From contig JALGSV010000030.1 in NCBI GenBank assembly GCA_029821755.1, positions 1 through 41,710 of the forward strand: 41,710 nt of DNA. Reading direction: 5' to 3'. Each line of letters opens with the position of its first letter. Positions within the stretch are counted from its first letter, which is position 1. The notes below the pieces were generated by a model that had not been told where the DNA came from, made no database searches, and saw only the letters and a program-made list of their open reading frames with translations. Shown piece after piece: positions 1-41,710 of this stretch. The position numbers and the translations under genes were made by a program. The DNA is from Candidatus Zipacnadum vermilionense. GTDB taxonomy: Bacteria; Armatimonadota; Zipacnadia; Zipacnadales; Zipacnadaceae.

Positions 1-699
1 CAGACCCAGGGCGGCGCTCGCCGCGGTGATCAGCTCGGTCTGCAACTCCGGCGCATCCAGGAGCGCGCGGGGTAGCGATATGTCCGCAACCTGTATCTCC
101 CCGCAGTACTCTCGCCCCGGGTAGCAGTACATCCCCATCTTGGCCAGGCCGAAGGTCACGGTCAGGTCGGCCCGGACGGCTACGCCCATGATCGCGCCGG
201 TCTCCGAGTTGACCCCGGAGGGGAGGTCCACGGCTAGCACCGGCGCCGCGGCCGCATTGATGGCTGCGATCGCCGCCGCGATCCCCCCGCGCACCGGGCC
301 GGTCAAGCCCGTCCCCAGCATGGCGTCTACTACCAGCCCCGCCTCGCGCAGCAGTCGCCGCAGGGCCGCCGGGGAGGGCGTCTCCACCAACAGCACGCCG
401 AAGCTGCGGGCCAGGCGGTAGTTCTGCGCCGCGTTGCCCTTAAGCTTGGCCCCCGGCGCGAGCAGGCAGGCTCGGACCGGCACACCTCGGTTGTGCAGGT
501 GCCGCGCGACCACCAGGCCGTCGCCGCCGTTGTTACCCGGCCCGCACAGCACCACCACCGGCCCACCCGGAGCCAGGCGCTCGGCCGCCCGCGCCGCCGC
601 CGCCCCAGCGTTCTCCATCAGCACCTCGCCGGCGATGCCGAATTCCTCGGTAGACCGCTGGTCAATCTCCCGCATCTCCGCCGCCGTTGTTAGTTTCAT
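1..699 (-). CDS. nnrE: NAD(P)H-hydrate epimerase (YjeF N-terminal domain), 3' end cut by window edge
   Basis: The minus-strand frame is open from the start codon to the window edge, so only the first ~233 residues are visible. The protein begins MKLTTAAEMREIDQRSTEEFGI and carries the glycine-rich signature CGPGNNGGDGLVVARHL, then DAMLGTGL and AVDLPSGVNSETG, all hallmarks of YjeF_N epimerases that interconvert R- and S-NAD(P)HX in nicotinamide-cofactor repair. Two ATGs are adjacent (702 and 699); GGAGG lies 7 nt before the second, so 699 is preferred. In many bacteria this domain is fused to the ADP/ATP-dependent dehydratase (NnrD); whether that is so here cannot be seen. The gene is divergent from the cupin gene. 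Family assignment is secure. Confidence 0.93.
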   Translation of the reverse strand, partial: MKLTTAAEMREIDQRSTEEFGIAGEVLMENAGAAAARAAERLAPGGPVVVLCGPGNNGGDGLVVARHLHNRGVPVRACLLAPGAKLKGNAAQNYRLARSFGVLLVETPSPAALRRLLREAGLVVDAMLGTGLTGPVRGGIAAAIAAINAAAAPVLAVDLPSGVNSETGAIMGVAVRADLTVTFGLAKMGMYCYPGREYCGEIQVADISLPRALLDAPELQTELITAASAALGL

Positions 700-916
700 C
701 ATGCGCCCTCCGCTTTCGCAAGCAGGAAAATCTCGGCTACTCAGCCAATATAGATACATTCCCCGCCGTGCGCGGGAGTTCCTTGCGTGGTGTCGACGTT
801 TGGCGGTCGCGCGTTCGCCAACCCGAACCCGCCGCGCCCGGCAAGCGTCTCTAGGGTAGTGGTGTTCCCCGCTTCGTACCTGCCACTTACCACTCTTATG
901 CAGGGAGGGATGACAG

Positions 917-1273
917 ATGCTCCTGATCGACGCGTTACAGGAAGAGGCCGCACAGGTTCAGGCCCCCGAGGCCTCGGGAGTGAGCCTGGCCTGGCTGCTG
1001 GACGAGCGCCGGGGCGCCCCGCACTTCGCCATGCGGCGCTTCACGGTGGCCCCGGGGGGCTACACGCCACTGCACCGCCACGAGTGGGAGCATGAGGTCT
1101 ACATCCTCAGTGGCAAGGGCGTGCTGGTCACCGAGGAGGGAGACCACCCCCTCGAGGCCGAAAGCGCCGTCCTGGTCGCCCCTGGCGAGAAGCACCAGTT
1201 CCGCTGCAGCGGCGAGGAGCCGCTGGTGTTCCTCTGCCTGGTCCCTAACGGACCCGCGACGGAGAGGGGCTGA
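917..1273 (+). CDS. small single-domain cupin protein
   Basis: 118 residues forming one cupin beta-barrel. Cupin motif 1 is GYTPLHRHEWEHEVYILSGKG (metal-ligand candidates H53, H55, E60) and motif 2 is APGEKHQF (H93), so the full metal-binding set appears intact. The ATG at 917 follows a GGAGGG ribosome-binding site. Cupins of this size may be dioxygenases, isomerases or sugar/small-molecule sensors; the sequence does not say which. It is followed 129 bp later by an amidohydrolase on the same strand, with a hairpin repeat and heptad repeats between, so co-transcription is possible but not shown. Confidence 0.9.
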   Translation: MLLIDALQEEAAQVQAPEASGVSLAWLLDERRGAPHFAMRRFTVAPGGYTPLHRHEWEHEVYILSGKGVLVTEEGDHPLEAESAVLVAPGEKHQFRCSGEEPLVFLCLVPNGPATERG

Positions 1274-1278
1274 GAGAG

Positions 1279-1326
1279 CCTCACCCGCGGTCCCCTCTCC
1301 CTCACAGGAGAGGGGGTTCAGAGGGA
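1279..1326 (+). repeat. intergenic palindrome, CTCTCC/GGAGAG family, copy 1
   Basis: CCCCTCTCC (1292-1300) pairs perfectly with GGAGAGGGG (1307-1315) around a 6-nt loop, and is preceded by a CCTCACCC-like box. Related copies lie at 13500-13541 and 29391-29430. No T-tract follows, so it is a dispersed palindromic repeat rather than a canonical terminator. Confidence 0.7.
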
Positions 1327-1352
1327 CGCACCCGCGCGCCCTCCCAACTGAT

Positions 1353-1400
1353 ACTGTCAACTGTCCACCGAGACTGTCGACTGACGACTGGCAACTGACA
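1353..1400 (+). repeat. degenerate heptanucleotide tandem repeat, ACTGNCR
   Basis: Six near-identical 7-mers of consensus ACTGNCR (plus one 6-nt degenerate unit) run directly up to the amidohydrolase start, ending two bases before its ATG. They occupy the place where a ribosome-binding site would be expected, and no Shine-Dalgarno sequence is visible. Confidence 0.75.
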
Positions 1401-1402
1401 CC

Positions 1403-2224
1403 ATGCGTATCATAGATTCCCACACCCACATCTTCCCGGACCACGTAGCGGAGCACGCCCTGGGGGCCCTCGTGGAGGCGTACCAGGCCGCGCCACGGGG
1501 ACCGGCCACCGTGAGCGGGGCACTGGCGGCGATGGACGAGGCGGGGGTGGAGAAGGCCGTCGTCTGCCCGGTAGCCACCCGTCCCGAGCAGGTAGTCTCG
1601 ATCAACCGCTGGGTAACCAGCCTCGACCGCGAGCGCTTCCTCCCCTTCGGGGCAATGCACCCGGACTTCGCCGACCCGGAGGAGGAGCTGGCCTTCCTGC
1701 GCGACCAGGACGTGCGGGGCATTAAGCTCCAGCCGCACTTCCAAGGCTACACCGTCGAGTCCCCGGCGCTGCTGCGCATGTTCGAGCGGCTGGGGGATTT
1801 CGTGGCGCTGATACACGGCGGCCAGGAAATCAAACCCATCCCCTTCGTGCCGACCACCCCGGAGCGCCTCCGCGCCCTGCACGACCGCTTCCCGAACCAG
1901 CGCATGGTGATCGCCCATCTGGGGGGATACCAGATGTGGGAGGGGGTGGAGGAGCACCTGCTGGGGCAGGACGTATACTTCGACCTGTCCTTCACCTTCG
2001 ACCGCCTGGACGACGCCACCATTGCCCGTCTGGTCGCCGCCCACGGCCCCGAGCGCATTCTCTTCGGCTCCGACTACCCCTGGATGACCCCCGCCGCGGC
2101 GCGCGCGGGAGTGGAGAGGATGGGGTGGTCAGAGGAGGAGAAGAGGGGGATACTGGCAGGGAATGCGGAGAGGCTGTTGGGAATCAATGGCGGGTCACGG
2201 GAGGGCGCGCACACTCCTTTCTAG
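1403..2224 (+). CDS. amidohydrolase-2 family metal-dependent hydrolase
   Basis: 273-residue TIM-barrel hydrolase of the amidohydrolase-related (PF04909-type) family. The opening MRIIDSHTHIFPD gives H7 and H9. K108 lies in GIKLQPHF, H138 in ALIHGG, H172 in VIAHLGG, and the catalytic Asp D224 in FGSDYPWM. Such enzymes hydrolyse or decarboxylate small organic acids or lactones; the substrate cannot be told. The ATG follows heptad repeats with no Shine-Dalgarno. The last dozen residues (after NAERLLGI) look non-conserved and overlap the convergent DUF4238 gene by 41 bp, which suggests the 3' end was altered when that gene arrived. Confidence 0.9.
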   Translation: MRIIDSHTHIFPDHVAEHALGALVEAYQAAPRGPATVSGALAAMDEAGVEKAVVCPVATRPEQVVSINRWVTSLDRERFLPFGAMHPDFADPEEELAFLRDQDVRGIKLQPHFQGYTVESPALLRMFERLGDFVALIHGGQEIKPIPFVPTTPERLRALHDRFPNQRMVIAHLGGYQMWEGVEEHLLGQDVYFDLSFTFDRLDDATIARLVAAHGPERILFGSDYPWMTPAAARAGVERMGWSEEEKRGILAGNAERLLGINGGSREGAHTPF

Positions 2225-3074
2225 CAACCGCAAAGTCATCGCTTCCGCAGTACACCTGTCGCGTACTGCTGAGGACTTGCATGCGGTTGTAGAAGTCAAC
2301 AAGCTCCTGGTCCAACGGCACCGTACAGAACTCCGCATGCTGAATAACGGCGAAATATCGGGGGTCAAACATGGCCAGGAGCACATGCGAACTCAGGGCG
2401 ACCGCCACGTGGACCCCACGGGAGGCAAAGCCGACACGAGCGTGGGGCGGCTCAGGGGGCGGAATGAGGGACACCGGCGCGTCAGACGAGTACAGTAGGG
2501 ACTCCGCTTCCGTGGTCCAGAATACCCAGATGTAGCCACGGAGAAGGCCCGCGAGTTCGACCGCATTCTCGTTGAAGATCCCCCTCACGTGGATGGCCGC
2601 CTCGCCTCCGGCACCCAGCTCCACCCGGAAGGCAGCCGGGTCGACACCGGGCATCTCGGTGGCGACAAGCAAGTCCATGATTCGTTCGGAGACCTTTCTC
2701 TGAAAGGCCACATGGGCGTTGCGCTGCTTGGGAACCCGCAAGTACTGGAGGGCGAGGTATTCTGACAGGGGGCCCCGGAGTTCTTCGCTGATCTGTCCCC
2801 CATTCAGCGCAGTCTCAACGGCATCGTCGATGAGAGGGGAGACTGCGTTCTCTGCGGTACAGAACGCTTCTTCGGCAGCGTCGCTCGCAGTCGGGCCGCC
2901 TTCCGTCAGCTCTGGGTACAGTCGATAGTAGTTTAGGTGCTGTGCGACGTCTTTCACGTTGTTCGGGAAGCATTGCTGGTTGAGTTTGTCGAAAACCCAC
3001 AACTTCTTGCCGTCTCGGGTGAAACGCCTGAGGTGCGATTGCGGGACGTAGTGGTGATCCTGTGCCTTTAGCAT
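2184..3074 (-). CDS. DUF4238 domain protein
   Basis: About 296 residues. The N-terminus MLKAQDHHYVPQSHLRRFTRDG is the diagnostic DUF4238 opening (HHYVPQxxLRxF), followed by LWVFDK and a middle part with LSEYLALQYLRVPKQR. The function of DUF4238 is unknown; members are scattered accessory genes. I start at the ATG at 3074 because the family begins just before HHYVPQ; an in-frame upstream ATG at 3143 would give an unrelated Gly/Pro-rich extension. The Shine-Dalgarno is weak. Base composition looks less GC-rich than flanking genes, and its 3' end overlaps the amidohydrolase on the opposite strand by 41 bp, both in line with recent acquisition (inference). Confidence 0.85.
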   Translation of the reverse strand: MLKAQDHHYVPQSHLRRFTRDGKKLWVFDKLNQQCFPNNVKDVAQHLNYYRLYPELTEGGPTASDAAEEAFCTAENAVSPLIDDAVETALNGGQISEELRGPLSEYLALQYLRVPKQRNAHVAFQRKVSERIMDLLVATEMPGVDPAAFRVELGAGGEAAIHVRGIFNENAVELAGLLRGYIWVFWTTEAESLLYSSDAPVSLIPPPEPPHARVGFASRGVHVAVALSSHVLLAMFDPRYFAVIQHAEFCTVPLDQELVDFYNRMQVLSSTRQVYCGSDDFAVARKECARPPVTRH

Positions 3075-3148
3075 TTGCGTGTACCTTGATAGCCCCCGCG
3101 TTGGCGGCACGTGACCGTGCGCGGCACCGGGTGGACCACTCATCCTCC

Positions 3149-4144
3149 CTATCGGGCCAACCCCGCCGAGGTCAACTCGTCCTCGCTCTGGAGATCGCGG
3201 GGGTCGGTGTCGGAGTTCAGGAACGTCTGGGCGCGCACTCGTCCGACCGCAGGCGCAAACCACGAGTGGGTGTAGTCACGCCCATGGGTGCCGTCGTACT
3301 CGCGCACGTGTAAGCAGTCAACGTAGGAACCCGCGCCCACCGTCACCGAGTCGGTGGTGGAGACCAAGTCCCAGTAGTGGTCCGCGTGGTCGGGATCCAC
3401 CCAGCGCGTCCCGGCGGCCAGCGGCCCCTGCAGAAGGTACCTGTAGTGCGGCACATACCGGCTGCCCTGGAGGACGTAGTAAAGCTCCCGCAGGCCACGC
3501 TCGTCCTGGCGCAGGAATTTCGGGTTCAGCAGCAACTTGTAGGATATGGTCAGCTGCTCCACCTCCAGTACCCACCAGACCATCCCCTCCCGGACCGTCT
3601 GCTCCTGCGCCGTGACTCTAATCTCTGCACCAAAGGCGCCGGCCCGTTTGTAGTAGACCCATTGGTTGCCAGCTACGAGTGGCCAGTAGGTCGCGGTCGG
3701 GGCGCCAGCGATCACCGTGACCTGGAGGGGCTCGGTCGCGAGGGAGCCGTAGCTGACCGTGATCTGTGCGGTGCCGGGGCCGACGGTCGTCAACAGTGCC
3801 TCCCATCTCTGTCCCTCCACCGTCGCTACCGCCTCATTGCTCGAGTGCCAGGTGGTGGGAGGATCTCCGCTCAGACGCCCGTCTGCCCTCGCGGATAGCT
3901 TCAACCGGTCGCCCACCATCGCGGCAACGGACGGCCACGCCGGCGGGTGGGATTCGTGGCCCGTCAAATGGGTCGCGCCCTCCGGGGTCACGACGTCGTA
4001 CACGAGATACCCCAGTTCGAGCCTGGTAACCAGTGGTTCGGGGTCGCCCCCACCTCCTCCGCATCCAGCGAGGAGCACCAGAGCGCACATGACAAGGGCC
4101 GGCAGGTAGAACACTGTCTGAGTGAGAGTGGCAATGGCCTTCAC
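3149..4144 (-). CDS. lipoprotein with bacterial Ig-like (Big2-type) domain
   Basis: 331 residues with GTG start preceded by AGGAGG. The N-terminus is a lipoprotein signal peptide: a hydrophobic stretch ending LVLLAGC, so C28 would be acylated, followed by a polyglycine spacer. Residues ~35-145 (MVGDRLKLSARADG...WHSSNEAVATVEG...GPGTAQITVSYG) have the pattern of a Big2-type Ig-like domain. A C-terminal region starts at YWPLVAGNQWVYYKR, a motif common in secreted proteins of unknown function. Anchoring would need Lgt/Lsp and possibly the Lnt encoded at 18742-20298. No function can be named. Its stop lies 74 bp before the DUF4238 start, so the two may share a transcript. Confidence 0.85.
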   Translation of the reverse strand: MKAIATLTQTVFYLPALVMCALVLLAGCGGGGGDPEPLVTRLELGYLVYDVVTPEGATHLTGHESHPPAWPSVAAMVGDRLKLSARADGRLSGDPPTTWHSSNEAVATVEGQRWEALLTTVGPGTAQITVSYGSLATEPLQVTVIAGAPTATYWPLVAGNQWVYYKRAGAFGAEIRVTAQEQTVREGMVWWVLEVEQLTISYKLLLNPKFLRQDERGLRELYYVLQGSRYVPHYRYLLQGPLAAGTRWVDPDHADHYWDLVSTTDSVTVGAGSYVDCLHVREYDGTHGRDYTHSWFAPAVGRVRAQTFLNSDTDPRDLQSEDELTSAGLAR

Positions 4145-4471
4145 GGGGACCTCCTATGAACCTAGCTTGCCCTCGCCCGACGGACGCCCTCCGTTCAGAG
4201 GCTGAACGACCACCTGTCCAGCACCTGAGTTCGCCCTTGAGGTCACAGCCACCCGCTTCTCGGCGGGAGGAATGGTCCTGTCCAGACGCCTGCGACGCGC
4301 AATAGGGGCAGGCGGAGCCGCCGGGGGCGAGACTAATCGTATCGAGCGTCTATTATCTATTCGCTAGGATCGGGCAAGTTTCCTGCTGTGACCTGCCGTT
4401 TTATTGGTCGCCTATCATGGGAGTCGGCTTCTCCGATTATCAACCATCAATCACCGTTCATTAATCCCCCC
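4145..4471. other. 327-bp intergenic region between lipoprotein and phosphohexuloisomerase genes
   Basis: No gene seen. Read on the minus strand (the lipoprotein leader) it holds a perfect GTTCAG/CTGAAC hairpin with a 3-nt loop, a CCCGC/GCGGG hairpin, a GGCGG/CCGCC hairpin, and two copies of TGGACAGG. These could form a structured leader but match no riboswitch I can recognise. Heptad repeats occupy 4439-4466 next to the phosphohexuloisomerase stop. No convincing -35/-10 pair was found. Confidence 0.5.
4439..4466 (+). repeat. degenerate heptanucleotide repeat, ATCAAYC family, copy 1
   Basis: Four 7-mers of the type ATCAACC/ATCAATC/ACCGTTC/ATTAATC lie 5 bp beyond the stop of the phosphohexuloisomerase gene. 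The same order of units recurs at 35264-35291, so the two are homologous copies rather than independent low-complexity sequence. Confidence 0.75.
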
Positions 4472-5029
4472 CTACTCCAGCTTGGTATGCCTGGCCCGGA
4501 TCTGGTCGTACGTCGTCCCCAGCTTGTCCATCAGCCACACGACCAGGGCGTCGCCCATGATCAGGAGGGACTGCTCGAACAGGGCGCCGGGGGGTTGGGT
4601 GCTGACGGTCTGGCCGGTGATGCCGACGATGCGGGCGGGGATCTCCACGATCAGGTCGCAGACCTTGCCGAGGGGCGAATCGGGGTGGGCGGTGAGGCAG
4701 GCGGTGCGCGCCCCCCGGGAGCGAGCTGCCTCCACCATGGCCAGCGTGGTCCGGGTGGCCCCCGAGCCGGACCCGGCAATGAGCAGGTCCCCCGTCCCGA
4801 TGGAGGGGGTGATGGTCTCCCCCACCACGTAGGCGCTGACCCCCAGGTGCATCAGTCGCATGGCGAAGGCCTTCATCATCAGCAGGCTCCGCCCGGCCCC
4901 GCAGACAAAGACCCGCTGCGCCCCCAGGATCGCCCTCCCCAGCGTCTCCACCTCTCGCTCCCGGACCTGGCTGACTATGCGCGTCACCTCCTCCGCCACA
5001 TGCAGCGGATCGGGCTGAATATCGTTCAT
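4472..5029 (-). CDS. hxlB: 6-phospho-3-hexuloisomerase (SIS domain)
   Basis: 185 residues. The sequence shows the phosphohexuloisomerase pattern of the SIS fold: VFVCGAGRSLLMMKAFAMRLMHLG, VVGETITPSIGTGDLLIAGSGSGATRTT, TAHPDSPLGKVCD, GALFEQSLLIMGDALVVWLM, and the terminal IRARHTKLE. PHI converts 3-hexulose-6-phosphate to fructose-6-phosphate in the ribulose-monophosphate route of formaldehyde fixation, or in reverse for pentose synthesis. The ATG at 5029 is chosen over the one at 5044 because GGGGGAAG lies just upstream of it. The usual partner hexulose-phosphate synthase is not in the window, so the physiological role is open. Confidence 0.9.
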   Translation of the reverse strand: MNDIQPDPLHVAEEVTRIVSQVREREVETLGRAILGAQRVFVCGAGRSLLMMKAFAMRLMHLGVSAYVVGETITPSIGTGDLLIAGSGSGATRTTLAMVEAARSRGARTACLTAHPDSPLGKVCDLIVEIPARIVGITGQTVSTQPPGALFEQSLLIMGDALVVWLMDKLGTTYDQIRARHTKLE

Positions 5030-5264
5030 GGCTACTTCCCCCACCGGGCCCCATAGCGCCTGGCAGGTAACCTCCCTGTTCTTTCAGTGAAACTGACGCG
5101 ACTATGATAGCTCAGCGCAGGAGGTCCGTCCAGAGTCCGGCTCTCAGGCCTAGTCGCCGCGACCCCCGATATCTCCTCCGCGCCACGGAACTTTTCTTCA
5201 ACTACAATCGTTAGTAGAAACAGGAGATTCTAGGCCACTTCTTAGCGGTCTGGAGGAGATAACT

Positions 5265-5777
5265 ATGTCGACACAGGTGCGATACGGCGGAATGGTGGCC
5301 CTGCTCGTGGCGGGGACGTTGCTCCTGCCCACTCTGGGGAGGGCGCAGGTTGCGCCGATCGTCAACCCGAATGACTACGTCACCAGGCTGATTCAGGTCG
5401 ACTACGTCAACCCGGCGCTCATCGCTCTGCTCTTTGGGGGCCAGGTCATCTACGACCAAGGGGTAGGGGCGGCCCTGCTCGGCGGCCAGGGCGGCGGCAT
5501 CGGGGTCATGCCCGGCTACGGCCAGGGCGGTTACGCCCAACCCACCTACGGACAGCAACCGTATGGCCAAACAAACTTCCGGCAGCCGCTCTATGGCCGC
5601 GCGGGACAGAGCACCCAGCCCTACAGCGCTCCCGGCGCCTACGTCGGCCCACCGCGGGGGACGTACTATGAGGGGCTCAGTCGGCCCACACCGCCGGCCT
5701 TAGCGGGTATGCTTGTCCGCAAATCTGCCGATGCAGCTCCAGCCAGAGCGGGAGGTCGTCCTCGCTTACGTCAATGA
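5265..5777 (+). CDS. secreted Gly/Tyr/Gln-rich protein with short secretin-like segment
   Basis: 170 residues. A Sec signal peptide (MSTQVRYGGMVALLVAGTLLLPTLGRAQ) is followed by VTRLIQVDYVNPALIALLFGGQVI, which resembles the beta-alpha-beta unit seen in secretin N-domains, and then by a low-complexity tail rich in GYGQ, YGQQ and PYG repeats. The ATG follows GGAGGAGATAACT, a strong ribosome-binding site. The function is unknown; a secreted or cell-surface matrix protein is possible. Its last 33 codons overlap the end of the convergent URO-D gene by 101 bp, so the natural C-terminus may once have been shorter. Confidence 0.75.
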   Translation: MSTQVRYGGMVALLVAGTLLLPTLGRAQVAPIVNPNDYVTRLIQVDYVNPALIALLFGGQVIYDQGVGAALLGGQGGGIGVMPGYGQGGYAQPTYGQQPYGQTNFRQPLYGRAGQSTQPYSAPGAYVGPPRGTYYEGLSRPTPPALAGMLVRKSADAAPARAGGRPRLRQ

Positions 5778-6900
5778 CCAAGGGCTGCTCCTCCGGCACC
5801 GTAGCCAGGACGTGGCGCAGGAAACTCTCCACATCCGGCCACAGGTAGTGCTTCTGGAGGTTGGCGCTGCGCCCGATAACCAGCGTGATCTTCCCCTGTG
5901 CCTCCCGGCAGAGCCTCGCGATATCGTTCTCCTTGCTCTGGCCGTGCATCACCCGAAGGCAGCCATCACGCAGCGCACTGGGTATGGTGTGCTCCCAGTT
6001 GCCGCAGGCATGCACGGCGAAGGGGCCTAACCGCTCCCCGATACGGCGCAGATAGGGCGCCTCGAACTCCTCGTAGTGGTCGCTTGAGATGATGCTGCGC
6101 ACCTCGGAGCACAGCTCGAATCCCCCCCGCGCCGGGTAGCCCAGATGCGGACACAAGGCACCTCCGGCTGCCTCGGCGAGGGCCTGGAGCAGGGCGATGA
6201 GGACCTCGGTGACCGTGTCGAGCAAGCGGTGGACGACTTCCGGCTGCGTGTAGAGCCACTCGAACAGCGTGGTGGAGCCGAGTAGGTAGTTGGCGGTATC
6301 CAGGGGACCGGTCATGACCGGGTTGCGGAAGGGGATCGCGCCCCCGGTCGCCTCCCGGGCGTAGCGAATCCATTCCACTGCCCGCCAGTAGAGGCTGGTC
6401 TCCAGGGGCGCGGGAGTGATCCCCGAGATGAGGACCGGGTCCGCAGGGAGGGGATGGGCGAAGAAGTTGCCGTCCGGCTGCAGTTCCGCCCGGGCGCCGA
6501 AGATGTCCACCAGGCCCTGGGACTGGCCGTGGAGAGGGCGCGGCACGTTCAGGGCGAAGTCGCCGTCCCCGGGAAGCTGCGCCTGCGCGGCCAGTAGGTA
6601 TAGCCCCTCGCGCAAGTCCCTTTCCCATTCCTCCGACCAACCCTCCGGCTTCTCCCCTACCTCCACCAGATCGAGGGTGTACGTGTCCTTGAGGCGCTGG
6701 ACGCGCTCCGCAGAGGGGGTAACGAATACGGCGACCCGTCCCGGCGACTCGCCGCGCCAGAGCTGATCCCACACCACGGCGCGCGGTAGGGGAAGGCCGG
6801 CGCGTCCGAAGGTGAGCCGGCGGCCCTCCGTTGTCGGTATCGGGAGGGGATATTGCTCCGGCGGGAGGAGGCACTGGGGAGACGCGTTGCCTGCAAGCAT
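5677..6900 (-). CDS. uroporphyrinogen decarboxylase-like (URO-D/MtaA superfamily) protein
   Basis: 407 residues of the URO-D fold. Recognisable parts are DTANYLLGSTTLFEWLYTQPEVVHRLLDTVTE, CPHLGYPARGGFELCSEVRSIISSDHYEEF, and FAVHACGNWEHTI. The H297-A-C299 pair matches the first two zinc ligands of MtaA-type cobamide methyltransferases (HxC), but no clear distal Cys of the usual context is evident. True heme-pathway HemE is about 350 residues and different in the N-terminus, so this is one of the divergent paralogues of unknown substrate. Its ATG comes 1 nt after the stop of the M16 protease gene, which implies translational coupling. Confidence 0.85.
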   Translation of the reverse strand: MLAGNASPQCLLPPEQYPLPIPTTEGRRLTFGRAGLPLPRAVVWDQLWRGESPGRVAVFVTPSAERVQRLKDTYTLDLVEVGEKPEGWSEEWERDLREGLYLLAAQAQLPGDGDFALNVPRPLHGQSQGLVDIFGARAELQPDGNFFAHPLPADPVLISGITPAPLETSLYWRAVEWIRYAREATGGAIPFRNPVMTGPLDTANYLLGSTTLFEWLYTQPEVVHRLLDTVTEVLIALLQALAEAAGGALCPHLGYPARGGFELCSEVRSIISSDHYEEFEAPYLRRIGERLGPFAVHACGNWEHTIPSALRDGCLRVMHGQSKENDIARLCREAQGKITLVIGRSANLQKHYLWPDVESFLRHVLATVPEEQPLVIDVSEDDLPLWLELHRQICGQAYPLRPAVWAD

Positions 6901-6901
6901 G

Positions 6902-9490
6902 CTAGTCCTCCTCGGGCCGCGTTTCCACCACCGCGCACTTGTCCAGCGCCAGCGCGGTCTTGGCCAGTGCCTGGATTTGCTCCGCCGTCACCTTCCCCAG
7001 CCTGTCGGCGTATCCTAGGTAGTAGTCATACCCCCGGCCGTACAGCTCATCCAGCGACTGGCGACTGGCGCGACCGGCGGGGTCAGCGAGGGACAGGGCG
7101 TTATTGGTCAGCATGACCTCCCGGGTCCGCGCTAGCTGATCAGCGGTAAGCGGCTGCTCTTGCACCTCGCGGATAGCAGTCTCCAGGCGGCTGCGGCAGT
7201 CCGCCGTCTTGGCCGGATCGGTCGCCGCGTAGACCACTGCATTCCCCGGATCCAACCCCGCCCAGAGGAAAGCTCCCGCGCCGTAGACCAGCCCCGCCTC
7301 GCGTAGAGGGCTGAAGATGGGATCCAGCCCGCTGTGCCCGCCCAGGTAGCCGAACAGCACCGCCCAGGTGGAGATGTCCGGATCGGCGTACGAGGGTCCG
7401 GGCCAACCGTAGAAGAGGATCGCCTGCGCCTGGTCGCGCTGCACGGTGCGATCCACGCGCTCCGCCAGGGGCGGCTCGGGTCCCGGCGCGGCGGGCGGCT
7501 GGGCAGCGAGTTGCCAGTCGCCGAAGTACTGTTCCGCCAGCTTCCGCGCCTGCGCGGTCGTCACATCCCCGGCCAGCGCCAGCACCACCTGACTCGGCGA
7601 GATCAGCGCCCGGTGCGCGGCTACCAGGTCCGCACGGGTGAACGTCTCGACCGCCGCCGTCGTGCCCCGGCTCGGCCAGCGGTAGGGATGGTGGGGGAAG
7701 ATGATTCCCCGTAGCAGCAGGTCCGTGACCGTGTAGGTCGACTCCTCTTGCCGGGCCAGAGCCGCCAGCGTCTCCTCCCGCGCCGACTCGATCTCCCCCT
7801 CGGGGAAAGTGGGCCGGCGCAAGCAATCGGCTAGCGTCCCCACCAGCAGCCCGGCGTCCTCGGTCAGCGCCGCGCCCTCCAGGCCCAGAGAGTCGCGTCC
7901 GCCGAACGACTCCAGCGAGGCCCCCCGGCCCTCCAGCCGCGCCGCAATCTGTTCCCGCGTGCGTCCTGCCGCCCCGCGGGGGAGCAACTCAGCCGTGAAG
8001 CTGTTCAGCCCCGGCTGGTCTGCCGGATCCAGCCGCAACCCGCCCAGCGCCGCCCCCAGCGCGTACACCGCTCCGCTGCCCGGCTGGCTGGTCACGATCA
8101 CTCGCAAGCCGTTGGGCAGCACCAGCTTCCTGCTACGCACCTCTCGGCCGGCTGCCACCGGCGGCTTCGTTCCGCCTGCGGTCAGCGGCGGGCGGACCAC
8201 CGCCAGGGCGTAGATCTCCGGATTCAAGTACTGACGCGCCGCCGCCTTGATCTGCGCCGGGGTGACCTTCTCCATCCGTTGCAGGTAGTGCGTAGTGAAC
8301 TCCGCGTCCCCGGTGAGCAGCAGGTCCATCCCCAGCGAGTCGGCCCGGCCGCCCGCGGTCTGCTGGCTGAAGACCTTGCCGGCCTTCATCTGCTGTCGCA
8401 CCCGGTCAACTTCGGCCTTGGTCACGCCCTGGTCCCGCACCCGGCTGATTTCTCGCAGAATCCCCGCTTTGACCGCCTCGAGCTTCTCCCCCGCGAAGGT
8501 GGCCGTCACCAGGAAGGTCCCGGCGTCATAGGCCGGGGTGAGGTCACCGCAGCCGATGTCATCCACCAGCCCCTCGGCGTACTTCAGCCGCGCCACCAGC
8601 CGGGAGGTCTCACCGCGGCCCAGAATCTGTGCCAGCAGGTCCAGCGGATACATGTCCGGCGAGAAGAGGTCCACTCCCCGCCAGCCTATGAGCAGCCGCG
8701 CTCGCTGTACTGCCGCGTTCTCGCGCACTACTTCCCGACGCGCCGTCATCACCGGCTCGGTCGGCAGCGGCGTGGGCAGCGTCGCCCGGGGCGGATAAGC
8801 GGCCAGAACCTCCGCCGCGCGGTCCAAGACTTTTTCCACGTCAATATCGCCGACCACCGACAGCACCACGTTCTCCGGGGCATAGCGCGCTTGGTGGTAG
8901 GCCTGCACGTCCTCGGGCGTCAGGGCCGCCAGCGAATCCGCGAAACCGGCAATGGGCAGCCGGGCGGGGTGTTTCAAGAACATGGTGGCGTTGAAGAGGT
9001 CCCAGATGAGGCGCCGCGGCTCGTCTAGGCCCTGCTGGATCTCGTGGACGATGGTCTCCTGCTCTTGCTTGACCGTCTCCGGCGTCAGAGTCGGAGCCAG
9101 TACGTAGTCGGCCATCACCTCCAGCGCCAAGTCCCACTTGTCCGCGGAGGTGGTATAGACGTACCAAGTGTTCTCGTGGCTGGTGAAGGCGTTGGTGTCC
9201 TCCCCCAGGTGGGCGCGCGCTTCGCGAATCTGCTGCTGGGTGAACTTGGCCGAGCCATGCCCGACGCAGTGCTCCACCAGGTGGCTGATGCCGCACCCGG
9301 CATACTTGCCCTCCCAGACCGAGCCGGTGTGCACATAGAAGCGCAGCGCCACCACCGGCGCGGCAGGGAACCGCTCCACGATCACGCGCAGGCCATTAGG
9401 GAGCGTCCGCTGCACGGGCTGGGCCAGGGCTGCAGCAGCCAGCAGCACGAGCAGGAGGCAGGCAAACAAACCAGGCAAGTATCGACGCAT
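6902..9490 (-). CDS. secreted M16 (insulinase/pitrilysin) family zinc protease, two-domain
   Basis: 862 residues from the ATG at 9490; the ATG at 9505 is also possible, but GGTGA sits 8 nt before 9490 and MRR gives a better signal-peptide N-region. After the signal peptide (cleavage near ALAQ) comes an M16 half with TLPNGLRVIVE and the inverted zinc motif HLVEH (H70-H74), with the third ligand likely in ETIVHEIQQG. The second half starts at KLVLPNGLRVIVTSQPG and lacks HxxEH, as expected for the non-catalytic M16 partner domain. The enzyme would degrade peptides in the envelope. It is co-transcribed with the URO-D-like gene downstream (1-nt gap), an unexplained pairing. Confidence 0.93.
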   Translation of the reverse strand: MRRYLPGLFACLLLVLLAAAALAQPVQRTLPNGLRVIVERFPAAPVVALRFYVHTGSVWEGKYAGCGISHLVEHCVGHGSAKFTQQQIREARAHLGEDTNAFTSHENTWYVYTTSADKWDLALEVMADYVLAPTLTPETVKQEQETIVHEIQQGLDEPRRLIWDLFNATMFLKHPARLPIAGFADSLAALTPEDVQAYHQARYAPENVVLSVVGDIDVEKVLDRAAEVLAAYPPRATLPTPLPTEPVMTARREVVRENAAVQRARLLIGWRGVDLFSPDMYPLDLLAQILGRGETSRLVARLKYAEGLVDDIGCGDLTPAYDAGTFLVTATFAGEKLEAVKAGILREISRVRDQGVTKAEVDRVRQQMKAGKVFSQQTAGGRADSLGMDLLLTGDAEFTTHYLQRMEKVTPAQIKAAARQYLNPEIYALAVVRPPLTAGGTKPPVAAGREVRSRKLVLPNGLRVIVTSQPGSGAVYALGAALGGLRLDPADQPGLNSFTAELLPRGAAGRTREQIAARLEGRGASLESFGGRDSLGLEGAALTEDAGLLVGTLADCLRRPTFPEGEIESAREETLAALARQEESTYTVTDLLLRGIIFPHHPYRWPSRGTTAAVETFTRADLVAAHRALISPSQVVLALAGDVTTAQARKLAEQYFGDWQLAAQPPAAPGPEPPLAERVDRTVQRDQAQAILFYGWPGPSYADPDISTWAVLFGYLGGHSGLDPIFSPLREAGLVYGAGAFLWAGLDPGNAVVYAATDPAKTADCRSRLETAIREVQEQPLTADQLARTREVMLTNNALSLADPAGRASRQSLDELYGRGYDYYLGYADRLGKVTAEQIQALAKTALALDKCAVVETRPEED

Positions 9491-9536
9491 AGAAGAAATC
9501 ACCATTCGACAGACGTTGGTAAGGCGGGACGGGGTC

Positions 9537-9566
9537 AGTATAGCAGGAGAGGGAGGAGAGGGCCAA
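9537..9566 (-). promoter_or_regulatory. candidate sigma70 promoter for the M16 protease operon
   Basis: On the minus strand TTGGCC (9566-9561) and TATACT (9542-9537) are separated by 18 nt. The predicted start of transcription near 9530 is ~40 nt before the ATG at 9490. Confidence 0.5.
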
Positions 9567-9751
9567 CGGGGGGGGGGAGGTGTGGGGGTGTGGCCCCCAG
9601 TTGCTTCCAGATACTTACAGTTGGGGACGACGGGCCGACAGCGCTAGCAGGCAAAGTTCGGACCCGGGAGGTCAGTCGCAGGCACGACGCAGGTAATCTG
9701 TTGCGCACGGGGAATCCCTCGCAGTCCTACGCTTGGCTGACTTGCTTTACT

Positions 9752-11089
9752 ATGGCTACCTCGGATTCCCGCGAACTTAGCGACGAGACGGAGCGGTGGT
9801 GGCGGCGGAACATGCTGATCAATGCCGTCGTCGATACCGGCTTCGGCTTTGGCCTGTCACTGCTGGCGGTGGGGACGATTATCGCTGTCTTCCTCAAACG
9901 CCTGGGGGCCAGCAACACCATCGTCGGCCTGGCTCCGGCGCTGTCCATGGTCTGTATGGCGATCGCTCAGCTTCCCGTCACCCACCTGACCCGTAACCTG
10001 CGCGAGAAGAAGAAGGTCTTCGTGGCCCTGCACCTGGCCGCATACCTCCCCTGGCTGATCGTCGGGGTGCTGACGCTGGAGTGGGCCAAGCCGCACCCAT
10101 ACCGGATGATCGTGGCGCTGCTGGGGCTGATGGCGGTGTGGTCGCTATTCTTGGGGACCAGCCCGCCGCTGTGGGGGCAACTGCTGCCGCGGCTCTTCCC
10201 CGACCGCAAGCGGGGGGTGGCGTTAGGTATCATCATCCTGGCCCAGGGCGGAGCGGGCGTGGCCGCCGGGCTATTCGCCTCCTACGTCCTGGCGCACAAG
10301 CCCTTCCCGGTCAACTTCGCCACGCTGTTCCTTGCCGCCGGCGTGGTCATGGTTCTGACTCGCAGCCTGCACCTGTTCTCCCACGAGTCGGTCCCCACCG
10401 AGCCTCCGAAGACCCCCACCAAGAGCCTCTGGCATGTCGCCCACGGCCTCTGGGCCTCCGACCGCCGCCTGCGGCGGTTTGTCCTGGCACGCTACATTTA
10501 CGAGTCGGGCGGGGCAGTGGGCAAGTTCTTCGCCATCTACGCGCTAGCCAAGTTTGATCTGGCTGACCAGGCGGCCGGTCATTTCGCGCTGGCGGCCAGC
10601 CTGGGGATGGGCCTAATCGCGCCCTGGCTGGGGCGGCTGGGCGACCGGCGGGGTTACCGGCGGGTGATGGGCTGGGCCATGGTGGTGACCCTCTGCGCCA
10701 CTTGCTTGGCGCTGGTCGCGCCGCACACGCAGATGATGTACGTCGTCTTTATGCTGGCGGGTGTCGCCGGGGCGGCCGACGGGGTGGCCTACGTCAACCT
10801 GCTGGTGGAGATGGGCAACGAGAAGACACGGGGGTACTACATCGCCCTAGGGTTCGCCGCTATGGCCCCCTTGCGTCTGGCCGCGCCGCTCTTCTGGGGC
10901 GCGATGAGCGACCGGCTCACCTCCGAGATCGGCAACCCGGCCCAGGGCCTCGCAGTCATCTTCCTGTGGGGCCTGGTCTTCCAAGCCCTGGGCTGGTTGG
11001 CCCTGGTCAGCACCGTGGACGACCCCCGCCGCCCCCGGCGGAGGGTCTTCCACTGGCACCGGGGCATGGGCTGGCCAAAGTTCCATTGA
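9752..11089 (+). CDS. MFS transporter, tandem paralogue 1
   Basis: 445 residues from the ATG at 9752 (the same frame stays open far upstream, but that part is antisense to the M16 gene). The pattern is 12 hydrophobic segments with a central cytoplasmic loop near SHESVPTEPPKTPTK, and the MFS motif A in the second half (LGRLGDRRGYRRVMG). The N-terminus MATSDSRELSDETERWWRRN matches that of the next gene, as do LGASN and the LPxxHLTR segment, so the two arose by duplication. The substrate is unknown. The gene lies divergently from the M16 gene; no convincing promoter or Shine-Dalgarno is visible. Confidence 0.88.
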   Translation: MATSDSRELSDETERWWRRNMLINAVVDTGFGFGLSLLAVGTIIAVFLKRLGASNTIVGLAPALSMVCMAIAQLPVTHLTRNLREKKKVFVALHLAAYLPWLIVGVLTLEWAKPHPYRMIVALLGLMAVWSLFLGTSPPLWGQLLPRLFPDRKRGVALGIIILAQGGAGVAAGLFASYVLAHKPFPVNFATLFLAAGVVMVLTRSLHLFSHESVPTEPPKTPTKSLWHVAHGLWASDRRLRRFVLARYIYESGGAVGKFFAIYALAKFDLADQAAGHFALAASLGMGLIAPWLGRLGDRRGYRRVMGWAMVVTLCATCLALVAPHTQMMYVVFMLAGVAGAADGVAYVNLLVEMGNEKTRGYYIALGFAAMAPLRLAAPLFWGAMSDRLTSEIGNPAQGLAVIFLWGLVFQALGWLALVSTVDDPRRPRRRVFHWHRGMGWPKFH

Positions 11090-11112
11090 AACGCAGCTGG
11101 CGTCTGAAGTCT

Positions 11113-12420
11113 ATGTCTCAAGACTCCCGTGAACTAGCCTCCCTCGCCGAACCTCACTTCCGCCGCAATCTCCTGTTTGCGGCGCCGGTCGATTTGGTGT
11201 GGGGGTTTGGCGCCGCCTTTGTGGCGCTGGGGCCGATCATTACCGTCTGCCTGCACCGGCTGGGGGCCTCGAACCTGCTGATCGCCCTGGCCCCGGCCAT
11301 GCAGACCGTCGGCTTCTCCCTGCTCCAGCTTCCCGCCATCCACTTGACCCGCAAGGTGCGTGCCAAGAGGTACATCTTTGTCGCCTTCCACTGCTGCGCC
11401 CTGTTTTGGTCGCTGGGCGGCTTGCTGACTCTGTTCTGGGGACAGACCCGGCCGGGCGTGCTGGTCTGGGTGCTGCCCCTGGTGGTGGGGCTGTTCTCAG
11501 CGGGGCTGAGCCTGGCCATGCCCCTCTGGGGCCAGTTGCTGCCGCGCTTCTTCCCTGACTATCGCCGCGGCCTGGTCAGCGGCGTGCTGCTGTTCGGGGC
11601 GGGGCTGGGCGGCGTCGCGGGCGGCCTAGTGGCCACGCACGCCCTGGCCCGTTGGCCCTTCCCCTACAACTTCGCCTACCTGTTCCTGGCAGGCGGGGTG
11701 ATCATGGCCGCCTCCGTCTTGCCCTACCTCTTTATGCACGAGACGGTGCCGGAGGGCGCCGGGAGGGAGGAACAGCAGGGGCTGGGCCGGATCCTCCGGC
11801 ATGTCTGGCGGGAGGACCATCGCTTGCGCCGGCTAGTGGCCGTCCGCTACGTCACCGAGTTCGGCGGGGTAGGCGCAGCCTTCCTGGCGGTGTACGCCCT
11901 GGCGCGCTTCCACCTCCCCGATGCGACCGCCGGGGCTTTCGCCTTGGCCCTGAGCTTGGGCAGTGCCATAGGGGCCCCGTTGCTAGGCCGCACCGGCGAC
12001 CGGCGCGGCTGGCGGCGCGGAATGGCCTGGGGAATGGTCAGCATCGCCGCCGCCTTCGCCCTGGCGGTGGGGGCCTGGCGTCCCGAGACCATCTACGGAG
12101 TCTTCGTCCTGGCGGGGGTCGCTGCCGCGGCCGACTGGATGTGCTACGTGAACCTGCTGGTGGAGATGAGTACGGAGGAACACCGGGGCTACTACCAGGC
12201 CATGGCCGCCAGTCTAGCGCTCCCGCCGCGACTGGTGGCGCCTTTCTTCTGGGGATGGCTGGGGGATACAGTGGGTCTGCGTCCGGTTTTTGCGGCCTGC
12301 CTGGTGCTGATGGTGGTGGGGTGGATACTGCTGCTGGCGCTGGTAGACGATCCCCGCCGCCCGGGGCAGCGGGTGCTGCGCCGCAGCGGCCTGCGCCCGC
12401 CCTGGTTTACGTGGCACTGA
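11113..12420 (+). CDS. MFS transporter, tandem paralogue 2
   Basis: 435 residues, starting 23 nt after paralogue 1. The N-terminus MSQDSRELASLAEPHFRRNLLFAAPVD, the LHRLGASN and LPAIHLTRKVR segments, PLWGQLLPRFFPDYRRGLVSG and LGRTGDRRGWRRGMAWG line up along the whole length with the preceding protein (SDSREL, LKRLGASN, LPVTHLTRNLR, PLWGQLLPRLFPDRKRGVALG, LGRLGDRRGYRRVMGWA). Paired transporters might act as a heterodimer or as two exporters with different substrates; there is no direct evidence for either. Downstream comes a ~290-bp gap with the pseudopilin promoter. Confidence 0.88.
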   Translation: MSQDSRELASLAEPHFRRNLLFAAPVDLVWGFGAAFVALGPIITVCLHRLGASNLLIALAPAMQTVGFSLLQLPAIHLTRKVRAKRYIFVAFHCCALFWSLGGLLTLFWGQTRPGVLVWVLPLVVGLFSAGLSLAMPLWGQLLPRFFPDYRRGLVSGVLLFGAGLGGVAGGLVATHALARWPFPYNFAYLFLAGGVIMAASVLPYLFMHETVPEGAGREEQQGLGRILRHVWREDHRLRRLVAVRYVTEFGGVGAAFLAVYALARFHLPDATAGAFALALSLGSAIGAPLLGRTGDRRGWRRGMAWGMVSIAAAFALAVGAWRPETIYGVFVLAGVAAAADWMCYVNLLVEMSTEEHRGYYQAMAASLALPPRLVAPFFWGWLGDTVGLRPVFAACLVLMVVGWILLLALVDDPRRPGQRVLRRSGLRPPWFTWH

Positions 12421-12558
12421 CCGCCCCCGCAGCGGCGACCGGCAGCGAGGGCGCGGGACGTAGCCCCGCGCATCAGCACGCGCTGAGCGCCCTACAGAGA
12501 CACAGCACCGCCAGCGCCACGGGGACAGCTCCCCTCCTGCCACTTGTCAGGTCCGCCT

Positions 12559-12579
12559 CCCCACTCGCGTCTCGTGACT
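12559..12579 (+). repeat. 21-nt sequence shared with 37140-37160
   Basis: A 21-nt segment starting CCCCACTC and containing CGTCTCG lies 10 nt upstream of the pseudopilin -35 box. 19 of 21 bases recur at 37140-37160, which is ~10 nt upstream of the pheS -35 box but in the opposite relative orientation. Confidence 0.55.
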
Positions 12580-12589
12580 CTCCCCATCC

Positions 12590-12618
12590 TTGACACTCCC
12601 CACCCCACACCATATAAT
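12590..12618 (+). promoter_or_regulatory. perfect-consensus sigma70 promoter of the pseudopilin gene
   Basis: TTGACA (12590-12595), 17-nt spacer, TATAAT (12613-12618): 12 of 12 consensus positions with optimal spacing. The expected transcript start near 12625 leaves an ~87-nt leader before the ATG at 12712. Confidence 0.85.
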
Positions 12619-12711
12619 GCGGCTTGTAGTGTCGGGGTTGGGCACAGCCGCCTCGAGCAGTGTTGGTGCGCGGGCGAGGCGGCGATTTTGCTGGAGTGGA
12701 GCGAAGGCGCC

Positions 12712-13398
12712 ATGTGCAGTGACCGGCGGGGTTTTACCCTGATTGAGTTGCTCGTCGTCATCGCTATCATTGCGATCCTGGCGGCCGTGTTGTTCCCGGT
12801 TTTCGCCGGGGCGCGGGGGAAGGCCTATCAGGCCTCCTGCAGTACAAACCTGCGTCAACTGCAGATGGCCATGCGCCAGTACTGCAGCGATCATGATGGC
12901 CGCTTCCCGCTGCAGGTGGTAATGAACGGCGACACTCCTGTGCGCTGGGTCACCGGCCTCTACCCCTACGGCAACAGCAAGACAATCTACGCCTGCCCGT
13001 TCAACCCGGTGCTGGCCGATCCGGCCTCCCGGCCCGAGCCTAAGGCGCCCATGCCCGAGACCTCCTACTACTACTGCGCCAACGTGCTGGGTGGGGTGGA
13101 CGAGACCGCGGTACGCAACGCCGCGGCGACCATCTGCCTGATGGACGGCTGGTTCATCGAGAACGAGGGAGGGCCCTCGGGCAAGAACTACCCGATGTTC
13201 TCCAGCCCCTGGGCCACCCCGGCGGAGCTGGTGGACTGGGTGAACAATGTCCCCACTGAGCATGTGGGGGTGGCTGAGCTGGACAGGATGCACAGTCACA
13301 ACGGCGGCGTGAACCTGACCTTCGTGGACGGCCACGTCAAATGGGTTACCCACGCCAAGGCCGCTCAGTTCGGCCTCGATGCACCCGAAGAGGATTAG
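12712..13398 (+). CDS. type II/IV pseudopilin-like protein (PulG-type, FVDGHV C-terminus)
   Basis: 228 residues. [31 protein letters not shown] is a class III prepilin signal: cleavage after G7, N-methylated F8, and the conserved Glu at +5 (E12). It is followed by [33 protein letters not shown] and the C-terminal [19 protein letters not shown], the H...DG pattern typical of the large pseudopilin family of Armatimonadota, Planctomycetota and Lentisphaerota. It would be processed by a prepilin peptidase and anchored in the inner membrane. No pilus assembly genes are nearby, so it is probably one of many dispersed copies. ATG 12712 is preferred since the prepilin leader starts there and GAAGG precedes it. 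It has its own perfect-consensus promoter. Confidence 0.92.
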
Positions 13399-13419
13399 AG
13401 TCGTAGCCCGCACCGCGGG

Positions 13420-13541
13420 GTCGGGTTGCCCGACAACAGGCCGGCGGCTTCGGCAGGCCGGGACGGAGCGTCCCGGCTTTGGCTTCGTGTAGGGCAGGGC
13501 CTCACCCCTACTCTCTTCTCTGCAAGAGAAGGGGGTTACGG
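13420..13541 (+). repeat. cluster of three perfect hairpins between pseudopilin gene and secD
   Basis: GTCGGG/CCCGAC (13420-13434, 3-nt loop), GCCGGGACG/CGTCCCGGC (13457-13477, 3-nt loop) and a CTTCTCT/AGAGAAG stem (13515-13531) within a CCTCACCCC...GGGGGTTACGGGG box, the second copy of the CTCTCC/GGAGAG family. None is followed by a T-run. They fill the 285-bp gap before secD. Confidence 0.65.
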
Positions 13542-13683
13542 GGCGCCCTCCGCGGAGGCGAGCCTCCTGGCGAGTCCCGATACCTAGCCCGCCCCTCCCC
13601 CCCCCCGCGGAGCGCGGGCCAGAACGTCCGCGCCACGCGGACCAATTGCGGATCACATTTCCTTCGAGAGGAAAGAATACCAG

Positions 13684-15723
13684 ATGCAGGGTCGCTTCAA
13701 ATTGTGGATCGCCGCGATCATCGCCTTGTTCGTGGTGGGCTTTCTCGTCGCCTTCGCGCCTATCCGGCCGGCCCCCCGGGGCTTTCAGGAGGCCGCCTTC
13801 CGCTACACCTTGCCGCAACCGGCAGTGGAGAAGGCCGACCAGTTGGACTCAGCCAGCAGTGAGTTGATGGCCTTCCTCAAGGAGAAGGTCTCCGACCTGC
13901 GTTCCGCCAAGTTCGCCACCCCCACGGTGATCGAGGTCTCCACCTTCGCTACCACCGAGGAGATTGCGAATCAGGACCGCCAGACGGTCACGCAGGCTCT
14001 GCGGACCAAGTACCCGGACCTGCGCGAGGAGACCGAGGTCCGGACGGCGGACAAGCCGATCTGGACGCTGGGCTCGACTCTGGCCGTGTACTCGCCGCGC
14101 CCGCAGATCCGCCTGGGGCTGGACCTGCAGGGCGGAGCCCAGGTAGTCCTCCTGGCCCGGCCGGAGACCACCGTCTCCTTCGTATCGCCGGAGGACAAGC
14201 CCATGGTCAAACTGGCGACGGGAGAGGAAGACGCCGCGCCCGCCGAGGGCGCCGCTCCGTCCAACGTGCAGACTCCCGAGGAACTGGGCCGCAACCTCAT
14301 CAGGGCCCTCGCCCAGCAGGGCGTGGCGGCTGATATCGTGGAAGTGGAAAGCGCCCCGCCCGCCCGCTCCCTGGTAGTGGCTCGCGACGCTAAGCGCCAG
14401 ATCACCAGCTCCGTGGAGTGCGTGGCCGCCTACCGGGTCGTGGTCAAGACCCGTGCCAAGACCCAGCTGGAGGCCGACCGCGATAGGAATGCGGCTGAGC
14501 GGTACCTGGAGGGCGCCTTCCCCGGCATCGAGATCAAGGAAGACAAGGTCCACAGTGTCTTTGTGGGCAAGGGCACGGCCGACAAGGTCAAGGACATTGT
14601 GGAGCGTCGCCTGTACGCAATGAGCGCCGTCCGTGAACCCATCATCCAGACGCAGGGCGACGACCGCGTGATCGTGGAGCTGCCCGGCGTTAAGGACCCG
14701 GCCGCGGTGGTGGAGATCCTCCACGAAACCGCGCAGTTGCAGTTCTGCCTGGTCCCGCAGAAGTACCAGCCGCCCGCCGGCTCCGAGGAGAACGACTACT
14801 CCATCTGGACCAATCAGTACACCAAGCAGGAAGCGCTCTGGGCCCAGGTCTACGCGGAGTCCGACATCGAGTTTACCGGCGCGGACCTCAAGCCCAACTC
14901 CAAGGTGCAGCCCGGCCAGGCGATGGAACTGGTGGTGGGCTTTGAATTGCGCAACGAGCAGAAGGAGGCCTTCCGCCGGTTCACCGCCCACAATGTCGAT
15001 CGCTACATGGCCATCGTCCTGGACGGCAAGTGCCAGATGGCTCCGGTCATCCGCTCCGAGATTCCCGGCACCGGCATCATCGAAGGCAATTTCAGCCCGG
15101 AGGAGGCGTCCAAGCTCGCGCTGCTGCTGAACGCCGGCGCGCTGCCCGTGCCGCTGGAGATCGCCGAGAACCGCACCGTTAGCGCCACCTTGGGAGCCGA
15201 CTCCATTCACCAGAGCCTGATCGCCGGTATTATCGGCTTCGCCCTGGTCGTGGCCTTCATGATCCTGGCCTACCGGGTACCGGGGGCGCTGGCCAATATC
15301 GCCCTGATTCTCTACCTGGTGCTCCTGATGGCGATGCTTAGGATGGCCAACGCTACCCTGACCCTGCCCGGCATCGCCGGTTTTATCATGTCACTGGGTA
15401 TGGCCGTGGACGCCAACATTCTGATCTTTGAGCGTCTCAAGGAAGAGCTGTACTCGGGCAAGACGGCGCGGGCCTCCATCGCGGCGGGCTTTGACCGCGC
15501 CTGGACCGCCATCGTCGACGCCAACGTCACCACGCTCATCGGGGGCAGCGTCCTGTACTTCCTGGGCACCAGCGCAGTGAAGAGCTTCGCCGTCATCCTG
15601 GTGCTCGGCGTCGTCGTTCACCTGTTCACCGCCGTCACCGTCAGCCGCTGGCTGGTGACCATGTTCGCCCACACCCGCCTGGGGCAGAAACTGGCCATGT
15701 ACGGGGTACCCAAGCCGGAGTAG
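13684..15723 (+). CDS. secD: protein translocase subunit SecD
   Basis: 679 residues. After an N-terminal membrane segment (KLWIAAIIALFVVGFLVAF) comes a large periplasmic part with the SecD signature IRLGLDLQGGAQVVL at ~residue 141, the RLYAMSAVREPIIQTQGDDRVIVELPGV P1-domain motif, NFSPEEASKLALLLNAGALPVPL, and a C-terminal half of five membrane segments with GFIMSLGMAVDANILIFERLKEEL. SecDF uses the proton gradient to pull exported proteins from SecYEG. An acidic insertion (GEEDAAPAEGAAPS, around residue 180) and an extended stretch before GLDLQGG make it longer than the E. coli protein (615). ATG is preceded by AGAGGAAAG. secF follows after 47 nt. Confidence 0.97.
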   Translation: MQGRFKLWIAAIIALFVVGFLVAFAPIRPAPRGFQEAAFRYTLPQPAVEKADQLDSASSELMAFLKEKVSDLRSAKFATPTVIEVSTFATTEEIANQDRQTVTQALRTKYPDLREETEVRTADKPIWTLGSTLAVYSPRPQIRLGLDLQGGAQVVLLARPETTVSFVSPEDKPMVKLATGEEDAAPAEGAAPSNVQTPEELGRNLIRALAQQGVAADIVEVESAPPARSLVVARDAKRQITSSVECVAAYRVVVKTRAKTQLEADRDRNAAERYLEGAFPGIEIKEDKVHSVFVGKGTADKVKDIVERRLYAMSAVREPIIQTQGDDRVIVELPGVKDPAAVVEILHETAQLQFCLVPQKYQPPAGSEENDYSIWTNQYTKQEALWAQVYAESDIEFTGADLKPNSKVQPGQAMELVVGFELRNEQKEAFRRFTAHNVDRYMAIVLDGKCQMAPVIRSEIPGTGIIEGNFSPEEASKLALLLNAGALPVPLEIAENRTVSATLGADSIHQSLIAGIIGFALVVAFMILAYRVPGALANIALILYLVLLMAMLRMANATLTLPGIAGFIMSLGMAVDANILIFERLKEELYSGKTARASIAAGFDRAWTAIVDANVTTLIGGSVLYFLGTSAVKSFAVILVLGVVVHLFTAVTVSRWLVTMFAHTRLGQKLAMYGVPKPE

Positions 15724-15770
15724 GGCGGAATTGCTGATTGTTCGTAGCTATCTGAGGAGGTCTCTCACTC

Positions 15771-16985
15771 GTGGACTTCTGGCGTAGGACTAATTGGAAG
15801 ATCGCAAGCATGGTACGGGTGTGGTACCTGATCTCGGCGGTGATGATCATCGGCGGGCTAGGCGCCTGGCAGTTCATGGGCCTGAACATGGGCATCGACT
15901 TCACCGGCGGCAGCCTGTACAAGTTGTCGGTGGGCGCCGGGGGGGCCGGCGCTGAGCAGACGATGCAGGCGGCGACCGAGGCCAATCCCCAGGCCGGCCG
16001 GCTGTCCCGGCAGGCCGCCGAGGTGACCGCGCAGGTCCGCAGCGTGATAGAAGGGCTGGGAGTGGAGCACTCCTCCATCCAGGTTGCCGGCGGCGACCTC
16101 CTCCTGATCCGTACGGCCACCAACAACCAGGACGAGGCCACCAAGGAAGCCGCTCATATCCACAGCGCGCTCCAAGAGAAGATGGGCTCCACCTGGGGTA
16201 CCTTCACCATCGTCGGCAACGAATTGGTCGGCCCGGTGGTCGGCGAACAGCTCAAGCGCAACGCCTTCTGGGCGCTGGTGCTGGGCAACCTGATGATCCT
16301 CATCTACCTGACCGTGCGCTACGAGTTCCGCGTGGCGGTAGCTAGTATCGTGGCCCTGGTCCACGACGTGCTGCTCATGATCGGCGGCATGGCCCTGGCG
16401 CGGGCGGAACTGAACAGCGAGTTCATCGCCGCCATGCTCACCATCGTCGGCTTCTCCGTTAGCGACAGCGTGGTCATCTTCGACCGTATCCGGGAAAACA
16501 AACGCCTGCACCGCAGCACCGACCTGGAGACGATCACCAACGCCAGCCTGCTGCAAACGATGCACCGGTCGATCAACACCGTTCTGGTCGTATTGCTCAC
16601 CCTGTTCTCGCTGTTCTTCCTGGGCGGGCCGACTATCCACCCCTTCATCCTAGCGCTGATCATCGGCATGACTTCTGGAATGTACTCCTCGATCTTCATC
16701 GCCGGCCCGCTGGTCGTGTCGTGGGACAAGTGGAGCCGGAAGCGGCGCGGTCAGGTAGCGGCTACAGGCCGCCAGCGGCTGTCAGTAGCGGGCGCCGCGC
16801 CGACTTCCAGCGTCCGTTCGCCGGAGTCACCGATGTCGGTAGAGCCCACGGGGGCCGAGCCGGGCGAGGGTCTCAGCGCCGAGCAGGCCATGCACCGGGC
16901 CGCCAACACGGCCCAAGAAGAGAAGCGCGAAGAACGCCGCGAGCGCCGCAAGGCCAAGGGCAAGGGTGGCAAGAAGCGGTTCTGA
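15771..16985 (+). CDS. secF: protein translocase subunit SecF with basic C-terminal tail
   Basis: 404 residues, GTG start preceded by AGGAGG. The N-terminus FWRRTNWKIASMVRVWYLISAVMI, GIDFTGGSLYKL (near residue 42) and FSVSDSVVIFDRIRENKRLH are SecF hallmarks, with six membrane segments. Beyond the last segment (WDKWSRKRRGQ) there is a ~75-residue low-complexity extension ending KREERRERRKAKGKGGKKRF; such lysine/arginine tails occur in several phyla and may touch the ribosome or membrane, but that is inference. Operon partner of secD. The next gene starts 35 nt downstream. Confidence 0.96.
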   Translation: MDFWRRTNWKIASMVRVWYLISAVMIIGGLGAWQFMGLNMGIDFTGGSLYKLSVGAGGAGAEQTMQAATEANPQAGRLSRQAAEVTAQVRSVIEGLGVEHSSIQVAGGDLLLIRTATNNQDEATKEAAHIHSALQEKMGSTWGTFTIVGNELVGPVVGEQLKRNAFWALVLGNLMILIYLTVRYEFRVAVASIVALVHDVLLMIGGMALARAELNSEFIAAMLTIVGFSVSDSVVIFDRIRENKRLHRSTDLETITNASLLQTMHRSINTVLVVLLTLFSLFFLGGPTIHPFILALIIGMTSGMYSSIFIAGPLVVSWDKWSRKRRGQVAATGRQRLSVAGAAPTSSVRSPESPMSVEPTGAEPGEGLSAEQAMHRAANTAQEEKREERRERRKAKGKGGKKRF

Positions 16986-17020
16986 TCCTCCGCGTGGGCC
17001 GTCTCCGGGAGGGGGGCCAC

Positions 17021-17503
17021 ATGAAGTCATTGCTGGAAATCCTGAAAACCGAGGGGCCGGTGGATCCCGACGAGATCGCCATCCGCCTGGGCCGCACGCG
17101 CGACGAGGTGGAGGCGGAGCTGGAGTCGCTGCGCCAGGAGGGGATCCTGCTACGCTACAGTGCCTTGGTCAACTGGGAAGCCGCCCCCGACCTGAAGAAG
17201 GTCTACGCCTTCATCAACGTCAGCGCCACCCCCGAGCACGGCCGCGGCTTTGACAAGGTCGCCGAGTACGTAAGTCAGTTCGAGGAAGTTCACTCCCTGT
17301 ACCTGATGAGCGGCGGCGCTGACCTATGCGTGGTCGTAGAGGGCAGAGACTTCCGCGATATCGCCCGTTTTGTCGCCGAGAAGCTGGCCCCCACCCCCGG
17401 CGTCACCAGCACCTCCACCTCGTTTGTGCTTAAGACCTACAAGATGGAAGGGGTCAGTCTGATGGCCGAGAGCAAGAACAGCCGCCTGGCGGTGACTCCA
17501 TAG
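17021..17503 (+). CDS. Lrp/AsnC family transcriptional regulator
   Basis: 160 residues. Residues 1-50 (LLEILKTEGPVDPDEIAIRLGRTRDEVEAELESLRQEGILLRYSALVNWE) form the winged helix-turn-helix with the Lrp-type linker, and the rest is an AsnC ligand-binding (RAM) domain: KVYAFINVSATPEHGRGFDKVAEYVSQFEEVHSLYLMSGGADLCVVVEG, with GVTSTSTSFVLKTYK. The GADLCVVVEG segment corresponds to the amino-acid-binding loop of RAM domains. Its stop codon shares one base with the GTG start of the aminotransferase (TAGTG), so the two are translationally coupled, and it probably regulates that gene in response to an amino acid. Confidence 0.93.
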   Translation: MKSLLEILKTEGPVDPDEIAIRLGRTRDEVEAELESLRQEGILLRYSALVNWEAAPDLKKVYAFINVSATPEHGRGFDKVAEYVSQFEEVHSLYLMSGGADLCVVVEGRDFRDIARFVAEKLAPTPGVTSTSTSFVLKTYKMEGVSLMAESKNSRLAVTP

Positions 17504-18705
17504 TGCCCTCCCCCGGTCTGCGCAGCAGCCGTCTGGCGATCGACCTGCCGCCCTCCGGCATCCGCGAGTTCTTCGACCTGGTCTCCGGCCGCGAGGACGT
17601 CATCTCCCTGGGCGTCGGCGAGCCGGACTTCTCCACCCCGTGGAAGATCTGCGACGAGGCCATCGACGGCCTGCGCCGTGGCTACACCTCCTACACCTCC
17701 AACTGGGGCATGTCGGAGTTGCGCGAGGCCCTGGCGGCCGACCTGCACCACCGCCACGGCCTGACCTACGACCCGGCCGACCAGATCCTGGCGACCAACG
17801 GCGTCTCCGAGGGGCTGGACCTGGCCATGCGGGCTCTGCTCGATCCCGGCGACGAAGTCATCGTTCCTGAGCCCTGCTTCGTAGCCTATAAACCGGCCGT
17901 GCTGCTGGCCGGGGGCCGCCCAGTGGTGGTGGAGACCCGTGTGGAGGACAGCTTCAAGCTGCGGCCGGAGGCGGTGGAGGCGGCGATCACCCCCCGCACC
18001 CGGGCGCTGATGATTAGCTATCCCAACAATCCCACCGGCGCCGTCATGAGCCGCGAGGAGCTGCTCCCGCTGGCCGAACTGGCGGAGAAGCACGACCTGG
18101 TGGTCATCTCCGACGAGATCTATGCCTACCTGACCTATGTGGGCACCCACACCGGCTTCGCTTCGCTGCCCGGAATGCAGGAGCGCACTATCCTGCTCGA
18201 CGGCTTCTCTAAGGCCTATGCCATGACCGGCTGGCGGCTGGGCTACGCAGCGGGTCCGGCGCATCTGCTGGAGTCGATGATGCGCATCCACAGTTACACC
18301 GCCATGTCCGCCCCCACCATGGCGCAGATCGGGGCGATCGAAGCCCTGCGCCATGGCAGCCAGGACGTGCAGTACATGGTCGGGCACTACAACCAGCGCC
18401 GCCGCCTGCTGCTGGCCGGCTACAAGCGCCTGGACCTGCCCTGCTTCGAGCCCGGCGGGGCCTTCTACACCTTCCCCTCTATCGCTCACACCGGTCTGAC
18501 CTCTGCCGAGTTCTCCTCGCGCCTGTTGTTCGAGGAGAACGTGGCCGCCGTCCCCGGCACCGCCTTCGGCGCCTGCGGCGAGGGATACCTGCGCTGCACC
18601 TACGCCACGCACCTGGACCTGCTCAAGGAGGCCCTGGTGCGGATCGGCCACCTGCTGGAGCGCCTGGGCTGCGCGGGAACCGGAGCGGACCCCGAGAGTG
18701 TCTAA
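17503..18705 (+). CDS. PLP-dependent class I/II aminotransferase
   Basis: 400 residues, fold type I. SLGVGEPDFSTPW, SYTSNWGMSELREALA, ATNGVSEGLDLAMRALLDPGDEVIVPEPCFVAYKP, YPNNPTGAV, VISDEIYAYLTY and LDGFSKAYAMTGWRLGY are present; K237 of the FSK motif binds PLP, and the Asp of VISDEIY contacts its pyridine ring. This is the PatA/AspC-like subgroup, acting on aromatic, aspartate or N-acetyldiaminopimelate-type substrates; the exact one cannot be read. It begins with GTG overlapping the Lrp stop. A pairing of Lrp and aminotransferase suggests feedback control of amino-acid metabolism. Confidence 0.93.
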   Translation: MPSPGLRSSRLAIDLPPSGIREFFDLVSGREDVISLGVGEPDFSTPWKICDEAIDGLRRGYTSYTSNWGMSELREALAADLHHRHGLTYDPADQILATNGVSEGLDLAMRALLDPGDEVIVPEPCFVAYKPAVLLAGGRPVVVETRVEDSFKLRPEAVEAAITPRTRALMISYPNNPTGAVMSREELLPLAELAEKHDLVVISDEIYAYLTYVGTHTGFASLPGMQERTILLDGFSKAYAMTGWRLGYAAGPAHLLESMMRIHSYTAMSAPTMAQIGAIEALRHGSQDVQYMVGHYNQRRRLLLAGYKRLDLPCFEPGGAFYTFPSIAHTGLTSAEFSSRLLFEENVAAVPGTAFGACGEGYLRCTYATHLDLLKEALVRIGHLLERLGCAGTGADPESV

Positions 18706-18741
18706 TCCATTGTGGCTTCCTCGGGGGGCTGCTCGACACTG

Positions 18742-20298
18742 ATGTCTGACCGACACGCCTCACCCTGGCTCCTCGCCTTGCTCGCCCTCCTCTCCGGTGG
18801 GCTACTGGTCTTGTGCTTCCCGCCTTTCGGGCTGTACCCGCTGGCCTGGGTGGCGCTGCTGCCGCTGCTGGCAGCGCTGGCCCGGGCGAGACGGCCGGCC
18901 CACGGGGCGGGGCTGGGCTTGCTGACGGGACTGGTCTTCTTCGGCGCGCTGCATAGCTACCTGCTGATGTACGGCCTGCTGCCGACCTCCCTGGTGGCCG
19001 TGTTCCAGGCCCTCCCGCTGGCGTTGTTCGGTTGGGCCGCGGTACACGTGTTCGCCGGTCGTCGACCGCTACGCCAGGCCGCCGCTCTGGCTGGCGCCTG
19101 GGTCCTGGTTGAGTGGTTCCGCGCCAACCTCGGGGGGCTGTCCCTGACCATGGGGCAACTGGGCTACAGCCAGCAGCCGGTACTACCGCTGCTGCAGTCG
19201 GCCTCACTGGCCGGGGCGCTAGGGATATCGTTCCTGATCGTCCTGGTCAACGCCACGCTAGCCGGCGCGCTCTTTCCACGCGACCGGAAGGTGTCGGGAC
19301 GCTGGGCGACGTTGGTGCTCGCCATCCTCCTCACCGGCGCGACCTGGCTCTCGGGCTACCAGGTTCTGCAGCGCCCCCTGCCCTCCGGGCCACCCCTGCG
19401 GGTGGGTGTGGTCCAGCCCAACGTCTTCCTGCACACTCCGGTCACTCCAGAGGACCTGCTTGAGTGCCTCAAGCAGTACCCTCGCTACACCGACCTGCTC
19501 ATGGCTCCTTACGGCCCGCCCGAGGCGAAGGACCCGCGCCGCCCCCAACTGGTCGTTTGGCCCGAGACGGCTTTCCCTGCGGTGCTGAACGTGGAGCGTC
19601 CCTTCGACGACGCGGTGCGCGAGACCGCCCGCCGACACCATATCTGGCTGCTGATGGGCGCCCTGGCGGTCCCCGGCGCGCAGGAGGGCGCCCCTGAGGA
19701 CCTGGCGAGCGCGCAGACCTACAACAATGCCTGGCTCTTTGACCCCGAGGGCGAACTGCGCGGCACCTACAGCAAGATGGACCTGGTGCCCTTCGGGGAA
19801 TATGTGCCTTTCCGGGACAAGCTGCCCCTGCTGGATCGCTACCCGGTGCGCGAGTTCGACTTCACCGCCGGCACCGAGCGGAATCTGCTGGAGATCGAGA
19901 CCATGCGCTGCGGGGCGCTAATCTGTTTCGAGGCGATCCTGCCCGGCGGCTCGCGGGAGCTGGTGGCGGCAGGGGCGGGGTTTCTGGCTTTCCTGACCAG
20001 CGACGCCTGGGCGGGTCCCTCGCCCGAGGTGCTGGTGCACTCCCAGACGGCGCCGCTGCGGGCGGTGGAGACTGGCCGGTGGATCGTCCGCGCCGCCGCC
20101 TCCGGCGAGTCGGGGATCATCTCCCCGCGCGGCGAGTGGGTGGATAGCGTACCCGCCTGGCATTCCGGCGTGGCGACGGCGGAGATCCAGTCCCTGCAGG
20201 GCCGAACGCGCTACAGCCGCTATGGCGACTGGCCGCTGGTGGGGTTGTCGCTGCTGTTCGTGCTGCAGGGGTGGAAGAGGGCGAGGCGCTCCGCGTAG
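18742..20298 (+). CDS. lnt: apolipoprotein N-acyltransferase
   Basis: 518 residues from ATG 18742 (a GTG at 18712 would add ten). Six N-terminal membrane segments are followed by a nitrilase (carbon-nitrogen hydrolase) domain beginning LRVGVVQPNV. The catalytic triad is visible: Glu in VVWPETAFP (E275), Lys in YSKMDLVPFGEYVPFRDKLP (K345) and Cys in GALICFEAILP (C395), numbered from the ATG. Lnt N-acylates the lipid-modified cysteine of lipoproteins in the outer leaflet of the inner membrane, which points to a diderm cell. The stop codon TAG lies inside the left end of a large palindromic element. Confidence 0.95.
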   Translation: MSDRHASPWLLALLALLSGGLLVLCFPPFGLYPLAWVALLPLLAALARARRPAHGAGLGLLTGLVFFGALHSYLLMYGLLPTSLVAVFQALPLALFGWAAVHVFAGRRPLRQAAALAGAWVLVEWFRANLGGLSLTMGQLGYSQQPVLPLLQSASLAGALGISFLIVLVNATLAGALFPRDRKVSGRWATLVLAILLTGATWLSGYQVLQRPLPSGPPLRVGVVQPNVFLHTPVTPEDLLECLKQYPRYTDLLMAPYGPPEAKDPRRPQLVVWPETAFPAVLNVERPFDDAVRETARRHHIWLLMGALAVPGAQEGAPEDLASAQTYNNAWLFDPEGELRGTYSKMDLVPFGEYVPFRDKLPLLDRYPVREFDFTAGTERNLLEIETMRCGALICFEAILPGGSRELVAAGAGFLAFLTSDAWAGPSPEVLVHSQTAPLRAVETGRWIVRAAASGESGIISPRGEWVDSVPAWHSGVATAEIQSLQGRTRYSRYGDWPLVGLSLLFVLQGWKRARRSA

Positions 20299-20472
20299 GG
20301 GCGGATGTTGGGTTGTGTTCAGGAAGGCCGTTTCCGCGTGGGGCGGGCTGGAAGCCCGCCACGGCAGCCGCATGTTTGTGGGAGGGCGGGCTGGAAGCCC
20401 GCCCCACGCGGAGGGAGCACGCGCGGGCGGATGTTTCGCGGGATACGGCTCCGCGAAATATTCGCCCCTACG
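20294..20472 (+). repeat. composite nested palindromic element between lnt and tRNA-Pro
   Basis: Outer ends CGTAGGGGCGGATGTT (20294-20309) and its near-complement AATATTCGCCCCTACG (20457-20472) match at 14 of 16 bases. Inside are two copies of GGCGGGCTGGAAGCCCGCC (20342-20360 and 20385-20403); with their CCGCGTGG flanks they form a 27-nt inverted pair (20334-20360 and 20385-20411) that differs only in the central four bases. A third stem joins 20424-20440 to the segment ending at 20466. The TAG of lnt is in the left end. Confidence 0.8.
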
Positions 20473-20498
20473 AGTCGAAGCCCCGCTCGGTAATTCGC

Positions 20499-20527
20499 TT
20501 GACCCCTACCCTACCCCTTGGTATAAT
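20499..20527 (+). promoter_or_regulatory. sigma70 promoter of tRNA-Pro
   Basis: TTGACC (20499-20504), 17-nt spacer, TATAAT (20522-20527). The -10 box ends 10 nt before the tRNA 5' end, so transcription would begin within a few bases of the mature tRNA and the 5' leader would be very short. Confidence 0.85.
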
Positions 20528-20537
20528 TCATGGTGGT

Positions 20538-20614
20538 CGGGGCGTAGCGCAGCCCGGTAGCGCGCACGGTTCGGGTCCGTGAGGTCGCCAGTTCAAATCT
20601 GGCCGCCCCGACCA
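20538..20614 (+). tRNA. tRNA-Pro (anticodon CGG)
   Basis: 77-nt cloverleaf. Acceptor stem CGGGGCG/CGCCCCG, D-stem GCGC/GCGC, anticodon stem CACGG/CCGTG around loop TTCGGGT (anticodon CGG, reading CCG), T-arm GCCAG-TTCAAAT-CTGGC, discriminator A, and encoded CCA. The first base pair C1-G72 and overall sequence are typical of bacterial tRNA-Pro. Confidence 0.96.
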
Positions 20615-20634
20615 GCTTCAAGTGACTTTCCTCC

Positions 20635-20667
20635 AGAGCAGGCCCCCACGCGGGACCTGCTCTTTAT
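20635..20667 (+). terminator. intrinsic terminator-like hairpin after tRNA-Pro
   Basis: AGAGCAGG (20635-20642) pairs perfectly with CCTGCTCT (20656-20663), extended by CCC/GGG inside with one bulged A, followed by a short T-rich TTAT. The T-tract is weak, but the position 20 nt after the tRNA fits. Confidence 0.6.
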
Positions 20668-20691
20668 GGCTCCGGGGGGAGGCCCGCGGGC

Positions 20692-20733
20692 GCGGGTGGA
20701 CATTCCGGCGCGGACGCCGGAATGTCCACCCGC
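20692..20733 (+). repeat. perfect 19-bp stem hairpin
   Basis: GCGGGTGGACATTCCGGCG and its exact reverse complement are separated by the tetranucleotide CGGA. No T-tract follows, so it is not a standard terminator. It lies between the tRNA-Pro terminator and the M20 gene, whose start codon is 50 bp downstream. Confidence 0.8.
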
Positions 20734-20783
20734 TACGGGGAGGGAGGAGGCGGAGACGCAGGGAACCTCCCCCCGGTGATCCC

Positions 20784-21929
20784 ATGTCCGACCTCATCCC
20801 CTTGCTCCAGGACCTCATCCGCATCCCCAGCGTCAACCCCTCCACCGCGACTCCCGGCGAACCGTCCGGCGAGGGCGCCCTAGGCGACTTCCTGGAGCAT
20901 TGGCTGCAGGATAACGGCCTGGGCACTATCCGCCAGGCTACTGCCACGCCGGGGCGGGACAATATCATGGGTGTCTATCCCGGCGCGGGCGGGCCAGGAC
21001 TGATGCTGGAGGCCCACCTGGACACCGTCAGCGGCGCGAGGATGATCGGCGAACCCTTTTCCGGGGCGCTCTTGGAGGGACGCGTCTGGGGGCGCGGCTC
21101 CTGCGACTGCAAGGCCTCCCTGGCAGCGATGCTCCTGACCCTGCGGCGAGCGGTGCAGGAGAAGCTGCCCACGCCCTGTCTGCTCACGGCGGTGGTGGAC
21201 GAGGAAAGCCTCTTCACCGGTATCCACGCCTTCCTGAGCCAGCCGCCGCCCTTGCCCGTCACCGGGGCGATAGTCGGCGAGCCCACGGGCCTACAGGTCG
21301 TTGACCGCCACGGCGGGACGGTGCGTCTGCGTTTCGTCGTGCATGGCCGGGCTGCCCACAGCGCTTACCCAGAGCGGGGCGACAACGCTCTTCTCCACGC
21401 CGCTGATCTCGTCCAGGCACTCGGGGCCCACCACCGTGACCTGCAAGCGGGCGCCGACCCCACCCTCGGCCTCCGCACCTGTTCTCCCACCTTGATCGAG
21501 GGTGGCACCGCCATCAACATCATCCCCGACCACTGCGCCGTAGGGGTGGACCGCCGCCTACGCCCCGACGAGCGCCCCGAGCGGGTGCGCCAGGAACTGG
21601 AGGAGGTCGCCACCTGGTCCGCCGCCGGACGGTTCACATGGGACATGGAGATCATCCTGCTCGACCCGCCCCTCCCGCCGCGTTCCCCCTCCCCCCTGGC
21701 CGACCTGTGTGAGCAGGCGGTCCAGGAGGTCTGCGGTGCCTCCTCCCGCGGCATGGTCAGCTACGCCACCGACGCCAGCAACCTGGCCGAAACCGGCATG
21801 GAGGCCGTGGTCCTCGGCCCCGGCGACATTGCCCAGGCCCACACCGCCGAGGAATGGGTAGAGGTGGAGCAAGTGGAGCAGGCGGAGGAGATCTACCACC
21901 GGGTACTGGCGGGGTATACGGCAGATTGA
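20784..21929 (+). CDS. M20 family metallo-deacylase (ArgE/DapE-like)
   Basis: 381 residues. The di-zinc site is visible: LEAHLDTVSG (H78, D80), GRGSCDCKASLAAML (bridging D108), VVDEES (E140/E141), and the C-terminal His in AQAHTAEEWV. IVGEPTGLQVVDRHGGTVRLRFVVHGRAAHSAYPERGDNAL marks the dimerisation lid domain. These enzymes remove acyl groups from acetylornithine, succinyl-diaminopimelate or peptides; substrate unknown, with acetylornithine deacetylase a reasonable first guess. The ATG at 20784 is preceded by GGTGA; the open frame upstream runs through the 19-bp palindrome and is not coding. An unusual CDCK replaces the common CDMK at the metal site. Confidence 0.92.
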   Translation: MSDLIPLLQDLIRIPSVNPSTATPGEPSGEGALGDFLEHWLQDNGLGTIRQATATPGRDNIMGVYPGAGGPGLMLEAHLDTVSGARMIGEPFSGALLEGRVWGRGSCDCKASLAAMLLTLRRAVQEKLPTPCLLTAVVDEESLFTGIHAFLSQPPPLPVTGAIVGEPTGLQVVDRHGGTVRLRFVVHGRAAHSAYPERGDNALLHAADLVQALGAHHRDLQAGADPTLGLRTCSPTLIEGGTAINIIPDHCAVGVDRRLRPDERPERVRQELEEVATWSAAGRFTWDMEIILLDPPLPPRSPSPLADLCEQAVQEVCGASSRGMVSYATDASNLAETGMEAVVLGPGDIAQAHTAEEWVEVEQVEQAEEIYHRVLAGYTAD

Positions 21930-22010
21930 ACGACAGTTGGCCCGGCGATGGGGACAGGGGGGGAACGGGGGAAGCGAAGAGGTTCAGAGTAGCTTGAACG
22001 CACGCTCCTG

Positions 22011-22688
22011 CTAGGGAGGGGCGTCAACACCGACTGGCTGGGGCGCGGGGCTGGCCGGAATCGGCTGGTCCCAGAAGGCCACCGCCGGAGGGTAGGCAGC
22101 GGCGAAGATCTCGGCGAGACGCTGCAAGGCGGCCTGGCGGTCGGGGGCGGCGGACGTGCTGAGAGTGAAAACCAGGCCCCCAGCGCCGGGCGGGCCGAGC
22201 ATGATGCGGAAAGGCAGCATCGCCCAGTCCGCCGTGCTGCCTCCCTTGTAGGCGAAGGAGAAGATCACCAACCGCTCCCGGTCATCCTTCTTGACCCGGA
22301 GCAGCCGCGCGTGCAGCGGCTCCGCGCTCGCTTGCACCGGGAAGTCCACCGGCCGCTCGTCCAGCACCTCCCACCCCTGCGCCGGATAGCAGCCCATGGG
22401 CGAGTGCACCGACCGCCAGTTCGCGGCGTAGATGACACTCAGCCGCACCATACCCTCCGGTCCCGTGTAATCCCGCTCCAACATCCCCCCTGCCGCCAAG
22501 AACTCGAAGATGCTCTGGTCCACCGGTCGGTCGTGGCCCTGAAAGTCGCCGATGCGTATCGGCACCCCAGCGAAGTCCGGCTGGTAGTGGGCCTGGCGGT
22601 CCCGCGTCCAGCGCAGCGCCTCACTGGCCCCACCCAGCACCACTAACACGGCCAGGGCCGCTAGATATCTTCGCGCATCTTGCGGCAC
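22011..22688 (-). CDS. epsI: EpsI-type exosortase partner protein (DUF3485)
   Basis: 225 residues, GTG start at 22688 preceded by AGGAGG, overlapping the exosortase gene by 28 bp. The N-terminus has one membrane segment (RRYLAALAVLVVLGGASEALRW), then the EpsI pattern: IPIRIGDFQGHDRPVD, VRLSVIYAANWRSVHSPMGCYPAQGWEVLDERPV, and LVIFSFAYKGGSTADW. The HSPxxCYPxxGW motif is the family signature. EpsI domains accompany, or are fused to, exosortases in polysaccharide and PEP-CTERM sorting systems; the activity is not established. Last gene of the exosortase operon; it converges on the M20 gene with an 81-bp gap in which no terminator is evident. Confidence 0.9.
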   Translation of the reverse strand: MPQDARRYLAALAVLVVLGGASEALRWTRDRQAHYQPDFAGVPIRIGDFQGHDRPVDQSIFEFLAAGGMLERDYTGPEGMVRLSVIYAANWRSVHSPMGCYPAQGWEVLDERPVDFPVQASAEPLHARLLRVKKDDRERLVIFSFAYKGGSTADWAMLPFRIMLGPPGAGGLVFTLSTSAAPDRQAALQRLAEIFAAAYPPAVAFWDQPIPASPAPQPVGVDAPP

Positions 22689-23557
22689 CCTAAGATACCT
22701 CCTAAGGCAAACAGTCCGGCCAGCGCCACCAGGAACACAAAGGCCCCGCTGAGCGTGTGGAAGAACCCCTCCGCCGCGGCGGGACCGATGGTGTTGCCCA
22801 GGATCACGGTAACAAAGATCCGCACCAGGTTCGCCAAGAGCGCCAGGGGGAAGGCGGCCAGGAATAGCGCCACCCGCCGCAGGGGCGGACCCTCCACCAG
22901 GTAGGCGTACAGCGCCCCCAGGGCGGACATGGCAATAAGTGATTTGAGCCCGCTGCAGGGAATGGCCACGCTGAAGGAGTAGTCCGGCGTGGCGATGCTC
23001 ACGCCCTGCACCTGCAACCCCGGAATGATGCCCGCCGCCAGCTGCCCCGCCCAGCGCGCGCTGAAAAGCTGCATCGGCATCGACAGCTTCTCCACCAGCA
23101 GACGCGAGAGGGGGATCATGAACAGGAGAAAGGCGATCGGGAACAGCGCTGCCCGCGCCACATGGCGCCCCCCGACCCACAGAACCAGCCCGTAGAAGGT
23201 GGCGACGAGGGCGAAACCGGAGAGGAAGTGTACCTCGAGGAACTGCCCCGCCGCCCGCAGCAGCAGGGCGCCGATGAGGATAACCAGCCCCCAGCCGCCC
23301 CCCTCCCGTGGCAGAGCCGCTAGCCGCGCCCGCTGTCGATACAGGACATAGCCGCTGATCAGGGGAATGAGCACACCGTGGCCGTAGTACTCGTCCTTCC
23401 ACCACTGCTGGCCCATCCAGACCAGATACGAATGGTAGGAGACAGCCACCGCCACGGCCAGCAGCACCGGCCCCCACCAAGGCGCGCCCACGACCCGGCC
23501 CTCCTCGCGAGGTGCGTCGTCGGGAGCAGGGGAGCGAGCTGCCTGTTCGCTATTCAT
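22661..23557 (-). CDS. xrt: exosortase (XrtA-like membrane cysteine transpeptidase)
   Basis: 298 residues from ATG 23557 (a TTG at 23566 is possible). Roughly eight membrane segments. The catalytic triad of exosortases is present: Cys in AIPCSGLKSL (C201), Arg in LANLVRIF (R246) and His in GFFHTLSG (H267). WWKDEYYGHGVLIPLISGYVLYRQR is the typical first loop. Exosortases cleave C-terminal sorting signals (PEP-CTERM or variants) and attach or release surface proteins. No PEP-CTERM protein is encoded in the window, so substrates lie elsewhere. Directly follows the zinc-ribbon gene and precedes epsI. Confidence 0.93.
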   Translation of the reverse strand: MNSEQAARSPAPDDAPREEGRVVGAPWWGPVLLAVAVAVSYHSYLVWMGQQWWKDEYYGHGVLIPLISGYVLYRQRARLAALPREGGGWGLVILIGALLLRAAGQFLEVHFLSGFALVATFYGLVLWVGGRHVARAALFPIAFLLFMIPLSRLLVEKLSMPMQLFSARWAGQLAAGIIPGLQVQGVSIATPDYSFSVAIPCSGLKSLIAMSALGALYAYLVEGPPLRRVALFLAAFPLALLANLVRIFVTVILGNTIGPAAAEGFFHTLSGAFVFLVALAGLFALGGILGCRKMREDI

Positions 23558-23567
23558 ACTTGCCAAT

Positions 23568-24182
23568 TCAGCGCACCCGCCGCCGCTGGACGCGCTTCTT
23601 CCGTCGCTGCCAGGGCCAACGGACGCGGACCAGATCCTCGTTCAGCAAATACAAGAGCGTCCCTATGATTGCTCCGACCAGCAGGATCGCCAGCACGATC
23701 CCCAGTCCCGCTCCCAGCCGGGACAGACGCTCACCGGCCGTCCCCATCAGCTCCGCGCCGCCGTGCCAGGCCAGCGCGAACTGATCGGCTAGACCGTCGG
23801 GCATGGCCTGCCCCTCCGGCAGCGCCCGCTCGGCCAGCTTGATCACGACCCAGCTGCAGATCAGCGCCAGAAGCAAGGCGCCACCCGCTCCCAGCAAGGC
23901 ATAGCTCCCCAGGCGCCGCGAACTGAAGCGGCGGCTATGGGACTTGCGGCGCACCCGCACCGTCCCGGACCAGTCCGCGTGGCAATGCGGGCAGGACTCG
24001 GCGTCCACCGGAATGCGCCAGCCGCAGAAGCAGACCCGGTACAGCCGCCGGCCGCAGCGCGGGCAGTGCTCCTCGCCCTCCTCGATGGGCTCCCCGCAGC
24101 GATAGCACTCCTCTACGGCCAAGGCGATGGGGTGCTCCTGGTGCTCGATGGGTAAGGGTGAGCTATCCGGCACCGGGTACAC
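23568..24182 (-). CDS. double zinc-ribbon protein with two membrane segments
   Basis: 204 residues, GTG start inside the end of the preceding gene (20-bp overlap). Two zinc knuckle pairs are in the N-terminus: C26-x2-C29...C40-x2-C43 and C51-x-C53...C64-x2-C67 (double zinc ribbon). An Arg/Ser-rich linker (RVRRKSHSRRFSSRR) leads to a hydrophobic helix at ~92-114, a short soluble segment, a second helix at ~157-180, and a basic tail (RRKKRVQRRRVR). I do not recognise a named family. Its position between a GT39-like protein and the exosortase, with tight overlaps on both sides, ties it to that system. The zinc ribbons would face the cytoplasm if the positive-inside rule holds. Confidence 0.82.
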   Translation of the reverse strand: MYPVPDSSPLPIEHQEHPIALAVEECYRCGEPIEEGEEHCPRCGRRLYRVCFCGWRIPVDAESCPHCHADWSGTVRVRRKSHSRRFSSRRLGSYALLGAGGALLLALICSWVVIKLAERALPEGQAMPDGLADQFALAWHGGAELMGTAGERLSRLGAGLGIVLAILLVGAIIGTLLYLLNEDLVRVRWPWQRRKKRVQRRRVR

Positions 24183-25827
24183 TCACCCCCCCTCCCGGCC
24201 CACTGGGCAGTGTGGGTAGCTTGCGGAACAGCACCCAATTGTTGTCTAGTACCCGGTCCACCGCGAACCCCCGATAGGCCACCGGCCGCCCGGACTGGGC
24301 CGCGCTCCATACCTTCACCCATTCCTCCGTCCGCTCTATCCCCTGCCACTGCGCCACTGTGGGGGTCAGCAGCAGGTACTGGACTTGCCCTACGTCCTGC
24401 TGCATCCGCGCCAGGTCATCCCCCGAACGCGGCAGCCAGATGGAGGTCCGCCCGGAGTACCAGGAGGTCCACCAGGGCACGTCCGAGATGATCACCCCGC
24501 TGGTCAAATTGGCGACCTGCCGGCAGAGACCCTCCAACTCCATCTGCGCCCTGATCTCCGGCCGCTCCCGGTTGGAGAGGTTGCCCAGCAGGGGCGTCAC
24601 CTGCAGTAGCACAAACAGCGCTATCGCCCACCCCTGGGCGCGCGCCCGTTCGCGAGGAGCATACCGTTTGACCAGCGGCGTCAGCACCCGGAAGAAAAGC
24701 GCTGCCGCGATCAGGCCGATAATCGGCCCCAGCGGATACACCATCCGAGCGGAAGGCTTAATCCAACACAGCGCGGTGAACAGCAGGATGAACGTGGCGT
24801 AGACGAGGTATCTCAGGCGCTCAAAGCTGGGACTCCCTAAGGGCACCAGAATGGCGACCACGAAGAACCCCAGCGCAAACGGCCCCGAGAGCGTAGCCAG
24901 CACCCCGTACAGGGCCATGGCCCCGTCGTGCAGCTTGTTGTACATCTCGAGCGGGTGGTAGATGATGAAAGTTAGCGGCGACTGGATATCGAAGCGGAAG
25001 GTCCGGTACAAGGTGTTACCCGGGTTGGTCATCGTCTCCATCTCGATCTCGTACCACCGCCAACTGAAGAAGGGACTGCCGGTAAGCTGAGCGACGCGGA
25101 GGCACCAGGGCAGGATCACCACCGCAAAGGCCGCCAGCATCAGACCCACCGCCAGCCAGCGCCGGCGCCGATCGACGGAGACAAAGACGTACACCAGGGC
25201 CGGGATCAGCAGTACCGCCCACACGTCCTTGGTGAGGTAGATCAATCCCAGCAACACGCCCGCACCCGCCGCCAGCCAGGGCACCCGACGATCCTCCTGA
25301 CCAATCAGGTGCAGCACCAGTAGGAGCCCGGTCACCCCCAGCCCCAGGAGGCAGACTTCCAGCCCCGAGATGCTGTAGCGTAGCGTCCCCAGGTAGAGGC
25401 CGAAAAGCGCGACACCCAGCAGGGCGACCCGCTTGTCGAAAAGCCGCAGCCCCAGGAAATAGGTCACCAGCAAGGTGAGCAGGAAGGGGGCGCCGCAGGC
25501 CAGCGCTACCGCGCGCTTATTGGCGCCCAGCGCCTTCATGAAACCGGCGGTCACCAGCGGATGCAGGGGGGAGAAGATCAGGTCGGGGTGGTCGTCCAGG
25601 CGGGCGGTGCGCGTCAGACTCAGTGGCTTGATGAAGTCGGTGGTAAAGCCCTGCCCCTCGGCCAGATTCCGGGAGATCTGCGCATAGTCCAGCGCGTCCA
25701 CATCGCTCAGGATGGTGTCGAGGTTGTTGGCCATGTACACCAGGTACAGGAAGACAATCCCCAGACAGACGCATGCCCAAATGATGGTGGTGCGGATCCA
25801 GGCGTGGGGCGAGCGAAGTGTCTCCAC
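24163..25827 (-). CDS. multipass glycosyltransferase of the GT39/PMT-like superfamily
   Basis: 554 residues with about 10-12 membrane segments and a GTG start preceded by GGGAGG. The first periplasmic loop has SDVDALDYAQISRNLAEGQGF (acidic residues D42, D44 and D47), the pattern of the catalytic loop in ArnT/PMT-type transferases that use polyprenyl-phosphate sugars. SPLHPLVTAGFMKALG follows. A C-terminal periplasmic portion (TSGVIISDVPWWTSWYSGRTSIWLP) is typical of bacterial GT39-like proteins. It probably glycosylates a lipid or protein destined for the surface, in keeping with its operon-mates exosortase and EpsI. It has its own promoter at 25877-25905. Confidence 0.85.
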   Translation of the reverse strand: METLRSPHAWIRTTIIWACVCLGIVFLYLVYMANNLDTILSDVDALDYAQISRNLAEGQGFTTDFIKPLSLTRTARLDDHPDLIFSPLHPLVTAGFMKALGANKRAVALACGAPFLLTLLVTYFLGLRLFDKRVALLGVALFGLYLGTLRYSISGLEVCLLGLGVTGLLLVLHLIGQEDRRVPWLAAGAGVLLGLIYLTKDVWAVLLIPALVYVFVSVDRRRRWLAVGLMLAAFAVVILPWCLRVAQLTGSPFFSWRWYEIEMETMTNPGNTLYRTFRFDIQSPLTFIIYHPLEMYNKLHDGAMALYGVLATLSGPFALGFFVVAILVPLGSPSFERLRYLVYATFILLFTALCWIKPSARMVYPLGPIIGLIAAALFFRVLTPLVKRYAPRERARAQGWAIALFVLLQVTPLLGNLSNRERPEIRAQMELEGLCRQVANLTSGVIISDVPWWTSWYSGRTSIWLPRSGDDLARMQQDVGQVQYLLLTPTVAQWQGIERTEEWVKVWSAAQSGRPVAYRGFAVDRVLDNNWVLFRKLPTLPSGPGGGVSVPGAG

Positions 25828-25876
25828 CGGCGGTGGCCTCCCGGGCGGCTAAGGGTCCGTGGTCGAGGTCCAGAGT

Positions 25877-25905
25877 ATTCTAACATACGAATATATTGGG
25901 GACAA
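25877..25905 (-). promoter_or_regulatory. sigma70 promoter of the exosortase operon
   Basis: On the minus strand TTGTCC (25905-25900), 17-nt spacer, TAGAAT (25882-25877), in a locally AT-rich patch. The transcript would start near 25870, 43 nt before the GTG at 25827. Confidence 0.75.
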
Positions 25906-25919
25906 CTGGAGCGGCTTCC

Positions 25920-26030
25920 CCGGAGGGGCCGTGATGAGCTGCGCACACAGTGTGCGGCACATCCGGCCCGCGGCTGCCGGGAACGGGCCGGATTCACTCC
26001 GCTGCGCTCCGTTCATCCGGCCCCCCCTGG
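25920..26030 (+). repeat. multi-arm palindromic element at the 3' end of the MFS gene
   Basis: The left end CCGGAGGGGCCG (25920-25931) is identical to the first 12 bases of the 160-bp element at 31703. Inside are CGCACA/TGTGCG (25942-25956) and a perfect ATCCGGCCCG/CGGGCCGGAT stem (25961-25993). The right end (26018-26030) is an imperfect complement of the left. The part after 25994 encodes the last 13 codons of the MFS protein. Confidence 0.75.
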
Positions 26031-27220
26031 ATCTCTCGCCTCTCCGCCACCACTCGCCAGGCCATCAGCGCGGCGGCCGCCAGCGGAAACACCGCCGCGG
26101 CCACCAGGCCGAGTCGCAAGCCGTGCGCCTGCGCGACCAGGCCGATCACCGCCGGCGACAGCGCGCCGCCCGCGTTGCCCGCCGCCCCCAGCAGGGAGAA
26201 CACCGTCGCCCCCGCCCGGGGTACCCGGTCAGCGGTGTAGGCCATCACCGTCGGCCATATGCAGGCCACCGCCAGTCCTAGAAAGACCAGCGCCGCCATC
26301 GCCGGCACCGCCGGCGCTAGAGCCGCGGTCAGGATCGCCCCCAGAGACGCCACCGCCGCCGCCAGCATCAGCCCGACGGGCCGCACGCGGTGCGCCAAGG
26401 CCCCCACGCTGAGCCGGCCCACCAACATGCACGCCGCCAGCCCCAGCAGCACCGTGGCCCCCGTGGCCGGGCTGCGTCCCAGACCTCTCTCGATATACGC
26501 CGGGGTCCAGTGGGTGACTCCCAGCTCCGTCGCACCCGCCAGGAAGATCCCTACCGTACCGATCCAGAAGAACCGGTTACTCAGCGCAGGCTTGAGCGCC
26601 GCCAGACCCTCCCCATGCGTCTCCGCCCGGGGAAAGCGCGATACCAGGAAGACTACCAGCCCCGCCACCGCCGGCAGCGTCATCACCGGGAAGACCACGC
26701 GCCAGCTCCCCGTGACCCGCAGCAGGAGCGCCGATACGGCCCCCATGGCCAGGTAGCCCAGCGGATAGCCCGCATGCAGCCAGTTGAGCGCACGGGTGCG
26801 CTGGTGCGGCTGCAGCTCCGCCACCAGCGGGCTGGCCAGCGCATCGACCAGCCCCGTGCCGACGCCCACCAGTCCCACAGCCACCACCAACAGGGAGGCC
26901 GTCGGAGCCAGGGCCAGCGCCACCAGGCCCGCGACCTCCAGGACCTCTCCCAGGATCATGAACGGCCGTAGCCCCCACCGGTCGGCCAGCGGTCCCGCCA
27001 CCAGTAGGCCGCCCACCACGCCCAGCAGACTCACGGTAGAGATCAGCCCCAGGTCGGCGGTGGTCAGCTCCGGGAAGCTACGGGCGAAGGCAGTCAGACA
27101 CACGGCGATGGGGCTGGTGCAGGCGGCCAGCCCGATCATGCTCAGGTAGGCTCCCGCCATGAGCCGGCGCCGCTCGCCCGGCGTAACCTCCGCGTAACCC
27201 CGCGCTGCGGTCACGCTCAT
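25994..27220 (-). CDS. MFS transporter
   Basis: 408 residues, 12 predicted membrane segments. The first-half motif A is AGPLADRWGLRPFM. VGTGLVDALASPLVAELQPHQRTRALNWLHAGYPLGY is typical of sugar or drug MFS members; the second half has THWTPAYIERGLG and FLGLAVACIWPTVMAYTADR. Substrate unknown. Its ATG overlaps the pheT stop (ATGA), so it is translated from the pheT message. The C-terminal peptide EIQGGPDERSAAE comes from a palindromic element (25920-26030) and replaced or extended the original end. Confidence 0.88.
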   Translation of the reverse strand: MSVTAARGYAEVTPGERRRLMAGAYLSMIGLAACTSPIAVCLTAFARSFPELTTADLGLISTVSLLGVVGGLLVAGPLADRWGLRPFMILGEVLEVAGLVALALAPTASLLVVAVGLVGVGTGLVDALASPLVAELQPHQRTRALNWLHAGYPLGYLAMGAVSALLLRVTGSWRVVFPVMTLPAVAGLVVFLVSRFPRAETHGEGLAALKPALSNRFFWIGTVGIFLAGATELGVTHWTPAYIERGLGRSPATGATVLLGLAACMLVGRLSVGALAHRVRPVGLMLAAAVASLGAILTAALAPAVPAMAALVFLGLAVACIWPTVMAYTADRVPRAGATVFSLLGAAGNAGGALSPAVIGLVAQAHGLRLGLVAAAVFPLAAAALMAWRVVAERREIQGGPDERSAAE

Positions 27221-29334
27221 GACCGGCGCACTTCTCCGCCCAACGCCTCCAACCGTGCATGCACCTCGGCCATGGCGTGGTCAATCTCGGTGTCGGTCAG
27301 CGTGCGGCCCGGCGCACGGAAGGCGAGCTCAAAGGCCACCGACTTGCGCCCGGCGCCTAGCCGCTCATGATTCAGGTACAGGTCGAAGGGCCGCACCGAT
27401 TCCACATGCTCTCCCGCCGCCTGCCGGATCTCCGCCGTCAGGGCCGCCGCGCTGAATTCGTCCGTATCCGGCACCGCCACCGCCACGTCCCGCAGCGCCG
27501 CCGGGAAGCGCGGCAACGGCCGGTATGACCGCACCAGATTGGCCGCCGCGGTCAGCGCGCCGAAGTCCAGGTCAAACGCATACACTGCCCCCTCAACGTC
27601 GTAGGCCGCTGCCACCTCCGGCGCCAGCTCGCCCAGTAGACCGAGCCGTCGCTCCCCCAGCGCCACCTGCGCGCAAGCGCCCGCCGCAAAGCTGGGATGC
27701 TCCGCCCGCTCTATCCGCGTGCCCTCCACCCCCAGCTCGGCCAGGAACTGCTCCACCAGCCCCTTGAGCCAGTAGAAGTCCGGCTGTGCAGTCTCTGTCG
27801 GCAGGTTCCAGGCGGAGGTGAAGGCCGACCCGGTCAGGACCCCGGCCACTCGCGGCTCTTCCTCCGGTAATTCCCCCGGCCCCCGGGCCCGGAAGACCGG
27901 GTTGATCTCATACAGCGCCACCTCTTGCACCCGCTGCCGCTGGTTGTAGGCTACCGCCCCCAGCAGGGCTGGCAGCAGCGTGGTGCGCATCACCGTCGCG
28001 TCGGCAGCTATAGGGTTGAGCAGCGGCAGGGCCCGGCGCTCGTCTGTCTCCGGGGTGCAACGCAGCTTCTCCAGGTCGGCCGGGCACATCATGGAGAAGC
28101 TAAGCGCCTCGTTGAGGCCGCACTGGCGCAGGACCTCCTCAGCCTTGCGCTGCAGGCGCTGCTCGCGCGTCAGCCGCCCACTTCCCCCTAGCCGCCCCGG
28201 AACCGTCTCCGGGATGTTGCTGTAGCCGTGGACGATGGCGACCTCCTCGATCAGGTCCACCTCCCGCTCTACATCCCACCGCGCGGTAGGCACCGCCACT
28301 TGCAGCGGGTCACCCTCCTGCACCTCGCAGTCAATCCGCCGCAGGTAGCCGCTCATCTGCGCCGCGGTGAGGTCGGTCCCCAGCAGCGCGTTGCAGCGCG
28401 CCGGGCGCAGGCTGACCTGCCGCCGGGAGAAGTCGCCGGCGGCCACGTCCCCCGCCGGCCCGGCGATGGTCCCGCCGGCCAGGTCCACGATCATCTGCGC
28501 CGCCCGCGCCAACGCCGGCAGCGTTAGGTTCGGGTCCACGTGCCGCTCGAAGCGGTAGGAGGCCTCCGTGGACACCCCCAGGCGCAGCGCGGTCTTGCGG
28601 ATGGCCGTGGGGTCAAAGTGCGCCGCTTCCAGCAGGACGGTGGTGGTGGTCTCCCGCACCTGGCTATCGCGCCCGCCCATGATCCCCGCCAGGGCGACGG
28701 CGCCCAGCGGGTCGGCGATGACCACGTCCTCCTCGGTCAGCTCAGGCACGGACTCGTCAATCAGCATCACCTGCTCGCCCGGCTGGGCGCGGCGGACTAG
28801 GATGTGGCCCTTGTCCAGGAAGCGGAAGTCGAAGGCGTGCATAGGCTGGCCCAGCTCCCAGCACAGGAAGTTGGTCACGTCCACCACGTTGTTGATGGTC
28901 CGCACCCCCGCTGACTCCATCCGCGCCACGAGCCACGCCGGCGAGGGGCCGACGGTAACCCCCTCCAGCAGCAGCCCCGAGTAGCGCGGACAACCCACCG
29001 GATCCACGATTTCGACCGTCACCGCGCCCGCCCCGGCCTGCCGCGAGTCGCGCGCGATCTCCCCCAGCAGCTCCACCGGCACCGCGGGGGGCGTGAACTC
29101 CAGCCCCAGCAGCGCCGCGGCATGTCGGGCCACACCGATCATGGACAGCAGATCGCCCCGGTTGGCGGTGACCTTAGTGTGCAGCACCTGCTCCGCCTCC
29201 CCGCCGCCGCTTTCTGGTGTCCAGGCCCGGATCTCCTCCACCTCCAACCCACCCATGGTCAGGACATCCGCCAACTCCTCCGCCGGGGGAATCCCCGGCA
29301 GTAGTTCCTTCAGCCAGCTATATGGTACACGCAT
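27217..29334 (-). CDS. pheT: phenylalanyl-tRNA synthetase beta subunit lacking the EMAP-type tRNA-binding domain
   Basis: 705 residues. The B1 domain begins MRVPYSWLKELLPGIPP, with GLEVEEI at 29-35. It then passes by a 20-residue linker straight to TANRGDLLSMIGVARHAAALLG (57-76); the ~110-residue EMAPII-like OB-fold that usually separates these parts is absent. The B3/4 editing region (VDVTNFLCWELGQPMHAFDF), B5, the catalytic-like core (NPIAADATVMRTTLLPALL) and the C-terminal FDX-ACB anticodon-binding domain (RFPAALRDVAVAVPDTDEFS...GRTLTDTEIDHAMAEVHARL) are present. It pairs with PheS to charge tRNA-Phe. The gene lies ~6.6 kb from pheS. Confidence 0.95.
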   Translation of the reverse strand: MRVPYSWLKELLPGIPPAEELADVLTMGGLEVEEIRAWTPESGGGEAEQVLHTKVTANRGDLLSMIGVARHAAALLGLEFTPPAVPVELLGEIARDSRQAGAGAVTVEIVDPVGCPRYSGLLLEGVTVGPSPAWLVARMESAGVRTINNVVDVTNFLCWELGQPMHAFDFRFLDKGHILVRRAQPGEQVMLIDESVPELTEEDVVIADPLGAVALAGIMGGRDSQVRETTTTVLLEAAHFDPTAIRKTALRLGVSTEASYRFERHVDPNLTLPALARAAQMIVDLAGGTIAGPAGDVAAGDFSRRQVSLRPARCNALLGTDLTAAQMSGYLRRIDCEVQEGDPLQVAVPTARWDVEREVDLIEEVAIVHGYSNIPETVPGRLGGSGRLTREQRLQRKAEEVLRQCGLNEALSFSMMCPADLEKLRCTPETDERRALPLLNPIAADATVMRTTLLPALLGAVAYNQRQRVQEVALYEINPVFRARGPGELPEEEPRVAGVLTGSAFTSAWNLPTETAQPDFYWLKGLVEQFLAELGVEGTRIERAEHPSFAAGACAQVALGERRLGLLGELAPEVAAAYDVEGAVYAFDLDFGALTAAANLVRSYRPLPRFPAALRDVAVAVPDTDEFSAAALTAEIRQAAGEHVESVRPFDLYLNHERLGAGRKSVAFELAFRAPGRTLTDTEIDHAMAEVHARLEALGGEVRRS

Positions 29335-29361
29335 CGGTCACGTCTCCCGTCGTTTCGTCCG

Positions 29362-29430
29362 CGTAGGGCGGGCTTCCAGCCCGCCTGGGGAACCCTCACC
29401 CCCTGCCCCCTCTCCTTGCAGGAGAGGGGG
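29362..29430 (+). repeat. two adjacent dispersed palindromes upstream of pheT
   Basis: GGCGGGCTTCCAGCCCGCC (29367-29385), a perfect palindrome of the family also found at 20342, 20385 and (degenerate) 37905, is followed by CCCTCACC and the 10-bp stem CCCCCTCTCC/GGAGAGGGGG (29406-29430), third copy of the CTCTCC/GGAGAG family. Both stand in the 142-bp gap between URO-D and pheT. Confidence 0.75.
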
Positions 29431-29476
29431 TACCCGAGCAGCCCACGGAGCCAGCGTTCCGCAGTCTGAAGTCTCC

Positions 29477-30547
29477 CTACAGCGGCGTCGCCGTGCTCTG
29501 GTAGTACGTCCCGTACTCCCGCATGGCCTCGGCCAGGGCCTCGATGTTGCGCAGGGGCACGTCGGCGTTGATCTCCGCCTGCAACATCAGGCCCCCACGG
29601 GGGGAGCCCAGCACCTGCACCGCCTCCCGCACGTGGTCCCGCACCTCCTGCGGCGTGCCCTGCGGGAGGATATGCTGCCGGTCCAGGTCGAGAGAGATGC
29701 ACAGCCGCCCTTTCATCGTCTCCTCCAGGCCCAGGAGGGTGTTGGGCCCCACCTGCGGATTGAGGATGGTCAGCCCCGCGTCGATGAGGTCGTCCACGAA
29801 TTCCAGTAGGTAGCCGTCCGAGTGCATTGACACCTCGCACCCCGCCGCCCGCGTCGCCTGCATGCACCGGGCGTAGCCGGGCTTGAGCCAGCGCCGGAAG
29901 GTCTTGAGGCTGATCAGCGTCGTCCGCTGGGCACCCAGGTCGTCCGCGGTTCCCATCACATCCGGCGTCACCTTATCCAGCACCGCACGGGTGAGCGTGT
30001 AGTTGAAGTCCGCCACCAGGTCCACCACCCGCTGTAGCGCCGGGTTGTCGTCGTAGGCCATATTGAGGAACAGGTTCTCCATCCCCACGAGTTCCTGCAG
30101 CCGCTCGAAGAAGGTCCCCCAGCCGCTGCCGGCCAGCTCCCCGGCCTCCTTCTGTCGGGCGATCCGAGAGATCTCCCCTGACACCAGGTCCCGCGGCCCC
30201 ACCATCGGGTCCATGGTAAACGGATCAGGCGGAGTGTACTTGTCCACCTTACTCAGGTCCGCCAACGGATGGTACTGCGGAATCCCTACCACCCCGTCCA
30301 GTCCCGTCCGCCACACGACGCCCCAGTTGTCGGTGAAGTCCACCCCGGCGGCGTAGCGGGAGTCCATCTCGTCGTAGTCCCAGCCCTCGGGGTGGACGGG
30401 CCCAAAGAGGTCCGGATACTTGAGCGCAACTTGCAGCAACCCCTCCCGCAGGACCTTCCACCCGGCGGGCAGCGCACCGATGTTGCAAGGAATCCAGTCC
30501 GGCCCCTCGAACCGCGCACAGCGCAGATAGTTATCGCGTTTGGTCAT
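29477..30547 (-). CDS. uroporphyrinogen decarboxylase-like protein (paralogue B)
   Basis: 356 residues of the URO-D superfamily: MTKRDNYLRCARFEGPDWIPC, FTDNWGVVWRTGLDGVVGIPQYHPLADL, FFERLQELVGMENLF, FRRWLKPGYARCMQATRAAGCEVSMHSDG, ILNPQVGPNTLLGLEETMKGRLCISLDLDRQ, and GSPRGGLMLQAEINADVPLRNIEALAEAM. It is a clear paralogue of the protein at 32996-34033. At the metal site of MtaA-like methyltransferases it has H242-S-D instead of HxC, and no Cys at the distal position (LQAEI), so it is unlikely to bind zinc in the usual way. Substrate unknown. Upstream are a Gfo/Idh oxidoreductase and a Zn-alcohol dehydrogenase on the same strand. Confidence 0.87.
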   Translation of the reverse strand: MTKRDNYLRCARFEGPDWIPCNIGALPAGWKVLREGLLQVALKYPDLFGPVHPEGWDYDEMDSRYAAGVDFTDNWGVVWRTGLDGVVGIPQYHPLADLSKVDKYTPPDPFTMDPMVGPRDLVSGEISRIARQKEAGELAGSGWGTFFERLQELVGMENLFLNMAYDDNPALQRVVDLVADFNYTLTRAVLDKVTPDVMGTADDLGAQRTTLISLKTFRRWLKPGYARCMQATRAAGCEVSMHSDGYLLEFVDDLIDAGLTILNPQVGPNTLLGLEETMKGRLCISLDLDRQHILPQGTPQEVRDHVREAVQVLGSPRGGLMLQAEINADVPLRNIEALAEAMREYGTYYQSTATPL

Positions 30548-30624
30548 GCTGGCACACCTCTCGTTCTTGCCGCATCATCTTCCGCGGAATCACCAACTCG
30601 GGCGTCCTGCCCACGAATCGCGGG

Positions 30625-31677
30625 CTACTTTCCGTCCGCCCATTCCATGTCCATGGCCTCCCCGGCCTGCGCGCTCTCGGCAATGGTGGCGATGAGCTGG
30701 TCTACCACATATCCATCCCAGGCCGAGGGCTCCGGCGGCTCACCCACTTCGAAGCGCCGCAGCATCTCCGCCATCTCGGCGTGGAAGGCGTTGACCGCCG
30801 GGAAGCGGTACTCCGTCACCTTCCCGCTGGCGGCGTCCTGGTGGACCAGCAGGGCCGGGTTGCGCTCGGGCGCGTGCCACAGCACCGTGTACAGGTCCAG
30901 CCGCCCGCTGGCGGTGGTGATCTCCAGCCGCTCGTCCCAGCCGTTGCGCTCGTAGCCGGCGAACTGCAGCGGGTGCCAGTGCGCCTCGAAATGCCCCGCC
31001 GCGCCGTGCGGCAGCCACAGCAAGGCGTTGGTGGCCCGGTCGAAGTCCAGACCCTCCCGCGTGGCCATGTGCCCGCAGACGCGGCTGGGCCGGCCGGCGT
31101 ACCAGTGCACCAGGTCCAAAATGTGGCTCCCCCCGCACACCAGCGCCCCGCCCCCGTAGGCCCGCACCGGCGCCGAGGGCCGCTCCTTGGTCCACTCGCC
31201 GAGTGTCTCGTCCCACAGCTCCGCGTAGGGCTGCCAGGTTCGCGCGTACAGGCTGGTCACCGGCCCCATTTCCGCCAGTAGCCGCTTGGCCTGCTGCGAG
31301 GCCGGGAAGTGGCGCTTCATGTACGCCGTCGCACAGAAGACGCCCGCCGCTTCGGCTGCCCGCGCGATCTCCGCCGAAGCCGCCGGGTCATCGCTGAGCG
31401 TCTTCTCGCAGACCACGCCCTTGCCCGCGGCCAGCGCCGCCAGGCAGATCTCCCGGTGCGTAGACGAGGGCGTGAGCACGCTGACCAGGGCCACCTCTGG
31501 GTCGTCGAGCACCGCGCGGTAGTCGGTGCTGACCTTGGCCCCGTAGCGGTCGCCGACGGCCTGCGCCGCCTCGGGGCGCACATCGCACACGTGCGCAATC
31601 CGCGCCCCGGCCTTCTCGTAGCCCTCGTAGTGGAAGCGCGATATCCCGCCACAGCCAATGATGCCGATGTTGGTCAT
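30625..31677 (-). CDS. Gfo/Idh/MocA family NAD(P)-dependent oxidoreductase
   Basis: 350 residues from ATG 31677. The Rossmann motif is NIGIIGCGGISRFHYEGYEKAG, followed by VSVLTPSSTHREICLAALAAGKGVVCEKTLSDDP (EKT in place of the usual EKP), and a C-terminal beta-sheet domain with GGGALVCGGSHILDLVHWYAGRPSRVCGHM. Enzymes of this family oxidise or reduce sugars, inositols and related compounds; here the likely substrate is that of the surrounding cassette. The frame stays open upstream through the cloverleaf element, but the Rossmann motif fixes the start. The AACGAGAGG context before the start is repeated before URO-D B. Confidence 0.92.
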   Translation of the reverse strand: MTNIGIIGCGGISRFHYEGYEKAGARIAHVCDVRPEAAQAVGDRYGAKVSTDYRAVLDDPEVALVSVLTPSSTHREICLAALAAGKGVVCEKTLSDDPAASAEIARAAEAAGVFCATAYMKRHFPASQQAKRLLAEMGPVTSLYARTWQPYAELWDETLGEWTKERPSAPVRAYGGGALVCGGSHILDLVHWYAGRPSRVCGHMATREGLDFDRATNALLWLPHGAAGHFEAHWHPLQFAGYERNGWDERLEITTASGRLDLYTVLWHAPERNPALLVHQDAASGKVTEYRFPAVNAFHAEMAEMLRRFEVGEPPEPSAWDGYVVDQLIATIAESAQAGEAMDMEWADGK

Positions 31678-31702
31678 GCTCAAGCCTCTCGTTGACGCAG
31701 TC

Positions 31703-31862
31703 CCGGAGGGGCCGCATGGGTGGTTGCAGGCGGGGTCATTTCCCGCCTGCAGACGGGACCCATCCGGCCCGTCTGAGGGCGCTTCGTTAGCGCCAGCCGG
31801 GGGCCGGATGGGGCCTGTCTGCCCGCAAACAGCGCGGGCAGCCACCCATGCGGCCCCTCCGG
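31703..31862 (+). repeat. 160-bp cloverleaf-like element with perfect 21-bp terminal inverted repeats
   Basis: Terminal repeats 31703-31723 and 31842-31862 are exact reverse complements (left end begins CCGGAGGGGCCGCATGG). Three arms lie inside: A, TGCAGGCGGG/CCCGCCTGCA (31725-31751, 7-nt loop); B, CCCATCCGGCCC/GGGCCGGATGGG (31759-31770 with 31801-31812), extended outward by AGACGGG/CCTGTCT and capped by GGCGCT/AGCGCC (31778-31794); D, CTGCCCGC/GCGGGCAG (31819-31841). It fills the gap between the alcohol dehydrogenase stop (5 nt away) and the Gfo/Idh start. No coding potential is evident. Confidence 0.88.
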
Positions 31863-31866
31863 TGCG

Positions 31867-32910
31867 CTAGGCGATGAATCTCCCGTCCGGAATCACTGCC
31901 ACCTTCCGGGCGTTCTCGCGGTCTTCTCGTACGGTCCGGATAGCTTCCTCCAACCGGCTGAGCGGGTACCGGTGCGAGACGATCTCCTCCGCCGGGATCA
32001 CGCCGCGGCGGATTAGTTCCAGGGCCTCCGCCACATACAGCGCGGGCGAGTCCATCGACGACCGCAACTGCTTCTTCCCCGCGTGCAACTTGGTGGTATC
32101 GAGCGGAATGACCCCGCCCGGCCCCCAGTCGAAGCCGATGAAGACTACGTAGCCCCCGTAGGCCGCCGCCTCGATACAGTCCGGCAGCGTCTGCGGCGGG
32201 GCAGTGACCAGGACCTTGTCGAAGCCATCGTAGGGCTGGCCACACTCGGCCAGCGGCGTCTCGTTGGTGTTGACGACGGCGTCGGCGCCCAGGCGCTGGG
32301 CCACCTCCAGCTTCCCCCTCGCCCGTCCCGCCGCCACCACCGGCCCCCCGGTCAGCCGCCGCACTAGCGGCAGCGTCATCAGGCCGATCGCCCCCGCCCC
32401 CACCAGCAGCACCCGGTCGGTGAGGCCAATCTCGGCCAGCTTGACCATGTCCAGCGCCACCCCGCCCGGCTCGCCGATCATCGCCGCCGTCGGGTCCAGA
32501 CCGTGCGCCGGGACCGCGCTCTGCGCCGGAGACAGCATAGCCTCGGCGAAGCCCTGCGACACGCCGCCCCAGAAGCCGACGGTATGGGTGCACAGGTCCA
32601 CCCGCCCGTTGCGGCAGCGATCGCACACCCCGCAAAAAGAACTGGACTCCAGCGCCACCAGATCGCCCACCGCCACGTTGGTCACACCCTCCCCCACCTC
32701 GGCGACGATCCCGGCTATCTCATGTCCAAAGGCTTGTGGCTCCTTCGCCAGTTCCCCGGCGATCTCGATATCGTACCCGCAGATACCACAGGCGGCCACG
32801 TCCAGCAGAATCTGCCCCGGTCCCGGCGGCGGTAGCTCCACCTGCCGGAAGGAGACCTGGAAGGGCGCCTGGACATAGGCGGCGGTGACGGTGCAAGTTG
32901 GTGTGGACAT
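31867..32910 (-). CDS. zinc-dependent medium-chain alcohol dehydrogenase
   Basis: 347 residues from ATG 32910 (preceded by AAAGGA). Catalytic zinc ligands are C44 (ACGICGYD) and H63-E64 (FGHE); the structural zinc site is C93, C96, C99, C107 (CGVCDRCRNGRVDLC). The NAD(P) domain has VLLVGAGAIGLMTLPLVRRL. The family includes sorbitol, threonine and alcohol dehydrogenases. In this operon it stands between URO-D paralogue A and the Gfo/Idh oxidoreductase, and the two dehydrogenases may act in sequence on a sugar or polyol (inference). An open frame upstream of 32910 is palindrome sequence, not coding. Confidence 0.94.
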   Translation of the reverse strand: MSTPTCTVTAAYVQAPFQVSFRQVELPPPGPGQILLDVAACGICGYDIEIAGELAKEPQAFGHEIAGIVAEVGEGVTNVAVGDLVALESSSFCGVCDRCRNGRVDLCTHTVGFWGGVSQGFAEAMLSPAQSAVPAHGLDPTAAMIGEPGGVALDMVKLAEIGLTDRVLLVGAGAIGLMTLPLVRRLTGGPVVAAGRARGKLEVAQRLGADAVVNTNETPLAECGQPYDGFDKVLVTAPPQTLPDCIEAAAYGGYVVFIGFDWGPGGVIPLDTTKLHAGKKQLRSSMDSPALYVAEALELIRRGVIPAEEIVSHRYPLSRLEEAIRTVREDRENARKVAVIPDGRFIA

Positions 32911-32930
32911 GCTGGTTTCCTTTCGGTGGC

Positions 32931-32998
32931 GCCGGCGTCTCGCCGGCATTCTGATAGAGGCGGGGGTTCCGGCGGGAACGCCGGAGGATCCGCCTCTA
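32931..32998 (+). repeat. pair of palindromes bridging URO-D stop and alcohol dehydrogenase start
   Basis: GCCGGCG/CGCCGGC with loop TCT (32931-32947), then TAGAGGCGG/CCGCCTCTA (32955-32963 with 32990-32998) enclosing TCCGGCG/CGCCGGA with loop GGAA. The outermost triplet of the second palindrome (32996-32998) is the TAG stop of the URO-D gene on the minus strand. Confidence 0.8.
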
Positions 32999-34033
32999 CT
33001 CGGGCAACTCCCTATGCAGATACTTGTACTTCCTCATCGCCTCCGCCATCGCCACCACGTTCTCAAGCGGCATGTCCTCATAGACACCGACGTTCAGCAT
33101 CAGCCCGCCACGCGGGGAGCCCAGCTTATCGATGCACTCCCGGATGTGATCGTCGACCTCCTGGGGAGTGCCGAAGACCAGCACGCCCTGGACGTCGAGG
33201 CTCAGGAAGATCGCCACGCGCCCTCGCATGACCTCCCACATGTCCTCGAAGCTATTGACTCTCACCTGCGGGTTAAGTACGTCCAGGCCAGCCTCGAGGA
33301 GGTCGTCCACCAGCGGGATGATCATCCCGTCGCAGTGCATGTGCACCAGCGATCCCGCCGCCCGGCAGGGCTCCCACATCGCGGCGTAGCCCGGCTTGAG
33401 CCAGCGGCGGAAGGTGGCCGGACTCATCAGTGGCGCACGCTGCGAGCCCAAGTCATCCCCAAAGCCCACGAAGTCCGGCGGCCCTACCTCCAGCCCCTTG
33501 CGGATGACCTTGAGGTTGTGCTCCAGCACCAGGTCGATCATCCGCTGCAGGCCCGGGCTGTCGGCTTCGGCCAGGTCCATGTACAGGTCTGCCGGCCCCC
33601 GCAGCCACTGCAGCCGCTCGAAGAAGATCCCCCCCGGCCCCCAGGAGAAGCGGCCGTCGGCCAACTCGGAGTCGTACCCCGCCTTCACGTCGTCCCAATC
33701 CATGAAGCTGTCCGGGTCGGGCGCCTGGTAGGTATCGAGCGCGGCGTAGTCGGCCAGCGGATGGCCCTTGGGCTCGCCCATGATCCCGTCCCGCACCGAC
33801 TCGTACACGACTCCCCACTCGTCGGTGTAGGTTGTCTTCTCGCGCGGCTTAGGCGCCTCGCCCACCTGCCATGCCGCCGGCTTGCGGAAGATGTCCTGGT
33901 AGCGCAGGACGATCTCCTCCAAGTCCTTCCCATAGCGCAAGTAAGCGCCCGGGGTCGCGTGAGCCTGGCAGTGGACCCACTCGGGGTATTCAAACCGAGC
34001 CGTGCGCAGATAGTTCTCGCGGATGGTCGTCAA
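32996..34033 (-). CDS. uroporphyrinogen decarboxylase-like protein (paralogue A)
   Basis: 345 residues. TTG at 34033 is the likely start: GAGG lies 10 nt upstream and the paralogue's N-terminus (RDNYLRCARFE) aligns with RENYLRTARFE. Other matches are TDEWGVVYESVRDGIMGEPKGHPLADY, GIFFERLQWLRG, FRRWLKPGYAAMWEPCRAAGSLVHMHCDG, DVLNPQVRVNSFEDMWEVMRGRVAIFLSLD and GSPRGGLMLNVGVYEDMPLENVVAMAEAM. The metal site reads H231-M-H233-C234, unlike MtaA (HxC), with Gly at the distal Cys position. Probably a divergent methyltransferase- or decarboxylase-like enzyme. The in-frame region upstream of 34033 is Ala/Gly-rich and not conserved. Confidence 0.86.
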   Translation of the reverse strand: MTTIRENYLRTARFEYPEWVHCQAHATPGAYLRYGKDLEEIVLRYQDIFRKPAAWQVGEAPKPREKTTYTDEWGVVYESVRDGIMGEPKGHPLADYAALDTYQAPDPDSFMDWDDVKAGYDSELADGRFSWGPGGIFFERLQWLRGPADLYMDLAEADSPGLQRMIDLVLEHNLKVIRKGLEVGPPDFVGFGDDLGSQRAPLMSPATFRRWLKPGYAAMWEPCRAAGSLVHMHCDGMIIPLVDDLLEAGLDVLNPQVRVNSFEDMWEVMRGRVAIFLSLDVQGVLVFGTPQEVDDHIRECIDKLGSPRGGLMLNVGVYEDMPLENVVAMAEAMRKYKYLHRELPE

Positions 34034-34104
34034 GACAATGAAACCTCTTTCGAAGGTGGAGGCGGCTGTTGCCCCGCGCCTTGCGGAGCGGGCAGAAGAC
34101 GCCC

Positions 34105-34530
34105 CTACTCGCGCCTCTGCAACAAGGGCACTCCCCACTGGTCCTTCACCCTCACCAGATCCAGGGGCAGCCGCTGAATCACCACCTCCGCCAGCCAGCA
34201 CACTACCGTCTCCGGCTCCAGGTGCCCGCTGATGATGCGCTCCCCCGCGCCAGCGGTGATGTGCACATGCACCTGCCCGTCGGCGATTACCCCCGGCATC
34301 GCGCAGATCTCCAGCGGCTCCTCGTAAACCCCGTACACCGCCTCCGGCGGCAGGCCGGTATGCTTGCCCCAGTGCACGTGCAGCCGTGACAGGGCCCCAT
34401 ACCCCGTCACCAACGCCGCCGTCTCCAACCCCAACTCATCGGCCGCCCGCTGCAGCCCCTCCAGCAGCAGGTCACCGTGGTCGAAGCGGACGACAATGGT
34501 TTGGTTGTCGCTCGACACAAAAGTGTCCAC
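34105..34530 (-). CDS. PPC/DUF296 domain protein
   Basis: 141 residues, GTG start with GGAGGA just upstream. The PPC (plants-and-prokaryotes conserved, DUF296) fold is suggested by FDHGDLLLEGLQRAADELGLETAALVTGYGALSRLHVHW and by GQVHVHITAGAGERIISGHLEPETVVCWLAEVVIQRL, with the cluster of histidines that bind metal in bacterial members. In plants the domain occurs in AT-hook proteins; bacterial stand-alone forms are trimers of unknown role. It is the first gene of the URO-D/dehydrogenase cassette in the direction of transcription, 71 bp ahead of URO-D A. Confidence 0.85.
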   Translation of the reverse strand: MDTFVSSDNQTIVVRFDHGDLLLEGLQRAADELGLETAALVTGYGALSRLHVHWGKHTGLPPEAVYGVYEEPLEICAMPGVIADGQVHVHITAGAGERIISGHLEPETVVCWLAEVVIQRLPLDLVRVKDQWGVPLLQRRE

Positions 34531-34590
34531 GGTTCCTCCATCCTCGGGCGCCAGTTCCGGTCAGCGCGGCGGAGGTGTACCCCGCGCGGG

Positions 34591-35202
34591 CTATCCCCCG
34601 GACTGTGCGCGATGCGCCGCATTCCGGAGCCATTCGTTCGCGATTATCGCCGTTACATCCGGGGCTCCCAACGGGCTCCACCTAAGGTGTAGCCATAAGC
34701 AGAGGTCGTACTGGTCTGTTCTTGGCGTCTTGCCCGGGCCCCCGTACCCAATCTCGACACGATAGGGTGTACGTAGCCTGTCCCCGGAGCCCACCCCATA
34801 GGCGAATGCGAAACGCAACTCCAAGCCGGGCGGCAGATATGGGACGCCATTTGAGATCATGTGGGCATACCCTTCGTCGGCAGCCCCTGGATCGTCGCCG
34901 TGCAATTCTGGCGTGATGCTCACAGTCAGGCCGTACGCGGGTGTCTTCCCGAGATTCGCGACGACAAGGTCGAACGACGACTCCCTGAAGTCTGGGTAGA
35001 CGACGACATACGGCCTGACCTCCGCGTCGCGTGTGAGCCTCATCTCTTCGGTGCTCTCACGTGAGGCCTCGGCGGCGTCGCGCGTCGCAGCGGCCATTTT
35101 GCGCGTCTCGAACGCGTACCATCCCACCACCAGTAGCGTCAGCACTAGAGCCACCGTGCCAATCGCCTGCCATATGGCGGCAACGCCTTGCCAGTCGGTC
35201 AT
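34591..35202 (-). CDS. single-pass membrane protein of unknown function
   Basis: 203 residues. The ATG at 35202 is well supported by GGAGGT 7 nt upstream. One membrane helix at ~8-29 (AAIWQAIGTVALVLTLLVVGWYAF) is followed by a short coiled-coil-like stretch (ETRKMAAATRDAAEASRESTEEMRLTRDAEVRPYVVVYPD) and a beta-rich domain with LVVANLGKTPAYGLTVSITPEL. This arrangement is common in uncharacterised bacterial proteins and gives no function. Base composition appears less GC-rich than in the flanking genes, suggesting an accessory gene. Confidence 0.75.
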   Translation of the reverse strand: MTDWQGVAAIWQAIGTVALVLTLLVVGWYAFETRKMAAATRDAAEASRESTEEMRLTRDAEVRPYVVVYPDFRESSFDLVVANLGKTPAYGLTVSITPELHGDDPGAADEGYAHMISNGVPYLPPGLELRFAFAYGVGSGDRLRTPYRVEIGYGGPGKTPRTDQYDLCLWLHLRWSPLGAPDVTAIIANEWLRNAAHRAQSGG

Positions 35203-35263
35203 AGGAGCCACCTCCCAAAGATGCGTCCGCGTGACGGCCGGAGCGGCCCTCCCGTCCCCATTC

Positions 35264-35291
35264 ATCAATCATCAATCATCGTTCATCAATT
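35264..35291 (+). repeat. degenerate heptanucleotide repeat, ATCAAYC family, copy 2
   Basis: Units ATCAATC, ATCAATC, ATCGTTC, ATCAATT in the same order as at 4439-4466, on the same strand. Located in the 179-bp gap between the two small membrane protein genes. Confidence 0.75.
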
Positions 35292-35381
35292 CCGTCCTCA
35301 TGCTTCATCAGACTCGGCAGCGCCCAGCCGTAGTGCAGACTCAGCAGTCTGACCGTCACGACCGCTCTCGTACCTAGTCTC

Positions 35382-35873
35382 CTAGTCCTCGGTCTCCTCC
35401 GGTTCCTCACTCGGTTGGCACAGCGGCTCCGGGGTCGCCGGGGCGGGCCGGGCCACGGGGGTCTCCAGCGGCCCCTCCTCCGGCTGCTCCATGAACTCCA
35501 GCACCGCCGTCTGGAAGCAGAAAGCCCACGCCCCGAAGGCCCCCGCCGCGATGGCCAGCCACACCCAGGTGTTGGGTGCGATCAGGAAGAGGCTGGCCGC
35601 GCTGAGCACCTCCGCGGCCGTCAGCAGCAGGCGGAGCCGCCGCTGCCGCTCGATCATCCGCGCGCCGATGAAGTGCCCCGCCCCCATGATGAGCAACAGC
35701 AGCGCGAGGATATGGTGCACGGACCAGCGGGAGGTGACCGCGGGCAACTCGCCACTCTCCTGCTGCCCCTGGACCGTCACCAGGACCAGCAGCATCGTCA
35801 TGTAGAGCACGAAACTAACGACCACCGTCAACAGGTCATTGGCTGCTTCGCCGCGTTCAGTCTTGGGCTGCAT
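35382..35873 (-). CDS. four-helix membrane protein of unknown function
   Basis: 163 residues; ATG preceded by GGGGAGGACCGCA. Four hydrophobic segments are visible (LLTVVVSFVLYMTMLLVLVTV, HHILALLLLIMGAGHFIG, LLLTAAEVLSAASLFLIA, WVWLAIAAGAFGAWAFCF), followed by a Pro/Glu-rich cytoplasmic-type tail ending EEPEETED. I do not recognise a family. It comes 55 bp after pheS on the same strand and is likely in the pheS transcript. The stop codon lies within a short CCTAGTC repeat (35373-35394). Confidence 0.72.
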   Translation of the reverse strand: MQPKTERGEAANDLLTVVVSFVLYMTMLLVLVTVQGQQESGELPAVTSRWSVHHILALLLLIMGAGHFIGARMIERQRRLRLLLTAAEVLSAASLFLIAPNTWVWLAIAAGAFGAWAFCFQTAVLEFMEQPEEGPLETPVARPAPATPEPLCQPSEEPEETED

Positions 35874-35928
35874 TGCGGTCCTCCCCTCGGGTCGTCTCCC
35901 CTCCCCAATTGCCTCTGGCGATTTCCCC

Positions 35929-36933
35929 TCAGAACTGCTCCAGAAACCTCATATCCCCGCTGTAGAACAGCCTTATATCGTCAATCCCATGTCGGAGCAT
36001 GGCGAGGCGCTCTACGCCGAAGCCGAAGGCCCAACCGGTGTACTTCTCGCTGTCGTAGCCTACCCCCTCCAGGACGTTGGGGTCCACCATGCCGCAACCG
36101 CCGATCTCCAGATACCCGCTCCCCGAGCAGACCTTGCACCCCTGCCCGTGGCAGAAGACGCAACTGAGCGCCAACTCCGCGCTCGGTTCGGTGAAGGGGA
36201 AGAAGTCGGGCCGGAAGCGCGCGTGGCATTCCTGCCCGAACAGCTCCTGCGCGAAGACCTCCAGCGTTCCCTTCAGGTCGGCGAAGGTGATGTCCTCGTC
36301 CACCAGCAGGCCCTCCAGTTGGTGGAAGGTGTGGCAGTGGGTGGCGTCCACCGTATCGCGGCGGTAGCAGCGCCCCGGCACGATGATCCGCACCGGCGGC
36401 TGCGTCTGCTCCATCGCCCGAATCTGCACCGTGGAGGTCTGCGAGCGCAGCAGCGTCCGCTCGGTGACGTAGAAGGTCATCTGCTCGTCCATGGCCGGGT
36501 GGTACTCGGGGTAGTTGAGCGCCTCGAAGCCATAGTAGTAGTTCTCCACCTCGGGCCCCTCGGCCACGGTGAAGCCTAGCCCCAGGAAGATGCCAACGAT
36601 CTCTTCCAGGGTCGCCGACAGGGGATGCTGCTTGCCCACCCGCGGGGCCCGGCCCGGCATGGTCACGTCGAGCTGTGCCCCGGTCTCCGGCGCCGCCAGC
36701 GCCGCCTGCCGTTCCTCTAAGAGGGCTTCCAGCGCTTTCTTGACGCGGTTGAACTCCCGCCCCACGGCCGGCTTGTCCTCTTTGGGGACGGACTTCATCC
36801 CTTCCTGCAGCTCCCGCAGTTTCCCATTGCGGCCCAGGAAGGCTACCCGCACCTGCTCCAGCGCCATCTCAGTGGACGCCGCGGAGAACGCCGCGCGGGC
36901 TTCGGATTCCAGTTGGAGTAGTTGGTCAATCAT
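35929..36933 (-). CDS. pheS: phenylalanyl-tRNA synthetase alpha subunit
   Basis: 334 residues, ATG preceded by GAGGTGA. The N-terminal coiled coil (IDQLLQLESEARAAFSAAS...) leads into the class II catalytic core: HPLSATLEEIVGIFLGLGFTVAEGPEVENYYYGFEALNYPEYHPAMDEQ, TSTVQIRAME, GRCYRRDTVDATHCHTFHQLEGLLVDEDITFADLKGTLEVFAQELFG, the Cys-rich CVFCHGQGCKVCSGSGYLEIGGCGMV, and motif 3 GFGVERLAMLRHGIDDIR. Length and motifs are complete. A leader with promoter and intrinsic-terminator hairpin precedes it (37024-37130). pheT does not follow directly: seven other genes lie between. Confidence 0.97.
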   Translation of the reverse strand: MIDQLLQLESEARAAFSAASTEMALEQVRVAFLGRNGKLRELQEGMKSVPKEDKPAVGREFNRVKKALEALLEERQAALAAPETGAQLDVTMPGRAPRVGKQHPLSATLEEIVGIFLGLGFTVAEGPEVENYYYGFEALNYPEYHPAMDEQMTFYVTERTLLRSQTSTVQIRAMEQTQPPVRIIVPGRCYRRDTVDATHCHTFHQLEGLLVDEDITFADLKGTLEVFAQELFGQECHARFRPDFFPFTEPSAELALSCVFCHGQGCKVCSGSGYLEIGGCGMVDPNVLEGVGYDSEKYTGWAFGFGVERLAMLRHGIDDIRLFYSGDMRFLEQF

Positions 36934-36990
36934 CTATGTCACCTCGTCTGTGCGCCGTCGAGCAACGCCGCACCTCCCGCCGTTTCCCAC

Positions 36991-37018
36991 GTTCCACGTT
37001 CCACGTTCCACGTTCCAT
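36991..37018 (+). repeat. heptanucleotide tandem repeat, GTTCCAC x4
   Basis: Four consecutive copies of GTTCCAC (last one GTTCCAT), preceded by a degenerate copy at 36982-36990. It lies in the pheS leader between the attenuator hairpin and the start codon. Confidence 0.9.
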
Positions 37019-37023
37019 CCCCG

Positions 37024-37064
37024 AAAAAACCTCCCGCTTCGTCCCAGGGACGAAAGCCGGGAGG
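37024..37064 (-). terminator. attenuator-type intrinsic terminator in the pheS leader
   Basis: On the minus strand CCTCCCG (37064-37058) pairs with CGGGAGG (37036-37030), and TTTCGTCCC with GGGACGAAG inside it (two small bulges), followed directly by six T (37029-37024). It lies between the promoter at 37102-37130 and the pheS ATG at 36933. An upstream CAGGGAC (37093-37087) can pair with GTCCCTG (37051-37045) in the hairpin and would disrupt it. No T-box consensus (GGNACC) or specifier domain was found. Confidence 0.8.
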
Positions 37065-37101
37065 CCTTCGTTATCGAGCCCTACTTGTCCCTGACCGCCG
37101 C

Positions 37102-37130
37102 ATTATACCAGCGTACAACCGCGTCTTCAA
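37102..37130 (-). promoter_or_regulatory. sigma70 promoter of the pheS leader
   Basis: On the minus strand TTGAAG (37130-37125), 17-nt spacer, TATAAT (37107-37102). The transcript would start near 37095, about 30 nt before the terminator hairpin. Confidence 0.8.
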
Positions 37131-37158
37131 GCGCCTGGTCCCCACTCACGTCTCGCGA

Positions 37159-39051
37159 CTACCTCCTCAGCAACTCCCCGAAGGTCATCCACACAATCCG
37201 CGGCAGCGCCGCCAGGCGCGGTAGTCGCTGCGGCTCCTTCACCGTCCGGTAAAGCCACTCCAGGCCGCAGCGCTGCATCCAGGCCGGGGCGCGCTGCTTG
37301 CGGCCGGAGATCACGTCCAGGCTCCCGCCGATGCCGATGCACACCGGCACCCCCAGGTCCGCCAGGTGCGCCTTGATCCACTTCTCCTGCCGCGGAATTC
37401 CCATCGCCACCAGCAGCAGACCAGGGCGCTGCTCCCGGATGTCGGCGATGATCCGCTGTTCCTCTTCCTCGTCGAAGTACCCGTCATGCACCCCTGCCAC
37501 CTGCAGTGCGCCGATACGCTCCTGCAGCTTCCGGGCCGCCTCCTCCGCCACCCCCGGCGCCGCGCCCAGGAAGTACACGCTCCGCCCCTGCGCCGCGGCC
37601 ACCGCGCACAGGTCGCCCACCAGGTCACATCCCGACACCTTGTCCCACAGGGGCAGGTCCAGCAGCTTGGAGGCCAACACCACCCCCGCCCCGTCGGCGG
37701 TGACCAGGTCGGCCTCGTTCATGATCTCCCGGAACTCGGGGTCGTCGTGGGCCCGCACCACCGCCGAGGCGTCGGAGGTGACGACCATATGCGGATGTCC
37801 CTCCTGCATGAACCCGCCCACTGACTCCAGCGCCCCTTGGTAGGTGACGGCATGGAGCCGGACCCCCAACAGCCAGACCTCCTCCGCAGCGGGCGGCTCC
37901 CCGTGGGGCGGGCTTTCTCCCCTGCCCTCCCCCGCGCGGGCTGGGAAGCCCGCGCCACGCGGACGGGGCAGCAACCTCGCCACCACATGGAACAGGACCC
38001 CGCCCCCCGCCAACCCCGCCACCAGCACCACCGTCTTGATCAGGAACAACACCTCAATCATCGCCACCAGCAGCAGCGCCAACGCACACAGGTACGCCGA
38101 CCCGGCCAGCAGCAGCGTGACCACCTGGCCGCGGCTGTATCCCTGGGAGAGCAACAGCATATCGAGATTCTGCCGCCGCCGCTGGACGGAGACCGCCCGC
38201 CCCCCATGCCGCAAGTCCGCGACGTAGGTGTAGGTGACGGAAAAGAGGGGAACACCAATGAGCAGTAGAGGCAGCAGCGCGACCAGGAAGGCCGCGGCGT
38301 CCAGCGCGAGCACGATCGCCAGGCCGCCGAGCAGGAAGCCCACGGTCATAGCCCCGGCCCGGGCGCTGTTGCACGACAGCCGCCGCGCCCAGGGGAGTTG
38401 CAGGAGGAAGACCGGGGCCATGCTCCCGGCCATGGCCAGCTCGGCCGGCATCAGAGGGGGCGGCAGATGCACCAGGTTGAAGATGCCGAGGAAGGTCAGA
38501 GAGGCCAGGCCCGCCACGCCTAGCGGAATTTCCAGCAGGGCAGCGTTCCAGCCAAAGACGGTCGCGCATAGCACCAGCCACACGATGGTGACCGCTGGCC
38601 CCGCCCAGTCCAGGGAGACGAATTCGGGGGAGAAGGGGTACTTGACCTCGGAAATGACCACGCCGCCCCACAGGACGAGGCCGGCCCCGATGAGCAGAGC
38701 CGGCAGCGCCGCCACTTGCCGCCAGTTCAACCAGTCTGCTACGGAGGTCAACAGCCAGACCGCCGCTCCGCCCAGCAGCAAAGCGGCATACGGCCGGGGC
38801 GGCACGAGCCACGGCCCCACGGATACCGGCAATTGCCCCCCAGGCTCCCAGGGCCAGGCGAAGTCGAAGCCGACCCGGACGCCCCACGCCGCCGCCAGCG
38901 AGAGCAGCGTCACCGGGCCGACCAGGTCCAGGCGTGCCCGCGTTGGCCTCCGCGCTTGGCCACGACGCCCTACCACCGCAAAGAGGGGCGCCAGCAGCAA
39001 GGGCGCGACTAGGGGCGCCGCGGTAGTGAGCCAGCATACTAGTCGGCCCAT
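37159..39051 (-). CDS. wecG: WecG/TagA/CpsF-type (GT26) glycosyltransferase fused to a degenerate WecA/TagO-like membrane domain
   Basis: 630 residues. Residues ~392-630 are a GT26 enzyme: DADLVTADGAGVVLA (D453; read here as EADLVTADG), VYFLGAAPGVAEEAARKL, GIPRQEKW (551-558), GIGGSLDVISG (573-583) and RAPAWMQRCGLEWLYRTVKEPQR. Such enzymes add N-acetylmannosaminuronate or ManNAc to lipid-linked GlcNAc. Residues 1-360 have ~10 membrane helices with the order of a polyprenyl-phosphate GlcNAc-1-phosphate transferase (PSFEFVSLDW-like loop at 139-149, GFLLGGLAIV at 238-247), but the acidic catalytic motifs are gone. The linker (~362-390) is encoded by a dispersed palindrome. ATG 39051 lies 10 nt after the leuB stop. 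Confidence 0.85.
   Translation of the reverse strand: MGRLVCWLTTAAPLVAPLLLAPLFAVVGRRGQARRPTRARLDLVGPVTLLSLAAAWGVRVGFDFAWPWEPGGQLPVSVGPWLVPPRPYAALLLGGAAVWLLTSVADWLNWRQVAALPALLIGAGLVLWGGVVISEVKYPFSPEFVSLDWAGPAVTIVWLVLCATVFGWNAALLEIPLGVAGLASLTFLGIFNLVHLPPPLMPAELAMAGSMAPVFLLQLPWARRLSCNSARAGAMTVGFLLGGLAIVLALDAAAFLVALLPLLLIGVPLFSVTYTYVADLRHGGRAVSVQRRRQNLDMLLLSQGYSRGQVVTLLLAGSAYLCALALLLVAMIEVLFLIKTVVLVAGLAGGGVLFHVVARLLPRPRGAGFPARAGEGRGESPPHGEPPAAEEVWLLGVRLHAVTYQGALESVGGFMQEGHPHMVVTSDASAVVRAHDDPEFREIMNEADLVTADGAGVVLASKLLDLPLWDKVSGCDLVGDLCAVAAAQGRSVYFLGAAPGVAEEAARKLQERIGALQVAGVHDGYFDEEEEQRIIADIREQRPGLLLVAMGIPRQEKWIKAHLADLGVPVCIGIGGSLDVISGRKQRAPAWMQRCGLEWLYRTVKEPQRLPRLAALPRIVWMTFGELLRR
37905..37960 (+). 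repeat. intragenic copy of the GGCGGGCT palindrome in the wecG linker
   Basis: GGGGCGGGCT near 37914 and the perfect stem GCGCGGGCT/AGCCCGCGC (37934-37942 with 37947-37955, loop GGGA), flanked by CACGCGG, match the 20334-20411 element in outline. Read in frame it encodes the Pro/Gly/Arg-rich linker between the two domains of the fusion protein. Confidence 0.65.
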
Positions 39052-39061
39052 GGCTTCCGTC

Positions 39062-40114
39062 CTACTTCACCAAACTCGCCACCAAGTCGCCCTGCGCGTC
39101 CGTCCCGATGCCGCTCCTGGTGGACAGGTCCCCCAGCTTCCCGCTGGCCAGGGCCTCTTCGAGGGCCCGCTCGATGGCGGCCGCCGCCGCGGTCTCGCCC
39201 AGGTGATCCAACATCATCCCCGCCGCCGCGATGGTAGCGATGGGACAGACCACGTTCTGGCCGGTGTACTTGGGCGCCGAGCCGTGGATCGGCTCGAACA
39301 TGGAGACACCGTTGGGGTTGATGTTCCCGCTGGCCGCCACGCCCATGCCGCCCTGCACCATGGCCCCCAGGTCAGTGATGATGTCGCCGAACATGTTGGT
39401 GGTCACCACTACATCGAACCACTCGGGGTTCTTCACGAACCACATGCAGCAGGCGTCCACGAAGGCGTGCTCCTGCTTGATGTCCGGGTACTCCTCGCCT
39501 ACCTGCGCGTAGGTCCGCGTCCACAGGTCATGCCCGTGGGTCAGGACGTTGGCCTTGTCCACCATGCACAGGGTGTTGTTCTTGGCCCGCTTGCGCGCCA
39601 GCTCGAAGGCGTAGCGGATGATCCGCTCGGTGCCCTTGCGGGTGTAGACGGCGGTCTGGGTGGCCACCTCGTCGGGCGTATCGATCTTCATCGACCCCCC
39701 GATGCCCACGTACATGTCCTCGGTGTTCTCGCGGACCACGATGAAGTCAATGTCCTCCGGCCCCTTGTCCTTGATGGGCGTCTCCACGCCGGGGTACAGC
39801 TTGATGGGCCGCAGGTTGACGTACTGGTCGAAATCGAACCGCAGTCGGAGCAGGATACCCTTCTCCAGGATGCCGGGGTGGACGTCCGGATGCCCCACCG
39901 AGCCCAGATAGATGGTGTCCATCTGGGCCAGCTCGTCCATCTCCGAGTCGGTGATGATCTCCCCGGTCTTCAGATACCGGTCGCCGCCGATGGGGTAGTC
40001 TACGGTCTCGTACTTGACGTCGTACTTCTCCGCGGCCACAGCCAGCACTTTGAGCCCCTCGCGCATAACCTCCGGCCCTATCCCGTCACAGGGCAGAACA
40101 GCTATCTTATACAT
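39062..40114 (-). CDS. leuB: 3-isopropylmalate dehydrogenase (isocitrate/isopropylmalate dehydrogenase family)
   Basis: 350 residues. [23 protein letters not shown] opens the fold. The substrate arginines are in [18 protein letters not shown] (R90, R92 and R102), the catalytic Tyr in [10 protein letters not shown] (Y135), and the catalytic Lys in MVDKANVL (K187). Mg ligands are D220, D244 and D248 ([12 protein letters not shown]), and [15 protein letters not shown] binds NAD. These features fit LeuB-type dehydrogenases (leucine synthesis), although tartrate/malate dehydrogenases share them. It has a strong promoter (40155-40183) and an AAGGAGA ribosome-binding site. The wecG fusion follows after 10 nt, probably on one message. 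Confidence 0.9.
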
Positions 40115-40154
40115 GGGGAGAAGTCTCCTTTGCGGTCACAAGTCACACCTGGCG

Positions 40155-40183
40155 ATTATAGCAGAAAGGGGAGGAGGGGGCAA
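40155..40183 (-). promoter_or_regulatory. sigma70 promoter of leuB
   Basis: On the minus strand TTGCCC (40183-40178), 17-nt spacer, TATAAT (40160-40155). The transcript would start near 40148, 34 nt before the ATG. Confidence 0.8.
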
Positions 40184-40371
40184 AACGGGGGCGGGACGGC
40201 AGCTGGGCAGGAGTGCGTCCACCAGCGGCGAAGGAGAGCTTGGAGTGCAGTCAGTCGGGTTGTGGGCGGCCTACGCGAGGGGAAGCGGACGAATCGGGTA
40301 CGGCGTCAGCGCGTTGCCGGAGGATAAAGGCCGCGAGTTAAGTATGGTGTCCCCGGAATTCCCCGGTTGGT

Positions 40372-41160
40372 CTACCCGCCCGCCTCCGCCGCCGGCGCCT
40401 GCTGGGGTGTGGGCTCTTTGGGCCAGGGAATGAGCCAGTCCTGTTTGTTCTGCTCCCACCATGAGAGGAAGGCCTTGGCCTTGATTGCGGCTGTCGGCGG
40501 GGTGTCCTGAGGCAGCGTAGGCTGGTGGCCGGCAATGGTAAGAGCAATGTCGGCGAAGTCATCGTTGCCCGCGCGAAACTGCTCCGCCAGGTATGGCAAT
40601 ACGGCGATGCCCTGGTATTGGGTGGCCAGGTATGCTTCTCCTGCCGGAGAGACCGGCGTCTCCTTCAGCATGAGCGTGCCAGTGGCCGTGTCATAACTGA
40701 CCTCTTCCGTCCAAAGGCGCGGATTGCCAGCCTTATTTGCACGCCACTTGGCGACGGCCTGGCCGAAGGCCGTCTTCACGCCGCCGGTCCCCCCGCGCCA
40801 CCAGTCGAGCCATAGCGCCGCCACTGCCTGGTTGGACTGCCTACCCGCTAACTCCGCCGGCGAGAAACGCTTTGCAGTGATGCTACTCAGGGCGAAGATG
40901 AGAAAGTGCCCATCCGGGGCGTTCAGCTTCGCGACAATGTAAGGCACGGCGGGAGGCCCGAGAGCTACTATCGTCCGGAACGGCTCATTCATCGTATAAT
41001 GCTCGTTATCGGACCAGGCGAACTGTCTGATGAGGTCGCACCACTCCGTGTAGGCGGCATCGAAGGCCTTCGCGACTTTGCCGTCGTCGGAGCACACGGG
41101 GGTCGCAATGGTTGACAGGGCCATCAGGCCGAGCGCGCCGATCATTGCAGTATAGCGCAT
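40372..41160 (-). CDS. secreted protein of unknown function
   Basis: 262 residues from ATG 41160 (GGAG 8 nt upstream). A Sec signal peptide (MRYTAMIGALGLMALSTIATPVCS) is followed by a soluble, mostly helical protein. RTIVALGPPAVPYIVAKLNAPDGHFLIFALSSITAKRFSPAEL resembles a HEAT-like repeat segment found in exported proteins of Planctomycetota and Armatimonadota. No catalytic motif is seen. The C-terminus is Pro/Ala/Glu-rich. It starts 14 nt after the DUF7689-like gene ends, so they form one transcription unit. Confidence 0.78.
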   Translation of the reverse strand: MRYTAMIGALGLMALSTIATPVCSDDGKVAKAFDAAYTEWCDLIRQFAWSDNEHYTMNEPFRTIVALGPPAVPYIVAKLNAPDGHFLIFALSSITAKRFSPAELAGRQSNQAVAALWLDWWRGGTGGVKTAFGQAVAKWRANKAGNPRLWTEEVSYDTATGTLMLKETPVSPAGEAYLATQYQGIAVLPYLAEQFRAGNDDFADIALTIAGHQPTLPQDTPPTAAIKAKAFLSWWEQNKQDWLIPWPKEPTPQQAPAAEAGG

Positions 41161-41174
41161 GTGTCTCACTCCTA

Positions 41175-41710
41175 CTAGTTGAGTTTGTAATACCTCTGGG
41201 CAGTTCCATACTGCCCACCCTCGACCTGCTCGAGCTGATGCTCGATCAGGTCGAGGTGCCCGCACTTGCTCCCCCACATGATCCATCGACCGGTGCCGCA
41301 TGTACAGGTCGCGTGGTTGGGAGGCTGGTCGGCCGGCCAGGTGTTGCGGCGAACGGCCGCGTGGGTCGGCGCCATGTTTCCGTTCACGACATTCCCGAAA
41401 AGGGCAATCACCGCCTCGTTCGGGTCGTCAGTCGGCGTGAACCCGTAGCCGGCGTAGAAGGTGTCGAACTCGGCTTCCGTGTTGCGCCATATCCATTGGT
41501 CCATGATCCCCACCGACCAAGCGATGCAGTTGTAGGCGTCGGGTGGGTCGCCAGGCGTACGGGGGCCAAAGGCACTCCACTCACACCCCACTAACCCAGG
41601 CCATGCCGTCTCGAAGAACTCCGCCTGAGACGCCGCCCTGGGCGGGTTTGTCCAGTAGATATAGTAGTCAGTGCCCTCTGTTCTTGGCTGATCCCCGCAG
41701 TCCGCGTCAA
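41175..41710 (-). CDS. DUF7689-like domain protein, 5' end beyond the window
   Basis: The minus-strand frame is open to the window edge (at least 177 residues, start not seen). The core YNCIAWSVGIMDQWIWRNTEAEFDTFYAGYGFTPTDDPNEAVIALFG...APTHAAVR...WIMWGSKCGHLDLIEHQLEQVEGGQYGTAQRYYKL matches the DUF7689 pattern as I remember it (NCIAWA near the start, THAA in the middle, SK.G and H.L..LEG..YG at the end). The conserved Cys and His suggest a papain- or NlpC/P60-like fold, but that is inference. The preceding ~50 visible residues contain EGTDYYIYWTNPP and belong to an upstream part of the same protein. The function is unknown. Confidence 0.7.
   Translation of the reverse strand, partial: DADCGDQPRTEGTDYYIYWTNPPRAASQAEFFETAWPGLVGCEWSAFGPRTPGDPPDAYNCIAWSVGIMDQWIWRNTEAEFDTFYAGYGFTPTDDPNEAVIALFGNVVNGNMAPTHAAVRRNTWPADQPPNHATCTCGTGRWIMWGSKCGHLDLIEHQLEQVEGGQYGTAQRYYKLN

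Follow-up and report, generated by a model that had tools for sequence, protein, structure and literature searches.

A probable REPIN with GGAG-footed REP units in 'Candidatus Zipacnadum vermilionense'

The closest described systems are the REPIN/BIME elements and their RAYT (Bertels and Rainey 2011, PMC3116915; Nunvar et al. 2010, PMC2817692). The moving entity is thought to be the REPIN and not the single REP (PMC3116915), and two ways of folding it, as a long hairpin or as a 'clover', have been described (PMC3116915, PMC2817692). Published REPs have the foot GT[AG]G (PMC6006769, PMC2817692, PMC3733652). In Escherichia coli, single-stranded REP is bound by the RAYT, which requires the tetranucleotide and a mismatch and cuts at a CT beside the unit (PMC8266576), and His101 is among the RAYT residues that contact the guide (PMC6006769). 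How a RAYT chooses its own REP among the several present in one cell is not settled. A literature search found no REPs reported in Zipacnadia.

The window analysed here is the whole 41,710-nt stretch of contig JALGSV010000030.1 (assembly GCA_029821755.1), and the 160-bp element that it contains at positions 31703–31862 is described in Table 1. Reverse-complementing the first 21 bases of the element (CCGGAGGGGCCGCATGGGTGG) gives its last 21 bases without a mismatch, which confirmed the inverted ends reported in the initial annotation. RNA folding gave −141.9 kcal/mol for the plus strand (z −13.9) and −131.9 kcal/mol for the minus strand (z −12.2), values equalled by none of 200 dinucleotide shuffles in either case. 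The fold consists of a closing stem, a side arm of about 10 bp, an inner stem with a 6-bp hairpin cap and a second side arm of 7–8 bp. DNA parameters led to the identical four-way fold (−81.9 kcal/mol, versus about −59 for the units and spacer folded separately), and the four-way junction with further stems that had been proposed was thus recovered on both RNA strands and in DNA. The parts of this structure were re-assigned. What had been called 21-bp terminal inverted repeats are rather the 5′ halves of two inverted repeat units of about 60 nt, whose apical hairpins form the side arms.

Table 1. Features of the window element, its neighbouring genes and the RAYT locus on contig C75 (positions without a contig name are those of the window)
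Feature	Position	Strand	Evidence
Whole element, very probably a REPIN (inverted REP-unit doublet, four-way junction)	31703..31862		Folding; doublet spacing and orientation
Left REP unit, 67 nt	31705..31771	+	Covariance model R1, 69.3 bits, E 3.5e-11
Predicted guide tetranucleotide GGAG, foot of left unit	31705..31708	+	Exact in 21/26 own-genome units; also in RAYT-flanking units of relatives
Lower-stem 5′ arm GGGCCG (partner CGGCCC at 31765–31770)	31709..31714	+	Watson-Crick in 88–100% of 26 units per pair
Apical hairpin of left unit, hypervariable, structure-conserved	31724..31751	+	Self-pairing exceeds permuted arms (0/20,000)
Spacer, 28 nt, with its own 6-bp hairpin (31778–31783 with 31789–31794)	31772..31799		RNA fold; doublet spacer lengths
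Right REP unit, 61 nt, inverted	31800..31860	−	R1, 84.0 bits, E 2.3e-14
GGAG foot of right unit	31857–31860	−	Part of right REP unit
Apical hairpin of right unit, hypervariable, structure-conserved	31820..31841	−	Unit alignment and pairing test
Zinc-binding alcohol dehydrogenase (ADH) family gene, upstream of element	31867..32949	−	Pfam ADH_N, ADH_zinc_N
GFO/IDH/MocA oxidoreductase (GFO) gene, downstream of element	30625..31677	−	Pfam GFO_IDH_MocA
RAYT gene, 161 aa, intact	C75:52074–52559	−	Pfam Y1_Tnp, NCBIfam REP_Tyr_transpos
REP unit flanking RAYT, 13 nt off	C75:51998–52060	+	R1
REP unit flanking RAYT, 13 nt off	C75:52573–52633	−	R1

Copies recovered by searching the host genome almost all ended at a common terminus. 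Aligned, they define a unit of about 60 nt composed of GGAG, GGGCCG(C/G)AT(G/A)GGTGG, a variable hairpin and GAC(G/A)G..CCCATCCGGCCC. A covariance model (R1) was built from the unit alignment and used to search the host genome with a cut-off of E < 1e-3, each place being counted on one strand only. This search found a dispersed family beyond the window locus, with about 26 units of 54–67 nt, fewer than the usual >100 copies. Three tight doublets were present, with spacers of 23, 23 and 28 nt (the last in the window) and all in plus then minus orientation, compared to a chance expectation of about 0.02. Units also occur singly in the host genome and in tandem in a relative (G002). With a rough gene caller, 24 of the 26 units were wholly extragenic and the copies were located between many unrelated genes, and by the same caller several units start 1–12 nt from a stop codon on the coding strand. 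One unit (bases 1501–1561 of locus L034; C16:15634–15694) was placed by this caller within a long predicted open frame.

The GGGCCG/CGGCCC lower stem forms an invariant frame across the 26 units (Table 1). Nine units have exchanged G-C for A-T at pair 14 of the middle stem, with both partners changed, and four units have done so at pair 16. A conserved mismatch or bulge in the stem marks canonical REPs of the group 2 type; here 15/26 units have a C:C mismatch at position 11 and ten others a G-C pair. The apical arms differ widely in sequence from copy to copy, and each pairs better with itself than with the arms of other copies (141/168 positions, a value not reached in 20,000 permutations); structure is probably the only constraint on the variable arm. 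Uncompensated stem changes or a lack of homologues, which the initial annotation had named as evidence against its reading, were both checked for and neither was found. A chance palindrome, or a fold arising from high GC content alone, might be suspected in a GC-rich genome (67% in the window) where palindromes are common. The probability of this is practically nil, given a z of about −14 against dinucleotide shuffles and a dispersed homologous family with compensated changes, and the explanation was rejected on the shuffles, the R1 family and the compensation.

When the host genome was searched with Pfam Y1_Tnp, one match was found to lie between two REP units on contig C75. The GGAG ends of these flanking units face outward, exactly as in the window element. 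The encoded protein passes the NCBIfam REP_Tyr_transpos model (81.9 bits, cut-off 80). Its closest solved structure by sequence is E. coli TnpA-REP (PDB 4ER8), which was also the best Foldseek match to the AlphaFold model of the protein (pLDDT 88; E 1.1e-9, 24% identity). The HUH histidines and the tyrosine aligned with E. coli Y115 show no variation in the alignments. At the equivalents of the E. coli residues His101 and Arg104, which contact the guide, the protein has Ala and Lys, and reading of GGAG by this RAYT is therefore only putative.

Further palindromes and Y1 genes were seen in the same genome. Another family of palindromic repeats (CGCGTGGGGCGGGCT..AGCCCGCCCCACGCG), some of them arranged as inverted pairs, is found in the window at 20333–20412, 29358–29385 and 37880–37970, and also at 13595–13642. 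A similar palindrome flanks the Y1 gene at C71:182749–183168 and, because like palindromes flank this gene, the family looks like a GTGG-type REPIN with its own RAYT. Two other Y1 genes, L058 (C22:2019–2441) and L056 (C63:39057–39491), are flanked by GTAG-footed palindromes (GGTAGCACAGGCTT.. and GGTAGCGCAGGCGTC.., respectively). At least four sets of RAYT and REP seem to be present in the host genome.

Among 61 genomes, 20 (own included) contained R1 matches and 35 contained matches to the RAYT protein. The relatives carrying the units, as judged from named loci, belong to Armatimonadota, mostly to 'Candidatus Zipacnadia'. In most of the relatives' RAYT loci that were inspected, the units adjoining the gene start with GGAGGGGCCG and end with CGGCCC, and their middle parts are genome-specific. 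The gene order around the window element is kept in a congener (G001), where the element is absent and no R1 match was found at the orthologous junction. The intergenic DNA of the congener has diverged, its spacer of about 230 nt being unrelated sequence, and for this reason no base-for-base empty site for the window copy was found there. At another junction with the same gene order, the two genes are 7 nt apart in G032; in G016, >300 nt of repeats, a GGAG unit among them, lie between the genes. The search for empty sites proposed in the initial annotation thus gave absence of the element in the congener and presence/absence between G032 and G016, without an exact empty site. At three loci of G016 (L204–L206), GGAG-REP doublets with their heads inward are nested in a larger repeat with inverted-looking outer parts (..TAGTTATGCAGATTCTTGGTTTGTGACC..), which is possibly another miniature element.

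The target duplication that had been expected is not visible around 31703–31862. Target duplication on insertion is not known for Y1 elements of the IS200/IS605 kind. The missing duplication also bears on whether the element is a MITE of another transposase, either DDE or a Y1 of the TIR-associated 'TIRYT' type, with ordinary 21-bp terminal inverted repeats. Perfect inverted ends and multiple copies would suit such an element, and TIR-flanked Y1 genes have been described, some in species without GTAG repeats (PMC3733652). However, the ends are whole foldable units that are also found singly and, in G002, in tandem, and these units lie on either side of a RAYT-type gene both here and in relatives. 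Together with the lack of a visible duplication, this makes a MITE very improbable.

We therefore consider that the 160-bp element is very probably a REPIN, that is, two inverted REP units and a short spacer, non-autonomous and mobilised in trans by a RAYT, because its units belong to a multicopy family with compensated changes, form doublets, flank the C75 RAYT gene in the orientation seen in the window, keep this association with RAYT genes in relatives, and are absent from the congener junction. Going by the E. coli and Pseudomonas systems, the units would fold when DNA is single-stranded, for example in the lagging-strand template, and the features read by the RAYT would be the foot (GGAG), the lower stem (GGGCCG) and the mismatch. 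Its HUH/Tyr active site would then cut beside the unit, at a site, on a strand and through an intermediate that are predicted by analogy, and the doublet would be moved, mostly into intergenic DNA. CT was not enriched upstream of the 26 units (12/26 versus a 39% background). A C at position −3 before GGAG was present in 19/26 own-genome units (binomial p about 7e-5, picked after viewing 14 positions) and could reflect a target or cleavage site.

Pfam upheld the dehydrogenase and oxidoreductase flanks of the initial annotation, with the order ADH, element, GFO on the minus strand. The two genes are a probable operon. The gap between them is 189 nt and nearly all element, which begins 4 nt past one stop codon and ends 25 nt ahead of the next start. 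Since the window copy sits within this probable operon, the ADH-GFO transcript must contain a very stable fold, and an effect on RNA 3′-end stability or on downstream translation would therefore be a likely passenger effect; an RNA-level effect on the operon is possible. A stronger claim would be that the element is a domesticated structured RNA, retained for a fold in the ADH-GFO transcript that would make the upstream 3′ end more stable or damp down the downstream gene, and this is compatible with a mobile origin. The probable-operon position, the −132 kcal/mol fold on the coding strand and the several units that lie 1–12 nt from a stop codon on that strand are all in keeping with domestication, and such roles have been credited to REPs generally (PMC3733652). 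We consider it unlikely, as copies are found between many unrelated genes, the congener keeps the ADH-GFO pair without the element, and no Rfam family matched at gathering score, the sub-threshold matches being mostly to microRNA-like hairpins. Of the two possibilities originally offered, a non-autonomous mobile element or a structured RNA, the first is thus supported by the dispersed copies, the compensation, presence/absence and the cognate RAYT, whereas the second found no Rfam match at gathering score and faces many different gene contexts.

The foot of the units is GGAG in 21/26 cases in this genome and GTAG or GTGG in none. GGAG was not found as a published REP head in the literature checked, which gives GT[AG]G only. 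Other Y1 genes in the host genome, whose flanking palindromes have GTGG or GTAG feet, serve as an internal control. In a survey of the flanks of 80 RAYT loci, in which the foot labels were partly assigned by eye and some loci had no clear repeat, GTAG prevailed outside the Zipacnadia lineage and GGAG was found within it and in four Acidobacteria. On the RAYT tree, the foot label required 2 changes, compared to 20.8 for shuffled labels. The Zipacnadia RAYTs form one clade of 23 rows (support 99/95), 22 of them GGAG and one without a label. The four Acidobacteria loci (L147, L150, L162 and L197) have short GGAG-footed palindromes, e.g. GGAGAGCGACGGCTTTAGCCGTCGCT, and their RAYTs fall in a clade apart from that of Armatimonadota, possibly a second origin of the GGAG guide.

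The residue equivalent to His101 is Arg in 17/22 of the Zipacnadia GGAG clade and His in 35/39 GTAG RAYTs. As the RAYT of this genome has Ala and the four Acidobacteria rows are mixed at this position, a link between protein residue and guide can be taken only as a lead from sequence comparison. A tentative proposal, which we find plausible while leaning slightly against it, is that the RAYT guide switched from GTAG to GGAG throughout the lineage, in step with changes in the guide-contacting segment (E. coli positions 99–104). If true, this switch would represent a natural guide-recognition code, accompanied by REPs with an apical arm free in sequence and constrained to pair. RAYTs with GGAG, GTGG and GTAG repeats coexist in one genome, and in an entire RAYT clade guide position 2 has changed and positions 3–4 have not; together these offer a ready comparison for the guide-reading residues and for complementarity between guide and cleavage site.

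These findings extend the REP-RAYT system to Armatimonadota (Zipacnadia), where it was undescribed in the literature found. The element is of an ordinary kind, a REPIN, set apart by a different guide, by the greater length of its units and by arms that vary yet stay paired. As in REPIN/BIME systems (PMC3116915, PMC2817692), an inverted REP doublet with a short spacer is dispersed and extragenic, the RAYT gene is flanked by like inverted REPs, and the palindromes are kept by complementary changes. It differs in having GGAG rather than GT[AG]G, units of about 60 nt rather than 20–40, a hypervariable paired apical arm and few copies. Because this arm is hypervariable yet paired, the fully paired doublet is a four-way junction. 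E. coli TnpA-REP and its y/z REPs (4ER8; PMC8266576) share the HUH motif and single tyrosine and a long REP with a 5′ tetranucleotide and a mismatch in the stem (seen here in 15/26 units), but guide position 2 is G here and T there, the proteins are 24% identical over the structural match, and His101/Arg104 are replaced by Ala/Lys. TIRYT/TIRtron elements (PMC3733652) are similar in that their Y1 genes occur in species without GTAG REPs and are flanked by inverted repeats; their TIRs were described as unrelated to REPs, whereas the flanks here follow the REP plan of a foot and an often mismatched hairpin. Shared with IS200/IS605 elements (IS608, ISDra2) are the Y1 HUH fold of the transposase, hairpins in single-stranded DNA and tetranucleotide guides (PMC8266576). 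In contrast to these, a single transposase gene here accompanies many gene-less doublets, with about 26 units to one gene.
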